Assembly (NCBI RefSeq): GCF_000244915.1
Contig: NZ_CM001442.1
Coordinates: 2,108,001-2,172,000 of the forward strand
Direction of reading: 5' to 3'
From: Bradyrhizobium sp. WSM471
GTDB lineage: Bacteria > Pseudomonadota > Alphaproteobacteria > Rhizobiales > Xanthobacteraceae
DNA length: 64,000 nt
In this document: piece after piece, positions 1 through 64,000 of the stretch
Numbering within the stretch: the stretch's first letter is position 1
Layout of the letters: each line of letters opens with the position of its first letter
The notes under the pieces: generated by a model
The model's input: only the letters and a program-made list of their open reading frames with translations
Databases searched by the model: none
What the model was told of the DNA's origin: nothing
Translations under genes and position numbers: made by a program

Positions 1-587
1 TGCGTCGGCTCGGCTGCGACGTCAGCGATCTTGGCATTTTGCGCGACGAACGTATCTCGCTTGCGAATGGCCTGAAGCAAGTCGCAGGCACGCACGATCT
101 GATCCTCACCACCGGCGGCGTCTCGACCGGAGAGGAGGACCACGTCAAGGCGGCGGTCGAGAGCATCGGCTCGCTGGTGTTGTGGCGGATGGCGATCAAG
201 CCGGGACGGCCCGTGGCGATGGGCATCATCGACGGCACGCCGCTGATCGGATTGCCGGGCAATCCCGTCGCGAGTTTCGTCACCTTCGTGCATGTGGTGC
301 GGCCGACGGTGCTTGCGCTTGCGGGCAGCCTGCCGGAGCAGCCGTTGCCGATCCCGGTGCGCGCGGCATTCACCTACAAGAAGAAGGCGGGCCGACGGGA
401 ATATGTTCGCGCCTCCTTGCGGCGCATGCAGGACGGCGCACTCGAGGCAATCAAGTTTCCACGCGAGGGAGCGGGGCTGTTGTCCTCTCTCGTCGACACC
501 GACGGCCTCATCGAGCTCGGCGAGGAGGTCACGCGTGTCGAGCCGGGGCAGAGCGTGGGTTTCTTGTCCTATGCCGATCTGCTCTGA
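1..587 (+). CDS. moeA: Molybdopterin molybdenumtransferase, 3' part
   Basis: This is the C-terminal part, about 194 residues, of MoeA, which inserts molybdate into adenylated molybdopterin to finish the molybdenum cofactor. The frame is open from base 3 and runs through the window edge, so the start lies upstream. Visible family motifs are the MoCF-binding stretch LILTTGGVSTGEEDHV and the GLPGNPVAS loop, followed by a beta-rich C-terminal domain IV beginning near IPVRAAFTYKKK. It is 55 bp upstream of a TusA-like gene and a few kb from a molybdenum formate dehydrogenase that needs this cofactor. Family assignment is firm; whether it belongs to an upstream cofactor operon cannot be seen here. 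Confidence 0.93.
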   Translation, partial: RRLGCDVSDLGILRDERISLANGLKQVAGTHDLILTTGGVSTGEEDHVKAAVESIGSLVLWRMAIKPGRPVAMGIIDGTPLIGLPGNPVASFVTFVHVVRPTVLALAGSLPEQPLPIPVRAAFTYKKKAGRREYVRASLRRMQDGALEAIKFPREGAGLLSSLVDTDGLIELGEEVTRVEPGQSVGFLSYADLL

Positions 588-642
588 GTCTGGATGTTGT
601 GTTGGCGTTGACGTCATCGACCCCTCCCGCCATGTTGCGCCG

Positions 643-906
643 ATGACCAGAACGACGCTCGATCTCACCGGACTGAAATGCCCGTTGCCCGCCCTGAAGA
701 CGCGCAAAGCGCTGAAGCCGCTGCAGCCGGGCGATCAGCTCGAAGTGTACTGCACCGATCCCCTGTCGGTGATTGACATTCCAAACCTGATCCGAGAGAC
801 CGGCGACACGGTAGAGATCACCGAGCGCAACGACGCGCGCATCGTGTTCTTGATAGAGAAGGCCGATCGCTCGATAGAAAATATCAATGGTGCGCTGCCC
901 ACTTAG
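643..906 (+). CDS. TusA/SirA family sulfur carrier protein
   Basis: An 87-residue TusA-family protein. It has the hallmark CPxP motif with the persulfide cysteine at residue 13 (LTGLKCPLPALK) and the compact alpha/beta fold typical of the family. TusA proteins pass sulfur from cysteine desulfurase to tRNA thiolation and to molybdenum cofactor pathways. Its position between moeA and a formate dehydrogenase suggests a role in cofactor sulfuration (inference). The ATG at 643 was chosen because the family sequence begins directly there; upstream in-frame codons form an arginine-rich shadow of moeA. Confidence 0.88.
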   Translation: MTRTTLDLTGLKCPLPALKTRKALKPLQPGDQLEVYCTDPLSVIDIPNLIRETGDTVEITERNDARIVFLIEKADRSIENINGALPT

Positions 907-1226
907 CCGGCAGTCACTCGGTTGATACCTACCTTTTGTCTATCGACATCGATCATCACTTCTGCCCCAATCGACTTCCTCCGCCGAGACGCGGAGGTCG
1001 AGTCGTGCCTGCGATATGCGGAGCAAATGGGCCATCGAAAGAAGCCCGGCCGTGGCGTCGGGCATAGTCCCCAAGGCAAGGGGTTTAACGTCTCGGATGC
1101 GCGTGACGATCCTGGCGCGCGTCGATCATTGTGCGGAGCAGCAGGGACAAAGGCTGCGCTGCAACGGCTGAGGAACAGGACCATCGTGGCAGGCCGTTCA
1201 GAAGGGCGGCTTTAGGGGAGGAATGC
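907..1226. other. Gap between tusA-like gene and antiporter gene
   Basis: No convincing gene is present. A perfect 7-bp inverted repeat with a 6-nt loop lies at 978-997 (CCTCCGC...GCGGAGG) without a following T-run, so it could be a weak terminator or an operator. A strong purine-rich ribosome-binding site, AGGGGAGGA, lies at 1214-1222 in front of the antiporter start. Confidence 0.5.
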
Positions 1227-2882
1227 ATGTCTACCATCGAGAGCGCGGGAACACTTTCGGGTGCCGGCGCAGGTTTTCTGGATCGCGAGCGGACTATCGC
1301 GACCGCCGGGTTCAATCGCTGGCTGGTACCGCCGGCCGCGCTGTGCATCCATCTCTGCATCGGCATGGCCTACGGCTTCTCGGTGTTCTGGCTGCCGCTG
1401 TCGCGCGCGATCGGCGTGACCGCGCCGAAGGCGTGCGCAGAGATGTCGCTGTTTCAAGAGCTGTTCACGACCAGCTGCGACTGGAAGGTCGCCAGCATGG
1501 GATGGATGTACACGCTCTTTTTCGTGCTGCTCGGTATCGCGGCTGCAGTCTGGGGCGGCTGGCTGGAGCGCGTAGGCCCGCGCAAGGCCGGCTTCGTCTC
1601 GGCGCTGTGCTGGTGCGGCGGCCTCTTCCTCGGTGCGATCGGGATTTACACCCATCAGCTCTGGCTGTTGTGGCTCGGTTCGGGCGTGATCGGCGGTATC
1701 GGTCTCGGCCTTGGCTATATCTCGCCGGTCTCGACGCTCGTGAAGTGGTTCCCGGACCGTCGCGGCATGGCGACCGGCATGGCCATCATGGGCTTCGGCG
1801 GCGGCGCCATGATCGGCGCGCCGCTGGCGAACCTCTTGATGAACTACTTCAAGACCCCGACCTCGGTCGGCGTCTGGGAGACCTTCGTCACGATGGGCGT
1901 CATCTACTTCGCGTTCATGATGATCGGCGCGTTCCGCTATCGCTTGCCGCCGCCCGGCTGGCAACCCGAGGGCTGGACCGCGCCGTCGAAGGCCAACGCG
2001 ATGATCTCGAAGGCCAACGTCCATCTCAACGATGCACACAAGACTCCGCAATTCTGGCTGATCTGGTGGGTGCTGTGCCTGAACGTGTCGGCCGGCATCG
2101 GCGTCATCGGCATGGCCTCGCCGATGCTGCAGGAGATCTTCGCCGGCAAGCTGATCGGCCTGCCTAACGTCGGCTTCAACGCGCTCGATGCGGGACAGAA
2201 AGCGCAGATCGCCGCGATCGCCGCGGGCTTCGCCGGATTGCTGTCGCTGTTCAACATCGGCGGCCGCTTCTTCTGGGCATCGCTGTCGGATAAGATCGGG
2301 CGCAAGAACACCTACTATACGTTCTTCATCCTCGGCATCGTGCTCTACGCGCTGGCGCCGACTTTTGCGGCGATGGGTTCGAAGCTGCTGTTCGTGCTTG
2401 GCTTCGGCATCATCCTGTCGATGTATGGCGGCGGCTTCGCCACCGTGCCGGCCTACCTCGCCGACATGTTCGGAACCCAGTTCGTCGGCGCCATCCATGG
2501 CCGGCTGCTGACGGCGTGGTCTACCGCGGGCATCATCGGCCCCGTCGTCGTCAACTACATCCGCGAGTTCCAGCTTGCGGCGGGTGTGCCGCGCGATCAG
2601 CTCTACAACACGACGATGTACATCCTCTGTGCGATGCTGATCGCTGGCCTGATCTGCAACTATCTGATCAAGCCAGTCGATTCGAAATGGCACATGAAGG
2701 AGGCCGATGTCGCGAAGTTGCAGGCGGCAAGCGCCAGCGCCGCCGCCGCGGGACCACACGGCTCCTACGGCATCGGATTTGGCGGGCTTGACGCCAAGGC
2801 GGCGATGTTCTGGGCCTTCGTCGGCGTCCCCCTGCTTTGGGGTGTTTGGAAGACATTGGAGAGCGCGGTCAAGATCTTCTGA
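1227..2882 (+). CDS. OxlT-like oxalate/formate antiporter (MFS)
   Basis: A 551-residue major facilitator superfamily membrane protein of the oxalate:formate antiporter (OFA) family. Around twelve hydrophobic segments are visible. Family-like stretches include the helix CIHLCIGMAYGFSVFW near the N-terminus, the glycine-rich GGIGLGLGYISPVSTLVKWF, and DRRGMATGMAIMGFGGGAM. The protein is longer than classical OxlT (about 420 residues), with an insert and C-terminal extension as in many proteobacterial OFA members. The start at 1227 has an excellent Shine-Dalgarno sequence; the open frame extends upstream to 1131 without family sequence. Placement before formate dehydrogenase genes suggests oxalate import coupled to formate export (inference). 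Substrate specificity is not proven by sequence. Confidence 0.88.
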   Translation: MSTIESAGTLSGAGAGFLDRERTIATAGFNRWLVPPAALCIHLCIGMAYGFSVFWLPLSRAIGVTAPKACAEMSLFQELFTTSCDWKVASMGWMYTLFFVLLGIAAAVWGGWLERVGPRKAGFVSALCWCGGLFLGAIGIYTHQLWLLWLGSGVIGGIGLGLGYISPVSTLVKWFPDRRGMATGMAIMGFGGGAMIGAPLANLLMNYFKTPTSVGVWETFVTMGVIYFAFMMIGAFRYRLPPPGWQPEGWTAPSKANAMISKANVHLNDAHKTPQFWLIWWVLCLNVSAGIGVIGMASPMLQEIFAGKLIGLPNVGFNALDAGQKAQIAAIAAGFAGLLSLFNIGGRFFWASLSDKIGRKNTYYTFFILGIVLYALAPTFAAMGSKLLFVLGFGIILSMYGGGFATVPAYLADMFGTQFVGAIHGRLLTAWSTAGIIGPVVVNYIREFQLAAGVPRDQLYNTTMYILCAMLIAGLICNYLIKPVDSKWHMKEADVAKLQAASASAAAAGPHGSYGIGFGGLDAKAAMFWAFVGVPLLWGVWKTLESAVKIF

Positions 2883-2897
2883 CCGCCGTCGAGACGG

Positions 2898-2926
2898 AAG
2901 CGGGATGCTCATCAGGCGTCCCGCTT
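2898..2926. terminator. Hairpin after antiporter gene
   Basis: An inverted repeat of 11 paired bases (AAGCGGGATGC with GCGTCCCGCTT, one G-T pair) around a 7-nt loop lies 15 bp after the antiporter stop codon. There is no T-tract after it, so it may terminate weakly or stabilise the mRNA 3' end. Confidence 0.45.
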
Positions 2927-2972
2927 CGTTGGCCTTTCAGACATCATCAAGAATGGGACTTAGGGGATTGAA

Positions 2973-3260
2973 ATGATTCGCAACCGAACTTGCCTTCGAA
3001 TTTGCCTTGCGGCCGTGTTGGTCGTCGCTGGCCTTCATGCCGCATCCGCGCAGACGACAACGACACCTGCAGCGCCTGCTGCAACGACCGAAGCCAAGCC
3101 TGGCAAGATGAAGCTCACCATGCAGAAGCTGAAAGACATGAAGGCGAAGTGGGCGGCCAACAAGCCGAAGCTCAAGGCCTGTCGCGCCGACGTGAAAGCC
3201 AAGGGCCTCGCCGGCGATGACCGCTGGTTCTACATCGAAGAGTGCATGAGCAAGACCTGA
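2973..3260 (+). CDS. Small PsiF-like secreted protein
   Basis: A 95-residue protein with a clear signal peptide (hydrophobic LAAVLVVAGL and probable cleavage after HAASA near residue 26), an alanine/threonine-rich linker, and a lysine-rich mature part. The end, KACRADVKAKGLAGDDRWF followed by a second cysteine, resembles the Cys...GD...C pattern of PsiF repeats (phosphate-starvation-inducible proteins). It therefore probably acts in the periplasm, but its function is unknown. It lies between the antiporter and the formate dehydrogenase on the same strand and could be co-expressed with either. Confidence 0.75.
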   Translation: MIRNRTCLRICLAAVLVVAGLHAASAQTTTTPAAPAATTEAKPGKMKLTMQKLKDMKAKWAANKPKLKACRADVKAKGLAGDDRWFYIEECMSKT

Positions 3261-3353
3261 GATCAGGTTCCGTCCGACGCTTGCATAAAAGGGGCATGGC
3301 GGGCGACCGCCTGCCTCCTAAATCATTCTAGAGACGCTCTAAATTGTCTTGCA

Positions 3354-3367
3354 TCTGGCATGCCAGA
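3354..3367. promoter_or_regulatory. 14-bp palindrome upstream of formate dehydrogenase
   Basis: The perfect palindrome TCTGGCATGCCAGA lies 141 bp before the fdsB-like start. Its TGGCATGCCA core resembles sites of FCD-type GntR regulators. It is a plausible operator for the formate dehydrogenase operon; the regulator is not identified. Confidence 0.4.
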
Positions 3368-3508
3368 GATTAGAGTTGCGTTGAATTTGGCTTGGTCGGC
3401 GGGACGCGGGAACCGGTGGTTCCGCTGATCGAGTCGGGAAATGAAGGCTGATCGCCTTGGCGGTCCGGTCCAAACTCACCACGCATTTGAAGAGAACGCG
3501 ACGTCTCC

Positions 3509-5218
3509 ATGAGCAGCAACGACGACGTTCACAAGGTTCGCGAGTTCGAACATCCCGGCCAGGGACGGAAGCGCGCCAAATCCACGCCCAAGGGACGGCA
3601 GGTCGATCCCACCGCCGCGCACGAGATCGCGCAGCTGCTCGGCGACAGACCGCGGCGTCGCGACCTCTTGATCGAATATCTGCATCTGATCCAGGACAAG
3701 TATCGCCAGATCTCGGCTGCGCATCTCGCTGCGCTCGCAGACGAGATGAAGCTCGCGTTCGCCGAGGTGTTCGAGACCGCAACCTTCTACGCGCATTTCG
3801 ACGTGGTGAAGGAAGGCGAGCCCGATATCGCGCCGCTGACGATCCGCGTCTGCGATTCGCTAACCTGCGCGATGCTCGGCGGAGAGAAGCTGCTCGCCGA
3901 TTTGCAAGATGCGTCCGGTCCCGGCATCCGCGTGGTGCGTGCGCCCTGCGTCGGTCGCTGCGATACGGCGCCTGCCGCGGAAGTCGGACACAACTTCGTT
4001 GACCACGCCACGGTCGCCAATGTCATGGCGGCGGCGAAGGCTGGCGACACCCACGCGCATCTGCCCGAATATGTCGGCTATGACGCCTATGTCGCGGGCG
4101 GCGGCTACAAGCTGCTCAATCGCCTGCGCTCGGGCGAGCTGCCGACGGACGACCTGCTGAAGGCGCTCGATGAGGCCTCGTTGCGCGGTCTCGGCGGCGC
4201 CGGCTTCCCGACGGGGCGCAAATGGCGCGCGGTGCTTGGTGAACCCGGCCCGCGGCTGATGGCGATCAACGGCGACGAGGGCGAGCCCGGCACGTTCAAG
4301 GATCGCGTCTATCTCGAGAGCGATCCGCACCGCTTCATCGAGGGCATGCTGATCGGCGCCCATGTGGTGCAGGCCTCGGATATCTACATCTACCTGCGCG
4401 ACGAATATCCGGCATCGCGCGAAATCCTCGAACGCGAGATCGCGAAGCTCCCGCCGGGCGGTCCGACATTGCATATGCGCCGCGGCGCCGGCGCCTATAT
4501 CTGCGGCGAGGAATCCTCGCTGCTCGAGAGCATAGAGGGCAAGCGCGGCCTGCCCAGGCACAAGCCGCCTTATCCATTCCAGGTCGGCCTGTTCGGGCGG
4601 CCGACGTTGATCAATAACATCGAGACCTTGTGGTGGGTGCGCGATATCGTCGAGAAAGGCGCTGACTGGTGGAAGGGCCACGGCCGCCATGAGCGGCACG
4701 GCCTGCGCAGTTTCTCGGTCTCGGGCCGCGTCAAGAATCCGGGCATGAAGCTCGCGCCTGCTGGCATCACCGTGCGCGAACTGATCGACGAATATTGCGG
4801 CGGCATGGCCGATGGCCATCAGTTCTACGCGTACCTCCCCGGTGGTGCGTCCGGCGGCATCCTGCCGGCGGCGATGGACGACATCCCGCTCGATTTCGGC
4901 ACGCTGGAAAAATACGGCTGCTTCATCGGCTCTGCGGCGATCGTGATCCTGTCGCAAAAAGACAGCGTGCGCGCGGCCGCGTTGAACCTGATGAAGTTCT
5001 TCGAGGACGAGAGCTGCGGCCAGTGCACACCGTGTCGCGTCGGAACCCAGAAGGCTGCGCTGCTGATGCAGCAACCGGTCTGGAACCGCGCACTGCTGGA
5101 CGAATTGAGCCAAGCGATGCGCGATGCCTCAATCTGCGGGCTTGGACAGGCGGCATCGAATCCGCTGTCCACCGTGATCAAATATTTCCCTGACGAGTTC
5201 AAGGAAGCGGCCGAATGA
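3509..5218 (+). CDS. fdsB: NAD-dependent formate dehydrogenase, fused gamma-beta subunit
   Basis: A 569-residue fusion of a NuoE-like (FdsG) domain and a NuoF-like (FdsB) domain. It is the NADH-forming module of soluble molybdenum formate dehydrogenase. Residues 1-170 carry the thioredoxin-like [2Fe-2S] ligands C115, C120, C147 and C151. From about 200 the diaphorase part shows the FMN-binding GLGGAGFPTGRKW (228-240) and the NADH-binding GAYICGEESSLLESIEG (328-344). C503, C506, C509 and C543 (SCGQCTPC and SICG) ligate a [4Fe-4S] cluster. Many organisms encode these two parts as separate genes. The stop overlaps the start of the alpha-subunit gene (ATGA), implying translational coupling. Confidence 0.95.
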   Translation: MSSNDDVHKVREFEHPGQGRKRAKSTPKGRQVDPTAAHEIAQLLGDRPRRRDLLIEYLHLIQDKYRQISAAHLAALADEMKLAFAEVFETATFYAHFDVVKEGEPDIAPLTIRVCDSLTCAMLGGEKLLADLQDASGPGIRVVRAPCVGRCDTAPAAEVGHNFVDHATVANVMAAAKAGDTHAHLPEYVGYDAYVAGGGYKLLNRLRSGELPTDDLLKALDEASLRGLGGAGFPTGRKWRAVLGEPGPRLMAINGDEGEPGTFKDRVYLESDPHRFIEGMLIGAHVVQASDIYIYLRDEYPASREILEREIAKLPPGGPTLHMRRGAGAYICGEESSLLESIEGKRGLPRHKPPYPFQVGLFGRPTLINNIETLWWVRDIVEKGADWWKGHGRHERHGLRSFSVSGRVKNPGMKLAPAGITVRELIDEYCGGMADGHQFYAYLPGGASGGILPAAMDDIPLDFGTLEKYGCFIGSAAIVILSQKDSVRAAALNLMKFFEDESCGQCTPCRVGTQKAALLMQQPVWNRALLDELSQAMRDASICGLGQAASNPLSTVIKYFPDEFKEAAE

Positions 5219-7983
5219 CGAAGATTACGTTCGAGCTCGACGGCAAGCAGGTCGAGGCCAATGCAGGCGAGACGATCTGGCAGGTCGCAAAACGCCAGGG
5301 TCGCGAGATTCCGCATCTGTGCTATTCGCCCGCGCCGGACTATCGCCCCGACGGCAATTGCCGCGCCTGCATGGTCGAGATCGAGGGCGAGCGCGTGCTT
5401 GCGGCGTCCTGCAAGCGCACGCCATCCGTCGGCATGAAGGTGAAGACCGAGAGCGCGCGCGCGGTTTCCGCGCAAAAAATGGTCATGGAGCTGCTGGTCG
5501 CCGATCAACCGGCGCGCGAGACCTCGCACGATCCGGACTCCAAATTCTGGCACTGGGCCGAAACCACTGGGGTCACCGAGAGCCGCTTCCCCGCCGCCGA
5601 GCGTTGGGCGACCGATGCCAGCCATCCGGCAATGCGCGTCAATCTCGACGCCTGCATCCAGTGCGGCCTGTGTGTGCGCGCCTGCCGCGAGGTCCAGGTC
5701 AACGACGTCATCGGCATGGCCTATCGCAGTCATGGCTCGAAGATCGTGTTCGACTTCGACGATCCCATGGGCGAGTCCACCTGCGTCGCCTGCGGCGAAT
5801 GCGTGCAGGCCTGTCCGACCGGGGCGTTGATGCCGGCGGTGATGCTGGACGAGAAGCAGACCCGCGTCACCTATGCCGACAAGAAGGTGGATTCGCTCTG
5901 TCCGTTCTGCGGCGTCGGTTGCCAAGTGACCTATGAGGTCAAGGACGAGAAGGTGATCTATGCCGAGGGCCGTGACGGCCCGGCCAATCGCAACCGTCTC
6001 TGCGTCAAGGGCCGCTTCGGCTTCGACTACATCCACCATCCGCATCGCCTGACCAAGCCGCTGGTGCGGCTGCCGAACGCGAAGAAGGATTCCAACGACC
6101 AGGTCGATCCGGCCAATCCCTTCACGCATTTCCGCGAAGCGAGCTGGGAAGAAGCGCTCGAGATCGCGGCCAAGGGCCTCGTCAAGATCCGCGACGAGAA
6201 GGGCGTGAAGGCGCTTGCCGGCTTCGGCTCGGCGAAGGGCTCCAACGAGGAGGCCTATCTGTTCCAGAAGCTGGTGCGCACCGGCTTCGGCTCCAACAAC
6301 GTCGACCATTGTACCCGTCTGTGCCACGCCTCGTCGGTCGCGGCGCTGTTCGAAGGCCTGAGCTCGGGCGCGGTGTCGGCGCCGTTCTCGGCTGCGATGG
6401 ACGCCGAAGTCATCATCGTGATCGGCGCAAACCCGACCGTGAATCATCCTGTCGCCGCGACCTTCATCAAGAATGCGGTCAAGCAGAACGGCGCAAAGCT
6501 GTTCGTCATGGACCCGCGTCGGCAGACGCTGTCGCGCCATGCGACCAAGCATCTGCAGTTCAAGCCGGGCTCCGATGTCGCCATGCTGAACGCGATGATT
6601 CACACGATCATCACCGAAGGGCTGACCGACGACCAGTACATCGCCGGCTACACCGAGGGGTTCGAGGACCTCAAGGAGAAGATCAAGGAGTTCACGCCGG
6701 AGAAGATGGAGGCGATCTGTGGCGTCCCGGCGCAGACCCTGCGTGAGGTCGCGCGAACGTATGCGCGGGCAAAATCGTCGATCATCTTCTGGGGCATGGG
6801 CATCAGCCAGCATGTCCACGGCACCGACAATGCGCGCTGCCTGATTGCGCTGGCGCTGATCACCGGCCAGGTCGGCCGCCCCGGCACCGGCCTGCATCCG
6901 CTGCGCGGCCAGAACAACGTTCAGGGCGCTTCCGATGCCGGTCTGATCCCGATGTTCCTGCCGGACTATCAGCCGGTCGGCCGCGACGACATGCGCGATG
7001 CGTTCGAGAAGCTGTGGGGCCAGGATCTCGATCCCGTGCGCGGCCTGACCGTGGTCGAGATCATGAATGCGATCCATGCCGGCGAGATCAAGGGCATGTA
7101 TATCGAGGGCGAGAACCCCGCGATGTCCGACCCCGATCTCCAACATGCGCGCCAGGCGCTCGCGATGCTCGATCATCTCGTGGTGCAGGATCTCTTCGTC
7201 ACGGAGACCGCGTTCCACGCCGACGTCATCCTGCCGGCCTCGGCGTTTGCCGAAAAGGAAGGCTCTTTCACCAACACCGATCGCCGCGTGCAGCTCGCGC
7301 GCCAGGTGATCAAGCCGCCGGGCGATGCGCGGCAGGATCTCTGGATCATCCAGGAGATCGGCAAGCGCATGGGCCTGCCGTGGAATTATGCCGGGCCCGG
7401 CGATGTCTTCACCGAGATGGCAGAACTGATGCCGTCGTTGAAGAACATCACCTGGGAGCGGCTTGTGCGCGAAGGCGCGGTGACCTATCCGGTCGACAGT
7501 CCCGACGAGCCCGGCAACGAGATCATCTTCACGACGGGATTTCCGACGGCGAGCGGCCGCGGCAAGATCGTGCCGGCTCACGTTATCCCGCCGGACGAGA
7601 TCCCCGACGCCGAATATCCGATGGTGCTCTCGACTGGCCGCGTGCTCGAGCATTGGCACACCGGCTCGATGACCCGCCGCGCGCAGGTGCTCGACCAGAT
7701 CGAGCCCGAGGCGGTTGCGTTCATGTCGCCAAAGGACATGCACAGGAAGAAGCTCGCGCCGGGCGATTTCATCCGGCTCGAGACCCGCCGCGGCGCGGTC
7801 GAGGTCAAGGTCCGGTCCGACCGCGACGTTCCCGAGAATATGGTGTTCATGCCGTTCTGCTACGCGGAAGCGGCGGCGAATTTGTTGACCAATCCGGCGC
7901 TCGATCCGTTCGGCAAGATCCCGGAGTTCAAGTTCTGCGCGGCCAGGGCCGAGCGCGCCGAAATGCGCGACGCGGCGGAGTAG
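5215..7983 (+). CDS. fdsA: NAD-dependent formate dehydrogenase, alpha (molybdenum) subunit
   Basis: A 922-residue catalytic subunit oxidising formate to CO2 at a bis-MGD molybdenum centre and passing electrons through Fe-S clusters to the FdsB part. In order: an N-terminal [2Fe-2S] domain (C36, C49, C52, C66); two [4Fe-4S] clusters (C147, C150, C153, C157 and C190, C193, C196, C200); a MopB [4Fe-4S] cluster (C229, C232, C236, C263); then the molybdopterin oxidoreductase domain with Cys370-His371 in TRLCHASSV aligning with the Sec-His pair of E. coli FdhF. There is no cysteine between C66 and C147, so the His/Cys3 cluster found in many NuoG/FdsA proteins appears absent. No fdsC or fdsD follows directly. 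Confidence 0.95.
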   Translation: MTKITFELDGKQVEANAGETIWQVAKRQGREIPHLCYSPAPDYRPDGNCRACMVEIEGERVLAASCKRTPSVGMKVKTESARAVSAQKMVMELLVADQPARETSHDPDSKFWHWAETTGVTESRFPAAERWATDASHPAMRVNLDACIQCGLCVRACREVQVNDVIGMAYRSHGSKIVFDFDDPMGESTCVACGECVQACPTGALMPAVMLDEKQTRVTYADKKVDSLCPFCGVGCQVTYEVKDEKVIYAEGRDGPANRNRLCVKGRFGFDYIHHPHRLTKPLVRLPNAKKDSNDQVDPANPFTHFREASWEEALEIAAKGLVKIRDEKGVKALAGFGSAKGSNEEAYLFQKLVRTGFGSNNVDHCTRLCHASSVAALFEGLSSGAVSAPFSAAMDAEVIIVIGANPTVNHPVAATFIKNAVKQNGAKLFVMDPRRQTLSRHATKHLQFKPGSDVAMLNAMIHTIITEGLTDDQYIAGYTEGFEDLKEKIKEFTPEKMEAICGVPAQTLREVARTYARAKSSIIFWGMGISQHVHGTDNARCLIALALITGQVGRPGTGLHPLRGQNNVQGASDAGLIPMFLPDYQPVGRDDMRDAFEKLWGQDLDPVRGLTVVEIMNAIHAGEIKGMYIEGENPAMSDPDLQHARQALAMLDHLVVQDLFVTETAFHADVILPASAFAEKEGSFTNTDRRVQLARQVIKPPGDARQDLWIIQEIGKRMGLPWNYAGPGDVFTEMAELMPSLKNITWERLVREGAVTYPVDSPDEPGNEIIFTTGFPTASGRGKIVPAHVIPPDEIPDAEYPMVLSTGRVLEHWHTGSMTRRAQVLDQIEPEAVAFMSPKDMHRKKLAPGDFIRLETRRGAVEVKVRSDRDVPENMVFMPFCYAEAAANLLTNPALDPFGKIPEFKFCAARAERAEMRDAAE

Positions 7984-8031
7984 GACGGCGGGCGGTCGTT
8001 AGGCGGCGCGAGGATCCATCCAATATCCGGC

Positions 8032-8157
8032 GTCGTCCTGGCGAAAGCCAGGACCCATACCGCGTGATCCATCGATTGTGGCTGGTCGCAGTACCGGGCT
8101 AGAATTTTCGCCAAACACCTCCCTGGGGCAATGGGTCCTGGCTTTCGCCAGGACGAC
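8032..8157. repeat. REP-like inverted repeat pair
   Basis: Two 26-bp arms at 8032-8057 and 8132-8157 are exact reverse complements, separated by 74 bp. Each arm is itself a hairpin with an 8-bp stem and 4-nt loop (GTCCTGGC-GAAA-GCCAGGAC and its complement). This paired arrangement is typical of REP/BIME-type dispersed palindromes. It sits between fdsA and the ybaK-like gene and could form a large cruciform or attenuate the fds transcript. Confidence 0.85.
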
Positions 8158-8221
8158 TCGGAGAGAGAGTGCGCCGTACCCGTCGCTTCGCTCCTAGCAG
8201 CGGCGGTGGTAAACATCGTCC

Positions 8222-8695
8222 ATGTCCAAAGCCACCCCAGCCACACGCGCGCTCACAGCCGCAAGCGTTGCCTTCACCGTCCATACCTACGACTATGATC
8301 CCGATGCCGAGAGCATCGGCCTCCAGGCGGCTGCTGCACTCGGCGAAGATCCCGCGCGCGTCTTGAAGACGCTGATGGCGCTGGTCGACGGCAAACCGGT
8401 CTGCGTGATCGTCCCGTCCGACCAGGAAGTTTCGATGAAAAAGCTTGCCGCCGCGACAAGCGGCAAGTCGGCGCAGATGATGAAGCCGCCGGAGGCTGAG
8501 CGCCTCACGGGGTACAAGGTTGGCGGCATCAGCCCGTTCGGGCAGCGGAAGCCCGTGCGCACCGTGATCGAGAGAAGCGCGCTCGCGCATGACCAAGTGT
8601 ACGTCAATGGCGGTCAGCGTGGGCTGCAGGTGCGGCTCAGTCCAGGCGATGTGCGGGACGTGTTGAAGGCGATTGCCGCAGAACTGGTCGCCTGA
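8222..8695 (+). CDS. ybaK: YbaK/EbsC-type aminoacyl-tRNA deacylase
   Basis: A 157-residue protein of the YbaK/ProX editing family, which hydrolyses mischarged Cys-tRNA(Pro) or Cys-tRNA(Cys) in the cytoplasm. The length is normal. Characteristic stretches are the N-terminal TRALTAASVAFTVHTYDYD, VLKTLMALVDGKPVCVIVPSD in the middle, and TGYKVGGISPFGQRKP followed by VYVNGGQRGLQVRLSP near the end. It stands alone after the REP-like repeat and has no evident link to the formate dehydrogenase genes. Confidence 0.92.
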   Translation: MSKATPATRALTAASVAFTVHTYDYDPDAESIGLQAAAALGEDPARVLKTLMALVDGKPVCVIVPSDQEVSMKKLAAATSGKSAQMMKPPEAERLTGYKVGGISPFGQRKPVRTVIERSALAHDQVYVNGGQRGLQVRLSPGDVRDVLKAIAAELVA

Positions 8696-8708
8696 GCGCC
8701 GGGCTCTG

Positions 8709-9416
8709 CTACTGCTTTTGCAACAGCTTTAGCCGACAGCGTAGCGCTTCGCGAATGTGTGTGCGCGCGAGCTGCTCCGCTTTGCCGCCGTCGCGAGCCG
8801 CGATGGCGTCGATGATGGCCTGGTGCTCACTGTGGCTGGTCGAGGGGCGGCCGGATACCGTGAACGTGGTTGGACCGAGCAGGGCGATCCAGTCCTGCAA
8901 TTCCCGTGAAGCGTTATCGAGATAGCGGTTGCGCGCGGCGCGGCAGATCGCTTCGTGGAAGGCGCGGTTGAGCCTTGCCATTTCTCTTGCCATTTCTCCT
9001 GCCATCTCGGCCGCGTCGGTCTCGGACGCTTCGACAAAAGCCTGCTCGATATCCCTGAGTGCATCGATTTCGGGCGTCGAGGCATGCTCCGCGGCAAGTC
9101 GGGCGGCGGCGCCCTCCATGATCTCGCGCATGGCGTAGAGCTCGAGCACCTCCGAGATGTCGAGGTTGCGTACGATCAGGCCGCGGCCTCCGGCAGGTTC
9201 GACGAATCCGCGTGCCGCAAGCCGCCCCAGAGCCTCCCGCACCGGCGTACGGCTGACCTTCAGCCGCTGGGCAACCTCTTCCTCGCGCAGGCGGTCGCCC
9301 GCGCGGTAGCTGCCGGCCTGCAGCGCCTCGCAGAGCGAGCGGAACACGGCTTCGCCGAGCGCCACGCCGCCGCCGCGCGAGATCGAGCCGCCTGCCTTTG
9401 TCGGGCGTCGTGCCAT
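8709..9416 (-). CDS. GntR family (FCD-type) regulator, probable tcu regulator
   Basis: A 235-residue transcription factor with an N-terminal winged helix (residues about 15-85: LREEEVAQRLKVSRTPVREA) and an all-helical FCD effector-binding domain, including LELYAMREIMEGAAARLAAE and the metal/ligand histidine region NRAFHEAICRAARNRYL. The start at 9416 was chosen because the conserved domain starts soon after; the open frame continues upstream only through the intergenic operator. It is transcribed divergently from tcuA. The palindrome at 9485-9498 between them fits FCD-type operators, so it probably represses tcuAB until a tricarboxylate is present (inference). In Salmonella the tcu regulator is a LysR protein instead. 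Confidence 0.9.
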   Translation of the reverse strand: MARRPTKAGGSISRGGGVALGEAVFRSLCEALQAGSYRAGDRLREEEVAQRLKVSRTPVREALGRLAARGFVEPAGGRGLIVRNLDISEVLELYAMREIMEGAAARLAAEHASTPEIDALRDIEQAFVEASETDAAEMAGEMAREMARLNRAFHEAICRAARNRYLDNASRELQDWIALLGPTTFTVSGRPSTSHSEHQAIIDAIAARDGGKAEQLARTHIREALRCRLKLLQKQ

Positions 9417-9484
9417 GCATCCTCGTGGGCTCGCCACGCGCATCCTGCCCATGCAGCGGTGCCACTTGCCGGACGTCCGTATAT

Positions 9485-9498
9485 CTTTGTATACAAAG
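9485..9498. promoter_or_regulatory. GntR-type operator between gntR and tcuA
   Basis: The perfect 14-bp palindrome CTTTGTATACAAAG lies between the divergent regulator and tcuA. Its TTGTATACAA core matches the TNGTNNACNA pattern known for FadR/FCD GntR proteins, so it is the likely binding site of the neighbouring regulator. Confidence 0.75.
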
Positions 9499-9573
9499 GT
9501 GCGCAATGGTTCCGGATTGACCGGGGCCGCCGGCGGCAGAATGTCTCCAACTTCGTCGCATCGGGCAGACGGC

Positions 9574-10965
9574 ATGAGCAGCAAATACGATGTGCTGGTG
9601 ATCGGCGGCGGCAACGCGGCGCTGTGCGCGGCGATCAGCGCGCGACGCGGTGGGGCGTCGGTGCTGGTGCTCGAAGGCGCGCCAAAATTCTATCGCGGTG
9701 GCAACACCCGCCACACCCGCAACATGCGCTGCGCCCATAACGAGGCGACCGAAATCCTCACCGGCCCCTACAGCGAGGAGGAGTTTTGGGAGGATCTGCT
9801 GCGCGTCACCGGCGGCCAAACCGACGAGGCGCTCGCCCGGCACATGATCCGTGAGTCCAAGGACATTTTGAACTGGATCGTCGAGCAGGGCGTGCGCTGG
9901 CAGCCCTCGCTCGGCGGCACGCTGAGCCTCGGTCGCACCAACTCCTTCTTTCTCGGTGGCGGCCGCGCGATGTTGAACGCACTTTATCTCACCGCCGAGA
10001 AGCTCGGCGTCGAGGTCGAATACGACGCCGAGGTCACCGACCTCGTGATCGAGGACGGCATGTTCCTCGCCGCCCGCCTCAAACGGCCGATCAAGGGCGA
10101 CACCGAGATCCGCGCGACGTCGTTGGTCGCCGCCGCCGGCGGGTTCGAGGCCAACATCGAATGGCTGAAGCAATATTGGGGCGAGGCCGCCGACAATTTC
10201 CTGATCCGCGGCACGCCCTATAACCGCGGCTCAATCCTGAAGATGCTGCTCGACAAGGGCGTGCAGGAGGTCGGCGATCCCACCCAGTGCCATGCGGTCG
10301 CGATCGACGCCCGCGCGCCGAAATTCGACGGCGGCATCATCACGCGCCACGACTCCGTTGTGTTCGGCATCGTCGTCAACAAGCACGCCCAGCGTTTCTA
10401 TGACGAGGGCGAGGACATCTGGCCGAAGCGCTACGCGATCTGGGGCCGGCTGGTGGCCGCGCAGCCCGACCAGATCGCCTACATTATCTTCGACTCGACC
10501 GTTGTCACCAGCTTCATGCCGACGCTGTTCCCTCCGATCGCAGGGCAGACGATTGCCGAACTCGCCGGCAAGCTCGAGCTCGATCCGGCCGCGCTGGAAA
10601 AGACCATCACCGAATTCAACGCGGCGGTGCAGCCCGGCACCTTCGACCACACCATTCTGGACGATTGCCGCACCGAAGGCATGACACCGCCGAAGACGCA
10701 TTGGGCGCGGCGGATCGAGACGCCGCCCTATCTTGCCTATCCGGTGCGGCCCGGTATCACCTTCACCTATCTCGGCACGCGCGTGACCAGGGAAGCGCGG
10801 ATGCTGATGGCTGACGGCAAGCCGTCGGCCAACATGTTCGCGGCCGGCGAGATCATGGCCGGCAACGTGCTCGGCAAGGGTTATGCGGCCGGCATGGGCA
10901 TGACCATCGGCAGCGTGTTCGGGCGGATCGCAGGACGGGAAGCGGCGAAACATGCACGGAACTAG
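9574..10965 (+). CDS. tcuA: FAD-dependent tricarballylate dehydrogenase TcuA
   Basis: A 463-residue flavoprotein of the fumarate reductase/succinate dehydrogenase type. TcuA oxidises tricarballylate to cis-aconitate and passes electrons to TcuB. The N-terminal dinucleotide-binding motif is DVLVIGGGNAALCAAISA. The TcuA-like signature GGNTRHTRNMRCAHN follows near residue 43, and the C-terminal GEIMAGNVLGKGYAAGMGMT region contributes to FAD binding. ATG 9574 places the FAD motif a few residues from the N-terminus; ATG 9541 (11 codons longer) is an alternative. The gene overlaps tcuB by 14 bp, which implies tight coupling. A tcuC transporter gene is not present nearby. Confidence 0.92.
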   Translation: MSSKYDVLVIGGGNAALCAAISARRGGASVLVLEGAPKFYRGGNTRHTRNMRCAHNEATEILTGPYSEEEFWEDLLRVTGGQTDEALARHMIRESKDILNWIVEQGVRWQPSLGGTLSLGRTNSFFLGGGRAMLNALYLTAEKLGVEVEYDAEVTDLVIEDGMFLAARLKRPIKGDTEIRATSLVAAAGGFEANIEWLKQYWGEAADNFLIRGTPYNRGSILKMLLDKGVQEVGDPTQCHAVAIDARAPKFDGGIITRHDSVVFGIVVNKHAQRFYDEGEDIWPKRYAIWGRLVAAQPDQIAYIIFDSTVVTSFMPTLFPPIAGQTIAELAGKLELDPAALEKTITEFNAAVQPGTFDHTILDDCRTEGMTPPKTHWARRIETPPYLAYPVRPGITFTYLGTRVTREARMLMADGKPSANMFAAGEIMAGNVLGKGYAAGMGMTIGSVFGRIAGREAAKHARN

Positions 10966-12058
10966 AATTCTCGACGAAGCCGACCGCCTGATGACGGTCT
11001 GCAATTCGTGCCGTTACTGCGAGGGTCTTTGCGCGGTATTTCCCGCCATGGAGATGCGCCGCGCCTTCTCCGACGGCGACCTCAATTATCTCGCCAATCT
11101 CTGCCATGGCTGCGGCGCCTGCTACGTCGACTGCCAGTTCTCGCCCCCGCACGAATTCAACGTCAACGTCCCGCGGACGCTGGCGATCGCGCGCGCGGAA
11201 TCCTATGCGGTCTATGCCTGGCCGCAGGCGCTGTCCGGTGCCTTCGCACGCAACGGTCTCGTCATCAGCATCGTCGCCGCGCTGAGCATGGCCGCTTTCA
11301 TCCTCGGCTTTGCAGCCCTGAACGACCGCAGCGTGCTGTTTGGCGTGCACACCGGCCCCGGCGCGTTCTACAAGTTGATGCCGCACAACGCGATGGCGGC
11401 GTTGTTCAGCGCCGCCTTCCTTTATGCGATCTTCGCGCTGGTGATGAGCGTGCGTGCCTTCTGGCGGGATATCGGCCCGCCCATCGGCGGCCGTGCGGAC
11501 GGTGGCTCCATCTTTCAGGCGATGCGGGACGCTGGTGAGTTGCGCTATCTCCATGGTGGCGGCGTCGGCTGCTACAATGAGGATGACAAGCCGACCGACC
11601 GGCGCAAGCTTTTCCATCACCTGACCTTCTACGGCTTCCTGCTCTGCTTCGCCGCGACCTCGGTCGCCACGCTGTATCACTATCTGCTCGGCCGCGAGGC
11701 GCCGTATCCGTGGTGGGATTTGCCAGTGGTGCTCGGCACGCTCGGTGGCCTCGGCCTGATCATCGGCCCGATCGGCCTGTTCGTCGCCAAGATGCGGCGC
11801 GATCCGGCGCTGCTCGACGAGCAGCGCTACGGCATGGATGTCGGCTTCATCGCCATGCTGTTCCTAACCGGCTTCACCGGCATGCTGCTTCTGATTCTGC
11901 GCGAGACTGCAGCCATGGGGCCGCTGCTGGCGCTGCATTTGGGTGCAGTGTTCGCGCTGTTCATCACCACGCCCTACGGCAAGTTCGTGCACGGCATCTA
12001 TCGCTTCGCGGCGCTGGTGCGTTACGCGCAGGAGCGACGCAGTGAAGCCGGCTCCTGA
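10952..12058 (+). CDS. tcuB: Tricarballylate utilisation Fe-S/membrane protein TcuB (CitB)
   Basis: A 368-residue membrane protein that re-oxidises TcuA and passes electrons to the quinone pool. The N-terminus has two [4Fe-4S] ligand sets, C17-C20-C23-C27 (CNSCRYCEGLC) and C51-C54-C57-C61 (CHGCGACYVDC). About six hydrophobic segments follow, with conserved histidines (FHHLTFYGFLLCF and the later LALHLGAVFALF) that could bind haem. The start overlaps the end of tcuA. Length and architecture match the CitB/TcuB family. Confidence 0.92.
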   Translation: MHGTRILDEADRLMTVCNSCRYCEGLCAVFPAMEMRRAFSDGDLNYLANLCHGCGACYVDCQFSPPHEFNVNVPRTLAIARAESYAVYAWPQALSGAFARNGLVISIVAALSMAAFILGFAALNDRSVLFGVHTGPGAFYKLMPHNAMAALFSAAFLYAIFALVMSVRAFWRDIGPPIGGRADGGSIFQAMRDAGELRYLHGGGVGCYNEDDKPTDRRKLFHHLTFYGFLLCFAATSVATLYHYLLGREAPYPWWDLPVVLGTLGGLGLIIGPIGLFVAKMRRDPALLDEQRYGMDVGFIAMLFLTGFTGMLLLILRETAAMGPLLALHLGAVFALFITTPYGKFVHGIYRFAALVRYAQERRSEAGS

Positions 12059-12129
12059 GATTCAGACGATCGGAAGCGACCGATGAGGGCATCGCGCCTC
12101 GCCTGATTGAGGCGCCTCGCGCATCTCGC

Positions 12130-15100
12130 TCACGCTACCGCGCGTTCCGCGCCTGAGGCCTGCTCGCGAGCCATCGTCGTTGCGGTGACGTAGTCGGTCT
12201 TGCCGGTGCCGAGCAGCGGCACCTTGTCCACCACCATGATCGCCGCGGGAACGGTCAGCTCGGACGCGCCGATCGCTTTGGCCTGGCCCTGCATTGCGCT
12301 GCGCTCGGCAGTCTTCTCTGTCGTCAGCAGCACGATGCGCTCGCCCTTGCGGGGATCCGGGATCGACACCGCGACCGATGCGGCCTGCGGCCACAGCGTC
12401 GTCGCGATGTTCTCGACCGCCGACAGCGAGACCATTTCGCCGGCGATCTTGGCAAAGCGCTTGGCGCGGCCCTTGATGGTGATGAAGCCGGCCGGGTCAA
12501 TGGCGACGATGTCGCCGGTGTCGTGCCAGCCCTCGGCGAGCGGTTCGAGCACGCCGGGATTTTCGGCCCTGAGATAACCGAGCATCACATTCGGTCCGCG
12601 CACCGAGAGGCGTCCGCCTTCCTCGATGCCGGGGACCGGGTCGAGGCGGCTTTCCATCAGCGGCGACAGGCGTCCGACCGTGCCGGGACGATTGGCCATC
12701 GGCGTGTTCATTGCCAGCACCGGCGCCGTCTCGGTGACGCCATAGCCTTCGAGGATGCGGATGCCGTAGCGCTCCATGAAGACCTGCCGGGTGCGATCCT
12801 TGACTGCCTCGGCGCCGGCGATCACCAGGCGCAGCGTACGGAAGTCATAGGCATGCGCCGAGCGCGCGTAGCCGGTGAGGAACGTGTCGGTGCCGAACAG
12901 GATCGTGGCGCCGGTCTGGTAGATCAGCTCGGGCACGATCCGGTAGTGCAGGGGCGAGGGATACATGTAGATCGGAATGCCCGCGAGCAGTGGCATCATC
13001 ATTCCGCCGGTCAGCCCGAAGGAGTGGAACACCGGCAGCACGTTGAACACCTTGTCATTGGCGTTGGCATCGACCCGCGCCAGCGCCTGTGCGGCGTTCG
13101 CAAGGATGTTGCGGTGAGACAGCACCACGCCCTTGGGCGTGCCTTCCGAACCCGACGTGAACAGCACGACGGCCGGATCGCTCGCCTGGCGAACGACGCG
13201 CGGCGTAGTACCGGCGAGCAGGCCCTTGATCTTGTCGCCCGTGCCGATCGAGGCGCGGACATCCTCGAGATAGACGACGCGAACTTCCGCGGAGATCGCG
13301 GCCATCAACTTGTCGAGCTTGGCCTTCTCGATGAAAGCTTTCGACGTCAGCACGGTCTTGACCTGTGCGGCTTTCATGGCGGCGAGCACATTGACCGGGC
13401 CAGCCGAGAAGTTGAGCATCGCCGGCACCCGGCCGATGTTTTGCAGCGCCATGAAGACGACGGCAACGCCTGCGGAATTCGGCAGCAGCACGCCGACATT
13501 CTCGCCGACAGCGGTGCCGTTCTCCAGCTTTCGGCTCAAGACCTGGGCGCCCAGGATCAGCTTGCGATAGGTCAGCTTGGTGCCGAGCGCGTCCTCGACG
13601 ATGACCTTGCCGGTGTCGCGGTCGCGATAGGCGTGTCCGAGCGCCTCGAACAGGGTGTGATCGAGCATGGCGTTCTTTACCATGGCGTCGATCATCACGT
13701 CCTGAAGTGCCGCGCCGGCGGCATTGCGGCGCGCCTTGCCTTTGAGCGCCGCGTCGACCGGAAGCTTGACCGGCGGCAGGATGGTCACGGTCACTCGCGG
13801 AAACCACGAGCGCTTGATCTGGCTGCCGTTGAGATAGCTGAGATGCGAGCGCTGGGCGCCTTCGATGCGGACCGGGACGACGACCGCGTCCGACTTGTCT
13901 GCGATCATCGCGGTGCCGTCATAGACCTTCATCAGCGAGCCGGAGACGGTGATGCGTCCTTCGGGGAAAATCACCACCGGCTCTCCGGCGGCGACGAGCT
14001 TGATGAGGTCGCGCGCGGCCAGCGGCTTGCTCGGGTCCATGGTGTAGTGCTTGACCACCCGCAGGAACGGCTTGGCCCACCAGGCCTTGGCGATGCCGGT
14101 ATCAACGGCGAAGCTCGCGTCGATCGGCAGCACGGCGTGCAGCAGCGGGCCGTCGATCAGGCTGACATGGTTGGGCGCGATCAGCATGCGCGTGCCAGCA
14201 GGCGGCAGGTTCTCCAGCCCGCGGACCTCGGTGCGGAACAGCGCGCGGAACAGCAGCCCGCCGAAGTCGCGCACGCCTTCCTTGCCCCACTTCGTCAGCA
14301 CGAACCAGACTGCGCCGAAGCTGGCGACGCCGAGACCGAAGAAGATCCAGCCGATGTGCAATCCGCCGGCCTGCAGCAGCGCGACGAAAAGCGAGCCGGC
14401 CACCATGAAGGCGGCCTGCAGCACGTTTCCGGCGGCGATGATCCGGGCGCGCTCGGAGGGGGCGGACCAGGCCTGGACGGCGGCGAAGGACGGCACGACG
14501 AACAGCCCGCCGCCGAATGCGAAAGCGACGAAATCGACCAGCATGCGCAGTCCCGCGAACGAGGTTGCGAAGTCGCCCGCGGTGATGTCCTGCCCCTTGG
14601 CGGTCACGCCGATCGCCCAGGCGAGGTCGATGCCGGCAAACCCCATCATGATGGCGCCGATCGGCACCAGCGCGAGGTTCGGGCGAACGTGGCTCAGATT
14701 CGCGGCGAACAGCGAGCCGATGGCAATGCCGATTGCGAAGATCGCGAGACACAACGTCACCACGCCCTCGGTACCACCGATGACCTCCTTGACCAGCGCC
14801 GGCAGCAGCGAGAGCACGATGGCGCCCACCAGCCAGAACCAGGAGACGATCACGGTGCCGTCCCACAGCCGGTGGTCGGCGTGCAGCGTCTTCAACAGGC
14901 CGAGCGTCGAGGTCCAGGGATTGCCGTTGACCGGCAGATCGGGCGCGGACGGCGTCGTCGCGGGAATGCGGGAGGCGAAGGCCCAGGACAGCAGGGCCAG
15001 CACGACCACGGCCGATGCGACCCAGCCCATATGTGCGGAGCCGGCCACGAACTGGCCGCCGGCAACGGTGCCGAGCAGGATAGCCATGAAGGTCGCGCCT

Positions 15101-15534
15101 TCGACCAGCGCGTTGCCGGTCGCGAGTTCGCCGAGCTCGAGCTGATCCGGCAGCATCGCGTATTTCACGGGACCGAACAGCGCGGCGATGACGCCGAACA
15201 GTGCGAGCGCGGCGAACAGCAGCGGCACCGAGTGCAGGAAGAAGCCGGCCGCGGCAAAGCCCGCGGCAAAGATCTCGGCGAATTTGAGCCGCCTTGCGAC
15301 GACGGATTTGACGTATTTGTCGGCGAGCTGGCCGCCGAGCCCGGACAGGATGAAATAGGGGAAGATGAAGACGGCGCCCGCGACCGTCACCAGCGCATCT
15401 CCGTGGCCGGTTGCGGCGCTGTAAAGCAGGATGATGACGAGTGCGTTCTTCAGAACGTTGTCGTTCAGCGCCGAGAAGAATTGCGCCCAGAACAGCGGCG
15501 CGAAGCGGCGTGACGACATCAAATCCCTGATCAT
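12130..15534 (-). CDS. Aas-type fusion: LplT-like transporter, acyltransferase and acyl-ACP ligase
   Basis: A 1134-residue three-part protein. Residues 1-400 form an MFS/LplT-like lysophospholipid transporter (FWAQFFSALNDNVLKN). The middle is a PlsC-type acyltransferase with the HX4D motif in APNHVSLIDGPL near 455 and FPEGRIT. From about 640 there is an AMP-forming acyl ligase with VVLFTSGSEGTPKGVVLSH near 790. In E. coli these are two proteins, LplT and Aas, that import and re-acylate lysophosphatidylethanolamine; here transport, activation and transfer are in one chain. The start at 15534 has an AGGA site 7 nt upstream; longer frames up to 15615 lack family sequence. Confidence 0.9.
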   Translation of the reverse strand: MIRDLMSSRRFAPLFWAQFFSALNDNVLKNALVIILLYSAATGHGDALVTVAGAVFIFPYFILSGLGGQLADKYVKSVVARRLKFAEIFAAGFAAAGFFLHSVPLLFAALALFGVIAALFGPVKYAMLPDQLELGELATGNALVEGATFMAILLGTVAGGQFVAGSAHMGWVASAVVVLALLSWAFASRIPATTPSAPDLPVNGNPWTSTLGLLKTLHADHRLWDGTVIVSWFWLVGAIVLSLLPALVKEVIGGTEGVVTLCLAIFAIGIAIGSLFAANLSHVRPNLALVPIGAIMMGFAGIDLAWAIGVTAKGQDITAGDFATSFAGLRMLVDFVAFAFGGGLFVVPSFAAVQAWSAPSERARIIAAGNVLQAAFMVAGSLFVALLQAGGLHIGWIFFGLGVASFGAVWFVLTKWGKEGVRDFGGLLFRALFRTEVRGLENLPPAGTRMLIAPNHVSLIDGPLLHAVLPIDASFAVDTGIAKAWWAKPFLRVVKHYTMDPSKPLAARDLIKLVAAGEPVVIFPEGRITVSGSLMKVYDGTAMIADKSDAVVVPVRIEGAQRSHLSYLNGSQIKRSWFPRVTVTILPPVKLPVDAALKGKARRNAAGAALQDVMIDAMVKNAMLDHTLFEALGHAYRDRDTGKVIVEDALGTKLTYRKLILGAQVLSRKLENGTAVGENVGVLLPNSAGVAVVFMALQNIGRVPAMLNFSAGPVNVLAAMKAAQVKTVLTSKAFIEKAKLDKLMAAISAEVRVVYLEDVRASIGTGDKIKGLLAGTTPRVVRQASDPAVVLFTSGSEGTPKGVVLSHRNILANAAQALARVDANANDKVFNVLPVFHSFGLTGGMMMPLLAGIPIYMYPSPLHYRIVPELIYQTGATILFGTDTFLTGYARSAHAYDFRTLRLVIAGAEAVKDRTRQVFMERYGIRILEGYGVTETAPVLAMNTPMANRPGTVGRLSPLMESRLDPVPGIEEGGRLSVRGPNVMLGYLRAENPGVLEPLAEGWHDTGDIVAIDPAGFITIKGRAKRFAKIAGEMVSLSAVENIATTLWPQAASVAVSIPDPRKGERIVLLTTEKTAERSAMQGQAKAIGASELTVPAAIMVVDKVPLLGTGKTDYVTATTMAREQASGAERAVA

Positions 15535-15753
15535 GACTAGTCCTGTTTTGGAAACGCTGTCTGAGCTTGTTTCATTGTCGGGTGGGCCGTCGACCGGAAG
15601 AGATGCGACGGGCATTTGCGGGTTGACGACGATCGTCCCCGGCCTGCTCTGCGCCTTTGCCTTCCGATCCTGTTGGTCTCCGCGTGGCGACGTTTGGTTC
15701 GCAAATGGTCGGTCGCGGCTCTATCACGCGCCGGCAAGGGTGGCGTGCGCGCC

Positions 15754-16020
15754 TCAGGTGAGATGGGCGAGGCTGCGAAAGGGCGAGAGGCGGCCGAGCA
15801 GGCTGATGCGGCGGCCCTCATGACGGGCACGGCCGCGGTTGGCCCGCCACATCCGGAAGGTCGCCCGGCGCTCCGTCAGGACGCCGGCAATGTCGCAGGC
15901 ATTTGCAATGCGATCGATCGGCCCCGTCGCGAACCGTAGGAAGGCGCGGCCAAATCCGGTCACGAGAGCTGTGGCGTCATCGACGAGGGTGGAGGCGATA
16001 TCAACAGCGAGGATTTGCAT
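15754..16020 (-). CDS. Small unknown protein divergent from TetR regulator
   Basis: An 88-residue reading frame starting MQILAVDIASTLVDDATAL and ending in a basic, arginine-rich tail. ATG 16020 has a strong Shine-Dalgarno sequence (CCGGAGA, about 9 nt upstream). The longer frame through 16488 on this strand is only a shadow of the TetR gene. Its promoter region contains the two TetR-type operators, so the neighbouring repressor probably controls it. I do not recognise the family. The hydrophobic N-terminal half could be a membrane-associated or amphipathic helix. Confidence 0.55.
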   Translation of the reverse strand: MQILAVDIASTLVDDATALVTGFGRAFLRFATGPIDRIANACDIAGVLTERRATFRMWRANRGRARHEGRRISLLGRLSPFRSLAHLT

Positions 16021-16041
16021 TTTGCAGGTCTCCGGGTTAAA

Positions 16042-16056
16042 TTGAACATTGTTCAA
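16042..16056. promoter_or_regulatory. TetR operator 1
   Basis: The palindrome TTGAACATTGTTCAA lies immediately before the first possible TetR start codon and 22 bp upstream of the divergent 88-residue gene. This odd-length inverted repeat is typical of TetR-family operators. Confidence 0.75.
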
Positions 16057-16692
16057 ATGAGTATCCTGAAAATGAACAATGTTCAAGACGAATCGTTGCG
16101 GGACCGAAAAAAATCTCGACGGCGGCAGCAGATCGTGGAGATCGCTCGCAGCATTATTGCGACTAAAGGACTGAAATCCTTGAAAGTCCGGGACGTCGCG
16201 GACGCCGCCGGCTGCTCGGTTGGAAGTGTCTATAACGAGTTCGGCGACTTCGACGGCGTGATCCTGACCGTGAATCGGGAGACCGTTAATGCGCTGACGG
16301 TGCGGCTGCGCCAGGTTCCGGCCGAGGATCCGGTTCGCCAGCTCTACGGGCTGGCTGCGACCTACCTCGAATTCTTCGCGGGGCACGCCAATCTGCTGCG
16401 CTCGCTGTTCGAACATCGGATGGAGGACGACCGCCCTTACCCCGATGACATCCTTCAGATGGTGATGGACGCCTTCGCGTTGATGCACGCGCCCCTGGTG
16501 CGGCTGCTTCCGAATGCAGACGACGTGCAGATCGCGCTGCTGTCACGCACCCTGTTTTCCGCCGTGCACGGGATCATCTCGCTCGGCCTCGAAGAGCGCA
16601 TGCTGGCCGTGCCACCGCAGATGCTGCGCCAGCAGGTCGAGCAATTTCTGGATGCGCATCTCGCGGGGCTCGGGATTCTGCGAGTACGATAA
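16057..16692 (+). CDS. TetR family transcriptional regulator
   Basis: A 211-residue repressor with the TetR helix-turn-helix in residues about 20-65 (RQQIVEIARSIIATKGLKSL, then VADAAGCSVGSVYNEFGDFD) and an all-helical ligand-binding domain. ATG 16057 directly follows operator 1; ATG 16072, 5 codons later, overlaps operator 2, so bound repressor could block its own expression from either start. No clear ribosome-binding site precedes either codon, which leaves leaderless translation possible. It ends 14 bp before the convergent diguanylate cyclase gene. Its likely targets are itself, the 88-residue gene and perhaps the Aas-type fusion gene behind it. Confidence 0.9.
   Translation: MSILKMNNVQDESLRDRKKSRRRQQIVEIARSIIATKGLKSLKVRDVADAAGCSVGSVYNEFGDFDGVILTVNRETVNALTVRLRQVPAEDPVRQLYGLAATYLEFFAGHANLLRSLFEHRMEDDRPYPDDILQMVMDAFALMHAPLVRLLPNADDVQIALLSRTLFSAVHGIISLGLEERMLAVPPQMLRQQVEQFLDAHLAGLGILRVR
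16073..16085. promoter_or_regulatory. TetR operator 2
   Basis: The palindrome TGAACAATGTTCA is a second copy of the TetR operator half-site pair. Its centre is 30 bp from the centre of operator 1, close to three helical turns, so two repressor dimers could bind the same DNA face. Confidence 0.7.
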
Positions 16693-16706
16693 AGTGCTGA
16701 GCGCTG

Positions 16707-18014
16707 CTACGCGCTGGCGGCCTTGCGCTGCCGCGAGGTGACGACGATGACGTCCGTCGTCCCGTTGTCGACCTGAACAATGTTGCGTCCGTTCTCCTTG
16801 GCGCGATAGCAGGCGGCATCCGCACGCCGCATAGCGTCCTCGAGGGTGGTGTTGCCGTCGGTGATGCAGGTAACGCCGATACTGGCCGTCACTGCAAAGC
16901 AACGATCATCCCACGCGAAGACGGATAGCTCGAGCGACCGGCGCAGCCGTTCGGCGATATCCACGGCGTCGTACGGCGTGCATTGCGGAAGGATTAAGCC
17001 GAATTCGTCACCGCCGAGCCGGGCTACCAGGTCATGCGGCCGCCGCTCCTGTTGCAGGAGACGCGAGATCTGGCAGAGCAGGCGGTCGCCGGCGAGGTGA
17101 CCGCAGCTGTCGTTGACCTCCTTGAACTGGTCGAGATCGAGCAGGATCAGGCCCAGCGAACCCGCCGCGGTGTCGTCCAACTCGCTTTGCAGGCGGGCCT
17201 CGAAGGCGCGGCGGTTGGACAAGCCGGTCAGCCAGTCGTGCGACGCCTGCCAGGCCAGGCGCTCCTTCTCGGCATGCAAGGCGTCCTCGAACGCGTGTCG
17301 TTGCAGCACCAATCGCCGCGTGTGCCAGATCAGGAGCAGGATCAGCGTCACGGCCGTGACGACATTGATGCCAGTCAGCGTCATCTTGATGGCGCGCGAA
17401 CCTTCGCCGAGGACGGTGGAGAACCGGTTGGCGTGGACCGTGAACTGAGTGTTGAGCTCCGAGAGCCGCGACGACAATAATTGCAGGCGGTTGCCGTCCT
17501 GAATCGCCCCGTTCTTCAATTCTGACCGGATGACCTCGCCGAACACGCTCAGCTCCAGCAGCATAGGGTCGGTGGCAGCCCACTCGCGGATCGCTTCCTT
17601 GAGAAAGCTGACCTGTTTGAAGTAGCGAAACAGCCAGATCAGTCCCGGCACGTCATCGGGATGGTTGCCGCCTTGCAGGAAGCCGATGCGGGCGGCCTCG
17701 ACGTCGACCGGATCGCGCTCGAGCGCCCAGCGTGCGAACTCGTCGCCGATGGGAACGGCCAGCGAGGTCTGATATTGCGCAAACTGGCTGGCGTCGCCCG
17801 AATGCAGATAGAGATTGAGGAAATAGACGGCGTTCTTCTGCGAGCGCGACCATAGCGCTTCGCCCGCGACATAGGCGCGAACCGAGGACATCACCTCCAG
17901 GCTGAACCCGGCGATCGCCGCCTGCAGCAGAACGACCGTGACGAAAGGCGAAACGAGCTTGATGACGTGAAGGAAGCTGCGTCCCTTTGTCGACGGCGCT
18001 GTTCTGCGAAACAC
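16707..18014 (-). CDS. Membrane diguanylate cyclase (GGDEF)
   Basis: A 435-residue enzyme making cyclic di-GMP from two GTP. A transmembrane helix near residues 19-40 and a second near 212-232 flank an uncharacterised periplasmic sensor of about 170 residues. The GGDEF domain follows: the active-site loop is intact (GGDEF 334-338) and an RxxD inhibitory site precedes it (R325-P-H-D328), so product feedback inhibition is expected. There is no EAL domain. It converges with the TetR gene and stands alone. The signal is unknown. Confidence 0.93.
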   Translation of the reverse strand: MFRRTAPSTKGRSFLHVIKLVSPFVTVVLLQAAIAGFSLEVMSSVRAYVAGEALWSRSQKNAVYFLNLYLHSGDASQFAQYQTSLAVPIGDEFARWALERDPVDVEAARIGFLQGGNHPDDVPGLIWLFRYFKQVSFLKEAIREWAATDPMLLELSVFGEVIRSELKNGAIQDGNRLQLLSSRLSELNTQFTVHANRFSTVLGEGSRAIKMTLTGINVVTAVTLILLLIWHTRRLVLQRHAFEDALHAEKERLAWQASHDWLTGLSNRRAFEARLQSELDDTAAGSLGLILLDLDQFKEVNDSCGHLAGDRLLCQISRLLQQERRPHDLVARLGGDEFGLILPQCTPYDAVDIAERLRRSLELSVFAWDDRCFAVTASIGVTCITDGNTTLEDAMRRADAACYRAKENGRNIVQVDNGTTDVIVVTSRQRKAASA

Positions 18015-18258
18015 TTTGCGTTCCCCAAGTCGCTCAACGACCCCAGCGGAGCGATCCGCTCATAACGCGGATGACCCACGAAAGGTGCTTAACTCGACTT
18101 GAAAATGCCAGGAGACTGCGTCGCAGGGTGAAGGCGTTGTGAACTGGATGCTTGCAGATCGTCGCAAATGCCGCCGAACCGGAACTGACGCGGCATCGGC
18201 GCGCCGATGTCGCGCATTTGCCCCAAGTGGTTTACCTGATGGAGAGATTGCTCTGGCG

Positions 18259-19563
18259 CTAGACCAGCACCGGCTTGCGCACGCGGCCGGCGTCGCCGAA
18301 GACGCGCAAATAACGTTCGATCTCGGAAGGCAGGCCGGTCGCCTTCTCGGGATTGTCGGAAAGCTTGACGGCCGGATGTCCGTCGACCGACGACACCTTG
18401 CACACCAGCGAGATCGGATCGAGGTTGAACGAGCCGTCCGGCGTGCAGCCGACGAAATCATTGGTGAGATTGGTGCCCCAGCCGAAGGAGAGCCGTACCC
18501 GGCCGGCGAAGTGGTGGTAGGTCTCCTCGATCGAGCCCACGTCCATCGCGTCGGAGAAGACCAGCAGCTTGTCCCTGGGATTGCGGCCCTTCTGCTCCCA
18601 CCATTTGATGATCTCCTCGCCGGCCTGTATCGGCGGCGCGCTGTCGGGGCGGAAGCCGGTCCAGTCTGCGACCCATTCCGGCGCATCGCGCAGGAACGCC
18701 TTGGTGCCGAAAGCGTCGGGGAGCGCGATCAAGAGGTTGCCGCCATAGGTCTGGCGCCACTGGTCGAGGATGCGGTAGGGCGCCCAGCGCAACTCCTCGT
18801 CGTCCCTGGCCAGCGCAGCCGCGACCATCGGCAGTTCATGGGCGTTGGTGCCGATGGCTTCGAGATCATTGTCCATCGCGAGCAGCACGTTGGAGGTGCC
18901 GATGAAGGACGGGCCCAGGCCTTCCTTCACGGCCTCCACGCACCATCGCTGCCAGAGGAAGCCATGGCGGCGACGGGTGCCGAAGTCGGAGAGCCGGAGG
19001 CCATCAAGCTTGCGCAGGCGCTCCACCTTGGTCCACAGCTTTGCCTTGGCGCGGGCATAGAGCACGTCGAGCTCGAAGCGGCCGCGGCCCTTTATCGCTG
19101 CGCGCGAGCGCAATTCGTTGAGGATGGCGAGCGCAGGAATCTCCCACATCGTGGTATGGCTCCACGGCCCGTGGAAGTGCAGCTCGTACTGGCCTTCGAC
19201 CTTGCGAAGCTCGTATTCGGGCAGCCGGAATTCGGCGAGCCAGCGGATGAAGTCCGCCGAGAACATGTGGGTCTTGCCGTAGAAAGTATTACCGGCAAGC
19301 CAGATCAGCTCTTTCTTGGTGAAGCGGATGGTGCGGGCGTGGTCGAGCTGGGCGCGCAGCTCGCCCTCGTCGATGATCTCGGCGAGCCGGACATGGCGCG
19401 ATCGGTTGATGACCGAGAATGTCACCTGCTGGTTCGGGTAAGATTCCCGAATCATTTGCAACATCAATAGCTTGTAGAAGTCGGTATCAAGCAGGCTGCG
19501 GATGATGGGATCCAGCCGCCAGCTGTGATTGTAGGTCCGGCTCGCAATGTCGGTCACTGTCAT
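18259..19563 (-). CDS. pncB: Nicotinate phosphoribosyltransferase
   Basis: A 434-residue PncB, which converts nicotinate and PRPP (with ATP) to nicotinate mononucleotide in NAD salvage. Typical stretches are the N-terminal [52 protein letters not shown], the phosphate-binding [20 protein letters not shown], and [19 protein letters not shown]. Length and start are normal for the family. The gene stands alone. Confidence 0.95.
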
Positions 19564-19614
19564 GGGGGAATTCTAGCGTGGCCGCCCCGGCGCAACCAGT
19601 GGGTTTGACGGGGA

Positions 19615-20559
19615 TCAGGTTTTCGCGGGGACGGGGTGCGAGGCCGTCGCCGCCACGGTCTCGAGCTGGCTTCTGATCCAGCGATGCGCCGGGTCCTTCT
19701 GATAGCGCTGGTGCCAGACCATGAACATCGGCAGCTCGGCCAGCGTTCGCGTGCGCGAGGCCAGCGGAATCCGCACATGCGCGAAGCCGTGCATCACGCC
19801 GGGCGCCAACAGGCTCGGCATGCTCGCCAGCATCTGCGAGCCACGCAGGAAGGACGGCACGCCGGAGAAGCTCGGCACGGAGATCGCGATGTCGCGGTGG
19901 AAGCCGTCGGCTGCAAGCCGGCGATCGAAGTCGAGCCGCTCATTGTCAGTGTAGACCACCGTGATGTGACGCGCCGCGAGATAGGCGCCGCGCGTAGCCG
20001 GCGCGGCACGCGCTTTGGAGTCATAGTAGCAAACGTAATGGTCTTGCAGCAGGCGCTTCTGCACGATGTCCACGCCGGATGGCGGTAGCGGCGTGATCAG
20101 CAGGTCGCAGCGGTTTTCCCGCAGCATCGCCGGCGAGGGCGACTGCGAGGGGATCACGCGCAGGTTCAGGTTCGTCACTTGCGCGGCGACATGATCGAAG
20201 AGCCGCGGCAGCAGCAGGTCGCGCTGGAAGTCGTTCGCCGCGATTGTCAGCGAAAGCTGCGCGCTCGCCGGCTGGAACGTGACGCCACCGGCAAAGCTCC
20301 TCATCTCGTCGATCAGCGCTCGCGCCTTTGCGGCGAGCGCCTGGGCGTGCGCCGTAGCCACAATGCCGCGGCCGGATTTGGCAAACAGCGGATCGCCGAC
20401 GATCCGCCGCAGCTTATTCAGGGCGTGGCTGACCGCGGATTGTGTCAGGCCGAGCCGCGTTGCGGCCGCCGTCACCGAGCCTTCTTCCAGTACGGCTAGG
20501 AACAGCTCCAGCGCGTGGCCATCGAGCGCCAAATGATCGATTTTTTTCATGGTATTCAT
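19615..20559 (-). CDS. LysR family regulator divergent from pcaHG
   Basis: A 314-residue LysR protein with a winged helix at residues about 10-70 (AVLEEGSVTAAATRLGLTQS, ALNKLRRIVGDPLFAK) and a periplasmic-binding-like effector domain. The start at 20559 (MNTMKK) or 20550 (MKK) fits the family; the open frame upstream to 20757 is antisense to pcaH. It is divergent from pcaH with a 94-bp AT-rich promoter region, so it probably activates pcaHG, as PcaQ does in other rhizobia. It looks closer to the NahR/NodD branch by its opening DLNxLxxF-like sequence, so I do not call it PcaQ. Confidence 0.88.
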   Translation of the reverse strand: MNTMKKIDHLALDGHALELFLAVLEEGSVTAAATRLGLTQSAVSHALNKLRRIVGDPLFAKSGRGIVATAHAQALAAKARALIDEMRSFAGGVTFQPASAQLSLTIAANDFQRDLLLPRLFDHVAAQVTNLNLRVIPSQSPSPAMLRENRCDLLITPLPPSGVDIVQKRLLQDHYVCYYDSKARAAPATRGAYLAARHITVVYTDNERLDFDRRLAADGFHRDIAISVPSFSGVPSFLRGSQMLASMPSLLAPGVMHGFAHVRIPLASRTRTLAELPMFMVWHQRYQKDPAHRWIRSQLETVAATASHPVPAKT

Positions 20560-20611
20560 TGTAATCGATCTATTTATCTTGAGAATAGCCTGCGTCATCA
20601 TCTCCCGATAA

Positions 20612-21442
<831 letters not shown>

Positions 21443-21446
21443 GTCC

Positions 21447-22073
21447 ATGCCGCAGCCGCTCAACTACCTCAAGGAAACCGCCTCGCAGACGGCCGGGCCC
21501 TACGTGCATATCGGATTGATCCCGGCCATGGCCGGCTTCGACATTTTCGAGAAGAACTTCTCCAACGTGCTGGTGACGCCGAACACGCAAGGCGAACGCA
21601 TCACGCTGGAGGGCAAGGTGATCGACGGCAGCGGCACGCCGCTGCGCGACGTGCTGCTGGAGATCTGGCAGGCGAACGCGGCCGGCCGCTACAACCATGC
21701 GGCCGATCGGTCGATCGGCTCGCTGGTCGAGGAATTTCGTGGCTGGGGCCGCGCCGGCTCCGACTTCGAGAGCGGTCTCGTCACCTTCGAAACCATCAAA
21801 CCGGGCGCGATCATCGACAAGACGGGCCGCAGAGGCGCTCCGCACATCAATGTCTGGATTGTCGCGCGCGGTATCAACATCGGTCTCAACACGCGCCTTT
21901 ATTTCTCGGACGAAGAGGCCGCCAACGCCGCCGACCCCGTGCTCAACCTGATCGAGCAGCAGGTCCGGCGCTCGACTCTGATCGCAAGGCGCAGCGAACG
22001 CGCCGGAAAGATCGTGTATTCCTTCACGATCAATTTGCAGGGGCCGGAAGAGACGGTGTTCTTCGACGTGTGA
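21447..22073 (+). CDS. pcaG: Protocatechuate 3,4-dioxygenase alpha subunit
   Basis: A 208-residue alpha subunit that pairs with PcaH. It has the intradiol dioxygenase fold (TASQTAGPYVHIGLIP, LLEIWQANAAGRYNH, APHINVWIVARGINIGLNTR). As usual for the alpha chain it lacks the full iron ligand set; only the region equivalent to the His ligands remains (PHINVW). It starts 4 bp after pcaH and ends just before the convergent AraC gene. Confidence 0.95.
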   Translation: MPQPLNYLKETASQTAGPYVHIGLIPAMAGFDIFEKNFSNVLVTPNTQGERITLEGKVIDGSGTPLRDVLLEIWQANAAGRYNHAADRSIGSLVEEFRGWGRAGSDFESGLVTFETIKPGAIIDKTGRRGAPHINVWIVARGINIGLNTRLYFSDEEAANAADPVLNLIEQQVRRSTLIARRSERAGKIVYSFTINLQGPEETVFFDV

Positions 22074-22078
22074 TCGTC

Positions 22079-24205
<2,127 letters not shown>

Positions 24206-24240
24206 CGTGGAGTGGACCCGAAAAGCGGTGCGACGCTGCG

Positions 24241-26391
24241 CTACTTTCCTTCTAGGATGTTCACCGGCGTCCAATCCGACGCCGGTGGATTTGTAGCGAG
24301 CGCAGTCGCGCGCTTGCCAAAAAGCGCTGACGCCGAATCCATTTCCGCCGTTCGCCCGAACGCATCAGCCGCCTTCGCAAACTCGCTTGCCCGCCAGCAC
24401 GCCAGCCCTTCTGCATACGCGGCGGCAACCTTCGTCTGCCCGGCACTCTCCGTGCCCTTCTCCGCGAGGGGCTCGAACACCTTGATCGCCTCGCCGCGTC
24501 CTATCACTTTGATGGAGTCGAGCTCGCGCCATTTGAAAGTATTGCCTGTCTGCGCGACAGTCGTTTCTGAGGCCATGATTGCGGTGCCATAATATTTGTT
24601 GGCGCCTTCGAGCCGCGAGGCGACGTTCACGGTGTCGCTCATCACGGTGTAATTGAAGCGGCGGCGGGAGCCGATATTGCCGACCACGGCCTCGCCGCTG
24701 TTGAGCCCGATGCGGTGCGACAGGCCGTGGCCGGCGAAGGCGGCGCTGCCGGCGTTGAGCTCCGCCAGCTTTGCGTGACATTTCAGTGCCGCATGGACGG
24801 CGTGGCGCGCATGCGCGGGATCGTCGGCGGGCGCACCGAACATGGCGACGATGGAATCGCCGATATATTTGTCGACATAGCCGCCATGGCTCTCGATGAT
24901 GTCGGTCATGGCCGACAGATATTCGTTCATCAGCGTCACCAGCTCGCCCGGCGTCATCGTCTCGGCGATGGAGGAGAAGCCACTCAGGTCGGAGAAGAAC
25001 ATGGTGACGTTGCGCATTTCGCCGCCGAGCGCCGGCATCTTGCCGGAGGCAACCATGGTGTCGATCACTTCGGGGGCGAGATAAAACGCAAAGCTCTTGC
25101 GCAGGAATCGCTCGTCACGATCGGCCAGCACGAAACGGTAGCCGATCATCATCGCGAGCGCGGCGAGGCTCGCGAGCGCGGGCTCCGTCAGCGGCAGCGC
25201 CAAGGCATAGACGAATGCACCGACGGCCACAGCGGCGTATACCGCGATGAGGCCGAGCCATGCGATCAGTGCGCCACCCGGTGCGAGCACGCAAGCCGCG
25301 CAGGCCACGATCGCCGCCAACACGATGGTGAGAATGCTCCGCAGTGGAAAGCCGAGCTCGGTCACCGCATCGCGTTCGATCAGATTTCGTACCGCGTTGG
25401 CATGCACGAGGACACCGGCGATGTCGCTGCGGGCCTTTTGTGCGGTGCTTGCCGGGGCGGGCTGGGCGCATCGGGGCCCCGGCGTTCCGTCATATCCGCC
25501 GGACAGTCGCATCGAGGTGAGCTTGCGATCATCGAAATTCAGGGCGGTGCCGAGCAGCACGACTTTGCCGCCGAAGGCGCGGCGGAAGAAATCGCTGTCG
25601 CCTTTTTCGACGCAGGCTCGCAGATCGGCGAAGGAGAAAGTCGGAATGTCGCGGCCCAGTCCACGAAAATTGAGCGCCAGTGTATTTGGTACCGCGCTCG
25701 GAATTGCATAACCGGACAATTCGGTCGTTCCGGACGGTGCAATCTCGGGCTTTACAGCGAGCGCGCGCGCGGCGAGCTCGACCGCCATCGCGGGGACCGG
25801 CTTGCCGTCGATCGAGAAGCTCAGCGGCATCCGCCGGATCACGTCGTCGGTGTCGGTATGGACGTTGAGGGCGCGGATATTGTTTCTCACCGCCAGTTGC
25901 TGCGCGCGGTCGGGCCTTTCCTGATGGTCGTTGCTCAGGATCTCGCCGAGCACCAGCTTGCCGCTGTCGGACAGCTTCCGCAGGGCGATGAGATAGTCCC
26001 GATCGAAGCCTCTCATGCGGCTGCCCAGCGACGCGTCGCCGAAGGGAATCTCCGACTGCTCGATCGAGCTCGGAAAGATGACGTCGAAGCCGATGACCTT
26101 GGCGCCGCCGTCGTCGATGCTGCCGAGAACCCGGCCGATCTCGCGCGTCCAGGTCTGCGTTGGCGATCCCTTGAACGGCGGAGTGTCGTAGGTCTCGCCG
26201 TCGATGGCCACGACGACGACCGGTGATGTCGCGGGATCGCGGTGGTCGCCGACGAGCTTGCCCCGCAGTGCCGTGAGGATGTCGAGCGACAGGCCCTGCA
26301 GCGTCTGCAGCGGCGGAGACGTCACGATGGCGCCTGCAAGAAGCGCAATCAGGATCGCTGCAACGATGTCCCGTCTGCCGATCCGCCGCAT
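24241..26391 (-). CDS. Adenylate cyclase with CHASE2 sensor
   Basis: A 716-residue class III nucleotide cyclase. A signal-anchor helix (residues 9-25) is followed by a large extracytoplasmic CHASE2 domain (about 35-340), two or three transmembrane helices (350-420), and a cytoplasmic catalytic domain (about 455-640). Catalytic residues are present: metal-binding D468 (FFSDLSGF) and D512, purine-specifying K508 (VDKYIGD) and D586 (MSDTVNVASR), with N589 and R593. The Lys/Asp pair indicates ATP, so cAMP is the expected product. The gene for a small secreted protein lies 18 bp upstream on the same strand and is probably co-transcribed. Confidence 0.92.
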   Translation of the reverse strand: MRRIGRRDIVAAILIALLAGAIVTSPPLQTLQGLSLDILTALRGKLVGDHRDPATSPVVVVAIDGETYDTPPFKGSPTQTWTREIGRVLGSIDDGGAKVIGFDVIFPSSIEQSEIPFGDASLGSRMRGFDRDYLIALRKLSDSGKLVLGEILSNDHQERPDRAQQLAVRNNIRALNVHTDTDDVIRRMPLSFSIDGKPVPAMAVELAARALAVKPEIAPSGTTELSGYAIPSAVPNTLALNFRGLGRDIPTFSFADLRACVEKGDSDFFRRAFGGKVVLLGTALNFDDRKLTSMRLSGGYDGTPGPRCAQPAPASTAQKARSDIAGVLVHANAVRNLIERDAVTELGFPLRSILTIVLAAIVACAACVLAPGGALIAWLGLIAVYAAVAVGAFVYALALPLTEPALASLAALAMMIGYRFVLADRDERFLRKSFAFYLAPEVIDTMVASGKMPALGGEMRNVTMFFSDLSGFSSIAETMTPGELVTLMNEYLSAMTDIIESHGGYVDKYIGDSIVAMFGAPADDPAHARHAVHAALKCHAKLAELNAGSAAFAGHGLSHRIGLNSGEAVVGNIGSRRRFNYTVMSDTVNVASRLEGANKYYGTAIMASETTVAQTGNTFKWRELDSIKVIGRGEAIKVFEPLAEKGTESAGQTKVAAAYAEGLACWRASEFAKAADAFGRTAEMDSASALFGKRATALATNPPASDWTPVNILEGK

Positions 26392-26409
26392 CGCCTCGTC
26401 GCTAGCTGC

Positions 26410-27093
26410 CTATTCGAGCCGCAGCAGGCGTCCGACGATCGGCGTCGGCGACGACGTGGCGCTGGGATCGACCTGGAAGGCGTAACGCTTGGTGCCGAGG
26501 ATGGCGAGATAGCTGCCGCCCGGCGTCAGCGACTTCCCGGCCTTGGCGAAGTCATAGAACTTGCCGCCGACCATCGTCTCGCTCTTGAGCGGCACGCTGA
26601 TCGTGGGCTCCTTGCCATCGGTGCGTTCGATCACCAGGGTGCTGCCGCTCTTGGCCTGCACCAACGGCGCGATGCCGTAGAGCGTCGGCAGCTTGGCCGG
26701 AGCGCTGCCCTTGGCGTCCGACCGCATGGTGCGGAAGGTGGTCGCGGCACTCTGGTTCGCCTCCCGCTCCGACAGTTTTGCCGCGTTGGTATCGCAGGGC
26801 ACCTTTTCCCGCTTGACCTCGCCGAGTTGCACGGTGCTCTGCTCGGTGCCGACCATGACGACGCCTTCGCTGATGGTCTCGCGCTGGCACGATTTGAGAT
26901 AGCTGAGCGTAATGGTTGCCTTGGGCCCCAGCTTGATGATCTTGCCCGGCGCCACATAATCCATGAACGCGACACCGTCGACCTTGCCTTGCACGTCCTC
27001 GACGATGGCGGCCGGGGTCTCCGCCAAAGCGGGGGCAGCAAGACAGCACGCGCCGACAACAGCGCCGATCAGGCTTTTCATGGGAAATCTCAT
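26410..27093 (-). CDS. Secreted FecR-like protein paired with CHASE2 cyclase
   Basis: A 227-residue protein with a signal peptide (SLIGAVVGACCLAAPALA, cleavage near residue 24) and a mature beta-rich domain whose start, AIVEDVQGKVDGVAFMDYVA followed by a PGKIIKLGPKATITL strand, resembles FecR-type domains. It is expected in the periplasm. It ends 18 bp before the cyclase gene, so it may deliver or modulate a signal to the CHASE2 domain (inference). ATG 27093 or ATG 27081 (MKSL) could be the start; neither has a decisive ribosome-binding site. Confidence 0.75.
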   Translation of the reverse strand: MRFPMKSLIGAVVGACCLAAPALAETPAAIVEDVQGKVDGVAFMDYVAPGKIIKLGPKATITLSYLKSCQRETISEGVVMVGTEQSTVQLGEVKREKVPCDTNAAKLSEREANQSAATTFRTMRSDAKGSAPAKLPTLYGIAPLVQAKSGSTLVIERTDGKEPTISVPLKSETMVGGKFYDFAKAGKSLTPGGSYLAILGTKRYAFQVDPSATSSPTPIVGRLLRLE

Positions 27094-27691
27094 CCGATTC
27101 GACCGATATTTGCCCGGTCCCCGTCCAGAGCCGATGCTTAGCAGCGAAACGCCCAGGCAAGTGTGACCGGAATCACTCTCAGATATTGGTGCACTCTATC
27201 AGGAAGAGGTTCAAACCGGCGACCGGAGAAAACAGTGCGCCGGCAAGCTGTTGGCCAATGGATAATTTCATTCGGCTGGGACGGCCTCGACCGGGTGGCC
27301 CTCCGCTGCACTCTCTATACCTGTAATGGGCGCGAGCGTGGCCTCGGTCTTCTGATACGGCGTCGCCTGCTGACCGGCGGCGATCTCGACCACTTTCCTC
27401 CCAGCGCGACAGGAAGGCTAGCTGTCACGAAGGCTGAGTTGATAGCGGTTATATGCAAGCTGCCAAACGAGGTCGGCACGCCGATCGTTTTTAGCGCGGT
27501 ATGCAACGAGGTCCAGCTTTCTTGCCCGCTGCGCGGAGGAGCCTGCGCTGCCCGCGTCGCTGCGCGTCGGTAGCAATTTGACTGGCTCGCTTTCCAGGGT
27601 GTTAACCGTGGCGGAATGCTCTCCGCGCGGATCATTGTCGCGCCCTAGTATTGGTTGCAAATGCGTTCTGAGTTTTACGGCGGATATTTTC
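27094..27691. other. Gap between secreted-protein gene and GrlR-like gene
   Basis: About 600 bp without a convincing gene. Frames of up to 136 codons exist on the plus strand, but their sequence is arginine-rich and resembles no family. It must hold the promoters for the cyclase operon on the minus strand and for the GrlR-like gene on the plus strand. No strong palindrome was noticed. Confidence 0.5.
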
Positions 27692-28150
27692 ATGCTGAGA
27701 GACGGCAAATATGCGGCCTGGTTCAGGACCCCGCGCGGTCAGGGCACGGGCGTCGTGCATCTGGCGGAGGGACGAATCTCCGGCAGCGATAGCTTCTTCA
27801 CGTATGGCGGCTCTTACCGAATCGACGAGCAGCGCTTCACGGCGGTTCTGACCACGCGGCGACATGCCGAGGGGCCGCCGACCGTGTTCGGGCTCGACGA
27901 AGTCGAGGTCAAGCTCTCGGGCGTGTGCAGCGGCGCGATGGCGACCTGTTCCGGTACGGCCGAGCAGGCCCCCGATGTGACCTTCGAGGCGACGCTGATC
28001 TATAGCCAGGACGAGGTGCCGGCCGCTGACGCCAGAGGTGCGGTCGTGAAGCTCAATGCCGACAAGCTGCCCAAGGGGCTCGACGGCCGTTCGCGATCAC
28101 GCCATCCGTTTGCGCCGGGATCGCTTGGCTCAGAACGGAATAGACCATAA
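27692..28150 (+). CDS. GrlR-like regulatory protein
   Basis: A 152-residue protein whose N-terminal 110 residues match the pattern of the GrlR family: DGKYAAWFRTP, then GTGVVHLAEGRISGSDSFFT, then YGGSYRIDEQRF and a beta-strand-rich remainder. GrlR in enteropathogenic E. coli is a negative regulator that binds GrlA and controls type III secretion. No type III secretion gene is visible here, so the family fold is the safe statement and the role is unknown. The C-terminal tail (from about residue 115) is charged and probably disordered. The start was placed at the ATG that begins the conserved domain. Confidence 0.65.
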   Translation: MLRDGKYAAWFRTPRGQGTGVVHLAEGRISGSDSFFTYGGSYRIDEQRFTAVLTTRRHAEGPPTVFGLDEVEVKLSGVCSGAMATCSGTAEQAPDVTFEATLIYSQDEVPAADARGAVVKLNADKLPKGLDGRSRSRHPFAPGSLGSERNRP

Positions 28151-28175
28151 GGCCAGATCGACGTCGACGATGTTG

Positions 28176-29168
28176 TCAGGCCTGCTTAAGCGGATGAGCC
28201 CTCTGGTGCCAGGCCCAGGCGGTGCGGATCACGGTCGGTAGATCCGAATGTCGCGGCACGAAATTCAGCACTTTTCGCGCTGCGGAGGGATCGGCAACCA
28301 GATAGGTGGGATCGCCGGCGCGGCGCGGTTTGACGGTGTGGGGCACCTCGCGCCCGGTCTCCTGCCTGATGGCAGTCAGGATTTCCCGCACTGAAAAGCC
28401 GGAGCCGGTGCCCAGATTGAAGCTGCCGCCGGCATGCCCTTGTTCCAGCAGTTTCAGCGCCGCGACATGCGCCGCGGCGAGGTCGGTGACATGGATGTAG
28501 TCGCGGATCGCGGTGCCGTCGGGCGTGTCGTAGTCCTCGCCGAACACGGCAAAATCGACATGGCCCTGTAACGCCATCATGGCGCGCGGAATGAGATGGG
28601 TTTCGTTGTCACGCAATTCGCCGATGCCGCCGGCCGGATCGGCGCCGCTGGCGTTGAAATAGCGTAGGCAGAACGCGCCGAAGCCGTAAGCCGACCGGTA
28701 ATCGGCCAGCATGCGCTCGATCATCCACTTCGATGCGCCATAGGGGTTGATCGGCGCGCAGGGGAAATCTTCCGGCAGTTCCTTGGAGTCTGCGTTGCCG
28801 TAGACGGCGCCGGTCGAGGAGAACACGATACGGTGGCAACCTGCATCGCGCATCGCCTGCAATAGCGACAGCGTGCCCTGCACATTGTTGATGTAGTATT
28901 TTTGCGGGTCCGTCATGGACTCGCCGACAAGGCTCGCCGCCGCGAAATGCATGACCGCCGTGATTTTATGCTCGGCGAAGGCCCGCGCCAGCGTGGCGCC
29001 GTCGAGCAGATCGCCCGTTACCAGCGGACCGGCGACGAAGCCGCGATGACCTGTCGACAGATTGTCATAAACGACGGGCTGATAGCCGGCGGCGGTCAGG
29101 GCGCGGCAGGCATGCGAGCCGATATAGCCCGCGCCTCCCGTAACGAGGACAGTCGGTCGGTCGTTCAT
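28176..29168 (-). CDS. galE: UDP-glucose 4-epimerase
   Basis: A 330-residue SDR-family epimerase interconverting UDP-glucose and UDP-galactose. It has the NAD motif TGGAGYIGSH, the catalytic pair Y143/K147 in YGASK, and the conserved RYFNASGADP and DYIHVTDLAAAH stretches. The length is normal. It could feed UDP-galactose into the exopolysaccharide locus 12 kb away (the ExoB role in rhizobia), although it is separated from it by the accessory region. Confidence 0.95.
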   Translation of the reverse strand: MNDRPTVLVTGGAGYIGSHACRALTAAGYQPVVYDNLSTGHRGFVAGPLVTGDLLDGATLARAFAEHKITAVMHFAAASLVGESMTDPQKYYINNVQGTLSLLQAMRDAGCHRIVFSSTGAVYGNADSKELPEDFPCAPINPYGASKWMIERMLADYRSAYGFGAFCLRYFNASGADPAGGIGELRDNETHLIPRAMMALQGHVDFAVFGEDYDTPDGTAIRDYIHVTDLAAAHVAALKLLEQGHAGGSFNLGTGSGFSVREILTAIRQETGREVPHTVKPRRAGDPTYLVADPSAARKVLNFVPRHSDLPTVIRTAWAWHQRAHPLKQA

Positions 29169-29563
29169 GTGTGCTTACCTCAGAGCGAAATCAACGATTA
29201 TCCAGGCAACCGCCGCCAGCAACAAATCGGCACACAGCACGAGCACCGCAAAGCGTCAGCCATGCGGGACGTTTGCCGAAGGCGGGGACATGCCGCGTGG
29301 CGTCACGAGACAGGACATCACTCAAGGAGAGGGCTTCCGAAGTGATCTGTCCCAATGCGATTGCCTCAGTTCAAGGGTTGATCGATCGGGTGAGCATAGA
29401 TCGATCTTCGCTGTATGCAACCCACCGGGGGCTCGGCACGATAGTCCTTCTTCGTTTAGCTCGCATTGACCCTATGGCTGCGAAATGGTCGGCGCGCGCG
29501 CGGCGGCAACCGAAGCTTTAAGCACGAAAAATAAGCTGAGGCCGAGTAAAGGAGTGACTGAAC
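29169..29563. other. Gap after galE
   Basis: About 395 bp with no supported gene. Open frames here are short or lack family features. A good AGGAG ribosome-binding site just before 29564 belongs to the following small gene. Confidence 0.5.
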
Positions 29564-29848
29564 ATGGCACAGATCTGGATGACTTATGACGAACTCGCCG
29601 GGCTGAGTGGCTGCACGCCTGCCGAGGCCAGAATGCGGGCCATCCATTTGTCACTTGACCGCCGCAAAAGCCGCGATGGAGCAACCCGCGTTAAGCTCGA
29701 TCTCGCGCTGACGGCTAAATTTTTCGCATCTGTCCGGGACGCCGATTTTGATCTGGACGGCGCCATCGAGGCGCTCCAGGCCACCCATCATCAGATGGCA
29801 GAACTCCTGACGCCGAACCAGTTCCTGGGCCAGCGCCGCTCGGCTTAG
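29564..29848 (+). CDS. Small putative HTH-like protein
   Basis: A 94-residue protein starting MAQIWMTYDELAGLSGCTPA and containing EARMRAIHLSLDRRKSRDG then TRVKL. This WMTYDELA...DRRxSRDGxTRxKL pattern resembles a group of small proteins I associate with Bradyrhizobium and relatives; its first half looks like a helix-turn-helix of the excisionase/MerR type. AGGAG lies about 12 nt before the ATG. The remainder is helical. It probably has a DNA-binding or adaptor role, but no function is established. Confidence 0.7.
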   Translation: MAQIWMTYDELAGLSGCTPAEARMRAIHLSLDRRKSRDGATRVKLDLALTAKFFASVRDADFDLDGAIEALQATHHQMAELLTPNQFLGQRRSA

Positions 29849-29994
29849 CCCCCGCACGTGATTTCTCAAGCTCCGGGTATAAGGAGCCGAGATCTCGCGA
29901 TAGTTGTTCCAAATCAGGCGTAAATCTCCATCCGGAATTTCCATTGCGGGCCGGGTTTAATCGCAGCGGGCCGCAGAGCTTGCAGGAGGATGCC

Positions 29995-30190
29995 ATGAGG
30001 AACGACAGCGATCGAGGCTACGCGACACTGGTGGGAGCGGCGATGCTGGGGGGCTGATCATCATGACAGCCGCAACGGCGAGCGCAGAACTCGTGAAGTT
30101 GCAGGCCGATCTCAAAGGCGGCAATGAAGTGCCTCCGAACAACTCGCCTGGAACGGGCAAGGCCGAGGCGACCTACGAAAGCCTGCCGAA
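29995..30190 (+). pseudogene. CHRD-domain protein, frameshifted and truncated
   Basis: ATG 29995 has an excellent AGGAGGA site but its frame stops after 20 codons inside a signal peptide (YATLVGAAMLGG). A one-base shift continues the signal peptide and mature protein from 30063: MTAATASAELVKLQADLKG, then GNEVPPNNSPGTGKAEATY. This is the start of a CHRD domain, a secreted domain of about 110 residues. The match ends near 30177-30185, where the DNA becomes the reversed end of another broken gene. The gene therefore carries a frameshift and has lost about 80% of its domain. Confidence 0.8.
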
Positions 30191-30939
30191 AAGCGCGCCG
30201 ATTGCAAACGCTACGGCCAGCGTCGGCCAGTAGGCCTCGCTGTTCCACGTCGAGAGGATGCCGCGTTCGAGGCGGATGGTCGCATGGAGTGGGAATCGAG
30301 TGGAGTTTTTGTCGAGATCGATCGGGGCCTGCAAGGCTTTGTCGGGATCGAGCAGGAATTCGCCAAGTTTCTCGCCGTTGCTCAAGGCGAGGATCACTTC
30401 GCTATGGACGCGCAACCCGGCGGGCATGATGTCGAACAGGCTGGCGTTGACGCCAAGAATGGCGACCAATGCGGCGTTGCCATTGATGTCTTTGAGCACG
30501 CCCAGAGCATCGCCGCCGAATTGCTCGACACGGAAGAGCGAAAGGCTCTTGTCGCGCGCGGGAAGCATATCGCGGCGGTCGATCATCCCTTGTCGAATTC
30601 CAGCGTTTCGGAATAGGCCGAACAGATCACCGAGCCATCAGGGTTAACGAGGCGCACATCCTTGATTGCGGAACGCTGGTAGACGTGGAGGCGGATCGCC
30701 TGCAGCGTCGCGGGCCCGCAATCGGCAAGGTCGCGCCGCGCAAGTTCGCCCAGGCTCGCGCCGGCAAAATCGATTGCAAATTCGGCGCGACGCAGAACAA
30801 CCTCAGTCAATTCGTCGAGCTGATGGGCTTGCTGACGCCGGATGATGCTTTCGGCTGCGAAATGCCCGCCCAGCCCGGACGCCATTGTGCTCGCAAGCAC
30901 GAGCGCCGCAAACACAAAGGTCGGTCGCTGTAGTCTCAT
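30173..30939 (-). pseudogene. CSS-motif/EAL phosphodiesterase, N-terminal remnant
   Basis: Two minus-strand frames (30583-30939 and 30173-30586) together encode an N-terminal transmembrane helix (FVFAALVLASTMASGLGG), a periplasmic CSS-motif sensor (DCGPATLQAIR ... SVICSAYSETLEF) and a second transmembrane helix (YWPTLAVAFAIGALFG). This is the front half of CSS-motif cyclic-di-GMP phosphodiesterases. The frames are joined by a frameshift at about 30585, and the sequence ends at the CHRD junction before any EAL domain. The gene is dead as a phosphodiesterase. Confidence 0.75.
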
Positions 30940-31220
30940 CCTGCCCGCGCGGAGATCGAAGGACGCTCCTGCAGATCCTAGTCAGGACGGGCTAAGATAG
31001 GGTCTAATTGGGACACACAAACGCGGCGCGGAACCCAACGAGTCTTGCCCATTTGGGGGGCAGCGGGGGCGGGAGGCGTGGGTAGCCCGGTTTGGGGCAG
31101 AGCGGTGCGCTCTTCGGCATCACAAGCCAGGGTGGCGAACCGCGTAGCCCGAGGATGAACCAAAGTTGCCTTGTTCTGCCCACCGATCGGGATGGCTCGG
31201 GCGGTTCCCTCCCTGTTGCC

Positions 31221-31586
31221 TCAGGTCGGAGGTCTGGGCAAGAAGGCCAAAATCGTCTGGGCGAGCATGACACCCACGAGACCTCCGGCGACTTTCTGGA
31301 GGGCGTCAAGCAGGCCCGGATCCCGGTCGGGTGTGAGCATTTGCATGATCTCCAGCCCTATGGCGACCGCGATAACGAAAGAGCAGGTTAAAGCGAACCG
31401 TCCCGGCAGCAGGAACGACAGGAGAAATCCGAGCAGCCCATAAGCGCTGAAGCGCTCGATCACGACGACCCAATAGGCTTCGTGATGCCCCATTAGCGCA
31501 GGGCGTCCTGCCAACTTTGCAAAGGTGGCGTAGACAATGAGCGCCAGGCAGATGCATACGGCTGCAATCAAGTGGTTTCTGCGCAT
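31221..31586 (-). CDS. VanZ-like membrane protein
   Basis: A 121-residue protein with four hydrophobic segments and the VanZ-like pattern: ERFSAYGLLGFLLSFLLPGR, then GLEIMQMLTPDRDPGLLDAL, then a glycine-rich last helix. VanZ-family proteins are small membrane proteins of largely unknown function; VanZ itself gives low-level teicoplanin resistance. It is isolated between decayed sequence on both sides, with no partner genes. Confidence 0.8.
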   Translation of the reverse strand: MRRNHLIAAVCICLALIVYATFAKLAGRPALMGHHEAYWVVVIERFSAYGLLGFLLSFLLPGRFALTCSFVIAVAIGLEIMQMLTPDRDPGLLDALQKVAGGLVGVMLAQTILAFLPRPPT

Positions 31587-31868
31587 GCCGGCAGCGTAGC
31601 CGGTTGGCTACCGATCGGGATCAAAAAGCCCAGATATCGTTAAGTTCCTGCTGGCGCCAACGAGGCATCCATGATTCAGGGGCGTTTCAAGGCGCGATCT
31701 CTAAAGGACCACACTCACGCTTAAGCAGGTGGGCAGAAGAGTAACCTCTCCGGTTCCGTGGCAAGGCAACGAGTTTACTCTGGCTGAAGTTGGCTATTTC
31801 TATTCGTCGAGAACAATCGCATAGTTTCTGTTATTTCAGCCGCCGCTTTATCCGATGAGCTCTTTGCC

Positions 31869-32015
31869 ATGCCGAACGTCGACGATCTGCAGATGCTACG
31901 TCTGATCAAGGCTTTTCAGAAAATATCCGACCAGGACGTAAGGCGCTTGATCATCCTGTATGCGGAAGAGCAACTCGAGAAGCTACAGGCAATAGCGAAG
32001 CAAAAGCCGCAGTAG
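31869..32015 (+). CDS. 48-residue helical protein
   Basis: A short frame reading MPNVDDLQMLRLIKAFQKIS followed by DQDVRRLIILYAEEQLEKLQ and a lysine-rich end. The sequence is strongly amphipathic-helical and resembles small orphan proteins I associate with Bradyrhizobium genomes (VDDxxxxRLxKAFxxIxDxxxRRxII). It is not preceded by a strong ribosome-binding site. Function unknown; possibly a small regulator. I rate it as likely real because of its codon use and clean family-like composition. Confidence 0.5.
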   Translation: MPNVDDLQMLRLIKAFQKISDQDVRRLIILYAEEQLEKLQAIAKQKPQ

Positions 32016-33188
32016 ACGTACGCCGGCCGGCGAGCCGTCCCTGCGGTTTGCGTCGCAAATTTCCGGTGCTCAGGTGATATCCGTTCGACAACCCGTTGCG
32101 CCCCGTTGAACGTCTCGACATGGAGCCGACTCGGCTTAAGCCTTTTCCCAGCGGACAATCCACCGGCTCGGCCTGCAACGCCCGTCTTCCCAGATAGATG
32201 GACGGGGCCCCGCATCGCTGACGATGCCGTAACTCAGATTGGTTTGGCACCGACGGTGAGGGCTACGACAAGGTTGTGGTCAAAAGCTTCCGGTAGTTCG
32301 AGCCGAAGAGGACACACCGCAATTTTGGGCGAAGCCGAAGCTGCTACGCAGCAAGCCCTTGCGTTGCGGTAACGCGCCATTTTGCGCTGCCCTTGTCGAC
32401 AGGCCTAATTCTGCCTGGTCGTCGGGCTGTCTATTTTCGTTGACCAGCGCGATTTAGATTCCGCTGTAACCCATCGGCGGCGCTTCAGCCGTGATCAATG
32501 CGCCCCGAGACACAGGAGCCTTGGTGGCGAAATCCGCGCGGTGGTCATACCGGCGTTGAAGCCGGCGGCACCGGGATGGTCGGCCTCAAAGTGGGGTTGC
32601 CATCAGGTCATCGGGGCCAGTTTTAGGCTTGACGTTCCATTTCAGCCCGATTTGGGCATGCGTCGCCAGTCGTCCCTGTTTGCCGCTGTTCCCCCCTCAG
32701 CATGTATCAGCGGTGTCGCCGAATGATCGCTTTTCACGCGTCCAGGGTAGGAGCTCGTCCCATTCCAATTTCGCGACACCCCCCGTTACCGACCCAGAAC
32801 AAAAACGGATTTTTGATAATTTAAAACGATTCTTTGTCGAACTCTTCGTGTCCTGTGGGAGAGCGAAACACGCCATCAAAGAATCGTTTATTTTTCTAGA
32901 TGAGTCGTATCGCACGGTAACTCGCTGCGTGTTACCGTGCGATGGCGACAATGTTGATGGCCAATCGTGCTCGAAGATCGGAAAGACACGGCAAAAGGCA
33001 CAACTCGGGATCAGTCCGCATCCCCTCTGCCATTATCCGGGCGCGACCCAACATTCGACTGCGCCTCGATAAGACGCTCTTGCTTCCGCTTTGTGATCCG
33101 CAATGCTCCAATCGCGGACTTTGAACGCGCTGTCGGAAGCGGGCTGCATCATCCCGGCAGATGATCGGGTCCTTCGGGCTTTTGTTGC
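32016..33188. other. Decayed spacer with AT-rich core and hairpin
   Basis: About 1.2 kb with no supported gene. Contents: a stretch around 32541-32700 that looks like degenerate coding sequence on the minus strand; a 19-bp motif at 32759-32777 shared with the sugar transferase gene at 58164-58182; an AT-rich segment at 32810-32900; and a strong perfect hairpin at 32909-32943. Confidence 0.5.
32909..32943. repeat. Perfect 13-bp inverted repeat (hairpin)
   Basis: ATCGCACGGTAAC at 32909-32921 and its exact complement at 32931-32943 flank a 9-nt loop. No T-run follows, so this is not a typical intrinsic terminator. It is preceded by AT-rich DNA. It could be part of a small RNA, an operator, or the end of a lost element. 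Confidence 0.7.
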
Positions 33189-33362
33189 TCAGCCCTGCTT
33201 CGGCTTCTTCGACCTAAGCGAAAGACCCAGGCGCAATGCCATGCGCTTGATTGCATCAGGTGTCCGGCCGAGCTGTTTCGCGGCTTCTTCCAAAGAGACT
33301 GAAGACTTGGCCAGTTCCATCAACTTGCGGTCTTCCTTGAACGACCAGGGCTCGCGCGCCAT
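33189..33362 (-). CDS. 57-residue Myb/SANT-like small DNA-binding protein
   Basis: A short protein, MAREPWSFKEDRKLMELAKS followed by SVSLEEAAKQLGRTPDAIKR and a basic tail. The W...ED..L..LA....SLEEAA..LGRTPDAIKRMA pattern is a SANT/Myb-like or sigma-70 region-4-like helix-turn-helix, common as small orphan proteins in Bradyrhizobium. GAGGA lies about 10 nt upstream of the ATG. The frame extends to 33509 upstream without family sequence. It is probably a DNA-binding protein with unknown targets. Confidence 0.72.
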   Translation of the reverse strand: MAREPWSFKEDRKLMELAKSSVSLEEAAKQLGRTPDAIKRMALRLGLSLRSKKPKQG

Positions 33363-34243
33363 ACTCAAAGAATCCTCATTTACAAAATAAGACGAAAAAG
33401 CCGCCAAGCGACCCAGATTCGCTCGACGGCTTTGCTTGGGTGGGGCCAGGCCTTGGGGAAGCCCGGTGCGAAAATGAATATGCGATCGGCGAAATCTCGC
33501 AAGCAACACCGTGTATTAAGCTAACCGCTCAACCTTACCTGCAGCGTGCGCGTCGCGTTCGTCCGTGGATATACGGATGTGGATCCCGAAGCGAATGACG
33601 ACAAAAGTCGAGGTTCGTCGAGCGTCCTGCATCTGACTTCGACGGAGCCAAACGGCTGGCGCGTTTATGCCGCGGGCCTCGATGCAATCTCCATGGACGA
33701 GCCGCGCGGTACGGAGCCGTCGGAGCAGTTGCATGGTCTGCGACAATCGGCGCTGGAAGCGCGAGGAAAGCCGCGCTAGGTAGTGCTTCCCGCAACGGCA
33801 GTAATTGGCCGCCGCCTTTTCTGCGGCTCCAGGGCAAACGGCGGCGTTCATTCCGCGTCATCGACCCGGCCAATCGAGTGGAATGAGAGCGCGCGATCGA
33901 AGGGAACGCGAGACAGGCGGAAATGTGAGGCGCGTCGATGCGCAGGATCGTGAGTGAACGAGCTCTGACGTTACCGACGCATGCAGGAGCGCCGGTGTCC
34001 CGCGTTGTGGCCGCCGGGCCCGTCAACTCTTTCTGTTAACGCTTGGCTCTGGCGGTACGGCTTCCAAGTTACCTTGAGTGATCACCACGCTTGCAGCAGC
34101 TTCGCCGGACGCCTAATAATTCTGCATATTGTCAGTTTAGTACGGCTTCGATCATTTGAAGTGCTGGTCACGTTGGGTCGTGTGGTTCGTCAAGGCGAAT
34201 TCTGGGCCCGAGTTTTTGGAAGCCGGTGCCTTGAGGAGCCAAA
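33363..34243. other. Gap with no supported gene
   Basis: About 880 bp. A GTG-initiated frame of 77 codons at 33546-33779 has plausible amino-acid composition but no recognisable family, and overlapping frames on the other strand are equally open. I do not call it. No clear palindrome or terminator was noticed. Confidence 0.45.
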
Positions 34244-34519
34244 ATGCTGGTTCATTGGAACGCTGGACCGCGACGGTATTTTGTCAATGCTGATGGACAT
34301 CGCGTCCTCATCGGCCTCTCGCGCGCGGAAACCGCAGAATTCGAAATGCTCGACGATCCTCCGTCGCGGGCGGAGGAAGGGAGCGCGATAGGTGGCAGCG
34401 GTTCGACCTGCGTGAACGTCGATCGATGGTCGGAACTCTATACCAAGCATGAAGATGCCTGGCGCATCTGGATCGCGCGAAGCCGCACTGAAGCGGTTTC
34501 CAGTTTAGCCCTTTTTTAA
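34244..34519 (+). CDS. Small conserved-type protein, 91 residues
   Basis: It starts MLVHWNAGPRRYFVNADGHR and continues VLIGLSRAETAEFEMLD; near the end is WSELYTKHEDAWRIWIARSR. The RYFVNADGxxVLIGLSxxETxEFExLD and ELYTKHEDAWRxW blocks match a pattern I associate with small Bradyrhizobium proteins of unknown function. GAGGAG 7 nt before the ATG is an excellent ribosome-binding site. It precedes another small gene in the same direction after 49 bp, so they may be co-transcribed. Confidence 0.72.
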   Translation: MLVHWNAGPRRYFVNADGHRVLIGLSRAETAEFEMLDDPPSRAEEGSAIGGSGSTCVNVDRWSELYTKHEDAWRIWIARSRTEAVSSLALF

Positions 34520-34568
34520 CCATGGCGGGTCGATCCTTGGGCCCAAGGGCACAAACAGGATATGCCAG

Positions 34569-34973
34569 ATGTTCCATCGTCTTCTGAAAGCCCGAACGAA
34601 CAATCCGCTCGCGCAGAACAAGCGCTTCCAAGCGCGTTCGGCCGAACGTGATGCGCAGACCGATCGCGAGCGTGTTGCTTCGATCATGACGGCGATTGAC
34701 GTCGCTCTGCAGGCTGCCGAAAACGAGCAAGCGGGGCTGAGCAGTCGCGTGGAAGATGCGCTCGCGCGTGCGGCCGTGACCTTCGGCAATGGCGACGATG
34801 AATATCTAGAGCGGGAAGCGCTGGACAATCATCATCAGGACCTTTTTGGCGCCGAAATCTCCAATGGTCAGAGGCGGCTCAAGGAACTTGACGTGTCCGT
34901 CTCGCATTTGAAATTCGTCAGATCCGCAATGCTGACGCGTTTTCCCGGCTATTTCAGCCAGTCGGGCAGTTGA
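34569..34973 (+). CDS. Helical protein of unknown function, 134 residues
   Basis: A 134-residue, highly charged and helical protein with no cysteine and no membrane segment. AGGA lies 8 nt before the ATG. Composition (many Ala, Glu, Arg, with regular hydrophobic spacing such as RVASIMTAIDVALQAAENEQ) suggests a coiled-coil or helical bundle. I do not recognise a family. It follows the 91-residue gene on the same strand. Confidence 0.6.
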   Translation: MFHRLLKARTNNPLAQNKRFQARSAERDAQTDRERVASIMTAIDVALQAAENEQAGLSSRVEDALARAAVTFGNGDDEYLEREALDNHHQDLFGAEISNGQRRLKELDVSVSHLKFVRSAMLTRFPGYFSQSGS

Positions 34974-35130
34974 CCGCTCGTCGTCCTGATCAAAGCGTCG
35001 TTTTCATTGCTAGCAGTGTAAATTGCAGGCCTCCCGCTCTTGCGATTGCTGATCCTAGGCGTTTGTCCGACTGGTGGCTGAAACCGGTGATGACCGCCTC
35101 TGCGCGCGGAGCCAAGCTCGGGCCGACGAC

Positions 35131-35526
35131 ATGTTTTTTCGCCACTGGGTGCAAGTTGGGACGACAACTCTGTCGTTTGCGGTGAGCGCGACGGCGTGTC
35201 TTGCAGAACAACCGGCCGGGTCGGCGACGGAGGAGCCAGTGGGCGAGACGTCGACTGAAATGTCGCGTGAAGAATGGAAGATACAGATCGAGGAAGCTCG
35301 TAGACGGATTGCCGCCGAACGTCGCGAGCGACGCCTCGGGTTACGAGCTCCCGCCGAACAGGATCTGGCGAAAATAGCCGCAGAGCGCGCCCTGGAGCGA
35401 GCCATGAACGACACGACGCTGGAGCCGGGCGACATCGTGTCGACGAGCAAAGGATTTCTCGTCTTTAAACGGCGAACGGGTCCTGAGGGAGAGTGGAACG
35501 AATTCGTTCCACTCAGTCCGCGCTGA
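35131..35526 (+). CDS. Secreted small protein, 131 residues
   Basis: A 131-residue protein with a probable signal peptide (TTLSFAVSATACLAEQ, cleavage near residue 26), a charged helical middle (MSREEWKIQIEEARRRIAAE) and a compact end, LEPGDIVSTSKGFLVFKRR. The EEARRRI...PGDIVxTxKGFLxF pattern resembles small periplasmic proteins I associate with Bradyrhizobium. Function unknown. ATG 35131 was chosen to begin the signal peptide; a GTG at 35074 would add 19 unrelated residues. Confidence 0.6.
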   Translation: MFFRHWVQVGTTTLSFAVSATACLAEQPAGSATEEPVGETSTEMSREEWKIQIEEARRRIAAERRERRLGLRAPAEQDLAKIAAERALERAMNDTTLEPGDIVSTSKGFLVFKRRTGPEGEWNEFVPLSPR

Positions 35527-35917
35527 CGCGCGGGCTTCGACCGAGATAACGCCATCCGAGCCGGATCTCTTGCACTCCAGCAGCCAGTGAATAGAGGAAG
35601 GCCGTCGGGGAGCGCTCCCCGGGTGGCCGTCACCGTGTTTGGTCCACTGAGCTCTGCGAAGGCCGAGCGCCCGCGGACTCGGTCGACCAAACGCGTCGTG
35701 AAAGGCGGCACCATCAACCGGTGATGCCGTGCACTCGCAAGTTATTCTCGCTTGAGGGCGGCTGCGCCTTTCGCGTGGAGCGGCTTGCTCGATCCTGCGG
35801 CTGCTTACGAGCGTTCTGAAGGTTTTGTCGGCAAACTTGGGACCGCAATGCACCAGGGCAGGGGCTGCGCGACCGGGTTCCTCTCACCGCGCATACGACG
35901 ATTGCTTGGAATCTTGA
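35527..35917. other. Gap with no supported gene
   Basis: About 390 bp. Open frames on both strands are short and shadow-like. Nothing recognisable was found. Confidence 0.45.
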
Positions 35918-36067
35918 TCAATCTTCGGAGAGATCGTACCTTCTCGTGCGGGCAATTCTTCGCCGCTGCATGGAAATAAGTGCACGAATGGCGTAGCCGA
36001 CAAACACGCCAGCGACGAAGGCGGACCACAGGAAAGCGATCGGATAAGTGGCGATTAAATACGTCAT
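35918..36067 (-). CDS. 49-residue single-span membrane protein
   Basis: A short frame reading MTYLIATYPIAFLWSAFVAG, then VFVGYAIRALISM and a very basic tail (QRRRIARTRR) before an acidic end. One hydrophobic helix followed by positive charge is typical of a small inner-membrane protein with a cytoplasmic C-terminus. GAGG lies just upstream of the ATG. Function unknown; its size kept it below usual gene-calling limits. Confidence 0.5.
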   Translation of the reverse strand: MTYLIATYPIAFLWSAFVAGVFVGYAIRALISMQRRRIARTRRYDLSED

Positions 36068-36355
36068 GGCCTCGCGCCGAAAAAAATGCACTCGGCCAGA
36101 ATGAGCACGCCAATCCTAACCGTGATTTAATCGGCTCACAGGAACGGAAGTTTGGACCGGGACCAATCGTCGCTAACGTCGCGTGGGGGAAATGTCCGGT
36201 CCTGCGATCTTTCCTATCGTGGGAAAGTCGCCATTGGATGGCCCAGGCAGCCTAGGTCGGCGGGCGCCGCAATTGCCTCGAAAAACTCGGTCGAACCATC
36301 AAGGACGTACGGCATTGCGACATCGCTCCTTAGCGACGAGATCAAATGGTCGACA

Positions 36356-36697
36356 TCAAATATTTTTGGAGGAGTCCGTTCCGCGAGCCTCCGAAATCAA
36401 AAATTCCTCGAGATGCGCCCCAGCCTGGAGCTTGGCAGCTATCCAGCGCGGTTGCCTCCCCCGTCCTGACCATACCTCGTTCGGATTATTCGGGTTTCGA
36501 TATTTGGGCAGCACGGCGGGATATGGGCGGCGCTCGCGATCGGGTCGCCAGGCCTCGTTGGTTTCTTCAATCGCGCGAAGCCTTTGCTCAAGCTTGAACT
36601 TTTCCGCCTCGATCATCCGAGCAAGCTTCTTCGTCAACTCCTGATGAATAATCCATAGCTCATCGACGGACATCGATTGAAAGTCACATACCTCCAT
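36356..36697 (-). CDS. H-NS family nucleoid-associated protein
   Basis: A 113-residue H-NS/HvrA-type protein. The N-terminal half is a coiled-coil oligomerisation region (VDELWIIHQELTKKLARMIE). The C-terminal DNA-binding domain carries the family signature YRNPNNPNEVWSGRGRQPRW, including the AT-hook-like GRGRQPRW core. AAGGGG lies 6 nt before the ATG. Such proteins silence AT-rich or foreign DNA. It lies inside the gene-poor accessory region, which may be its own target (inference). Confidence 0.9.
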   Translation of the reverse strand: MEVCDFQSMSVDELWIIHQELTKKLARMIEAEKFKLEQRLRAIEETNEAWRPDRERRPYPAVLPKYRNPNNPNEVWSGRGRQPRWIAAKLQAGAHLEEFLISEARGTDSSKNI

Positions 36698-38205
36698 GGC
36701 GAACCCCTTAATCCGGTGATTCGCAAATCATGGGATAAGAAGTCGCGCGGCGAGGGAATATATCGCTCTACCCACAGGTATTTACTATGTGCGCCGCAGC
36801 GCCTGAGCGGTACTCAGGGAAGTTTCTATGCAATTTGGATCAGCCGTACGAAATCCGCAGGAGCCGCGACGGCGGGAGTTGTTCGACTTCTAAGCAAGTG
36901 AAGCGCATGGAAAAGGGAGGCTCTCGCCTCATCCGCTACAGCGATAAGCCGTAGCGGCGCGCGTCGGAAACGCCCGGAGACCGACAAGTCCCATCGCCCG
37001 TGACGGCCCTGGAGTACGCGAGGTTCCAGATTTAAGCTTTTGCGTAGGCGTCAATCTTAATAAGCGGGATGGCTTGCCGCCTTATGCAATTCCGGCCATC
37101 TATCAACTATTGGCAAACTTCTTTAGCGACCTTCCGCAACTCAACTACTTGCGTCAATTGGGCAGGCAACAAGTTCATGATCAGATATTCTTCGAGCTGT
37201 GTAACGAACTATCGCGCGCCAGCAACTCAATCCGCGCAAGATTCTCTCGAAATACAATATCGAGAATTGTTGAAATTGAGAGAGCGTGTCGAGAACGCCG
37301 AGACGGAGTTGCGCTCAAAGCTGCTCGACAAGGGCTCGCTTCGCAAAATCAACTAGAGCGCGGAATCATCTGTGGTGGCCCGTCGCGATCCAGCTGAATT
37401 GCGATGGGTCTTGACGACGAACCGTCGGATCTGGCGTCCGAGCAGTCGGCGCTGGAATGCCGCGTCGAATCTCCAGGGCCGCAACTGGATGGTTGTTGCG
37501 TGCTCTGGCGGACCTCGCTGATCACTAAGAGATATTGAGGGCTTCCCCACGTGTGGGCCGCACATCGGAAGAAAGCTGCCGCGCGACCAGATACTATCCG
37601 CTGTTGTTCGGCGACAGGAAGGACCCGGATACTTGCGAACTCGGGTGCCTTGCTCAAAGGCACTGGCGCGGACGGCTTGGCCGAGATTGTTCGGGCGATG
37701 TGCGAAGACTTCATCCGGGACGGCGTCTCCGATCTGTTACACGTTCGCGACGGCAAGGTGTCCTTTCGAGGTCAAAGGCGAAAGCGGACGCTATGCGCCG
37801 CAATCAACTGAGCCGTCTGCGCCAAATGGAGTGCGCCGGCATCACGGCCGAGATTTGCTGTGTGGACTAGGGTTCGAGCCGAAATAGGACCACCTGGTCG
37901 TAGATTTGAAACCGTGGGGGCCGGCCGTCCGGTGATAGGATCAGCGAAAGCGGCGCGGTCAGGATCCGCTACTGTCGGTTGACGATGAGTGGCAGTCGCC
38001 GTCAACCCGTAGCGGCCGATCCCTATCTCTTCGCCGCACTTCGACTATGGCTTCCTTTCGGTCGAGTACGGCTGAACGGCGCTTCCGCTTTCCGAAGCTC
38101 CGCACTTGCGCGGGAATGCGGCCTCGACAGCCGCCACTGATGGCCTGGTGAATCGTGTCCGTCGCTTGCCGGTAGGTTGGCCGTGAGTGACCGTGTGATT
38201 CTCGC
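36698..38205. other. Decayed spacer after H-NS gene
   Basis: About 1.5 kb without a supported gene. A tiny frame at 36907-37035 reads like one small protein interrupted by a single in-frame TAG at 36952. Two overlapping AT-richer frames near 37069-37400 and another near 37551-37811 resemble nothing I know. The segment ends at the direct-repeat cluster that begins at 38206. Confidence 0.45.
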
Positions 38206-38567
38206 GATTTTCGCGTTACAATTGCGGATTAAGTAGTTACAGCACCGGAGTTTCGCGATTCACTTCTATTCGTTCGTGGGATAAAATAAGAGTATAGCGT
38301 TACTAATGAAGATTATGGTGTTACAGTGAAGGAACAGGTTTCTGGCAAAAACTCCTCGAGTCCATGACTTTAGGCGCGCCCCTGAAATTGAATAATTCGA
38401 TTATGGCGTTACACTACGACGCAAGACCAGGGGGGAGCCGCGGATGTGCCCATGGCCACTGTCTCGAATTTGTAGCGAGCGACCGGCCTTGGCGATCCGA
38501 CGGAGAACTTTTTCGAGGTCCATCGAACCGGATTAACGCGTTACTTTTCGAGATTAACGCGTGACAG
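38206..38567. repeat. Iteron-like cluster of 16-bp direct repeats, 21-bp phase
   Basis: At least seven same-strand copies of a 16-bp motif close to GATTAACGCGTTACAG start at 38206, 38227, 38290, 38311, 38399, 38531 and 38552; an eighth weaker copy (12 of 16 matches) starts at 38248. The intervals 38206-38227-38248, 38290-38311 and 38531-38552 are each exactly 21 bp, and 38227-38290 is exactly three times 21, so the first cluster shares one helical phase. The GCGTTAC core is the best conserved part. No gene overlaps the repeats. The layout is that of protein-binding iterons or recombinase/transposase arm sites. Confidence 0.85.
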
Positions 38568-38980
38568 TTTAGGGGAAGTAACGGGGGGCCCCGGCGATTC
38601 CTTGCCTACTAAGGTCCCTACAATGCCGGAAGGGGACACCGGCTGAGAGGCGCTTAGGCTGCTCAATCACCCCCGCCCAACGCGATTGTAGAGGCGATCG
38701 GCCGCAGCCCCAGGCTGGTCGAGGTCCAGTTTGAAGACGACTGCTGATTGCTAACAAGTAGCGCGGCTGATCGCCTCCTAAATCGACTGCAAGCTCACGA
38801 AGGTGAGGTCCGGCAATGCCCTTCCGATCATCTTGCGCACTGTCGGCGCCAATGGGGCCGACCAACGGAATCTTCGCCTTGGACCGCGCACCGATGGGGG
38901 TGCTGCGTGCGATCGCCCTGTTCTCTCGGCACAAACCGTCGCCAATGAAATTCATGGTTAGGGCGGCGACCCGGTGCGGC
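38568..38980. other. Spacer between repeat cluster and beta-helix gene
   Basis: About 410 bp without a supported gene. Frames are open on both strands (up to 164 codons on the minus strand), but none shows a family pattern or a good ribosome-binding site. It could include the far side of a lost element tied to the repeat cluster. Confidence 0.4.
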
Positions 38981-40972
38981 TCAGAGCGCTGCTTCAATCG
39001 CTCGAAACGTGATGTTGGCGTGTCCCACGTTGAGTGCGGCCCCTGACCGCGTCGGCTTTTCAATCCAAGCGAGAAGTTCGATTGCGTTCGGCTCCTGTGT
39101 AGCGAGCGAACCCGCGACGTAACTCCAGTTGGAAAGCATTCTGTTGTTGATCATAATAGGTCCACGGATGACGTACCTGTCTGGCTTGAGAAACCTCGTG
39201 CCAACGAACTCAAGTTTGAGCATCAACCGGATGTCCTGATATTCGTGAGGTGTTAGGGCGAGCGTGGCGACGACGGTTCCCATTGCCTTAACCTGGACAT
39301 ACGCCGGGAACGGCAGGGGGGCGTACCAGCCGGACAACTCGATTAGGATCGCATCGCCTCTACAGATCGAGGGATCGGGCGGAATGGTCATCACGAGCTC
39401 CGGTGTTGCTACAGGGCTCGACCAAGGCGACTCGGACAACCGCCTTATTGTGGGCAATCGGCCAAAAGTTCGCGCGCAGGCAACAAACCGACTTTGGTCC
39501 AGCAGGGCTTGCGACGCTATGTGAGTATAATCGCAATTCCGTAGAACGACGCCATGAAACTGATAGGGCTTGTCTGGGACACCCAGGCCTGGAGGTGGAT
39601 CCATCGTTACGCATCCGGGCCCACTGACGCCGTCGAGCATAACATTCCTTTGAACGCCCTTGTAGAACCATATCAAATTGTGCTCGCTCTGGTCAGTCGC
39701 GCCACGCAGCGAGCAATGACTGATCGTTACGTTTTGAACTTCTCCATCGTTGTGATTGTTATGCAGAACAAAGCCGTGGTGAAATCCGTTCGCAGGATCG
39801 AGTGTTTCGATCGAGGTATTGGCAAGCGTTAACCCCAGATGGCCGAGCTGATATTCGCCCGGATCGGGTACGAAATAGTCGAGGACTTTGTCGATTGATT
39901 TTGCCGTGACCTCGATGTTCTCCAGCCGGTGGCCTCCGCTCATGATCTGCAACACCATGCCAACGTCGAGACCGGCGGCGGCCACCCGAATGTTTCGTAT
40001 CAACGTTCGTCGTGAGAATTCTTGACAGTAGAACAGAGGAAACTGCGTTCCAGGCTTCGATGAGCCTGCCATGTAAACGTCGATGTCGTGAAAATTGGCG
40101 CGTACGGAGCCGGTTTCGACCTCGAACAAAGAGGCTGACGTTCCAGCTGCATTCCACAGAACCGTGGCGTTAATATCGTGTGCGGCGCTTCGCGTGAAAG
40201 CATTGAAGCAAGCGACGGCATAGCCACGGGTCCAGCAGTTTCGAATGACGCTCTTGTAGCTTCCCTGGATGAAGAACGGATATCCATTGTCACACTCGAT
40301 CCGCAAATCATGGATGCTGTAACCTTGCGCGATGTGCTTCGTGACGTTCGCCACGATCAAGCCCCTCCAGCCGTCATCGACCGGATCCTCGAGCAAGAGG
40401 CGTCGTCCGTCGACGCCGACGACACGGTTCATCTCCACGTAATAGGGCAGGGTGTCGCCAGGTGTGACGATCGCGTTGACCGAACGCGCAATGACGATGT
40501 CGCCCGGCTTGAAATTCACCGCATCGCGAGCATCCCGCAGATCAATGAATTGATCGCCGGCCACAATGTCACTGATCGGCATGTATTTGTAGGAGTCGTA
40601 CGCCGTCCGTCCGAAGGCAGCATCTTCTGGGCTGATGAAGGCGGCGTTCGATCCAATGATGACTGAGCTGTGCCCGTCTCCGTAGTATTCGACATTGCTG
40701 CGAACTGTGATGTTTTTAGCGATTTCGGGGAGGCGATATCGGCCGGTCGGGAAATAAAGTCGGCCGCCGCCAAGGCGCTCCAAATAGAGCCCGGCCGTCT
40801 CGATGGCTGCCCAATCGTTAGCCAGACCGTTCCCGACCGCACCGAAATCGCGGCGGACGTCGACCTGATGCGTCGGGCTTGTGCCCGGCGCACGCGGTGG
40901 CGATTGAGCCATTGCATCGGATGCGGCCAATAGCGAAGCCGGCCCACCGGCTAATAAATCTCGTCGCCGCAT
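38981..40972 (-). CDS. Tat-exported right-handed beta-helix protein (pectate-lyase-like)
   Basis: A 663-residue protein with a twin-arginine-type start (MRRRDLLAGG, then a hydrophobic AASDAMA stretch). The pectate lyase superfamily opening follows near residue 38: VRRDFGAVGNGLANDWAAIE, then GGGRLYFPTGRYRL. Asn- and Gly-rich beta-helix repeats follow up to about residue 480. The C-terminal third (from about 520) looks like a separate beta-sandwich domain. Such proteins bind or cleave polysaccharides. Its place just before the exopolysaccharide locus, though on the opposite strand, suggests a role in modifying that polymer (inference). Catalytic residues cannot be assigned. Confidence 0.82.
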   Translation of the reverse strand: MRRRDLLAGGPASLLAASDAMAQSPPRAPGTSPTHQVDVRRDFGAVGNGLANDWAAIETAGLYLERLGGGRLYFPTGRYRLPEIAKNITVRSNVEYYGDGHSSVIIGSNAAFISPEDAAFGRTAYDSYKYMPISDIVAGDQFIDLRDARDAVNFKPGDIVIARSVNAIVTPGDTLPYYVEMNRVVGVDGRRLLLEDPVDDGWRGLIVANVTKHIAQGYSIHDLRIECDNGYPFFIQGSYKSVIRNCWTRGYAVACFNAFTRSAAHDINATVLWNAAGTSASLFEVETGSVRANFHDIDVYMAGSSKPGTQFPLFYCQEFSRRTLIRNIRVAAAGLDVGMVLQIMSGGHRLENIEVTAKSIDKVLDYFVPDPGEYQLGHLGLTLANTSIETLDPANGFHHGFVLHNNHNDGEVQNVTISHCSLRGATDQSEHNLIWFYKGVQRNVMLDGVSGPGCVTMDPPPGLGVPDKPYQFHGVVLRNCDYTHIASQALLDQSRFVACARTFGRLPTIRRLSESPWSSPVATPELVMTIPPDPSICRGDAILIELSGWYAPLPFPAYVQVKAMGTVVATLALTPHEYQDIRLMLKLEFVGTRFLKPDRYVIRGPIMINNRMLSNWSYVAGSLATQEPNAIELLAWIEKPTRSGAALNVGHANITFRAIEAAL

Positions 40973-41256
40973 GTGATGTCCGAAAGCCCCCAGTTTCCCA
41001 CCCGCCGGCGGACTGCAGGCGGTTCACGAAACTGTCCAATGCGTTTCGATTAATCAAGCCGGAAGCCTTCGATCGCGCCAGACCGCCACTCGGCGGGCGA
41101 GTCGGGCATCGATCTGCAACTGGTGGGCGCTTCTTGCCTGAGTTCCCATATGTTAACTTTACTGCCTTATGGTTCGCGCATTGGCTGGATGGCTAATCGC
41201 TGCAGCGATCCTGCTGCGCCGTCTCGAAGCTGCAGGCTCGATGACCTTCGAAATCG

Positions 41257-41619
41257 ATGAAGAAGCATTCGAGACACGAAATATTCCTCAAGCTTAACCA
41301 GGCGGATGCGCTGGTTCAGGCAGGCAGTTCCCAGGTCCAGATCAGCAAGGCGCTCGGTGTCAGTGTGATGACCCTGCATCGTTGGCGCAGGCTTCCGCGC
41401 CGGCCCGGGGAGTTCCAAAGCGGCGAGGACGCTGTCCAAATGGAGGCTTTGGGGCCGGAAGGACAGCCAAGTGCCGAGCATATGCATCGCCTGGTTGAAG
41501 AGCTAACCCTTGAGAACAGACGGCTCCGCAAGATCGTTACCGATCTATTGCTTGAGAAGTTGCAGCTGGAAGAGGGGTCCTCCCCGGGGATCGCTCATAA
41601 AGACGAGCGCGCCAGCTGA
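41257..41619 (+). CDS. Orphan transposase-OrfA-like HTH protein
   Basis: A 120-residue protein with an N-terminal helix-turn-helix (EIFLKLNQADALVQAGSSQV, then ISKALGVSVMTLHRWRR) and a C-terminal leucine-zipper-like helix (ENRRLRKIVTDLLLEKLQLE). This is the architecture of IS3-family OrfA proteins. No OrfB or terminal inverted repeats were found, so it is either an IS remnant or a domesticated DNA-binding protein. It precedes the exopolysaccharide genes on the same strand. Confidence 0.7.
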   Translation: MKKHSRHEIFLKLNQADALVQAGSSQVQISKALGVSVMTLHRWRRLPRRPGEFQSGEDAVQMEALGPEGQPSAEHMHRLVEELTLENRRLRKIVTDLLLEKLQLEEGSSPGIAHKDERAS

Positions 41620-41763
41620 TCGGCCTCCGCCTCTCGGTTTTGGTTAAGAGCTCCTCGTCCAGACCTGCACAATTTGAGGCAAGTCCGACCGTCCGGCCAA
41701 ACGCGTTTCTAAATTGTCGCTGTTATTACTGCCTCAAGGATCACGATGCTTGGGGAGTGCGGG

Positions 41764-42369
41764 ATGTTGCGCAAATTCTGGATCTGCTTCGCGTTGCTTT
41801 TTACCGCTGTTCTGTCCGTTCAGGATACGCGAGCAGCAATGATCGGTGCACCGATCAATCTCAAATATCAGTTTGAGCGGATTAAACTCGCCGGCGCTGT
41901 CCTGCCGCCGATGGCGCATATCAATTTCTGCCTTCGCTATCCCTCGGACTGCAAGACAGGCAAGCCCTTGTTCCGCGGCGGCGGTGTGAAACTGACGGCA
42001 GAACGCTATGCCGATCTCGTCAAGATCAACTCGGACGTCAATCGATCGATTACGCCCGTGCGCAACGAGCGCGGCGTTATCGGTGAAGAATGGATCGTGG
42101 CGCCTTCGCAGGGGGACTGCAACGACTACGCCGTCACTAAGCGCCACGCGCTGCTCGAGCGAGGATGGCCGGCGCGTGCCTTGCTGTTGGCGGAAGTCGT
42201 GACCGGCTCGGGTGAGCATCATCTTGTAGTTGTGGTCAGAACCCGCTCGGGTGACGTTGTCATCGACAACCTCAACGCGAATGTCCGGCCGTGGTCAAAG
42301 ACCAATTATCAGTGGGTCAGGATGCAGTCGCCGCAAAACCCGCAATTCTGGTCGAAGGTCGCGGTCTAA
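41764..42369 (+). CDS. Transglutaminase-like cysteine peptidase (BTLCP family)
   Basis: A 201-residue protein with a signal peptide (FALLFTAVLSVQDTRA) and the bacterial transglutaminase-like cysteine proteinase domain. The likely catalytic triad is C119 (SQGDCNDYA), a histidine at 152/153 (GEHHLVVVVRT) and D168 (VVIDNLN). LapG, a periplasmic protease that releases surface adhesins, belongs to the same superfamily. ATG 41764 has GGGGAG about 8 nt upstream. It lies at the head of the exopolysaccharide locus; an RTX protein with a type I exporter lies 20 kb downstream and could be a substrate (speculative). Confidence 0.88.
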   Translation: MLRKFWICFALLFTAVLSVQDTRAAMIGAPINLKYQFERIKLAGAVLPPMAHINFCLRYPSDCKTGKPLFRGGGVKLTAERYADLVKINSDVNRSITPVRNERGVIGEEWIVAPSQGDCNDYAVTKRHALLERGWPARALLLAEVVTGSGEHHLVVVVRTRSGDVVIDNLNANVRPWSKTNYQWVRMQSPQNPQFWSKVAV

Positions 42370-42812
42370 GTCTCGTTTGCGCATCTTCTTGGGTGCGCGT
42401 ATTCGGGCGTTCGACGGGGCCGGGCTCAAACAGCGGCGCGCCTTGCGGCCAAATAGTTGGCACCTTGGTTCGCCAATAGCGGTTCGGCATGGTGGCGCCA
42501 GGTGCCTCAATCCTACGGATACCGTCCAGCGTGCCAAGCGACAGAGGCCAAGACCCTAGGGCAGAGAGCCGGCGTGATGGCGAAACCGATCTTTGTTAAC
42601 GGACCGCTAAGGATAAAACCGCAAGTCTTGCGCCGTTCGAGCATCGACGCCGGCCTGATGGCTGAATTACGGAAGTGATTTGAGCAAGTTGACTAAATGT
42701 TGCGTGGTTGCAACACTCGCCATCAACGTTCCGTTGCCAATAATAGTTAGCGATTGCGATGCTACCCTCACCCATCCTGCCGTGATACGGCAGGGTTAGG
42801 GTTGGAGGTTAG
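42370..42812. other. Promoter region of the exopolysaccharide locus
   Basis: About 440 bp with no supported gene. Just before the exporter gene, a perfect 8-bp hairpin with a 3-nt loop (CCTGCCGT-GAT-ACGGCAGG) lies at 42776-42794, within the probable 5' untranslated region. It could attenuate transcription or affect translation of the locus. Confidence 0.5.
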
Positions 42813-44009
42813 ATGCAGTTCCGGACTATCGCGAGCCTGAGCTTGGTTGCGCTGGTGACATGTTTGTCGGCGGGCTGCTCAATGATGCCGGCAAGCGGTC
42901 CCCAGGGCGATGCGGTTCGTGCATCGGAAGCCGGAAGTCCGGAAAGTCTGCCCTACGCCTTGGTTAAAGTAACCCCGGACGTAGAGGCGGTGCTCGCTGC
43001 GTTTTCGCCGCGTTTGTCCAACCAGGCGACCAAGGCGTTCCGTTCCGATCCGACCGAGATTCGATTCGGCGTGGGCGACGTAGTCAGCGTCACCATCTTC
43101 GAGGCGGCGGCTGGTGGACTGTTCATTCCGCTGGAAGCAGGTGTGCGCCCGGGCAATTTCGTGACTATCCCGAATCAGAATGTGGATCACAACGGCTTTG
43201 TTTCCGTGCCGTACGCAGGTGCCATCCGCGCGAAGGGGAGGACGCCAGCAGAGGTCCAGCAGGCAATCGTGGAAGCCCTCAAGAACAGGGCCATCGAACC
43301 TCAGGCCGTGGTGACGTTGATCGATCAGCGAACCTCGCTGATCAGCGTTCTGGGTGAGGTCAACTCACCTTCACGTTTTCCCGCAAACGCCGCTGGCGAG
43401 CGAATTCTGGACGCGATTACCCGAGCTGGGGGCCCGAAAGGACAGGGATTTGATACCTGGGTCATGCTGGAACGGGGCGGACGGCGCACCACGGTGCCGT
43501 TCGGGCAATTGGTCTATGAACCGATCAACAATATCTACGTGCAACCTAACGACACTATCTACGTCTATCGTGAGCCGCAAAATTTCGTCGCCTTCGGCGC
43601 GTCCGGCTCGCAGGGACAGTTCAATTTCGACGCGTGGCGAATTTCACTCGCTGAGGGCGTCGCAAAGGCTGGCGGGTTGAACGACAGCTCGGCCGATCCA
43701 GCGTCAGTGTTTCTCTATCGCGGAGAGATGCGCGACGTCGCAGAGCGTCTCGGAGTTGATACCAGGCGGTTTCCCGGCGATATCGTTCCGGTCATTTATA
43801 ACGTGAATTTTCGCGATCCCAGCGGTTTCTTCCTTGCGACGAAATTCCAGATGCGGGCGAAGGATGTCGTGTTCATCTCGAATGCGTCGTCGGTTGAGGC
43901 AGCCAAGGTAATGCAATTCATCCGACTGGTCACAGCGACTGTCAACGATCCGATCGTGGCTGCGCAGAATGCTGTCCTGCTTCGGACGGCGATCAAGACA
44001 GCGCCTTGA
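42813..44009 (+). CDS. Outer-membrane polysaccharide export lipoprotein (Wza-like)
   Basis: A 398-residue Wza/ExoF/GumB-type protein. The signal peptide ends in a lipobox (LSAGC, lipidated Cys22). A poly_export domain follows (DPTEIRFGVGDVVSVTIFEA), then SLBB-like repeats (LISVLGEVNSPSRFPANAAG and later VFLYRGEMRDVAERLG). It would form the outer-membrane channel for the polymer, working with the Wzc-like kinase encoded 2.3 kb downstream. The next gene starts 51 bp later on the same strand. Confidence 0.93.
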   Translation: MQFRTIASLSLVALVTCLSAGCSMMPASGPQGDAVRASEAGSPESLPYALVKVTPDVEAVLAAFSPRLSNQATKAFRSDPTEIRFGVGDVVSVTIFEAAAGGLFIPLEAGVRPGNFVTIPNQNVDHNGFVSVPYAGAIRAKGRTPAEVQQAIVEALKNRAIEPQAVVTLIDQRTSLISVLGEVNSPSRFPANAAGERILDAITRAGGPKGQGFDTWVMLERGGRRTTVPFGQLVYEPINNIYVQPNDTIYVYREPQNFVAFGASGSQGQFNFDAWRISLAEGVAKAGGLNDSSADPASVFLYRGEMRDVAERLGVDTRRFPGDIVPVIYNVNFRDPSGFFLATKFQMRAKDVVFISNASSVEAAKVMQFIRLVTATVNDPIVAAQNAVLLRTAIKTAP

Positions 44010-44060
44010 CGTCGGTCACGCTCCCGGCGGCCCGGCCATGGCGGATCGCGAGCTGGGGAC

Positions 44061-45476
44061 GTGAGCATCTCGCCTGAAGCCAAGAACGGACAGCGCTCGC
44101 AAGAAAACCGCCTTGCGACTGGGCTGCTTGGCGCAATGGTTGCCGTTGCGCCTCTTCCCTTTGGCGCGACCGATCCCAGTGCAGTCAGCGCCTTGGTTGC
44201 AGGTCTGGGCATCGCCTTGTTGTGCGTGCGGCCCCGATTACGAACACCACGGGACCTTGGCTTCATTGCATTTCTTGCTCTCGTCGCGATCGGATATGCC
44301 CTGGTGCTACACGAGCAGCTAAGTGCCAATCCCTGGTTGCAAGGCCGGCCCGACATGGCCTGGCTGCAATTGTCCTCGCTGCTGGGCGAGGGGCGCGCGC
44401 CCCTCTCCGTTGTGAGGGATCAGCCTTTTTTTGCACTTGGCAACACCCTTGCTTGTAGTGGCGCGCTGCTTTGCTCCTACCTGGTCTGCATGGGCAGGCG
44501 AAATGCCGAAAGCCTGCTAAAGATCATCGCATGGGCGGGTGTTGTCTATGCCGCCTTCGGTATAGCAACCTACATCGTCGCGCCGGAAATGGTGCTGTGG
44601 CGGGAGAAGGTCCTGTTTCGGTCGGTGCTGAGCGGCACCTTTCTAAACCGCAATACTGCGGCGATCTATTTTGGGCTTTGCTCGGCTCTTTGGACGTTGC
44701 GCGTGTTTCGCAACATGCTCGATCAGCGCGTATTCTGGGAGGGCCGATGGCGGATCGTAAATCTGCGCTGGGACGTCAACCTTAGCGCCTCTTGTGGAGG
44801 ATTCCTGCTTTGCTTTCTTGCAATGATGTTGACGGGCTCTAGGGCCGGAATTGCGATCTCGCTCATTGGAATATGCGCGGCAATCGCGTTCCTTTTTAAT
44901 CGAGAGATCCGATCCCGGCCGGCCGCCTTATGGTTGGTTCTGCCGGTCCTTGGGGCCGCCGCACTGTCTTTCCTCTTGCTTGGCGGTCAGGTTGGGGAGC
45001 GCCTGGGTCAATATGGCTTGAGCGGTGGAGGGCGATGGGAGGCGTATGCCTCGACCTGGCAAATCATCTCCGAACATCCCTATTCCGGAACGGGCTTGGG
45101 GACTTTTGTATCCGTCTTCCCGCGTTTTCGGAGCGGCGATGTTTCGATTTGGGGGATCTGGGACCGCGCGCACAACACGCTGCTCGAAATTGCCGCCGAG
45201 GTCGGAATTCCGCTGGCGGCCCTCGTGGGATTCGGCTGGATGTTGGCGCTCGTTGCCTTGTTCCGCGGAGCGCTGCGGCGGCAAAAGGGGGCAATCTTTC
45301 CACTTGCAGGCTTTGTCTGCGGCGCCATGGCGGTCCTGCATTCGATGGTCGACTTCTCGCTGCAGGTGCCCGGTCTGGCAGTCACCGTGATGACGCTTGT
45401 CGGGATGGGGCTCGCTCAGCGGTCCTCTCAAGCTCGGACAAGGCACGTTACGGAGGCGACACAGCGTAAAGGTTAA
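44061..45476 (+). CDS. O-antigen ligase/polymerase family membrane protein (Wzy-like)
   Basis: A 471-residue protein starting at GTG 44061, with about ten to twelve hydrophobic helices. The Wzy_C/WaaL-type motif is visible: GTFLNRNTAAIYFGL, GSRAGIAISLIGI, the periplasmic-loop GRWEAYASTWQIISEHPYSG, and DRAHNTLLEIAAEVGIPLAA. It is the likely polymerase of repeat units at the periplasmic face. It lies between the exporter and a secreted protein gene. Confidence 0.88.
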   Translation: MSISPEAKNGQRSQENRLATGLLGAMVAVAPLPFGATDPSAVSALVAGLGIALLCVRPRLRTPRDLGFIAFLALVAIGYALVLHEQLSANPWLQGRPDMAWLQLSSLLGEGRAPLSVVRDQPFFALGNTLACSGALLCSYLVCMGRRNAESLLKIIAWAGVVYAAFGIATYIVAPEMVLWREKVLFRSVLSGTFLNRNTAAIYFGLCSALWTLRVFRNMLDQRVFWEGRWRIVNLRWDVNLSASCGGFLLCFLAMMLTGSRAGIAISLIGICAAIAFLFNREIRSRPAALWLVLPVLGAAALSFLLLGGQVGERLGQYGLSGGGRWEAYASTWQIISEHPYSGTGLGTFVSVFPRFRSGDVSIWGIWDRAHNTLLEIAAEVGIPLAALVGFGWMLALVALFRGALRRQKGAIFPLAGFVCGAMAVLHSMVDFSLQVPGLAVTVMTLVGMGLAQRSSQARTRHVTEATQRKG

Positions 45477-45577
45477 CCCAGTGATAGGCTCTTTCGAAAT
45501 GCTCGAAGCGGCCATTTGCCTTGGCGGGCTGCCACCCGCCATGTTATGGATATTATAATATTTAATAGGGGTTGAAT

Positions 45578-46216
45578 ATGATCTCTTTCGCTCGGTTTTG
45601 TTCGCGACGCTTGATTGTCGCGCTGGCGGTCTCGGCATCCTGCACCTTGGTTGTGCCGGCGGGCGCGCTCGCTCAGCAGGGTCAGCAGCAGCAGGGCCTG
45701 GTCCAGCAGTTCAACGCCAATCCGCAGCAAATCTTGCAGCAATTTCCAAACGGAGGCGCGGCCATGATCTCGCAGCTTCGCGAGATTGCGATCGCAGATC
45801 CCAAATCCCTTGACGCGATCATGGGACTTATCCCCAACGCCAGCAAAGACCAAAAGGCGGCAATCGGCTCGGCGCTTGGGCAGGCGGCAAAGGTGGTCGT
45901 GAAGACCGACCAGGCCTATGCCAACAACATCCTGCAGGCGATCGCCAAGACCAAGGACCAGGACGTCTTCCTGGCTTATTCGGGCGTTGCGCCAGACCAG
46001 GGAACCGCTGCAACCGGCGGTGGCGGCGCCGGTGGTGGTGGCGGCGTTGGCGGCCAGACGAGCGCGCTTGCCGGGACCCCAAGCAGCACCGGTGCGCCTC
46101 AAGCCATCGGAGGAGGCAACACGCCAACCGCTAATTTCAGCTACACCTCCAGCGTCTCCGGCGGTGGGACGACGTCGGGAACGACCACTCTGCTTGCAAC
46201 TGGTACCAGTCAATAG
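45578..46216 (+). CDS. Secreted Gln/Gly-rich protein of the EPS locus
   Basis: A 212-residue protein with a signal peptide (LIVALAVSASCTLVVPAGALA), a Gln-rich segment (QQGQQQQGLVQQFNANPQQI), a helical domain (about residues 55-125) and a low-complexity Gly/Ser/Thr end. AGGGG precedes ATG 45578. I do not recognise the family. The setting between the Wzy-like and Wzc-like genes suggests a periplasmic or exported accessory of polysaccharide assembly. Confidence 0.75.
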   Translation: MISFARFCSRRLIVALAVSASCTLVVPAGALAQQGQQQQGLVQQFNANPQQILQQFPNGGAAMISQLREIAIADPKSLDAIMGLIPNASKDQKAAIGSALGQAAKVVVKTDQAYANNILQAIAKTKDQDVFLAYSGVAPDQGTAATGGGGAGGGGGVGGQTSALAGTPSSTGAPQAIGGGNTPTANFSYTSSVSGGGTTSGTTTLLATGTSQ

Positions 46217-46294
46217 ACGCGATTGCGGTCAATCGATCGCTACCGCTCCATGCGACGATCGACAGGCCGGGCCTTCTTCGAATAGCGGACACCC

Positions 46295-48562
46295 ATGAAC
46301 GTACTTCCCAGTCTTGATCGGGCGGTGGCCTACGCCGGGGCGGCAACGGATCAGGCCGCCTCGTCCACGGAAGCGGTCAAGGGTCTTCTCGGTTTTCTGC
46401 GCCGGCAGTACCGCCTCATCCTGACCATCGTGGCGGCGAGCTTGTGTTTCGGGCTGCTTTATATGATCGCGACGCCGTCAAGCTATACGGCGACGGCCAC
46501 TTTGATCATCGATACCCGCAAAAATCAGCTGTTTCAGCAGCAGTCGGTTGTGGGAGACATTCCAATCGACAGCGCGGCCGTCGAAAGCCAGGTTCAAATT
46601 CTCAAATCGGAAACGATCGCGCTCGCCGTCATCAAAGATCTTCATCTAACCGATGATCCGGAATTCGGTGGCAGGTCGGGGCTGCTTGGGATGATTTCCG
46701 GCGGGCTCGCGTGGCTGTTTGCAGGGGACGCAAGTCGCTCTGACTTTGAAACCCTGCGACGGACGGCCGAGGCGTTCTCCAAGCATCTGACCGTACGCCG
46801 AGTGGGTCTCACCTACATCATCGAGATCAGCTTTACGTCCCTCTCTTCGGATCGCGCCGCCCAGATCGCCAACGCGGTCGCCGAGGCTTACGTCGTCGAC
46901 CAACTCGACTCCAAATATAAAGCGACCAAGCGGGCTAGTGTCTGGTTGCAAGACCGCATCAAGGAGCTTCGCGATCAAGCGTCTGCAGCCGAGCGCGCCG
47001 TGGTCGCGTTCAAGGCCAACAACAATATCGTGGAGTCAGGCGGTCGCTTGATGAACGAACAACAGCTCGCTGAGCTCAACAGCCAGCTCGTTGTTGCGAG
47101 AGCGCAGGCCTCGGAGGCCAAGGCGCGATTGGATCGCATTCAGGCGGTCCTCCAAACGGACTCGCCGGAATCGACGGTCGATGGAACGGTCGCCGATACC
47201 TTGAACAATCAAGTGGTGAGCAAGCTCCGATCGCAATATCTCGACCTGGCGACGCGCGAGGCCGATTGGTCAGCGCGCTATGGCCGCGGCCATCTTGCGG
47301 CGGTTAATCTGCGCAATCAGATGCAAGGAATTCGTAATTCTATCCTGGATGAGCTGCGTCGCCTGGCGGAGTCCTACAAAAGCGATCTCGAAATCGCAAC
47401 GCAGCGTGAAGCTGGTGTTCAGAAGCAGCTATCACTAGCGGTAACGGAGTCTCAAGCCACCAATCAGGCTCAAGTTTCGCTGCGTGACCTTGAGAGTTCG
47501 TCGCAGACCTATCGGGCGCTGTATGACAACTTCCTGCAACGTTACATGGAATCGGTGCAGCAACAGTCATTTCCGATCACCGAAGCGCGGGTCATTACGC
47601 AAGCGTCTCGTCCACTGAAGGCGAGCGCGCCGAAGCTCAGCTTCGTGATGCCGATCGCAGCTTTTGCGGGTCTTTTCCTCGGACTCGCCGTTGCTCGGCT
47701 CCGTGATCTGTCCGAGAACGTTTTCCGCACCACGGACGATGTCAAGGCTGTCCTGAAGACAGATTGCATTGCAATTCTGCCGCAGATTGAGGAGCAAAAG
47801 GGACGTCCGCCGGTTGCCGCGGTGCTCAATGGCCCGCGTGCAATCGCTTTGAACGGCAGCCTTTACTGGCATGTGGTCAACGAGCCATTTTCCCGTTACG
47901 CCGAATCCATCCGCTCGGTCAAGGTCGCAGCTGACCTTGCCCTCCGTTCGGGGACTGGCAAGGTCATCGGCTTCACCTCTTCCCTCCCGAACGAGGGCAA
48001 GTCGACGGTTGCGACCGGATTCGCCGCGCTCCTGGCGCAGAGCGGTGCCCGGACGATTCTGGTCGATGGCGATCTGCGCAATCCGTCCCTGACGCGTGCC
48101 CTTACACCCGATGCGAACCGTGGCTTGATCGAGGTCATGGCTGGCCGCGACGGACTTTCGCAGGTCGTGTGGCAGGAAGGAAATACCGGTCTGTACTTCC
48201 TGCCCGCCGTCGTTGCCGCGCGCACCGCGCATACGAGCGAAATCCTGGCGTCGCAGGCCATGAAGGCGCTGATCGACGACCTTCGCAAGCACTATGACTA
48301 CGTGGTGGTCGATCTATCTCCGCTCGCACCCGTGGTCGATGTCAGGACTACAACCGACATCATCGATTCCTATGTCTTCGTCGTCGAGTGGGGACGAACA
48401 AAGATCGATATCGTGCGGCATGCGCTGGACGGCGCGCGCAGCCTGCGGGAGAACATCCTTGGGGTGGTGCTGAACAAGGCCGATCTCAAGCTGATGTCGA
48501 GATATGGCCACCACGACTACTACAGAAACGAATATTACAATCGCTACGGCTATTCTGATTAG
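46295..48562 (+). CDS. Polysaccharide co-polymerase/tyrosine autokinase (Wzc/ExoP type)
   Basis: A 755-residue Wzc-type protein. The Wzz chain-length domain (transmembrane helix near residues 42-62, then a coiled-coil periplasmic part to about 430) is followed by a second helix near 450-470 and a cytoplasmic BY-kinase. Walker A is in SLPNEGKSTVATGF (near 563-575), Walker A' in ILVDGDLRNPSL (near 590) and Walker B in YVVVDLSPLAP (near 670). The last 20 residues hold seven tyrosines (RYGHHDYYRNEYYNRYGYSD), the expected autophosphorylation cluster. It controls polymer length and export together with the Wza-like protein. Confidence 0.95.
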   Translation: MNVLPSLDRAVAYAGAATDQAASSTEAVKGLLGFLRRQYRLILTIVAASLCFGLLYMIATPSSYTATATLIIDTRKNQLFQQQSVVGDIPIDSAAVESQVQILKSETIALAVIKDLHLTDDPEFGGRSGLLGMISGGLAWLFAGDASRSDFETLRRTAEAFSKHLTVRRVGLTYIIEISFTSLSSDRAAQIANAVAEAYVVDQLDSKYKATKRASVWLQDRIKELRDQASAAERAVVAFKANNNIVESGGRLMNEQQLAELNSQLVVARAQASEAKARLDRIQAVLQTDSPESTVDGTVADTLNNQVVSKLRSQYLDLATREADWSARYGRGHLAAVNLRNQMQGIRNSILDELRRLAESYKSDLEIATQREAGVQKQLSLAVTESQATNQAQVSLRDLESSSQTYRALYDNFLQRYMESVQQQSFPITEARVITQASRPLKASAPKLSFVMPIAAFAGLFLGLAVARLRDLSENVFRTTDDVKAVLKTDCIAILPQIEEQKGRPPVAAVLNGPRAIALNGSLYWHVVNEPFSRYAESIRSVKVAADLALRSGTGKVIGFTSSLPNEGKSTVATGFAALLAQSGARTILVDGDLRNPSLTRALTPDANRGLIEVMAGRDGLSQVVWQEGNTGLYFLPAVVAARTAHTSEILASQAMKALIDDLRKHYDYVVVDLSPLAPVVDVRTTTDIIDSYVFVVEWGRTKIDIVRHALDGARSLRENILGVVLNKADLKLMSRYGHHDYYRNEYYNRYGYSD

Positions 48563-49319
48563 AAGCAAATCGAACGGGCTGCTGCGCGCAGCGGTCGCTT
48601 GCTGCGGCTGCCTGCTGGCTGGTTGGGCTGCGGCTACCCTGCCAATGTTTCGGCAAACCGAAGGCGCCGATCGAACTGCTGCGGCCATTCTGACCGGTCG
48701 AAGCTTTCCAACCGAGCTCGTCACAAGCTACATTGGCGATGCGAAGGGCGCCGACGTCTTTGGCTTCTGCAGGGCTTCCACCAAGCGCTCATTGGCCGTG
48801 CTGAACCTCTACCTCTACGAGGAAGCGTTTGCCGCAGGGCGGGCCGATCTCATCGACACCCGACTGCGAAATCTCCTCCGCAGCGTGAAGGCGGCGCTGC
48901 ACTGCGCGCCGGCAGACGCTTACCTTTGGCTGTTGCTGTTCTCGTTCGAAAATGCGTCCGGCGGCTTTAAGGCGGACAACCTCGCCTATCTGCGAACGTC
49001 ATATTTGATGGGACCACACGAGGGATGGATTGCGATCAAGCGCAATCCTGTGGCGCTCGCGATGCTGCCGGGCCTTGATTCATCACTGGCGCAAACCGTC
49101 TTGGACGAATTCGCTTCGCTGGTGCAGAACGGCCTCTATGAGGAATCCGCTGCGATTTTTGCGGCTGCCAACCCCATCGTGCGCGACCGCCTTCTCGCCC
49201 GTTTGGCGAAGGTTCCGCAGCCGAGCCGTGAACGCTTTGCCAAGGCGCTAGGTGCGCTGCTGCCTTCGGTCGCCGTGCCAGGCATCGATCGGGAAGACGA
49301 TCGTCCATGGAGGCGTTGA
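48504..49319 (+). CDS. Membrane-anchored protein of unknown function in EPS locus
   Basis: A 271-residue protein with one N-terminal transmembrane helix (LLRAAVACCGCLLAGWAA) and a mostly helical remainder that may form TPR-like repeats. It overlaps the Wzc-like gene by 59 bp and the next glycosyltransferase gene by 13 bp, so it is translated as part of the operon. If the first ATG is used, its opening Thr-rich stretch is encoded across the tyrosine-tail codons of the kinase gene. I do not recognise the family. A role as a scaffold for the assembly complex is possible. Confidence 0.7.
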   Translation: MATTTTTETNITIATAILIRSKSNGLLRAAVACCGCLLAGWAAATLPMFRQTEGADRTAAAILTGRSFPTELVTSYIGDAKGADVFGFCRASTKRSLAVLNLYLYEEAFAAGRADLIDTRLRNLLRSVKAALHCAPADAYLWLLLFSFENASGGFKADNLAYLRTSYLMGPHEGWIAIKRNPVALAMLPGLDSSLAQTVLDEFASLVQNGLYEESAAIFAAANPIVRDRLLARLAKVPQPSRERFAKALGALLPSVAVPGIDREDDRPWRR

Positions 49320-50467
49320 CGGTCAACAGCCCTAGGCGGACACGGGTTTTGACAATAGCCCACAGGTTCTGCCTGGGGTTCGGCGGAATCCCCGAGAGCG
49401 TGCTGCTGCTTGCGCGCGAGCTCGAAAAGCTCGGCGTGCAATTGGACGTCTTGAGCAAGGATGGCCTGGTCGAGGCCGCGGGACGCCTGGATCGGCTTCC
49501 TGCACAAAGTGCTGCAAAGTCCGGACCCGCCTTTGGCAATTTGGAGGGCCTCGACCTTGGTGGCTACGCTTGCGTGTTCATTGCCGGAGCATGGAATCCG
49601 ACCGGCTGGTGGGTTGCAGCGCGGGCGCGCCGCATGGGCGTGCGGCTTGTCTATACGCCCAAGGGAAATCTCGCCCGCGCCGAATTTAAACGCCCCCGCG
49701 ATATCAAGAAATTCCCCTATTTGGCATCGATTGAATTTAGTCTGCTTGCGATGAGCGAGCGGATTATTTTCTCGTCCGAGCTGGAAGCCCAGAGTTCGCT
49801 ACTGGCGAGTTTATTCCAGAATAAGTCGATTATCTTGCCGGAACCATTCTTCGGTCCCGCTTTGGCCGAACCCCAGGCCCGCCGTCCCGGGCCCATTCGA
49901 TTCGGCTTCATGGCCGAAATTGCCCCCCGAAAGGGGCTGGCGGAACTCGTGACGGCATTCGTGGCCTGGCAAGCCAAGGATGGCGCTCCGCCTGCCGAGC
50001 TCCACATTGCCGGTGCTCCGCGCCCAGGCTCTGAGAGGTATCGTGATAAGGTCGCAAACGTCGCAGCTGCGGCGCAGGGGCGCGTTTTTTTCCGGGGCGC
50101 CCTGAGAGGAACCGATCGGGAGCACTTCTACGAGGACATCGATTACTTCGTTTGCCCGACGCGTTTCGAGTCTTTCGGGCTTACGCCGCTCGAGGCGCTA
50201 TGGCATGGCAAGCCCGTTATGGTTACTAACAAACTAGGCGCATTGGAATTTATTTCCGACCGCCGGTGCATTATAAATTTAGGGGATGGAAATAAGACAG
50301 ATATTCTCACAGCGTTTGCTGTGGCAGTGAAGGATTGGACCGACCTTTCCGCGGCGGCTAACCAGTGGCGCATGCGGCCGGTGACAATTATTACGAACGA
50401 TCATTTGGCGCGCGAGTTCGCACGCGAGCTTGGAGTTGGACCGACGATGTGGACCGGGGGGAGTTAG
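49307..50467 (+). CDS. Glycosyltransferase family 4
   Basis: A 386-residue GT-B glycosyltransferase. The N-terminal acceptor domain starts with AHRFCLGFGGIPESVLLLAR; the C-terminal donor domain has RFGFMAEIAPRKGLAELVTA and the EX7E motif in RFESFGLTPLEALWHGKPV. It transfers a sugar from a nucleotide donor to the lipid-linked repeat unit. It overlaps the preceding gene by 13 bp and is followed after 1 bp by a GT2 gene. Confidence 0.92.
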   Translation: MEALTVNSPRRTRVLTIAHRFCLGFGGIPESVLLLARELEKLGVQLDVLSKDGLVEAAGRLDRLPAQSAAKSGPAFGNLEGLDLGGYACVFIAGAWNPTGWWVAARARRMGVRLVYTPKGNLARAEFKRPRDIKKFPYLASIEFSLLAMSERIIFSSELEAQSSLLASLFQNKSIILPEPFFGPALAEPQARRPGPIRFGFMAEIAPRKGLAELVTAFVAWQAKDGAPPAELHIAGAPRPGSERYRDKVANVAAAAQGRVFFRGALRGTDREHFYEDIDYFVCPTRFESFGLTPLEALWHGKPVMVTNKLGALEFISDRRCIINLGDGNKTDILTAFAVAVKDWTDLSAAANQWRMRPVTIITNDHLAREFARELGVGPTMWTGGS

Positions 50468-50468
50468 A

Positions 50469-51455
50469 ATGGCGGCCGCTTCGCATCACGTCAGGCCGGC
50501 CGCCGCTGTGGTCATCGTCAATCACTTCAAGGCGCAGCGCTTGCTGGAGGGAATCAGGTCGCTTCATCGTCAGACGATTGCCAGGACGCTTGCCGTTGCG
50601 GTGGTAGACAATTCGATGGACGAGCGTGAGCGGCGCGCTTTGTCCAAGGACGCGCCGGAAGGTGCATTTCTGCTTGTCGAGCCTGGCGGAAATATCGGTT
50701 ATACAAGGGGCTGTAACCTCGGCGTTGCCGCTCTACCCTCCTCACGCTATGTCGTCCTGTGCAATCCTGACGTGGTGTGGGATCAGCCCCATGCGCTTGA
50801 GCGCCTCATCGCAATGGCTGACGCTGACCCTTCGATCGGCGTTCTGGCCCCTCTGCAATTCAGTGATGATGGTGCCCCGGTCGAGATCGCAAGAACATTT
50901 CCGACCCTGACCGAACAGGTCAAGCGACGCTTGAGCCCGCAGAGCGGGAGTGAACTCTATCTGAATGAATCACTGACCGACGGCTCGGTGATTTCGGCCG
51001 AAGTCGATTGGGTGCAGTCATCGTGCGTCGTTGTTCGCAGGACGCTCTGGGATCGGATCGGCGGGCTGGACGAGAGATATTTTCTCTTCATGTCCGATGT
51101 CGAGCTTGGTCGTGCAACATGGAATGCGGGCATGCGGGTATGCCTTACCTCGGCTGCAGCGGTCAGGGCTGACGGCAAACGGGCGAGCAATGGCGGCTTC
51201 CGTGCGTTGCTCACCAGCAGGGCCCAACGAAACCATCTCGCCGATGCCATCAAATACTATCTGATCAACGGTCCTCGAAAGATTCGTCGTCAGCAGATCA
51301 GCGGTACGGCCTATCGCCGAATCACCACCGGACCAAACACGCTCAGTGCCACGACGGCTGGTGCACGATCCGCAGTCAAATCACTGGATGCCGCTGTTCA
51401 TCCTGTTGATGCGCCAAGCGTCGTGAGAAGGCCATTCCTGTCATTGCCTCGATAA
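50469..51455 (+). CDS. Glycosyltransferase family 2
   Basis: A 328-residue GT-A glycosyltransferase related to rhamnosyltransferases. Motifs are VVIVNHFKAQRLLEGIRSLH, the nucleotide-binding VVDNSMDE, NIGYTRGCNLGV, VVLCNPDVVWD and GGLDERYFLFMSDVELG. ATG 50469 follows the previous stop by 1 bp. Its last 80 bp overlap the 3' end of a convergent Wzy-like gene, which is an unusual convergent overlap. A basic helical tail follows the catalytic domain. Confidence 0.92.
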   Translation: MAAASHHVRPAAAVVIVNHFKAQRLLEGIRSLHRQTIARTLAVAVVDNSMDERERRALSKDAPEGAFLLVEPGGNIGYTRGCNLGVAALPSSRYVVLCNPDVVWDQPHALERLIAMADADPSIGVLAPLQFSDDGAPVEIARTFPTLTEQVKRRLSPQSGSELYLNESLTDGSVISAEVDWVQSSCVVVRRTLWDRIGGLDERYFLFMSDVELGRATWNAGMRVCLTSAAAVRADGKRASNGGFRALLTSRAQRNHLADAIKYYLINGPRKIRRQQISGTAYRRITTGPNTLSATTAGARSAVKSLDAAVHPVDAPSVVRRPFLSLPR

Positions 51456-52824
51456 GCCACATCAGTGGCACGATCACTGCGAGATTGCGCAAAGGCACAA
51501 GATATTCGTCCAATGTGAGTTCTGGCTTGAGCGCCAGATGGACGACGACAAAAGTGCCGAACATGACGGTGATCGGAGCCGGGAATTTCTGAATCAGAAA
51601 GATGGCACCCCGCAGGAGGACAAGCATCACGAGCGCGTAAAGCCCGGCACCAATAACTCCAAAATCAGTCATCCCGTCCGTTAGAATCGTGTTGGCCTGA
51701 TCGATCACAGGCAATCCCAGCTTCGGATGCGCCAGGGCCTCGACCATCTGCAAGGCGATGATTTGGTCCTTGCCGGGGTCGAGTGCTGAAGGGATGCACA
51801 GTCGCACGTAGTAGAGCAGCGCCTCCCCGTAAAGCGGAGCGGAGTTGGATACGGCCTCCATCAAATCGGCAAGGTAGCCCAGGAGAAACGTCCGCTCTCG
51901 AACGTTTTCGTAGAACAGCGTTGTAAAACGATCCTGCAGCGAGGGGGAGACCAAAAATTCCAGGCCCAGGCTCATCTGGTCAGCCAGAGTGGCATCGGTG
52001 CCCAGCTCCCATCCTGCAAGCCGCAGAGCAAAGAAATACGAACTCATGACATAGGCAACGGCCCCACCGCAGGCAACACCCAGCAGTTTTCGAGACAAAG
52101 AGAGCCGTTGCAACCCGCCGGCCAACGAAAACCCCAACGTGGCAACAATCAAGATCAACACGATGGGCCGGCGGCCGGTCGGGACAGCCGCGAGGACGAC
52201 CATCAAGACGACCGCTGCATAAAACACTGTCATCGTGCGCCGCCGGCTTCGCGCCAGCATGAAGCCAGCGATGCCGGCGAGTGGCCCCTGAAACAGAGCG
52301 GCCGCCGCACCAAGGACCGTGATGCGACCGGCTTCGTCGATCTGAATACCCATGTAGCCGAGGTCACCAGCGAGATAAGCAGCGACGATCAATATGAGCC
52401 CGAAGGTCGCCAAAGCGAAGGAGAACCAGCTGTCTTCGGTCGCTTCCGCTGTCTTGGTCACGGGGCTCTCGAGCTGTCCTACGATCAGGAGCAGGCCGCA
52501 GATGATGTTGACCAAAGCCAGCGTCGATGAAATCAGCTCGATCGGACGATCCTTCACCATGATGGCAAACTCCGGAGCCGATGGCGCGCTGAGATAGGTC
52601 GACACGGAACCGCCGTCATAGGCAAACAGCAGCGAGGTGCTGAGGATCCAGGAGATGCGCAGGGCCTTGCGATCGTCGATCGCGGCATAAAGCGTCGCGA
52701 GGCCAATCATCAAACCGCAGAAGGCTACAGCTACAAACAGCGTCAGGTTGGGCCACAGCAGAAGGACAAGGCCGCTGAGCAGCAAGGCCGTTCCGAAACG
52801 CGGGATTGTCAAAAGCAAATTCAC
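51376..52824 (-). CDS. Second Wzy-like polysaccharide polymerase membrane protein
   Basis: A 482-residue protein with roughly ten to twelve hydrophobic segments, including an N-terminal LLLSGLVLLLWPNLTLFVAV and a large soluble loop after FFALRLAGWELGT. The membrane layout fits O-antigen polymerase-like proteins, although the sequence is diverged and no motif is decisive. It forms an operon with a glycosyltransferase gene on the same strand (4-bp overlap) and converges on the GT2 gene with an 80-bp overlap. Confidence 0.72.
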   Translation of the reverse strand: MNLLLTIPRFGTALLLSGLVLLLWPNLTLFVAVAFCGLMIGLATLYAAIDDRKALRISWILSTSLLFAYDGGSVSTYLSAPSAPEFAIMVKDRPIELISSTLALVNIICGLLLIVGQLESPVTKTAEATEDSWFSFALATFGLILIVAAYLAGDLGYMGIQIDEAGRITVLGAAAALFQGPLAGIAGFMLARSRRRTMTVFYAAVVLMVVLAAVPTGRRPIVLILIVATLGFSLAGGLQRLSLSRKLLGVACGGAVAYVMSSYFFALRLAGWELGTDATLADQMSLGLEFLVSPSLQDRFTTLFYENVRERTFLLGYLADLMEAVSNSAPLYGEALLYYVRLCIPSALDPGKDQIIALQMVEALAHPKLGLPVIDQANTILTDGMTDFGVIGAGLYALVMLVLLRGAIFLIQKFPAPITVMFGTFVVVHLALKPELTLDEYLVPLRNLAVIVPLMWLIEAMTGMAFSRRLAHQQDEQRHPVI

Positions 52825-53972
52825 GGCATGCGATCCTTGCGCTCAGCCAGCACCTTGACCAGGAACGTGGCGTAGCGCGCTGCGGCAACATCCTCCGAAA
52901 AGGATCCAGCGTGACTGCGCGCGGCTTCGGATTGTGAGGTCAGCCAGGCCCAGTTTCTCGCAATCGTGGCTGCTGATTTTTGCGGTTGGTGAGGATCGAT
53001 CAAGAGGGCGGCTGGTCCTGCGATGCTTCGCATGGGCTCCTTGTCGGTGGTGATCACCGGGCAGCCGCAGGCCTGAGCTTCGATGATCGGCCAGCCGAAC
53101 CCTTCTTCATATGACGGGTAAAGCAAGGCCTCGGCCCGCATATACAGAGCCTCGATCAATTCGTTCGATGCCTCGCTCAAGACAATCAAGTTCCGCTGCC
53201 AATTCGAAGCTATTCGCGTGGCGTCTTCGGGAAGCGGCGGTCCTACGCAGACCATCAACGCGTCGCGAAGCGACGGCTCCCATTCGGGATGATCGCGCAA
53301 AAGACCGAACAACTCGACCGCGCCCCCTCGATTCTTGTACCAGATATTGCTTCCAACATGGAGCAGAAACGGACGGTCAACGGGCAAGTCCGCCTGCCGC
53401 AAGAGCTCGAGCGCGCGGTTCTGATCCATACCGCCGAACCCTATGACCGGGTTGGGAATGACATCACTGGTTCCTGAGGGGAGCCCAATCAGGCGCGTGA
53501 AATCGGCCTGCGTCGGCGCGGAGACAAAGGCAATGTTGGCGACGTGATGAAGGGACAGGCGGATGAGCCGCTGGAGATAGCGTCCTGTTGAGGGTAGGCG
53601 CTGGCCTTCGACCTCGCCGGACAGGACCTTGATCGGGATGAGGTCGTGGCAAGTGATGCTCGATGGCGTCGAGCCAAGCAACAGCAAGTATGGCGCATTC
53701 GAGTGGTCTGCGATGTGGACCAAATCGTAGCGTGAAGCCCGCACCTTGAGCTCGGCCGCGAAAAGCAGAAACTTGTCCACGAAGCCCAGCCATTTGCGGG
53801 CTGGGCCTTGGCCGGAGGCTAGTTTCGCGAGGCGAACCGACGGCGCGATAAGGTCGACCTCGAACCCCTGGCGCCGCAAGGCCGCGGCGAGCCAGGATGT
53901 ATAGCGCAGCATCGAAAACTGGCGATCCGGGGCGTAATTTCCGACCAGGAGAATGCGTGCAGAATGGCTCAT
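52821..53972 (-). CDS. Glycosyltransferase family 4 (second)
   Basis: A 383-residue GT-B enzyme. The N-terminus shows RILLVGNYAPDRQFSMLRYT; the C-terminal domain shows RPFLLHVGSNIWYKNRGG and the EX7E motif in YPSYEEGFGWPIIEAQACG, followed by CPVITTDKEPM. It is the first gene of a two-gene minus-strand operon with the Wzy-like protein, divergent from the flippase gene with a 269-bp promoter region. Confidence 0.92.
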   Translation of the reverse strand: MSHSARILLVGNYAPDRQFSMLRYTSWLAAALRRQGFEVDLIAPSVRLAKLASGQGPARKWLGFVDKFLLFAAELKVRASRYDLVHIADHSNAPYLLLLGSTPSSITCHDLIPIKVLSGEVEGQRLPSTGRYLQRLIRLSLHHVANIAFVSAPTQADFTRLIGLPSGTSDVIPNPVIGFGGMDQNRALELLRQADLPVDRPFLLHVGSNIWYKNRGGAVELFGLLRDHPEWEPSLRDALMVCVGPPLPEDATRIASNWQRNLIVLSEASNELIEALYMRAEALLYPSYEEGFGWPIIEAQACGCPVITTDKEPMRSIAGPAALLIDPHQPQKSAATIARNWAWLTSQSEAARSHAGSFSEDVAAARYATFLVKVLAERKDRMP

Positions 53973-54241
53973 TGCAGGATTGCGGAGCTTTCGGCCTGAA
54001 GGTCAACGGCGGTGTTGTAGCCCGAATCGGGCCGAAAAGGTGGGCGGCGGTCACTTGCGCTGAGCGATCGAAAATTAACGTAAAAGACCTACCAAGGGCG
54101 AACTGGCCCGATTTCTCCATTAGAGAGACAGTTCGGTGGTCAAGCGCATGTTGAAGGGCAAGACGGGACCTGCAGCGCAAGGCAAGGCAAGATGAATATT
54201 GACCGTTACTATACTCGTCGCGCTTGCGCCGGATTTTATCC

Positions 54242-55639
54242 ATGCCGGCCCTGATCAAGCGGCTTGCGATTGGCCTCCTGGGGCAAGGGGTTTGGCGTGT
54301 TGCCGTAGCGCTCAACACCGTGGCGCTGATCCCTGTGCTCATTGCGACATGGGGGCTTGAAGGTTACGGCCAGTGGATGACGATCAACGCGCTCGTCTCC
54401 TATCTAGCCTATGCCAATCTTGGCCTCGTGGCCGCCGCGACGAACGAGCTCATCATGCTGGTTGCCGCTGGCGATCAGGTGCGCGCGCAACGCTGCTTTC
54501 AGATGTCCTGCAATCTAGCTCTTGGCCCGTTTCCGATCCTGCTCGCCGCAATCCTGGCGCTGGCAGCTTCGCTGCCGCTCGTCGACTGGTTCAATCTAGC
54601 GGAATTCTCGTCAGGCGCGGTCATGCTCATACTGGCGCTCGGCGCGCTGCAACTTTGTTGCGAGACGCTTCGCGGCTTCATGGCCGGGGTGCTCTTTTCG
54701 GCGGGACGCTATGGAGCTGCTTATAACATTGCCGCAGGTGTAAAGTTTGTCGAACTCGGCGCGTCGATCTACTCCGTCGGCGTCCTCGGCGTCCGTCCGG
54801 TGTACCTTGCGGCCATCATGGCGGCTGTCGCCCTGGTTGACCTCATCATCATCGTTTGTCTTGCCCGCTCAGCGGCACCCTGGGCGCGCCTGGATTTCCG
54901 CGTTATGGATGGACGCTTCTTTCGCGATCAGCTCAAACCCGCACTGGGGTTCGCCTGTTTCAACCTGGCGACCCAAGGCGTTCTGGTTCAAGGACCGCGG
55001 CTCGTGCTTGGCACCTTGATGGGAGGACCGGCGGTCGCGGTGTATGCCGTGTATGCGACCGCAATGCGGCTTGTCGATCAGCTCTTCTTCATGTTGATGG
55101 CGCCGGTCGGCGTCGAAATCAGCCATTCGGCCGGACGCGGCGAGCCGCAACAGGTCGTTCGCCTCACCGCGGTGATCGTACAACTATCTACGCTCGTCTT
55201 GATCGCGGTTACGTCATTCCTAATGGTGCTTGGCCCGGTCATCTTCGACTGGTGGACCCATTCACGGGTGGCCTTTCACCACCCGGTGATGGCGCTTTTC
55301 CTTGTCATGTCTGCGGCTAGTCTGCCGGGTCGAATCGCAGCGCAGGTCCTGATTAGCGTGAATGCCATGCGCGTCGTGTCGGTTTTGGTGCTGGCCGTCT
55401 CGCTTGCATCGCTGGTGCTCGGCTCAGCGCTAGTTCCGAATTTCAAGATTTACGGAATGTTGATCGGCCCCATTTGCGGCGAGGTTGCGATTGCGGTCGT
55501 GCTATGGATCTGCCTTAACCGCTGGCTTGGTCTTCCGTTAAGTGCAATCGCGCGCGAAGCTGCAAATGTCTCGGGTTTGGTCAGACGGATCCAGCACCAT
55601 CTGCGCGCCCCGCTGGGCGGCCGGGGCGGTTCACGATGA
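54242..55639 (+). CDS. Oligosaccharide flippase (Wzx-like)
   Basis: A 465-residue membrane protein with about twelve to fourteen helices of the polysaccharide transporter/MATE-related fold. It starts with LIKRLAIGLLGQGVWRVAVA and contains TWGLEGYGQWMTINALVSYL, typical of flippases of lipid-linked repeat units. ATG 54242 was chosen over a TTG six codons earlier; neither has a strong ribosome-binding site. It supplies repeat units to the Wzy-type polymerase. Confidence 0.88.
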   Translation: MPALIKRLAIGLLGQGVWRVAVALNTVALIPVLIATWGLEGYGQWMTINALVSYLAYANLGLVAAATNELIMLVAAGDQVRAQRCFQMSCNLALGPFPILLAAILALAASLPLVDWFNLAEFSSGAVMLILALGALQLCCETLRGFMAGVLFSAGRYGAAYNIAAGVKFVELGASIYSVGVLGVRPVYLAAIMAAVALVDLIIIVCLARSAAPWARLDFRVMDGRFFRDQLKPALGFACFNLATQGVLVQGPRLVLGTLMGGPAVAVYAVYATAMRLVDQLFFMLMAPVGVEISHSAGRGEPQQVVRLTAVIVQLSTLVLIAVTSFLMVLGPVIFDWWTHSRVAFHHPVMALFLVMSAASLPGRIAAQVLISVNAMRVVSVLVLAVSLASLVLGSALVPNFKIYGMLIGPICGEVAIAVVLWICLNRWLGLPLSAIAREAANVSGLVRRIQHHLRAPLGGRGGSR

Positions 55640-55788
55640 GTCTCCCGAACAGGCCAAGCATCTCATCGCTTAAGAGGTGTTGTGAAACATAATGGGTTTT
55701 CATTTTGTAATGATTTGAGGCGGCATCGCCGAACGCAGCTGCCTCCCCGAGCTGTCCTTTGCACCGGCAACATAGAACGAGCATCTTG

Positions 55789-56538
55789 ATGTCAGGTCTG
55801 CCAAATGATGAAGACGCCAACCAATTTATGTATGAGCGATATGTCTCCTCCGGAGGTTTCGGGCGGGCGCCAGTCAACGAAAACGATCTTGCGCCGCGCT
55901 TAGTCATCTTGCGTGATCTCGTGCGCAGGTTCTTCCCGGCTGATCGAAACGCGTTTATTCTTGATCTCGGCTGCGGATATGGAGTGCTGCTGCTTGCCGC
56001 CCGTCGCGAGGGCTACGTTCAGCTGTTGGGCGTCGATGGGTCAGCGGAACAAGTCGCGATTGCGCATCGTCTGGGGATTAGCGAAGTCCGCCAAGGGGAT
56101 CTGTTTGCCGAAATCGAACAGACCGCGGCCGATGTCCTGGATGTGGTCGTGACTTACGATGTGATTGAGCACCTTAAGAAGCAGGATTTGCTTCGCCTGG
56201 TCGCCGAGGTGAGGCGGGTGCTCAAGCCAAATGGGCGCTGGATCATCCATGCGCCGAACGCCGAATCACCGTTTTTTGGGCGAATCCGCTACGGCGATTT
56301 CACTCACGAGCTTGCGTTCACGCAGCAATCGCTCGGAGCTGTACTGCGCGCCGGCGGATTTGGGCAGGTTGAGTGCTTTGAAGATGAGCCGGTCGTGCAT
56401 GGGCTGAAAAGCGCAGTCCGCTGGATGTTTTGGAACCTGCTGCGCCTGGGGTTGCGCTTCTTCATCGCAGTCGAGACGGGCGAAACCGCAGCTGGAATCT
56501 ACAGCCAAAACCTCACGGCGGTGGCTCGCAAGCTGTGA
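55789..56538 (+). CDS. SAM-dependent methyltransferase of the EPS locus
   Basis: A 249-residue class I methyltransferase. Motif I is FILDLGCGYGVLLLAARREG, followed by LGVDGS (acidic end of strand 2), VVVTYDVIEHLKKQDLLRLV and RVLKPNGRWIIHAPN. It resembles ubiquinone/sugar methyltransferases, so it may methylate a sugar of the polymer or cap its chain (inference from context). It ends 77 bp before the convergent sugar transferase gene. Confidence 0.9.
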   Translation: MSGLPNDEDANQFMYERYVSSGGFGRAPVNENDLAPRLVILRDLVRRFFPADRNAFILDLGCGYGVLLLAARREGYVQLLGVDGSAEQVAIAHRLGISEVRQGDLFAEIEQTAADVLDVVVTYDVIEHLKKQDLLRLVAEVRRVLKPNGRWIIHAPNAESPFFGRIRYGDFTHELAFTQQSLGAVLRAGGFGQVECFEDEPVVHGLKSAVRWMFWNLLRLGLRFFIAVETGETAAGIYSQNLTAVARKL

Positions 56539-56614
56539 GAAGGGGCGCGCAACGTGTTATTCTCTGCCCCTACCGGGGGCTGATCCGACCGACCCAAATC
56601 AAGTTCCTCCGTAA

Positions 56615-58186
56615 TCAATAGCTGTTTTGGTAGTTCTTCCTCGAGAAGAGCAACAGGGCGGTCAGGAACATGATTTTGAGGTCGAAGTAAAACGACCAAT
56701 TGTCGACATAGAACAGATCGTGGTCGATGCGCCTTTGCATCTTTTGCAGCGTGTCGGTTTCCCCTCTGAGCCTGTTGACCTGAGCCCAACCGGTAATGCC
56801 GGGTTTGACGTTGTGACGTCGCGATAGAGGCGGGATGCGCTCCTCGAACATCTTATTATGGGCAACGGCGTGCGGCCTCGGACCGACCAGGGACATCTCG
56901 CCGCGCAGCACGTTGAAGAGCTGTGGCAACTCATCAATGCTGGTCGCTCTCAACATTGCCCCGACCCATGTCACTCGGTCGTCGTTACGCGCTGCCTGGC
57001 GGAAATCCTCACACTTGTCATCCGTGCGCACCTGCATAGTGCGAAACTTCAACACAGTGATGGCTTTATTGTTGAAGCCGTGACGGACCTGACGAAACAG
57101 GGCGGGACCTGGGCTCGTCAATTTAACAAGGGCCCCAATCATCAACATTAGTGGGGCCAACGTCACCAACAGCAATGCGCTGACAACGATGTCGAAACCT
57201 CGCTTGAGAAGCTCGTCAGCGGCGGATAGCGGTTCACCCTGCACCTTCATGGTTGTGACGTCGCCGAACGCGGAAATCTCTGACGACGACAGCAGCCCAT
57301 CCAGTCCCGGCACCATGACGTGGACCGCGACCGGCAGCTGCGACAGCTGGTCAAGCACGGGCCTTACGCTTTCAAGCTCGCTTGGTTGGGGCAGAACAAA
57401 AATCTCATCCACGGCCAATGAGCGGCAGGCCTCAATCAGCTCTCGGGTCATGGAGGAAGGTTGATCGGCATCCAGGCTTGAGAGCGGGAATTGAGCAATG
57501 GTGACGACCCCGTTCGCGTCAAGGCGCTTTGACAATGCACTGGAGGCTGCAGGATCGCCGATCAGAAAGGCGCGGCGCAGGGCCAGTCGTCCTTGGCCGA
57601 GCGCCCGCTCCTGACGCCGAATCAGGATGCCACGCAACGCCAACGTGGCGAGGCACACGGTCACCAATTGTGCGAAAAATGCGCCGCGTGAATATTCCAA
57701 GGACGTCTTGAGGAGAAACATTCCGCTCAACAAAAAGCAGAACGACAGGACGGTGGCCCGGACGGCATTCCAGAGCAATTGCCGGCGGCGGAAAGCCAGC
57801 AGAAGGGCTGGGTCGCCGAGCCAAAGCGTGCTCACGCAATAGAGTGTTGCGAGCAGGAGAGCTGCCGGGAGATAACGGGCGGCGGCGATGGCGTCGGGGA
57901 CAACAGCGTGGTGATAAAGCTTGCTTGCCAAATAGGCGGCCGCCGTGACCGTCAAGAACTCGAGGCTCAACAGTCGGAATGCGACCCGCGCGCCTGGTTG
58001 CAGCCCCAGCCCCAACGGCCAAACTGATTTGCGCGTTGGCCGGAGCGGCGAGGACGTCTCGGTGGAGGGGGCGGCGGCCTGATCGGTCCGAGAATCGGGC
58101 CCGCTGTGCGACGGATGATCTTCGCGGTGCAGCGGAGGTGCTCGCCGACCGGGCGCATGCCGGCCCATTCCAACTTCGCGACGCAT
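56615..58186 (-). CDS. Polyprenyl glycosylphosphotransferase, initiating enzyme (WcaJ/ExoY family)
   Basis: A 523-residue enzyme that starts repeat-unit synthesis by moving a sugar-1-phosphate to undecaprenyl phosphate. It has four N-terminal membrane helices (about residues 70-190), a CoA-binding-like middle domain, and a C-terminal catalytic domain after a membrane hairpin (LLKRGFDIVVSALLLVTLAP). The core motifs are FRQVRHGFNNKAITVLKFRT, RATSIDELPQLFNVLRGEMS and LVGPRPHAVAHN. The first 20 or so codons overlap a 19-bp motif also present at 32759-32777. The start may therefore be ATG 58168 or later. Confidence 0.92.
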   Translation of the reverse strand: MRREVGMGRHAPGRRAPPLHREDHPSHSGPDSRTDQAAAPSTETSSPLRPTRKSVWPLGLGLQPGARVAFRLLSLEFLTVTAAAYLASKLYHHAVVPDAIAAARYLPAALLLATLYCVSTLWLGDPALLLAFRRRQLLWNAVRATVLSFCFLLSGMFLLKTSLEYSRGAFFAQLVTVCLATLALRGILIRRQERALGQGRLALRRAFLIGDPAASSALSKRLDANGVVTIAQFPLSSLDADQPSSMTRELIEACRSLAVDEIFVLPQPSELESVRPVLDQLSQLPVAVHVMVPGLDGLLSSSEISAFGDVTTMKVQGEPLSAADELLKRGFDIVVSALLLVTLAPLMLMIGALVKLTSPGPALFRQVRHGFNNKAITVLKFRTMQVRTDDKCEDFRQAARNDDRVTWVGAMLRATSIDELPQLFNVLRGEMSLVGPRPHAVAHNKMFEERIPPLSRRHNVKPGITGWAQVNRLRGETDTLQKMQRRIDHDLFYVDNWSFYFDLKIMFLTALLLFSRKNYQNSY

Positions 58187-58302
58187 CCGCTACGCACCCC
58201 TAACAAATAAATATCAAATCTCGACAGATCAAAGATGTATCTTAACGTTCCAGCCACTTTAACTGTTTATTTACCGTTCGCAATCTCACAGTTTGTCAAT
58301 CC

Positions 58303-58782
58303 ATGGCGCAGATAGGCCCTTGCATGCATCCCCCTCAATGGTTGCAACAGTCGCTCGTTGCTTCTACTGCGATTGCTACCTTGCTGGTCGTGTCGCCGGC
58401 GGCGGCGCAAGGGACAACGGATCCGCTGACGGGCCTTGGCACGAGACCCGAGGTGGGCGGAACCTACCGGCCGCGTGAGGTGCCGCAGCCCAAGATCAGC
58501 AGCAGCGGCAACACCGAGATTCTCCGCCACCGTGATTTCAGTGGGAAGCCGTGTCTCAGCGTTGGGGGATTCGCGCGACCGTTTGCAACCAGCCCCAACC
58601 TTTTCGACCATGTCATCAGCGCCGAGAACAATTGTCCGAAAGCGATCCAAATCCAGGTTTGTTATTTCAAGAGCACCGCGTGCACCCAGGCCGCGGTTCC
58701 CGGTTATGGCCGCAAAGAGGCCATCCTTGGTACGATGCCCTCGCAGAAGGATTTTCGCTTCGAGTTTCGCGAGAAATTTTGA
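58303..58782 (+). CDS. Secreted small protein with four cysteines
   Basis: A 159-residue protein with a signal peptide (SLVASTAIATLLVVSPAAAQ) and a mature part with a Pro-rich linker (TGLGTRPEVGGTYRPREVPQ) and a compact domain carrying cysteines in GKPCLSVGGF, ENNCPKAI, QVCYFKSTACTQA. Disulfides are likely, so periplasmic or extracellular. Start at ATG 58303 or ATG 58324 (MHPPQW). It is divergent from the sugar transferase gene with a short AT-rich promoter region. I do not recognise the family. Confidence 0.7.
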   Translation: MAQIGPCMHPPQWLQQSLVASTAIATLLVVSPAAAQGTTDPLTGLGTRPEVGGTYRPREVPQPKISSSGNTEILRHRDFSGKPCLSVGGFARPFATSPNLFDHVISAENNCPKAIQIQVCYFKSTACTQAAVPGYGRKEAILGTMPSQKDFRFEFREKF

Positions 58783-58831
58783 AAGCGGGCGTCCGAATTA
58801 AATCTGCTGCGTGTTTTCCACAAGGACGTCC

Positions 58832-59473
58832 TTAGGGGCGGGCGAGAGCATCCTCAACGGTGTCGGCAAGCGCGCGAATCTCGAAATCTGCGGGTTCATC
58901 GGGTGCAAAACTTGCGACCGATTGTCCCATCGCGAATGAGCGGACGAAGGCCGACCGTGCTGAAATTGCGGGCGCCACCATCTCGCCAAAAGTCTGCAAT
59001 TCCTGAACCAGCTGGCGGCCTTCCAAGGTTCTTGCGTCAAGCCTATTGGGAACCAAAATCACCTGTGCGGGCAAACGGCGACGGGCGCGCACTGCTGCAA
59101 TGATCGCGAGTGTTGCGGCAGTGGCTTCGAGATCGAGCCCTGACGCCGTGCAGGGGATGAGGATCAGATTGGCCAGCGCGATGGAGGCCCCCATCTCGCG
59201 CTCGTTTGGCGCGGTATCGATGACGAGCAACTCGGATTGCACGCTCAAGACATCGCGCGTCCATACGGAGATGGTATCCAAGCCCAAGCCTATCTCGTGA
59301 ACGGGAAATTCGAGCTGGCCGGGCTCGGCCCACAGGGACGCGGAGCGCTGCGGATCTGCATCAACCAAGGATATGCCGTGACCGCGCCTGGCGAGTTCCG
59401 CGGTGATACAAACAGCGAGCGTGGTTTTGCCGACGCCACCTTTGCGTTGGGCGACTGTAATGATCGTGCTCAT
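58832..59473 (-). CDS. Orphan ParA family ATPase
   Basis: A 213-residue ParA/MinD-type ATPase of the short subgroup. It has the deviant Walker A AQRKGGVGKTTLA, the Walker A' LVDADPQRSASLW and Walker B LLVIDTAPNE. No parB gene or centromere-like repeat array lies beside it, so it is not a standard partition locus. Similar orphans position protein complexes at the cell pole or midcell. Being next to exopolysaccharide and RTX secretion genes, it may localise one of these (inference). Confidence 0.9.
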   Translation of the reverse strand: MSTIITVAQRKGGVGKTTLAVCITAELARRGHGISLVDADPQRSASLWAEPGQLEFPVHEIGLGLDTISVWTRDVLSVQSELLVIDTAPNEREMGASIALANLILIPCTASGLDLEATAATLAIIAAVRARRRLPAQVILVPNRLDARTLEGRQLVQELQTFGEMVAPAISARSAFVRSFAMGQSVASFAPDEPADFEIRALADTVEDALARP

Positions 59474-59895
59474 GAACAGCGAAGACCGCGGGCCTCGTTT
59501 CTAGTGATCTCCGGGAGCCGTAGCAGGATGCCGGCTGTCGCGTCAGCAAAATCGAGCCCGCGACCACGGCCCCCCGATGTTCTCCGCACGCTTAGACCGC
59601 TGCCGGCCGCCTCAATGACACCATGCGGGCTTCGGGTTAGGCGAGCTTGCCGTTTCGTGCTCGGGCTGATCAGCCAAATCGAAGTTAACCACAATATGAT
59701 GTTGCCTGAGATTTAAGTTGGCGGGAATTAAATTCTGATCTTGCACGCACTGCGGTGCTCCGTTAACAGTAGATTAACGGAGGCGAGAAGGGGGCAGACT
59801 CTCTTTGCGCCTTTTGAAATGCCTTTTTCGAGGTTGATCGTTTCCATCTGGCTTCCCCATGAGCCGGCTGGGTTAGGAAATTTCAGGGGTCTTGT
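59474..59895. other. Promoter region of RTX gene
   Basis: About 420 bp with no supported gene. A perfect 9-bp inverted repeat (CTCCGTTAA...TTAACGGAG) with a 7-nt loop lies at 59758-59782, about 115 bp before the RTX start. It is a candidate operator. Confidence 0.5.
59758..59782. promoter_or_regulatory. 9-bp inverted repeat upstream of RTX gene
   Basis: CTCCGTTAA and its exact complement flank the loop CAGTAGA. Its position in the RTX promoter region, in AT-richer DNA, suggests a regulator-binding site. No regulator gene is adjacent. Confidence 0.5.
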
Positions 59896-61203
59896 ATGGC
59901 TGTCAGCTATTTGACGAAGACGGATTTGAATGCCGACCTCACGGCGGCGGGGCATCTCGATCCCGCGGTTCAAGCGGCACTGATCGCGTCGCTTGAAAAC
60001 GGCGGCGTCTACGATCCGGGTCCTGAGGACGGCAAGAAGGCCTGGGTTGAGCAGGGCACCTACACCAGCGGACCGGTTCCCGGCATCGTTCAGGTTGTGG
60101 ACCTCACGAATTCGGCGACCGTTCAGACCTCCTCGACGCTCAAGGCCATCATCATGGATGATGCCGGCGGCAACCAGCTCAACGTTGCGGGCGGATCGAA
60201 CGGCGTCTTCGTGGCGATGGGTGAAGGCAACGACAGCGTCAACCTGTTCGATAGCGGCAACGACACGGTGCGGGGCGGCTCCGGCGCCGACGTGATTGGC
60301 GGCGGCAGCGGCAACAGCCAGCTCTTTGGTGACGGCGGCAGCGATACCATCTATGGCGGCAGTGGTCAGGACAGCATTTACGGTGGTGCGGGTGACGACG
60401 TGCTGCGGGCCGGCACCGGCGGGCATCAGTTGCTCGACGGCGGCGACAATAACGATGACATCCGTGATTTCTCGTCCGGTTCGAGCACGCTTCTGGGCGG
60501 CGCCGGCAACGACACCATCTGGGGTTACGGTGCGGATACGATCAACGGTGGCACCGGCAGCGACGAGCTGCATGGCGGCATCAATTCGACCGTCATTTCG
60601 GGCAGCACGGCCAGCGATGCCTCGGCCCTTGGTTCGGGCAGCACGCAGGCGGGCGAAGCCAACTTGCTGCAGGGCGGCGCAGGTGCCGATACACTCTATG
60701 GCGGCGGCGGTGGCGATACGCTCACGGGCGGTGCGGGCAACAACTTCCTGATCGCAGGCTCTGGCCAGCATCAGCTCCTGCAGGGAACCACCGGCAACAC
60801 AAAATTGTACGATGGGTCGGCTGGTGCGGGCACCGACACGCTCATCGGCGGTGCAGGCAATGATACTATCATTGGCCAGCAAGGCGATTACTTCCAGGAT
60901 ACGGGCGCGGCCGGATCGAAGAATGAATTCTGGCTTTATGGCAGCTCCGGAGCGTCCTCGACGCTGCAGGGCGGCGCGGGCGACGATACCTTCCACGTTG
61001 AAACCAAGATTGGCAACGATACGATTATCGGTGGCGGGGGTACGGATATTGTCGGTTTCAACGACCGTTCGCTCGGCGACGTCAAGTCGCTCGATCCGAC
61101 GGCGCCCGGCAGCTACACCATCACCTTCAACGATGGTCAGGAAATCAAGGTCACCGGCATCACGGAGCTTTACTTCACCGACCAGGTGGTCAAGCTCACT
61201 TAA
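59896..61203 (+). CDS. RTX (haemolysin-type Ca-binding repeat) protein
   Basis: A 435-residue protein without a signal peptide. From about residue 105 it holds RTX-type repeats of the GGxGxDxLx pattern, for example GGSGADVIGGGSGNSQLFGD and GGAGDDVLRAGTGG, which bind calcium and fold into beta-rolls outside the cell. The final 60 residues form a non-repeat tail like type I secretion signals. An intrinsic terminator follows, and an HlyB-type ATPase gene begins 1 kb downstream, its likely exporter. It is short for an adhesin and may be a surface or matrix protein binding exopolysaccharide (inference). Confidence 0.9.
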   Translation: MAVSYLTKTDLNADLTAAGHLDPAVQAALIASLENGGVYDPGPEDGKKAWVEQGTYTSGPVPGIVQVVDLTNSATVQTSSTLKAIIMDDAGGNQLNVAGGSNGVFVAMGEGNDSVNLFDSGNDTVRGGSGADVIGGGSGNSQLFGDGGSDTIYGGSGQDSIYGGAGDDVLRAGTGGHQLLDGGDNNDDIRDFSSGSSTLLGGAGNDTIWGYGADTINGGTGSDELHGGINSTVISGSTASDASALGSGSTQAGEANLLQGGAGADTLYGGGGGDTLTGGAGNNFLIAGSGQHQLLQGTTGNTKLYDGSAGAGTDTLIGGAGNDTIIGQQGDYFQDTGAAGSKNEFWLYGSSGASSTLQGGAGDDTFHVETKIGNDTIIGGGGTDIVGFNDRSLGDVKSLDPTAPGSYTITFNDGQEIKVTGITELYFTDQVVKLT

Positions 61204-61224
61204 TTCCGCTGATCGGCGGATTGG

Positions 61225-61250
61225 AAAGCCCCGCTTCGGCGGGGCTTTTT
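61225..61250 (+). terminator. Intrinsic terminator after RTX gene
   Basis: A perfect 10-bp GC-rich stem (AAAGCCCCGC with GCGGGGCTTT) around a TTCG tetraloop, ending in a run of T. It lies 22 bp after the RTX stop codon and is the clearest Rho-independent terminator in the window. Confidence 0.92.
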
Positions 61251-61382
61251 CGTCTCGACTAAGCTATTGAGTTCTCATCGTTTACCGTTAATTCGGTGAG
61301 AGTCGTGACCGGCTGGCAGGGGTACGGTCGGCTTGGTAATCTCGGGCCAAGGTTTGATTGAGATTGTCCGGAAGGAACGTCG

Positions 61383-62003
61383 TTGCCCCACAAGCGCATG
61401 CTCAACGCTGGCTCCGGTCCAGGTCCTGCCCGACGGATCGCCCGAATGACGGCGAAAGCGGATTGGGAAGAAGTGCGGCTGGACATCGACCCGGGCGTTC
61501 GGCCGGACGTCGTCGGCTCGATCACCCGGCTCGATGCGTCCTTTGGCCCTCAAGGCTTTGATGCGGTCTGGTCCTCGCACGTGCTTGAGCATCTCTATGC
61601 GCACGAGGTCTATCCGGCGCTGCGGCAATTCCACCGAGTTCTCAAGTCAGATGGTTTCGCTCTCATCATGAGCCCGGATCTGGAGGCGGTGGCTCAGTTC
61701 ATCGTTGAGCATGGGATCGCCGCTGTGGCCTACGAATCGCCGGTTGGGCCGATACGCCCGCTCGATATGCTCTATGGCCATACCCGCTCGATCGAAGAGG
61801 GGCAACACTATATGGCCCACCGCACAGGTTTTACCCCGGAGCGGCTTGGCAACCTGCTGCTCAGTGCAGGCTTCCCTACGGTATCGGTGCGGAGCCAGGA
61901 TTTCGAGGTCTGCGCGCTGGCGATAATGCCCGAGGCCGATGGCGTTGCCATTCAGAAGGAGCTTGCCGCCTGCGGCTTCGATTTTCACGAGCAATTTGCC
62001 TAG
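61383..62003 (+). CDS. SAM-dependent methyltransferase next to RTX secretion genes
   Basis: A 206-residue class I methyltransferase-like protein: MLNAGSGPGPARRIARM (motif I), VRLDIDPGVRPDVVGSI, then FDAVWSSHVLEHLYAHEVYP and ALRQFHRVLKSDGFALIMSP. It is close to proteins that act on sugars or lipid-linked glycans. The TTG at 61383 has AGGA 8 nt upstream and is preferred; ATG 61398 is five codons later. It sits between the RTX gene and the type I exporter, so it may modify the RTX protein or the matrix (inference). Confidence 0.82.
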   Translation: MPHKRMLNAGSGPGPARRIARMTAKADWEEVRLDIDPGVRPDVVGSITRLDASFGPQGFDAVWSSHVLEHLYAHEVYPALRQFHRVLKSDGFALIMSPDLEAVAQFIVEHGIAAVAYESPVGPIRPLDMLYGHTRSIEEGQHYMAHRTGFTPERLGNLLLSAGFPTVSVRSQDFEVCALAIMPEADGVAIQKELAACGFDFHEQFA

Positions 62004-62024
62004 CTTGTGACCGGAAGCTTCTCC

Positions 62025-62082
62025 GCCGCAGTGTTAAAGTTTATCGCAGAAGAGCCGCAGTGTTAAGGTTTATCGCAGAAGA
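62025..62082. repeat. Tandem 29-bp direct duplication
   Basis: Two abutting 29-bp copies (62025-62053 and 62054-62082) differ at a single base. Each begins GCCGCAGTGTTAA and ends ATCGCAGAAGA. The repeat lies in the 238-bp region between the methyltransferase gene and the type I secretion gene. It could be a duplicated regulator site or a slippage product. Confidence 0.85.
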
Positions 62083-62241
62083 GGTGGCTTTTTACCCCAT
62101 GGGAGCGGGCTTTCCGCATAGCAAGATCACCTGATTTATTATATGAATTTAATAGCTTGGCCCGAAGCGTCAGAGCGTTAGATTTTTCGGCTCCGTCGGT
62201 AGGCCATATCGTTTCTTCTAGAGGTTAGAGACAGGACCCCA

Positions 62242-64000
62242 ATGAGCTCCGAACTCGTTCGCGAAGGCGCCTCGACCGACCCCACACCCGCCTCGGCACT
62301 TGAGTGTCTTGTCATCGTGGCCCGCCAGCATGGGATGCATTTGACGCCGACTCAGCTGGTGCAGGACAATTTGCTTCGCGATCAGAACGTCTCGATCCCG
62401 CAGCTGATCAAATGTGCCGAGAATGCCGGCATGAAGGCCAAGGCGGTCAAGCTCGATTGGGCCCATCTGGCGCAGCTGAAGAAGGCACTGCCGGCGGTCG
62501 TTTGGCTTCGCAATGGCGCCGCCATGGTGCTGCTCTCCGTTGACGGCGATCCACAAAATATCCGCGTCACGCTGCGTGATCCCAATGCGGCGGACGACGC
62601 CCTGCTGGTCATCGACCAGCCGCGGTTCGAGGACATCTGGTCGGGGGATGTCGTGCTGGTCAAGCGCGACTACGAGATTTCGGATGAGGACCAGCCGTTC
62701 AGCTTCGGCCTCATCACGTCGCTGATCTTCCGCGAACGGCGCATGGTGCGCGATGTCGCGATCGCCGCGCTCGTGCTCGGTTTCCTATCGCTCGCGCCGA
62801 TCATGTTCTGGCGCCTCATGTCGGACAAGGTGATCTTCTACAAGGCGTACAACACATTCTACGTGCTCTGCGTTGGCATGCTGGTCGTGATCGCATTCGA
62901 AGCCGCGTTCTCGTTCCTGCGACAGTTCCTGGTACACCGGCTCACCTCGCGTCTCGACGTGAAGCTGTCGACCTACGTGTTCGAAAAAGTGTTGAGCCTG
63001 CCGATCGACTATTTCGAGCAAAACGCGGTCGGCCTGATCTCGCGCGACATCCGCGAAGTCTTCCGGGTCAGAACGTTCCTGGTTGGCCAATTGTTCGGCA
63101 CCGTCCTGGACTCCACGATGCTGCTGTTCTTCCTGCCGGTGATGTTCTTCTTCAGCCCGGTCATGACCTTCATCGTTCTCGGATTTGCCGGCCTGATCGT
63201 GGCCTGGCTGGTGCTCATGCTGCCGGCTTATCGTAAAAAATCAGGTGCCGTCATGGCTGCGGAGGGCGCGCAGGGTGCGTTCCTGATCCAATCGCTCAAC
63301 GGCATTCGCACCATCAAATCGCTCGCGCTCGACGCACGTCAACGGCATATGTGGGACGTGTTGGTCGCCCGCGTCGCCAAAGCGCGAATTGGCGAGGCCA
63401 TGACCGGCACCATGATCCAAACCGTGGTTCGACCGCTGGAGCGGCTCGCGGTCAGCGGCTCTTACGCCATCGGCGTTTATCTGGCGCTCACGACGAATGA
63501 TCCGATCTACATTGGCGCCATGTTTGCGTTTCTGATGCTATCGCAGCGGGTTTCGGCTCCGCTGATGCAAATGGCGCAGCTCATCAACCAATATGACGAA
63601 GCGCGGACGGCCGTCGCCACGGTCGGCAAGCTTGTCAATCAACCCGCCGAAGAGGGCCGTTCAGGTCACGGTGTGCGCACGCCATTCAAGGGGCAGGTTG
63701 AATTTTCCGGTGTGACCTTCAAGTACAAGGGGACGGTCACGCCGGCGCTCAACGACGTCTCGTTCGAAATCCCGCAAGGGCAAACGCTCGGGATCATGGG
63801 CAAGAGCGGCTCGGGCAAGACCACGATCACTCGGTTGTTGCAGCGGCTGCACTCTGATTATGGTGGGCTTATCAAGATCGATGGCATCGATGTGCGAGAG
63901 TATGATGTCGACCATCTTCGGCGCAATGTCGGTGTTGTCCTGCAGGAAAACTTCCTGTTCAGTGGAACCATCCGGGAGAACATCGCGGCGGCCAAGCCTG
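62242..64000 (+). CDS. Type I secretion ABC transporter (HlyB-like), 5' part
   Basis: The frame from ATG 62242 runs off the window (586 codons seen). Residues 1-140 are a C39-peptidase-like domain (SALECLVIVARQHGMHLTPT); the position of the catalytic cysteine in true C39 peptidases is not a cysteine here, so it probably binds substrate like the HlyB CLD. A six-helix transmembrane domain follows (about 165-440), then the ATPase domain with Walker A GKSGSGKTTITRLLQ starting at residue 520 and the Q-loop NVGVVLQENFLFSGTI. It probably exports the RTX protein encoded upstream. An HlyD-like partner would be expected just beyond the window. Confidence 0.93.
   Translation, partial: MSSELVREGASTDPTPASALECLVIVARQHGMHLTPTQLVQDNLLRDQNVSIPQLIKCAENAGMKAKAVKLDWAHLAQLKKALPAVVWLRNGAAMVLLSVDGDPQNIRVTLRDPNAADDALLVIDQPRFEDIWSGDVVLVKRDYEISDEDQPFSFGLITSLIFRERRMVRDVAIAALVLGFLSLAPIMFWRLMSDKVIFYKAYNTFYVLCVGMLVVIAFEAAFSFLRQFLVHRLTSRLDVKLSTYVFEKVLSLPIDYFEQNAVGLISRDIREVFRVRTFLVGQLFGTVLDSTMLLFFLPVMFFFSPVMTFIVLGFAGLIVAWLVLMLPAYRKKSGAVMAAEGAQGAFLIQSLNGIRTIKSLALDARQRHMWDVLVARVAKARIGEAMTGTMIQTVVRPLERLAVSGSYAIGVYLALTTNDPIYIGAMFAFLMLSQRVSAPLMQMAQLINQYDEARTAVATVGKLVNQPAEEGRSGHGVRTPFKGQVEFSGVTFKYKGTVTPALNDVSFEIPQGQTLGIMGKSGSGKTTITRLLQRLHSDYGGLIKIDGIDVREYDVDHLRRNVGVVLQENFLFSGTIRENIAAAKP

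Follow-up and report, generated by a model that had tools for sequence, protein, structure and literature searches.

In the 64,000-nucleotide stretch of DNA from Bradyrhizobium sp. WSM471 that was analysed here (the window), a short motif is repeated along one strand of a gene-free segment, and the question arises what such an array is and where it comes from. In our opinion, with a probability slightly above one half (about 0.55), it is a relic of a cis-acting module that lies close to the attachment (att) site in a family of integrative islands of Bradyrhizobium and its family.

38206..38565, forward strand: array of seven direct repeats (14-mers), found by a repeat search, six of the seven also being found by an independent matrix.

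The seven same-strand copies reported in an earlier note on this DNA were recovered by the repeat search as 14-mers starting at 38206, 38227, 38290, 38311, 38399, 38531 and 38552, and the segment 38206-38567 is, as had been claimed, without a gene, being overlapped by no open reading frame (ORF) of at least 80 aa. A weaker copy proposed in brackets at 38248 lies outside the 14-mer family and scores below 8 bits with the matrix. The successive spacings are 21, 63, 21, 88, 132 and 21 bp, and the proposed 21-bp phasing holds for four of the six intervals (21 or 3 × 21 bp), while two (88 and 132 bp) are off this rule.

Single matches to the 16-mer form of the motif mean little, and only the count in the cluster is informative, because at up to 3 mismatches the real pattern has 27 matches in the own genome of the strain (7.78 Mb) and the reversed control pattern has 57. 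Six of the 27 lie in the window array, including the sole match of this genome with 1 mismatch. A repeat matrix was trained on 40 repeats from 12 other loci, two of them homologous to each other, without the window sequence. With a threshold of 8 bits, it finds every site but 38227 in 38190-38570, 6 of the 7 in all; when the window was resampled 60 times with a first-order Markov model, no stretch of 381 bp had more than 2 such sites on one strand. Over the whole window and both strands, 14 sites reach 8 bits vs. 9.2 expected; an isolated strong match of 18.2 bits is situated at 54196-54212. At the other loci, 21 of 28 successive intervals measure 21 or 22 bp, and in an array from a different genus five copies follow one another at exactly 21 bp.

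38523..38623, forward strand: conserved terminal block, defined by alignment A1 of 13 loci and model R1.

The earlier description captured the array and overlooked this block, which is the best-conserved part of the locus, as well as a second copy discussed below. The block consists of the last two repeats, GTGAC (38561-38565), a 12-bp gap with GGGG, an inverted GTAAC (38578-38582), six Gs and CCTAC at +27 and +39. Alignment A1 includes 13 of 16 aligned loci (L030, L036 and L037, with a second layout, were left out), and its conservation continues for about 45 bp past the inverted GTAAC. The sequence-only model R1, built from A1, matches the window block at 38527-38622 with 76 bits (E 8.3e-23).

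Using a 501-bp query, BLAST gave matches in 8 of 265 genomes of the genus, own genome included; the nine places listed are the query itself, L015 (a 32-bp match elsewhere in the query) and seven places matching the terminal block. With R1 at E ≤0.01, the number of genus genomes rises to 18 of 265 (own included; several weak matches, the lowest at 19 bits, are among them), and in the family 25 of 391 genomes (own included) from 8 of 47 genera were found. An exact block pattern, which had 0 control matches, occurs in 7 of the 265 genus genomes; own genome was missed because its last repeat reads GTGAC. The repeats are missing from a match in Chloracidobacterium (L032), which was put down to chance. 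Of the 72,556 plasmid records searched with two window queries and two kin loci, pS11L-1 was the only one matched, and a search of 50,697 phage records with one kin locus was negative. The exact pattern has one match in IMG/VR, and a PHROG search of four predicted proteins of that record gave no match. Explanation of the array as a chance repeat is rejected by the conservation of R1 across genomes together with the independent recovery by the matrix. The earlier note had named random density of the motif and absence of conservation as signs of chance; in the part of this comparison that was run (the 16-mer search of the genome, the R1 search and the matrix), the array withstood it.

Two layouts of the module can be distinguished. 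In one of them, one or two repeats are followed by the core and by GTGACG motifs, often with a palindrome; in the other, to which the window belongs, a longer array precedes the core and CCTAC motifs, and the palindrome, where seen, is upstream. Palindromes of the type ATCGCA-N23/24-TGCGAT were found within 400 bp of 11 of 31 mapped cores (an uncontrolled count). The pattern of the commonest palindrome form is present in 6 of 265 genomes and adjoins an R1 match in 4 of these.

The association of the module with mobile DNA is supported by its surroundings, counted over 34 cores in 30 loci (L037, L087, L124 and L128 were omitted, as were the weak second sites of L047 and L118 and loci duplicating a place already counted). 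The exact 17-mer of the tRNA-Gln 3' end has 9 copies in the 542 kb around these cores. All nine lie no farther than 1 kb from a core, a zone that makes up 65 kb, and in all nine the CCA end points away from it; the P values of 5e-9 and 0.004 are naive, since the loci were picked around cores and the 17-mer comparison is one of locus centres vs. flanks. With 2 mismatches allowed, one more site appears, at a distance of 3.5 kb from its core. No 17-mer is found within 1 kb of 25 of the 34 cores, and the orientation of the array relative to the tRNA fragment is inconstant (six of the nine cases in one sense, three in the opposite one). In place of the T-arm, a GGCTGRGTA-like stretch precedes the 17-mer in L022 (where it differs), L023, L024, L083, L116, L123 and L191; it occurs in array loci and at the end of an array-less island in genome G105.

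Both ends were located in two islands only (39.7 and 78.3 kb), and in these direct repeats with an integrase at one end were found, which identifies them as tRNA-Gln-integrating islands with a WP_304501195-type integrase. In genome G129, an intact tRNA-Gln gene and a 3' fragment are 39.7 kb apart, with the array just inside the fragment and the integrase at the tRNA. Plasmid pS11L-1 has the same layout, with two tRNA-Gln fragments 78.3 kb apart and no intact tRNA gene. In both, a 600-aa tyrosine integrase and a DUF3102 gene occupy the end opposite the array. The two integrases are 93% identical; the 600-aa protein scores 25.7 bits against PF00589, just under the Pfam cut-off of 27.1, and is named a tyrosine recombinase/integrase in the plasmid record. 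A search of solved structures for DUF3102 gave nothing useful. Kin of an AAA ATPase and of a 197-aa island gene are present in G129 and pS11L-1, near the arrays of other genomes in L019, L020, L025, L082, L086 and L119, and beside a core-like site in L128. In G055, G105 and G262, such kin and an integrase at tRNA-Gln were found with no array.

Bradyrhizobium elements integrating at tRNA-Gln are already in print (PMC9174649). The symbiosis ICE described there is about 0.68 Mb long, unlike the islands of 39.7–78.3 kb considered here, and the accessible part of that source mentions no repeat array. A literature search, mostly in sources open without subscription, gave no description of the array.

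According to a suggestion of the earlier note, such repeats may be arms of a recombinase site. In its strict form, which is a narrower version of the preferred explanation, the repeats would serve the tyrosine integrase of the islands themselves as arm-type sites. The position near att fits, and in G264 some 270 bp separate the first repeat of the array from the beginning of a truncated integrase kin (86% identity), of which more pieces lie about 10 kb away. Array and integrase kin occur together in 5 genomes vs. 1.5 expected (P 0.01). There is also a precedent, in so far as the accessible text of PMC11963761 shows: the attP of ICEMlSymR7A has five IntS arm sites in 283 bp, all of them needed, and in both cases a short motif is repeated several times close to the att site of an integrative element from rhizobia. 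The motif differs, however, being TGKTGGTATC there and GAATTGAGCGTTAC-like here, and the array does not track the integrase. In a genus-wide R1 search, no array was detected in 17 of the 22 genomes that carry the integrase family (a laxer search added one doubtful match, in G039), and 13 of 18 array genomes have no integrase. The 77.9-kb tRNA-Gln island of G105 was searched for an array and none was found, and the core can be as far as 0.8 kb from the att fragment, a further difference from that part of the ICEMlSymR7A system which is described in the available text. Those 17 genomes and the G105 island carry the WP_304501195-type integrase without the array, which is therefore no obligatory arm of it, and the strict version of arm sites is unlikely.

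An integrase next to every array was not found among the matches listed, and several other candidate genes were considered. A 161-aa ORF about 0.4 kb from a G471 core looks integrase-like by eye, has no Pfam match and was not counted. A 207-aa ORF adjoining a G386 array (L118:10502-11125, reverse strand) is 30% kin of a 301-aa island protein. That protein and its kin, this ORF included (the others at L156:27407-28312 and L158:7559-8461, both on the reverse strand), look recombinase-like by eye only; the two members of this family that were scanned, the 207-aa ORF among them, gave no Pfam match. The 197-aa island protein was rejected as a binder of the array, no DNA-binding motif being evident by eye. 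The 343-aa, AAA-M41 and RNase_T genes of L019 were rejected as transposition genes, as they belong to no such family.

The comparison with replication iterons made in the earlier note deserves separate consideration. By analogy with oriV of SGI1, the repeats might bind an initiator that copies the excised island. Direct repeats spaced by two helical turns, as in most intervals measured, would suit this, as would the palindrome near part of the cores, the position near att, the lower GC content (0.54 vs. 0.61) and, in G163, a 742-aa ORF (L079:5209-7437) about 2.4 kb from an array, which matches a phage DNA primase/helicase (PHROG 239, E 2.3e-20). An HTH_17 ORF (L079:4407-4805) is also found near an array of G163. 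In SGI1, as far as the accessible part of PMC7826253 goes, oriV is situated about 2 kb from the left end and comprises four 16-bp repeats together with an inverted one, so that direct repeats resembling iterons, accompanied by an inverted repeat, are common to both near one end of the island. SGI1 oriV, however, has an adjoining repA and DnaA boxes, whereas among the proteins scanned here, a selection, the primase/helicase gene is near one array only and the others include no initiator-type gene. DnaA-like boxes (TTATCCACA, up to 1 mismatch) number 0 in 16.8 kb of modules, which is weak evidence because only about 1 was expected from the flanks. The spacing thus agrees with the suggestion and the lack of DnaA-like boxes does not; this explanation is a weaker one and rather unlikely.

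The immediate surroundings of the window array contain the following pieces.

37647..38133, forward strand: broken 3' pieces of a VRR-NUC/exonuclease gene, with kin on pS11L-1 and near a tRNA-Gln integrase in G209.
38764..38914, forward strand: broken earlier piece of the same VRR-NUC/exonuclease gene, lying after the 3' pieces.

The kin of this nuclease are situated on pS11L-1, outside the 78-kb island, and in G209, about 2.8 kb from the tRNA-Gln integrase. The pieces are circularly permuted around the array with a shared breakpoint (L018 6130/6131): that at 38782-38910 ends, in kin coordinates, where the piece at 37647 begins. They are probably remains of an island, and it is in this sense that the word relic is used. 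No tRNA gene, no tRNA-Gln 3' fragment at up to 6 mismatches and no island AAA gene were found in the window, and the own genome has no kin of the WP_304501195-type integrase at E 1e-30, so the window locus lacks the tRNA gene, the 3' fragment and the integrase by which tRNA-Gln islands were recognised. The absence of rep, recombinase or transposase genes within several kb, noticed earlier, agrees with a Pfam scan of 12 window ORFs and with the integrase matches listed for the own genome, of which the best 7 of 9 are all outside the window and the other two are weaker. The sole HTH/transposase-like ORF among the 12 encodes 120 aa (41257-41619), with PF13384, PF02796 and PF01527 at or below the cut-offs. 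When the window was compared with 59 relatives in search of an empty site, 21 gave short matches only, of up to about 450 bp, too short to define such a site.

A degenerate second copy and its palindrome lie upstream.

32779..32828, reverse strand: degenerate second copy in the opposite orientation, seen as an R1 match and in the letters.
32909..32943, no strand assigned: palindrome beside the second copy, with perfect 13-bp arms (32909-32921 and 32931-32943) and a 9-bp spacer.

The second copy contains two CGTTTT units 21 bp apart, followed by a 17-bp step to GTAACGGGGGG (32779-32789); CGTTTT replaces CGTTAC, while the 21-bp and 17-bp steps are kept. The R1 match (32767-32810, reverse strand) is weak, at 19.6 bits, with E 3.5e-5 for the window and 0.0042 for the genome. 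The palindrome belongs to the same ATCGCA-N23/24-TGCGAT type as those found close to other cores. A gene for an H-NS-like protein (36356-36697, reverse strand; PF00816, E 2.6e-19) is situated in the gene-poor stretch between the two copies.

The ends of Tn7 and Mu contain multiple transposase sites, and the interval of 32.78–38.62 kb could be one element with inverted ends of this kind; transposon ends in general were among the parallels named in the earlier note. The two opposed copies 5.8 kb apart in the window fit this suggestion, and nothing else does. The other pairs of cores found are all in direct orientation, at 11.1 kb (G471), 8.7 kb (G188, one member weak), 5.6 kb (G163) and 0.37 kb (G209), with a weak pair 23 kb apart in G386; the conserved sequence extends about 45 bp beyond the inverted GTAAC, and no transposase match was obtained for the ORFs scanned between the window copies. 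Transposon ends are, therefore, a weaker and very unlikely explanation.

The weak G386 pair (L117/L118, G386:C1 about 3.82–3.84 Mb) encloses a polysaccharide gene cluster, and the window region is flanked, at some distance, by genes for sugar epimerase and polysaccharide export. Such neighbours would be expected if the array were an operator for a regulator of adjacent genes, e.g., those of polysaccharides. The genes next to the module differ between loci, however, and an operator function is very improbable too.

Returning to the att-proximal module of an island family, it may be concluded that the module, in which repeats at 21 or 22 bp run into a terminal dyad and a G tract, with a palindrome near some, is found repeatedly in the vicinity of island genes and of 3' fragments of tRNA-Gln. 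The idea of a putative binding platform left by a mobile element, put forward in the earlier note, is well supported by this recurrence. From the sequence comparisons, the module can be regarded with moderate confidence as a probable accessory binding array near att for a recombination protein. An island- or host-encoded DNA-binding protein would line up on the repeats along one face of the helix and load onto the terminal dyad. The GTTAC half-site is common to the repeats and the dyad, which suggests that one protein may bind both. The bound protein, a recombinase or a directionality factor, would take part in excision and integration and perhaps also in transcription of the recombinase gene, which would be the neighbour of the array in the circular form. 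In the window, the island would have decayed, its cognate genes and tRNA fragment being lost and the repeats having drifted. It is also conceivable, with quite a low probability, that the module is a shared docking site apart from the islands' integrase, at which one trans-acting protein assembles and mobilises, stacks or maintains different islands, these accreting around the module as direct repeats.

The module provides a searchable cis marker by which the borders and remnants of genomic islands can be traced in bacteria of soil and root nodules, even where the integrase has been lost. It also raises the testable question of what protein recognises an array that occurs with the same integrase in some cases and without it in others.
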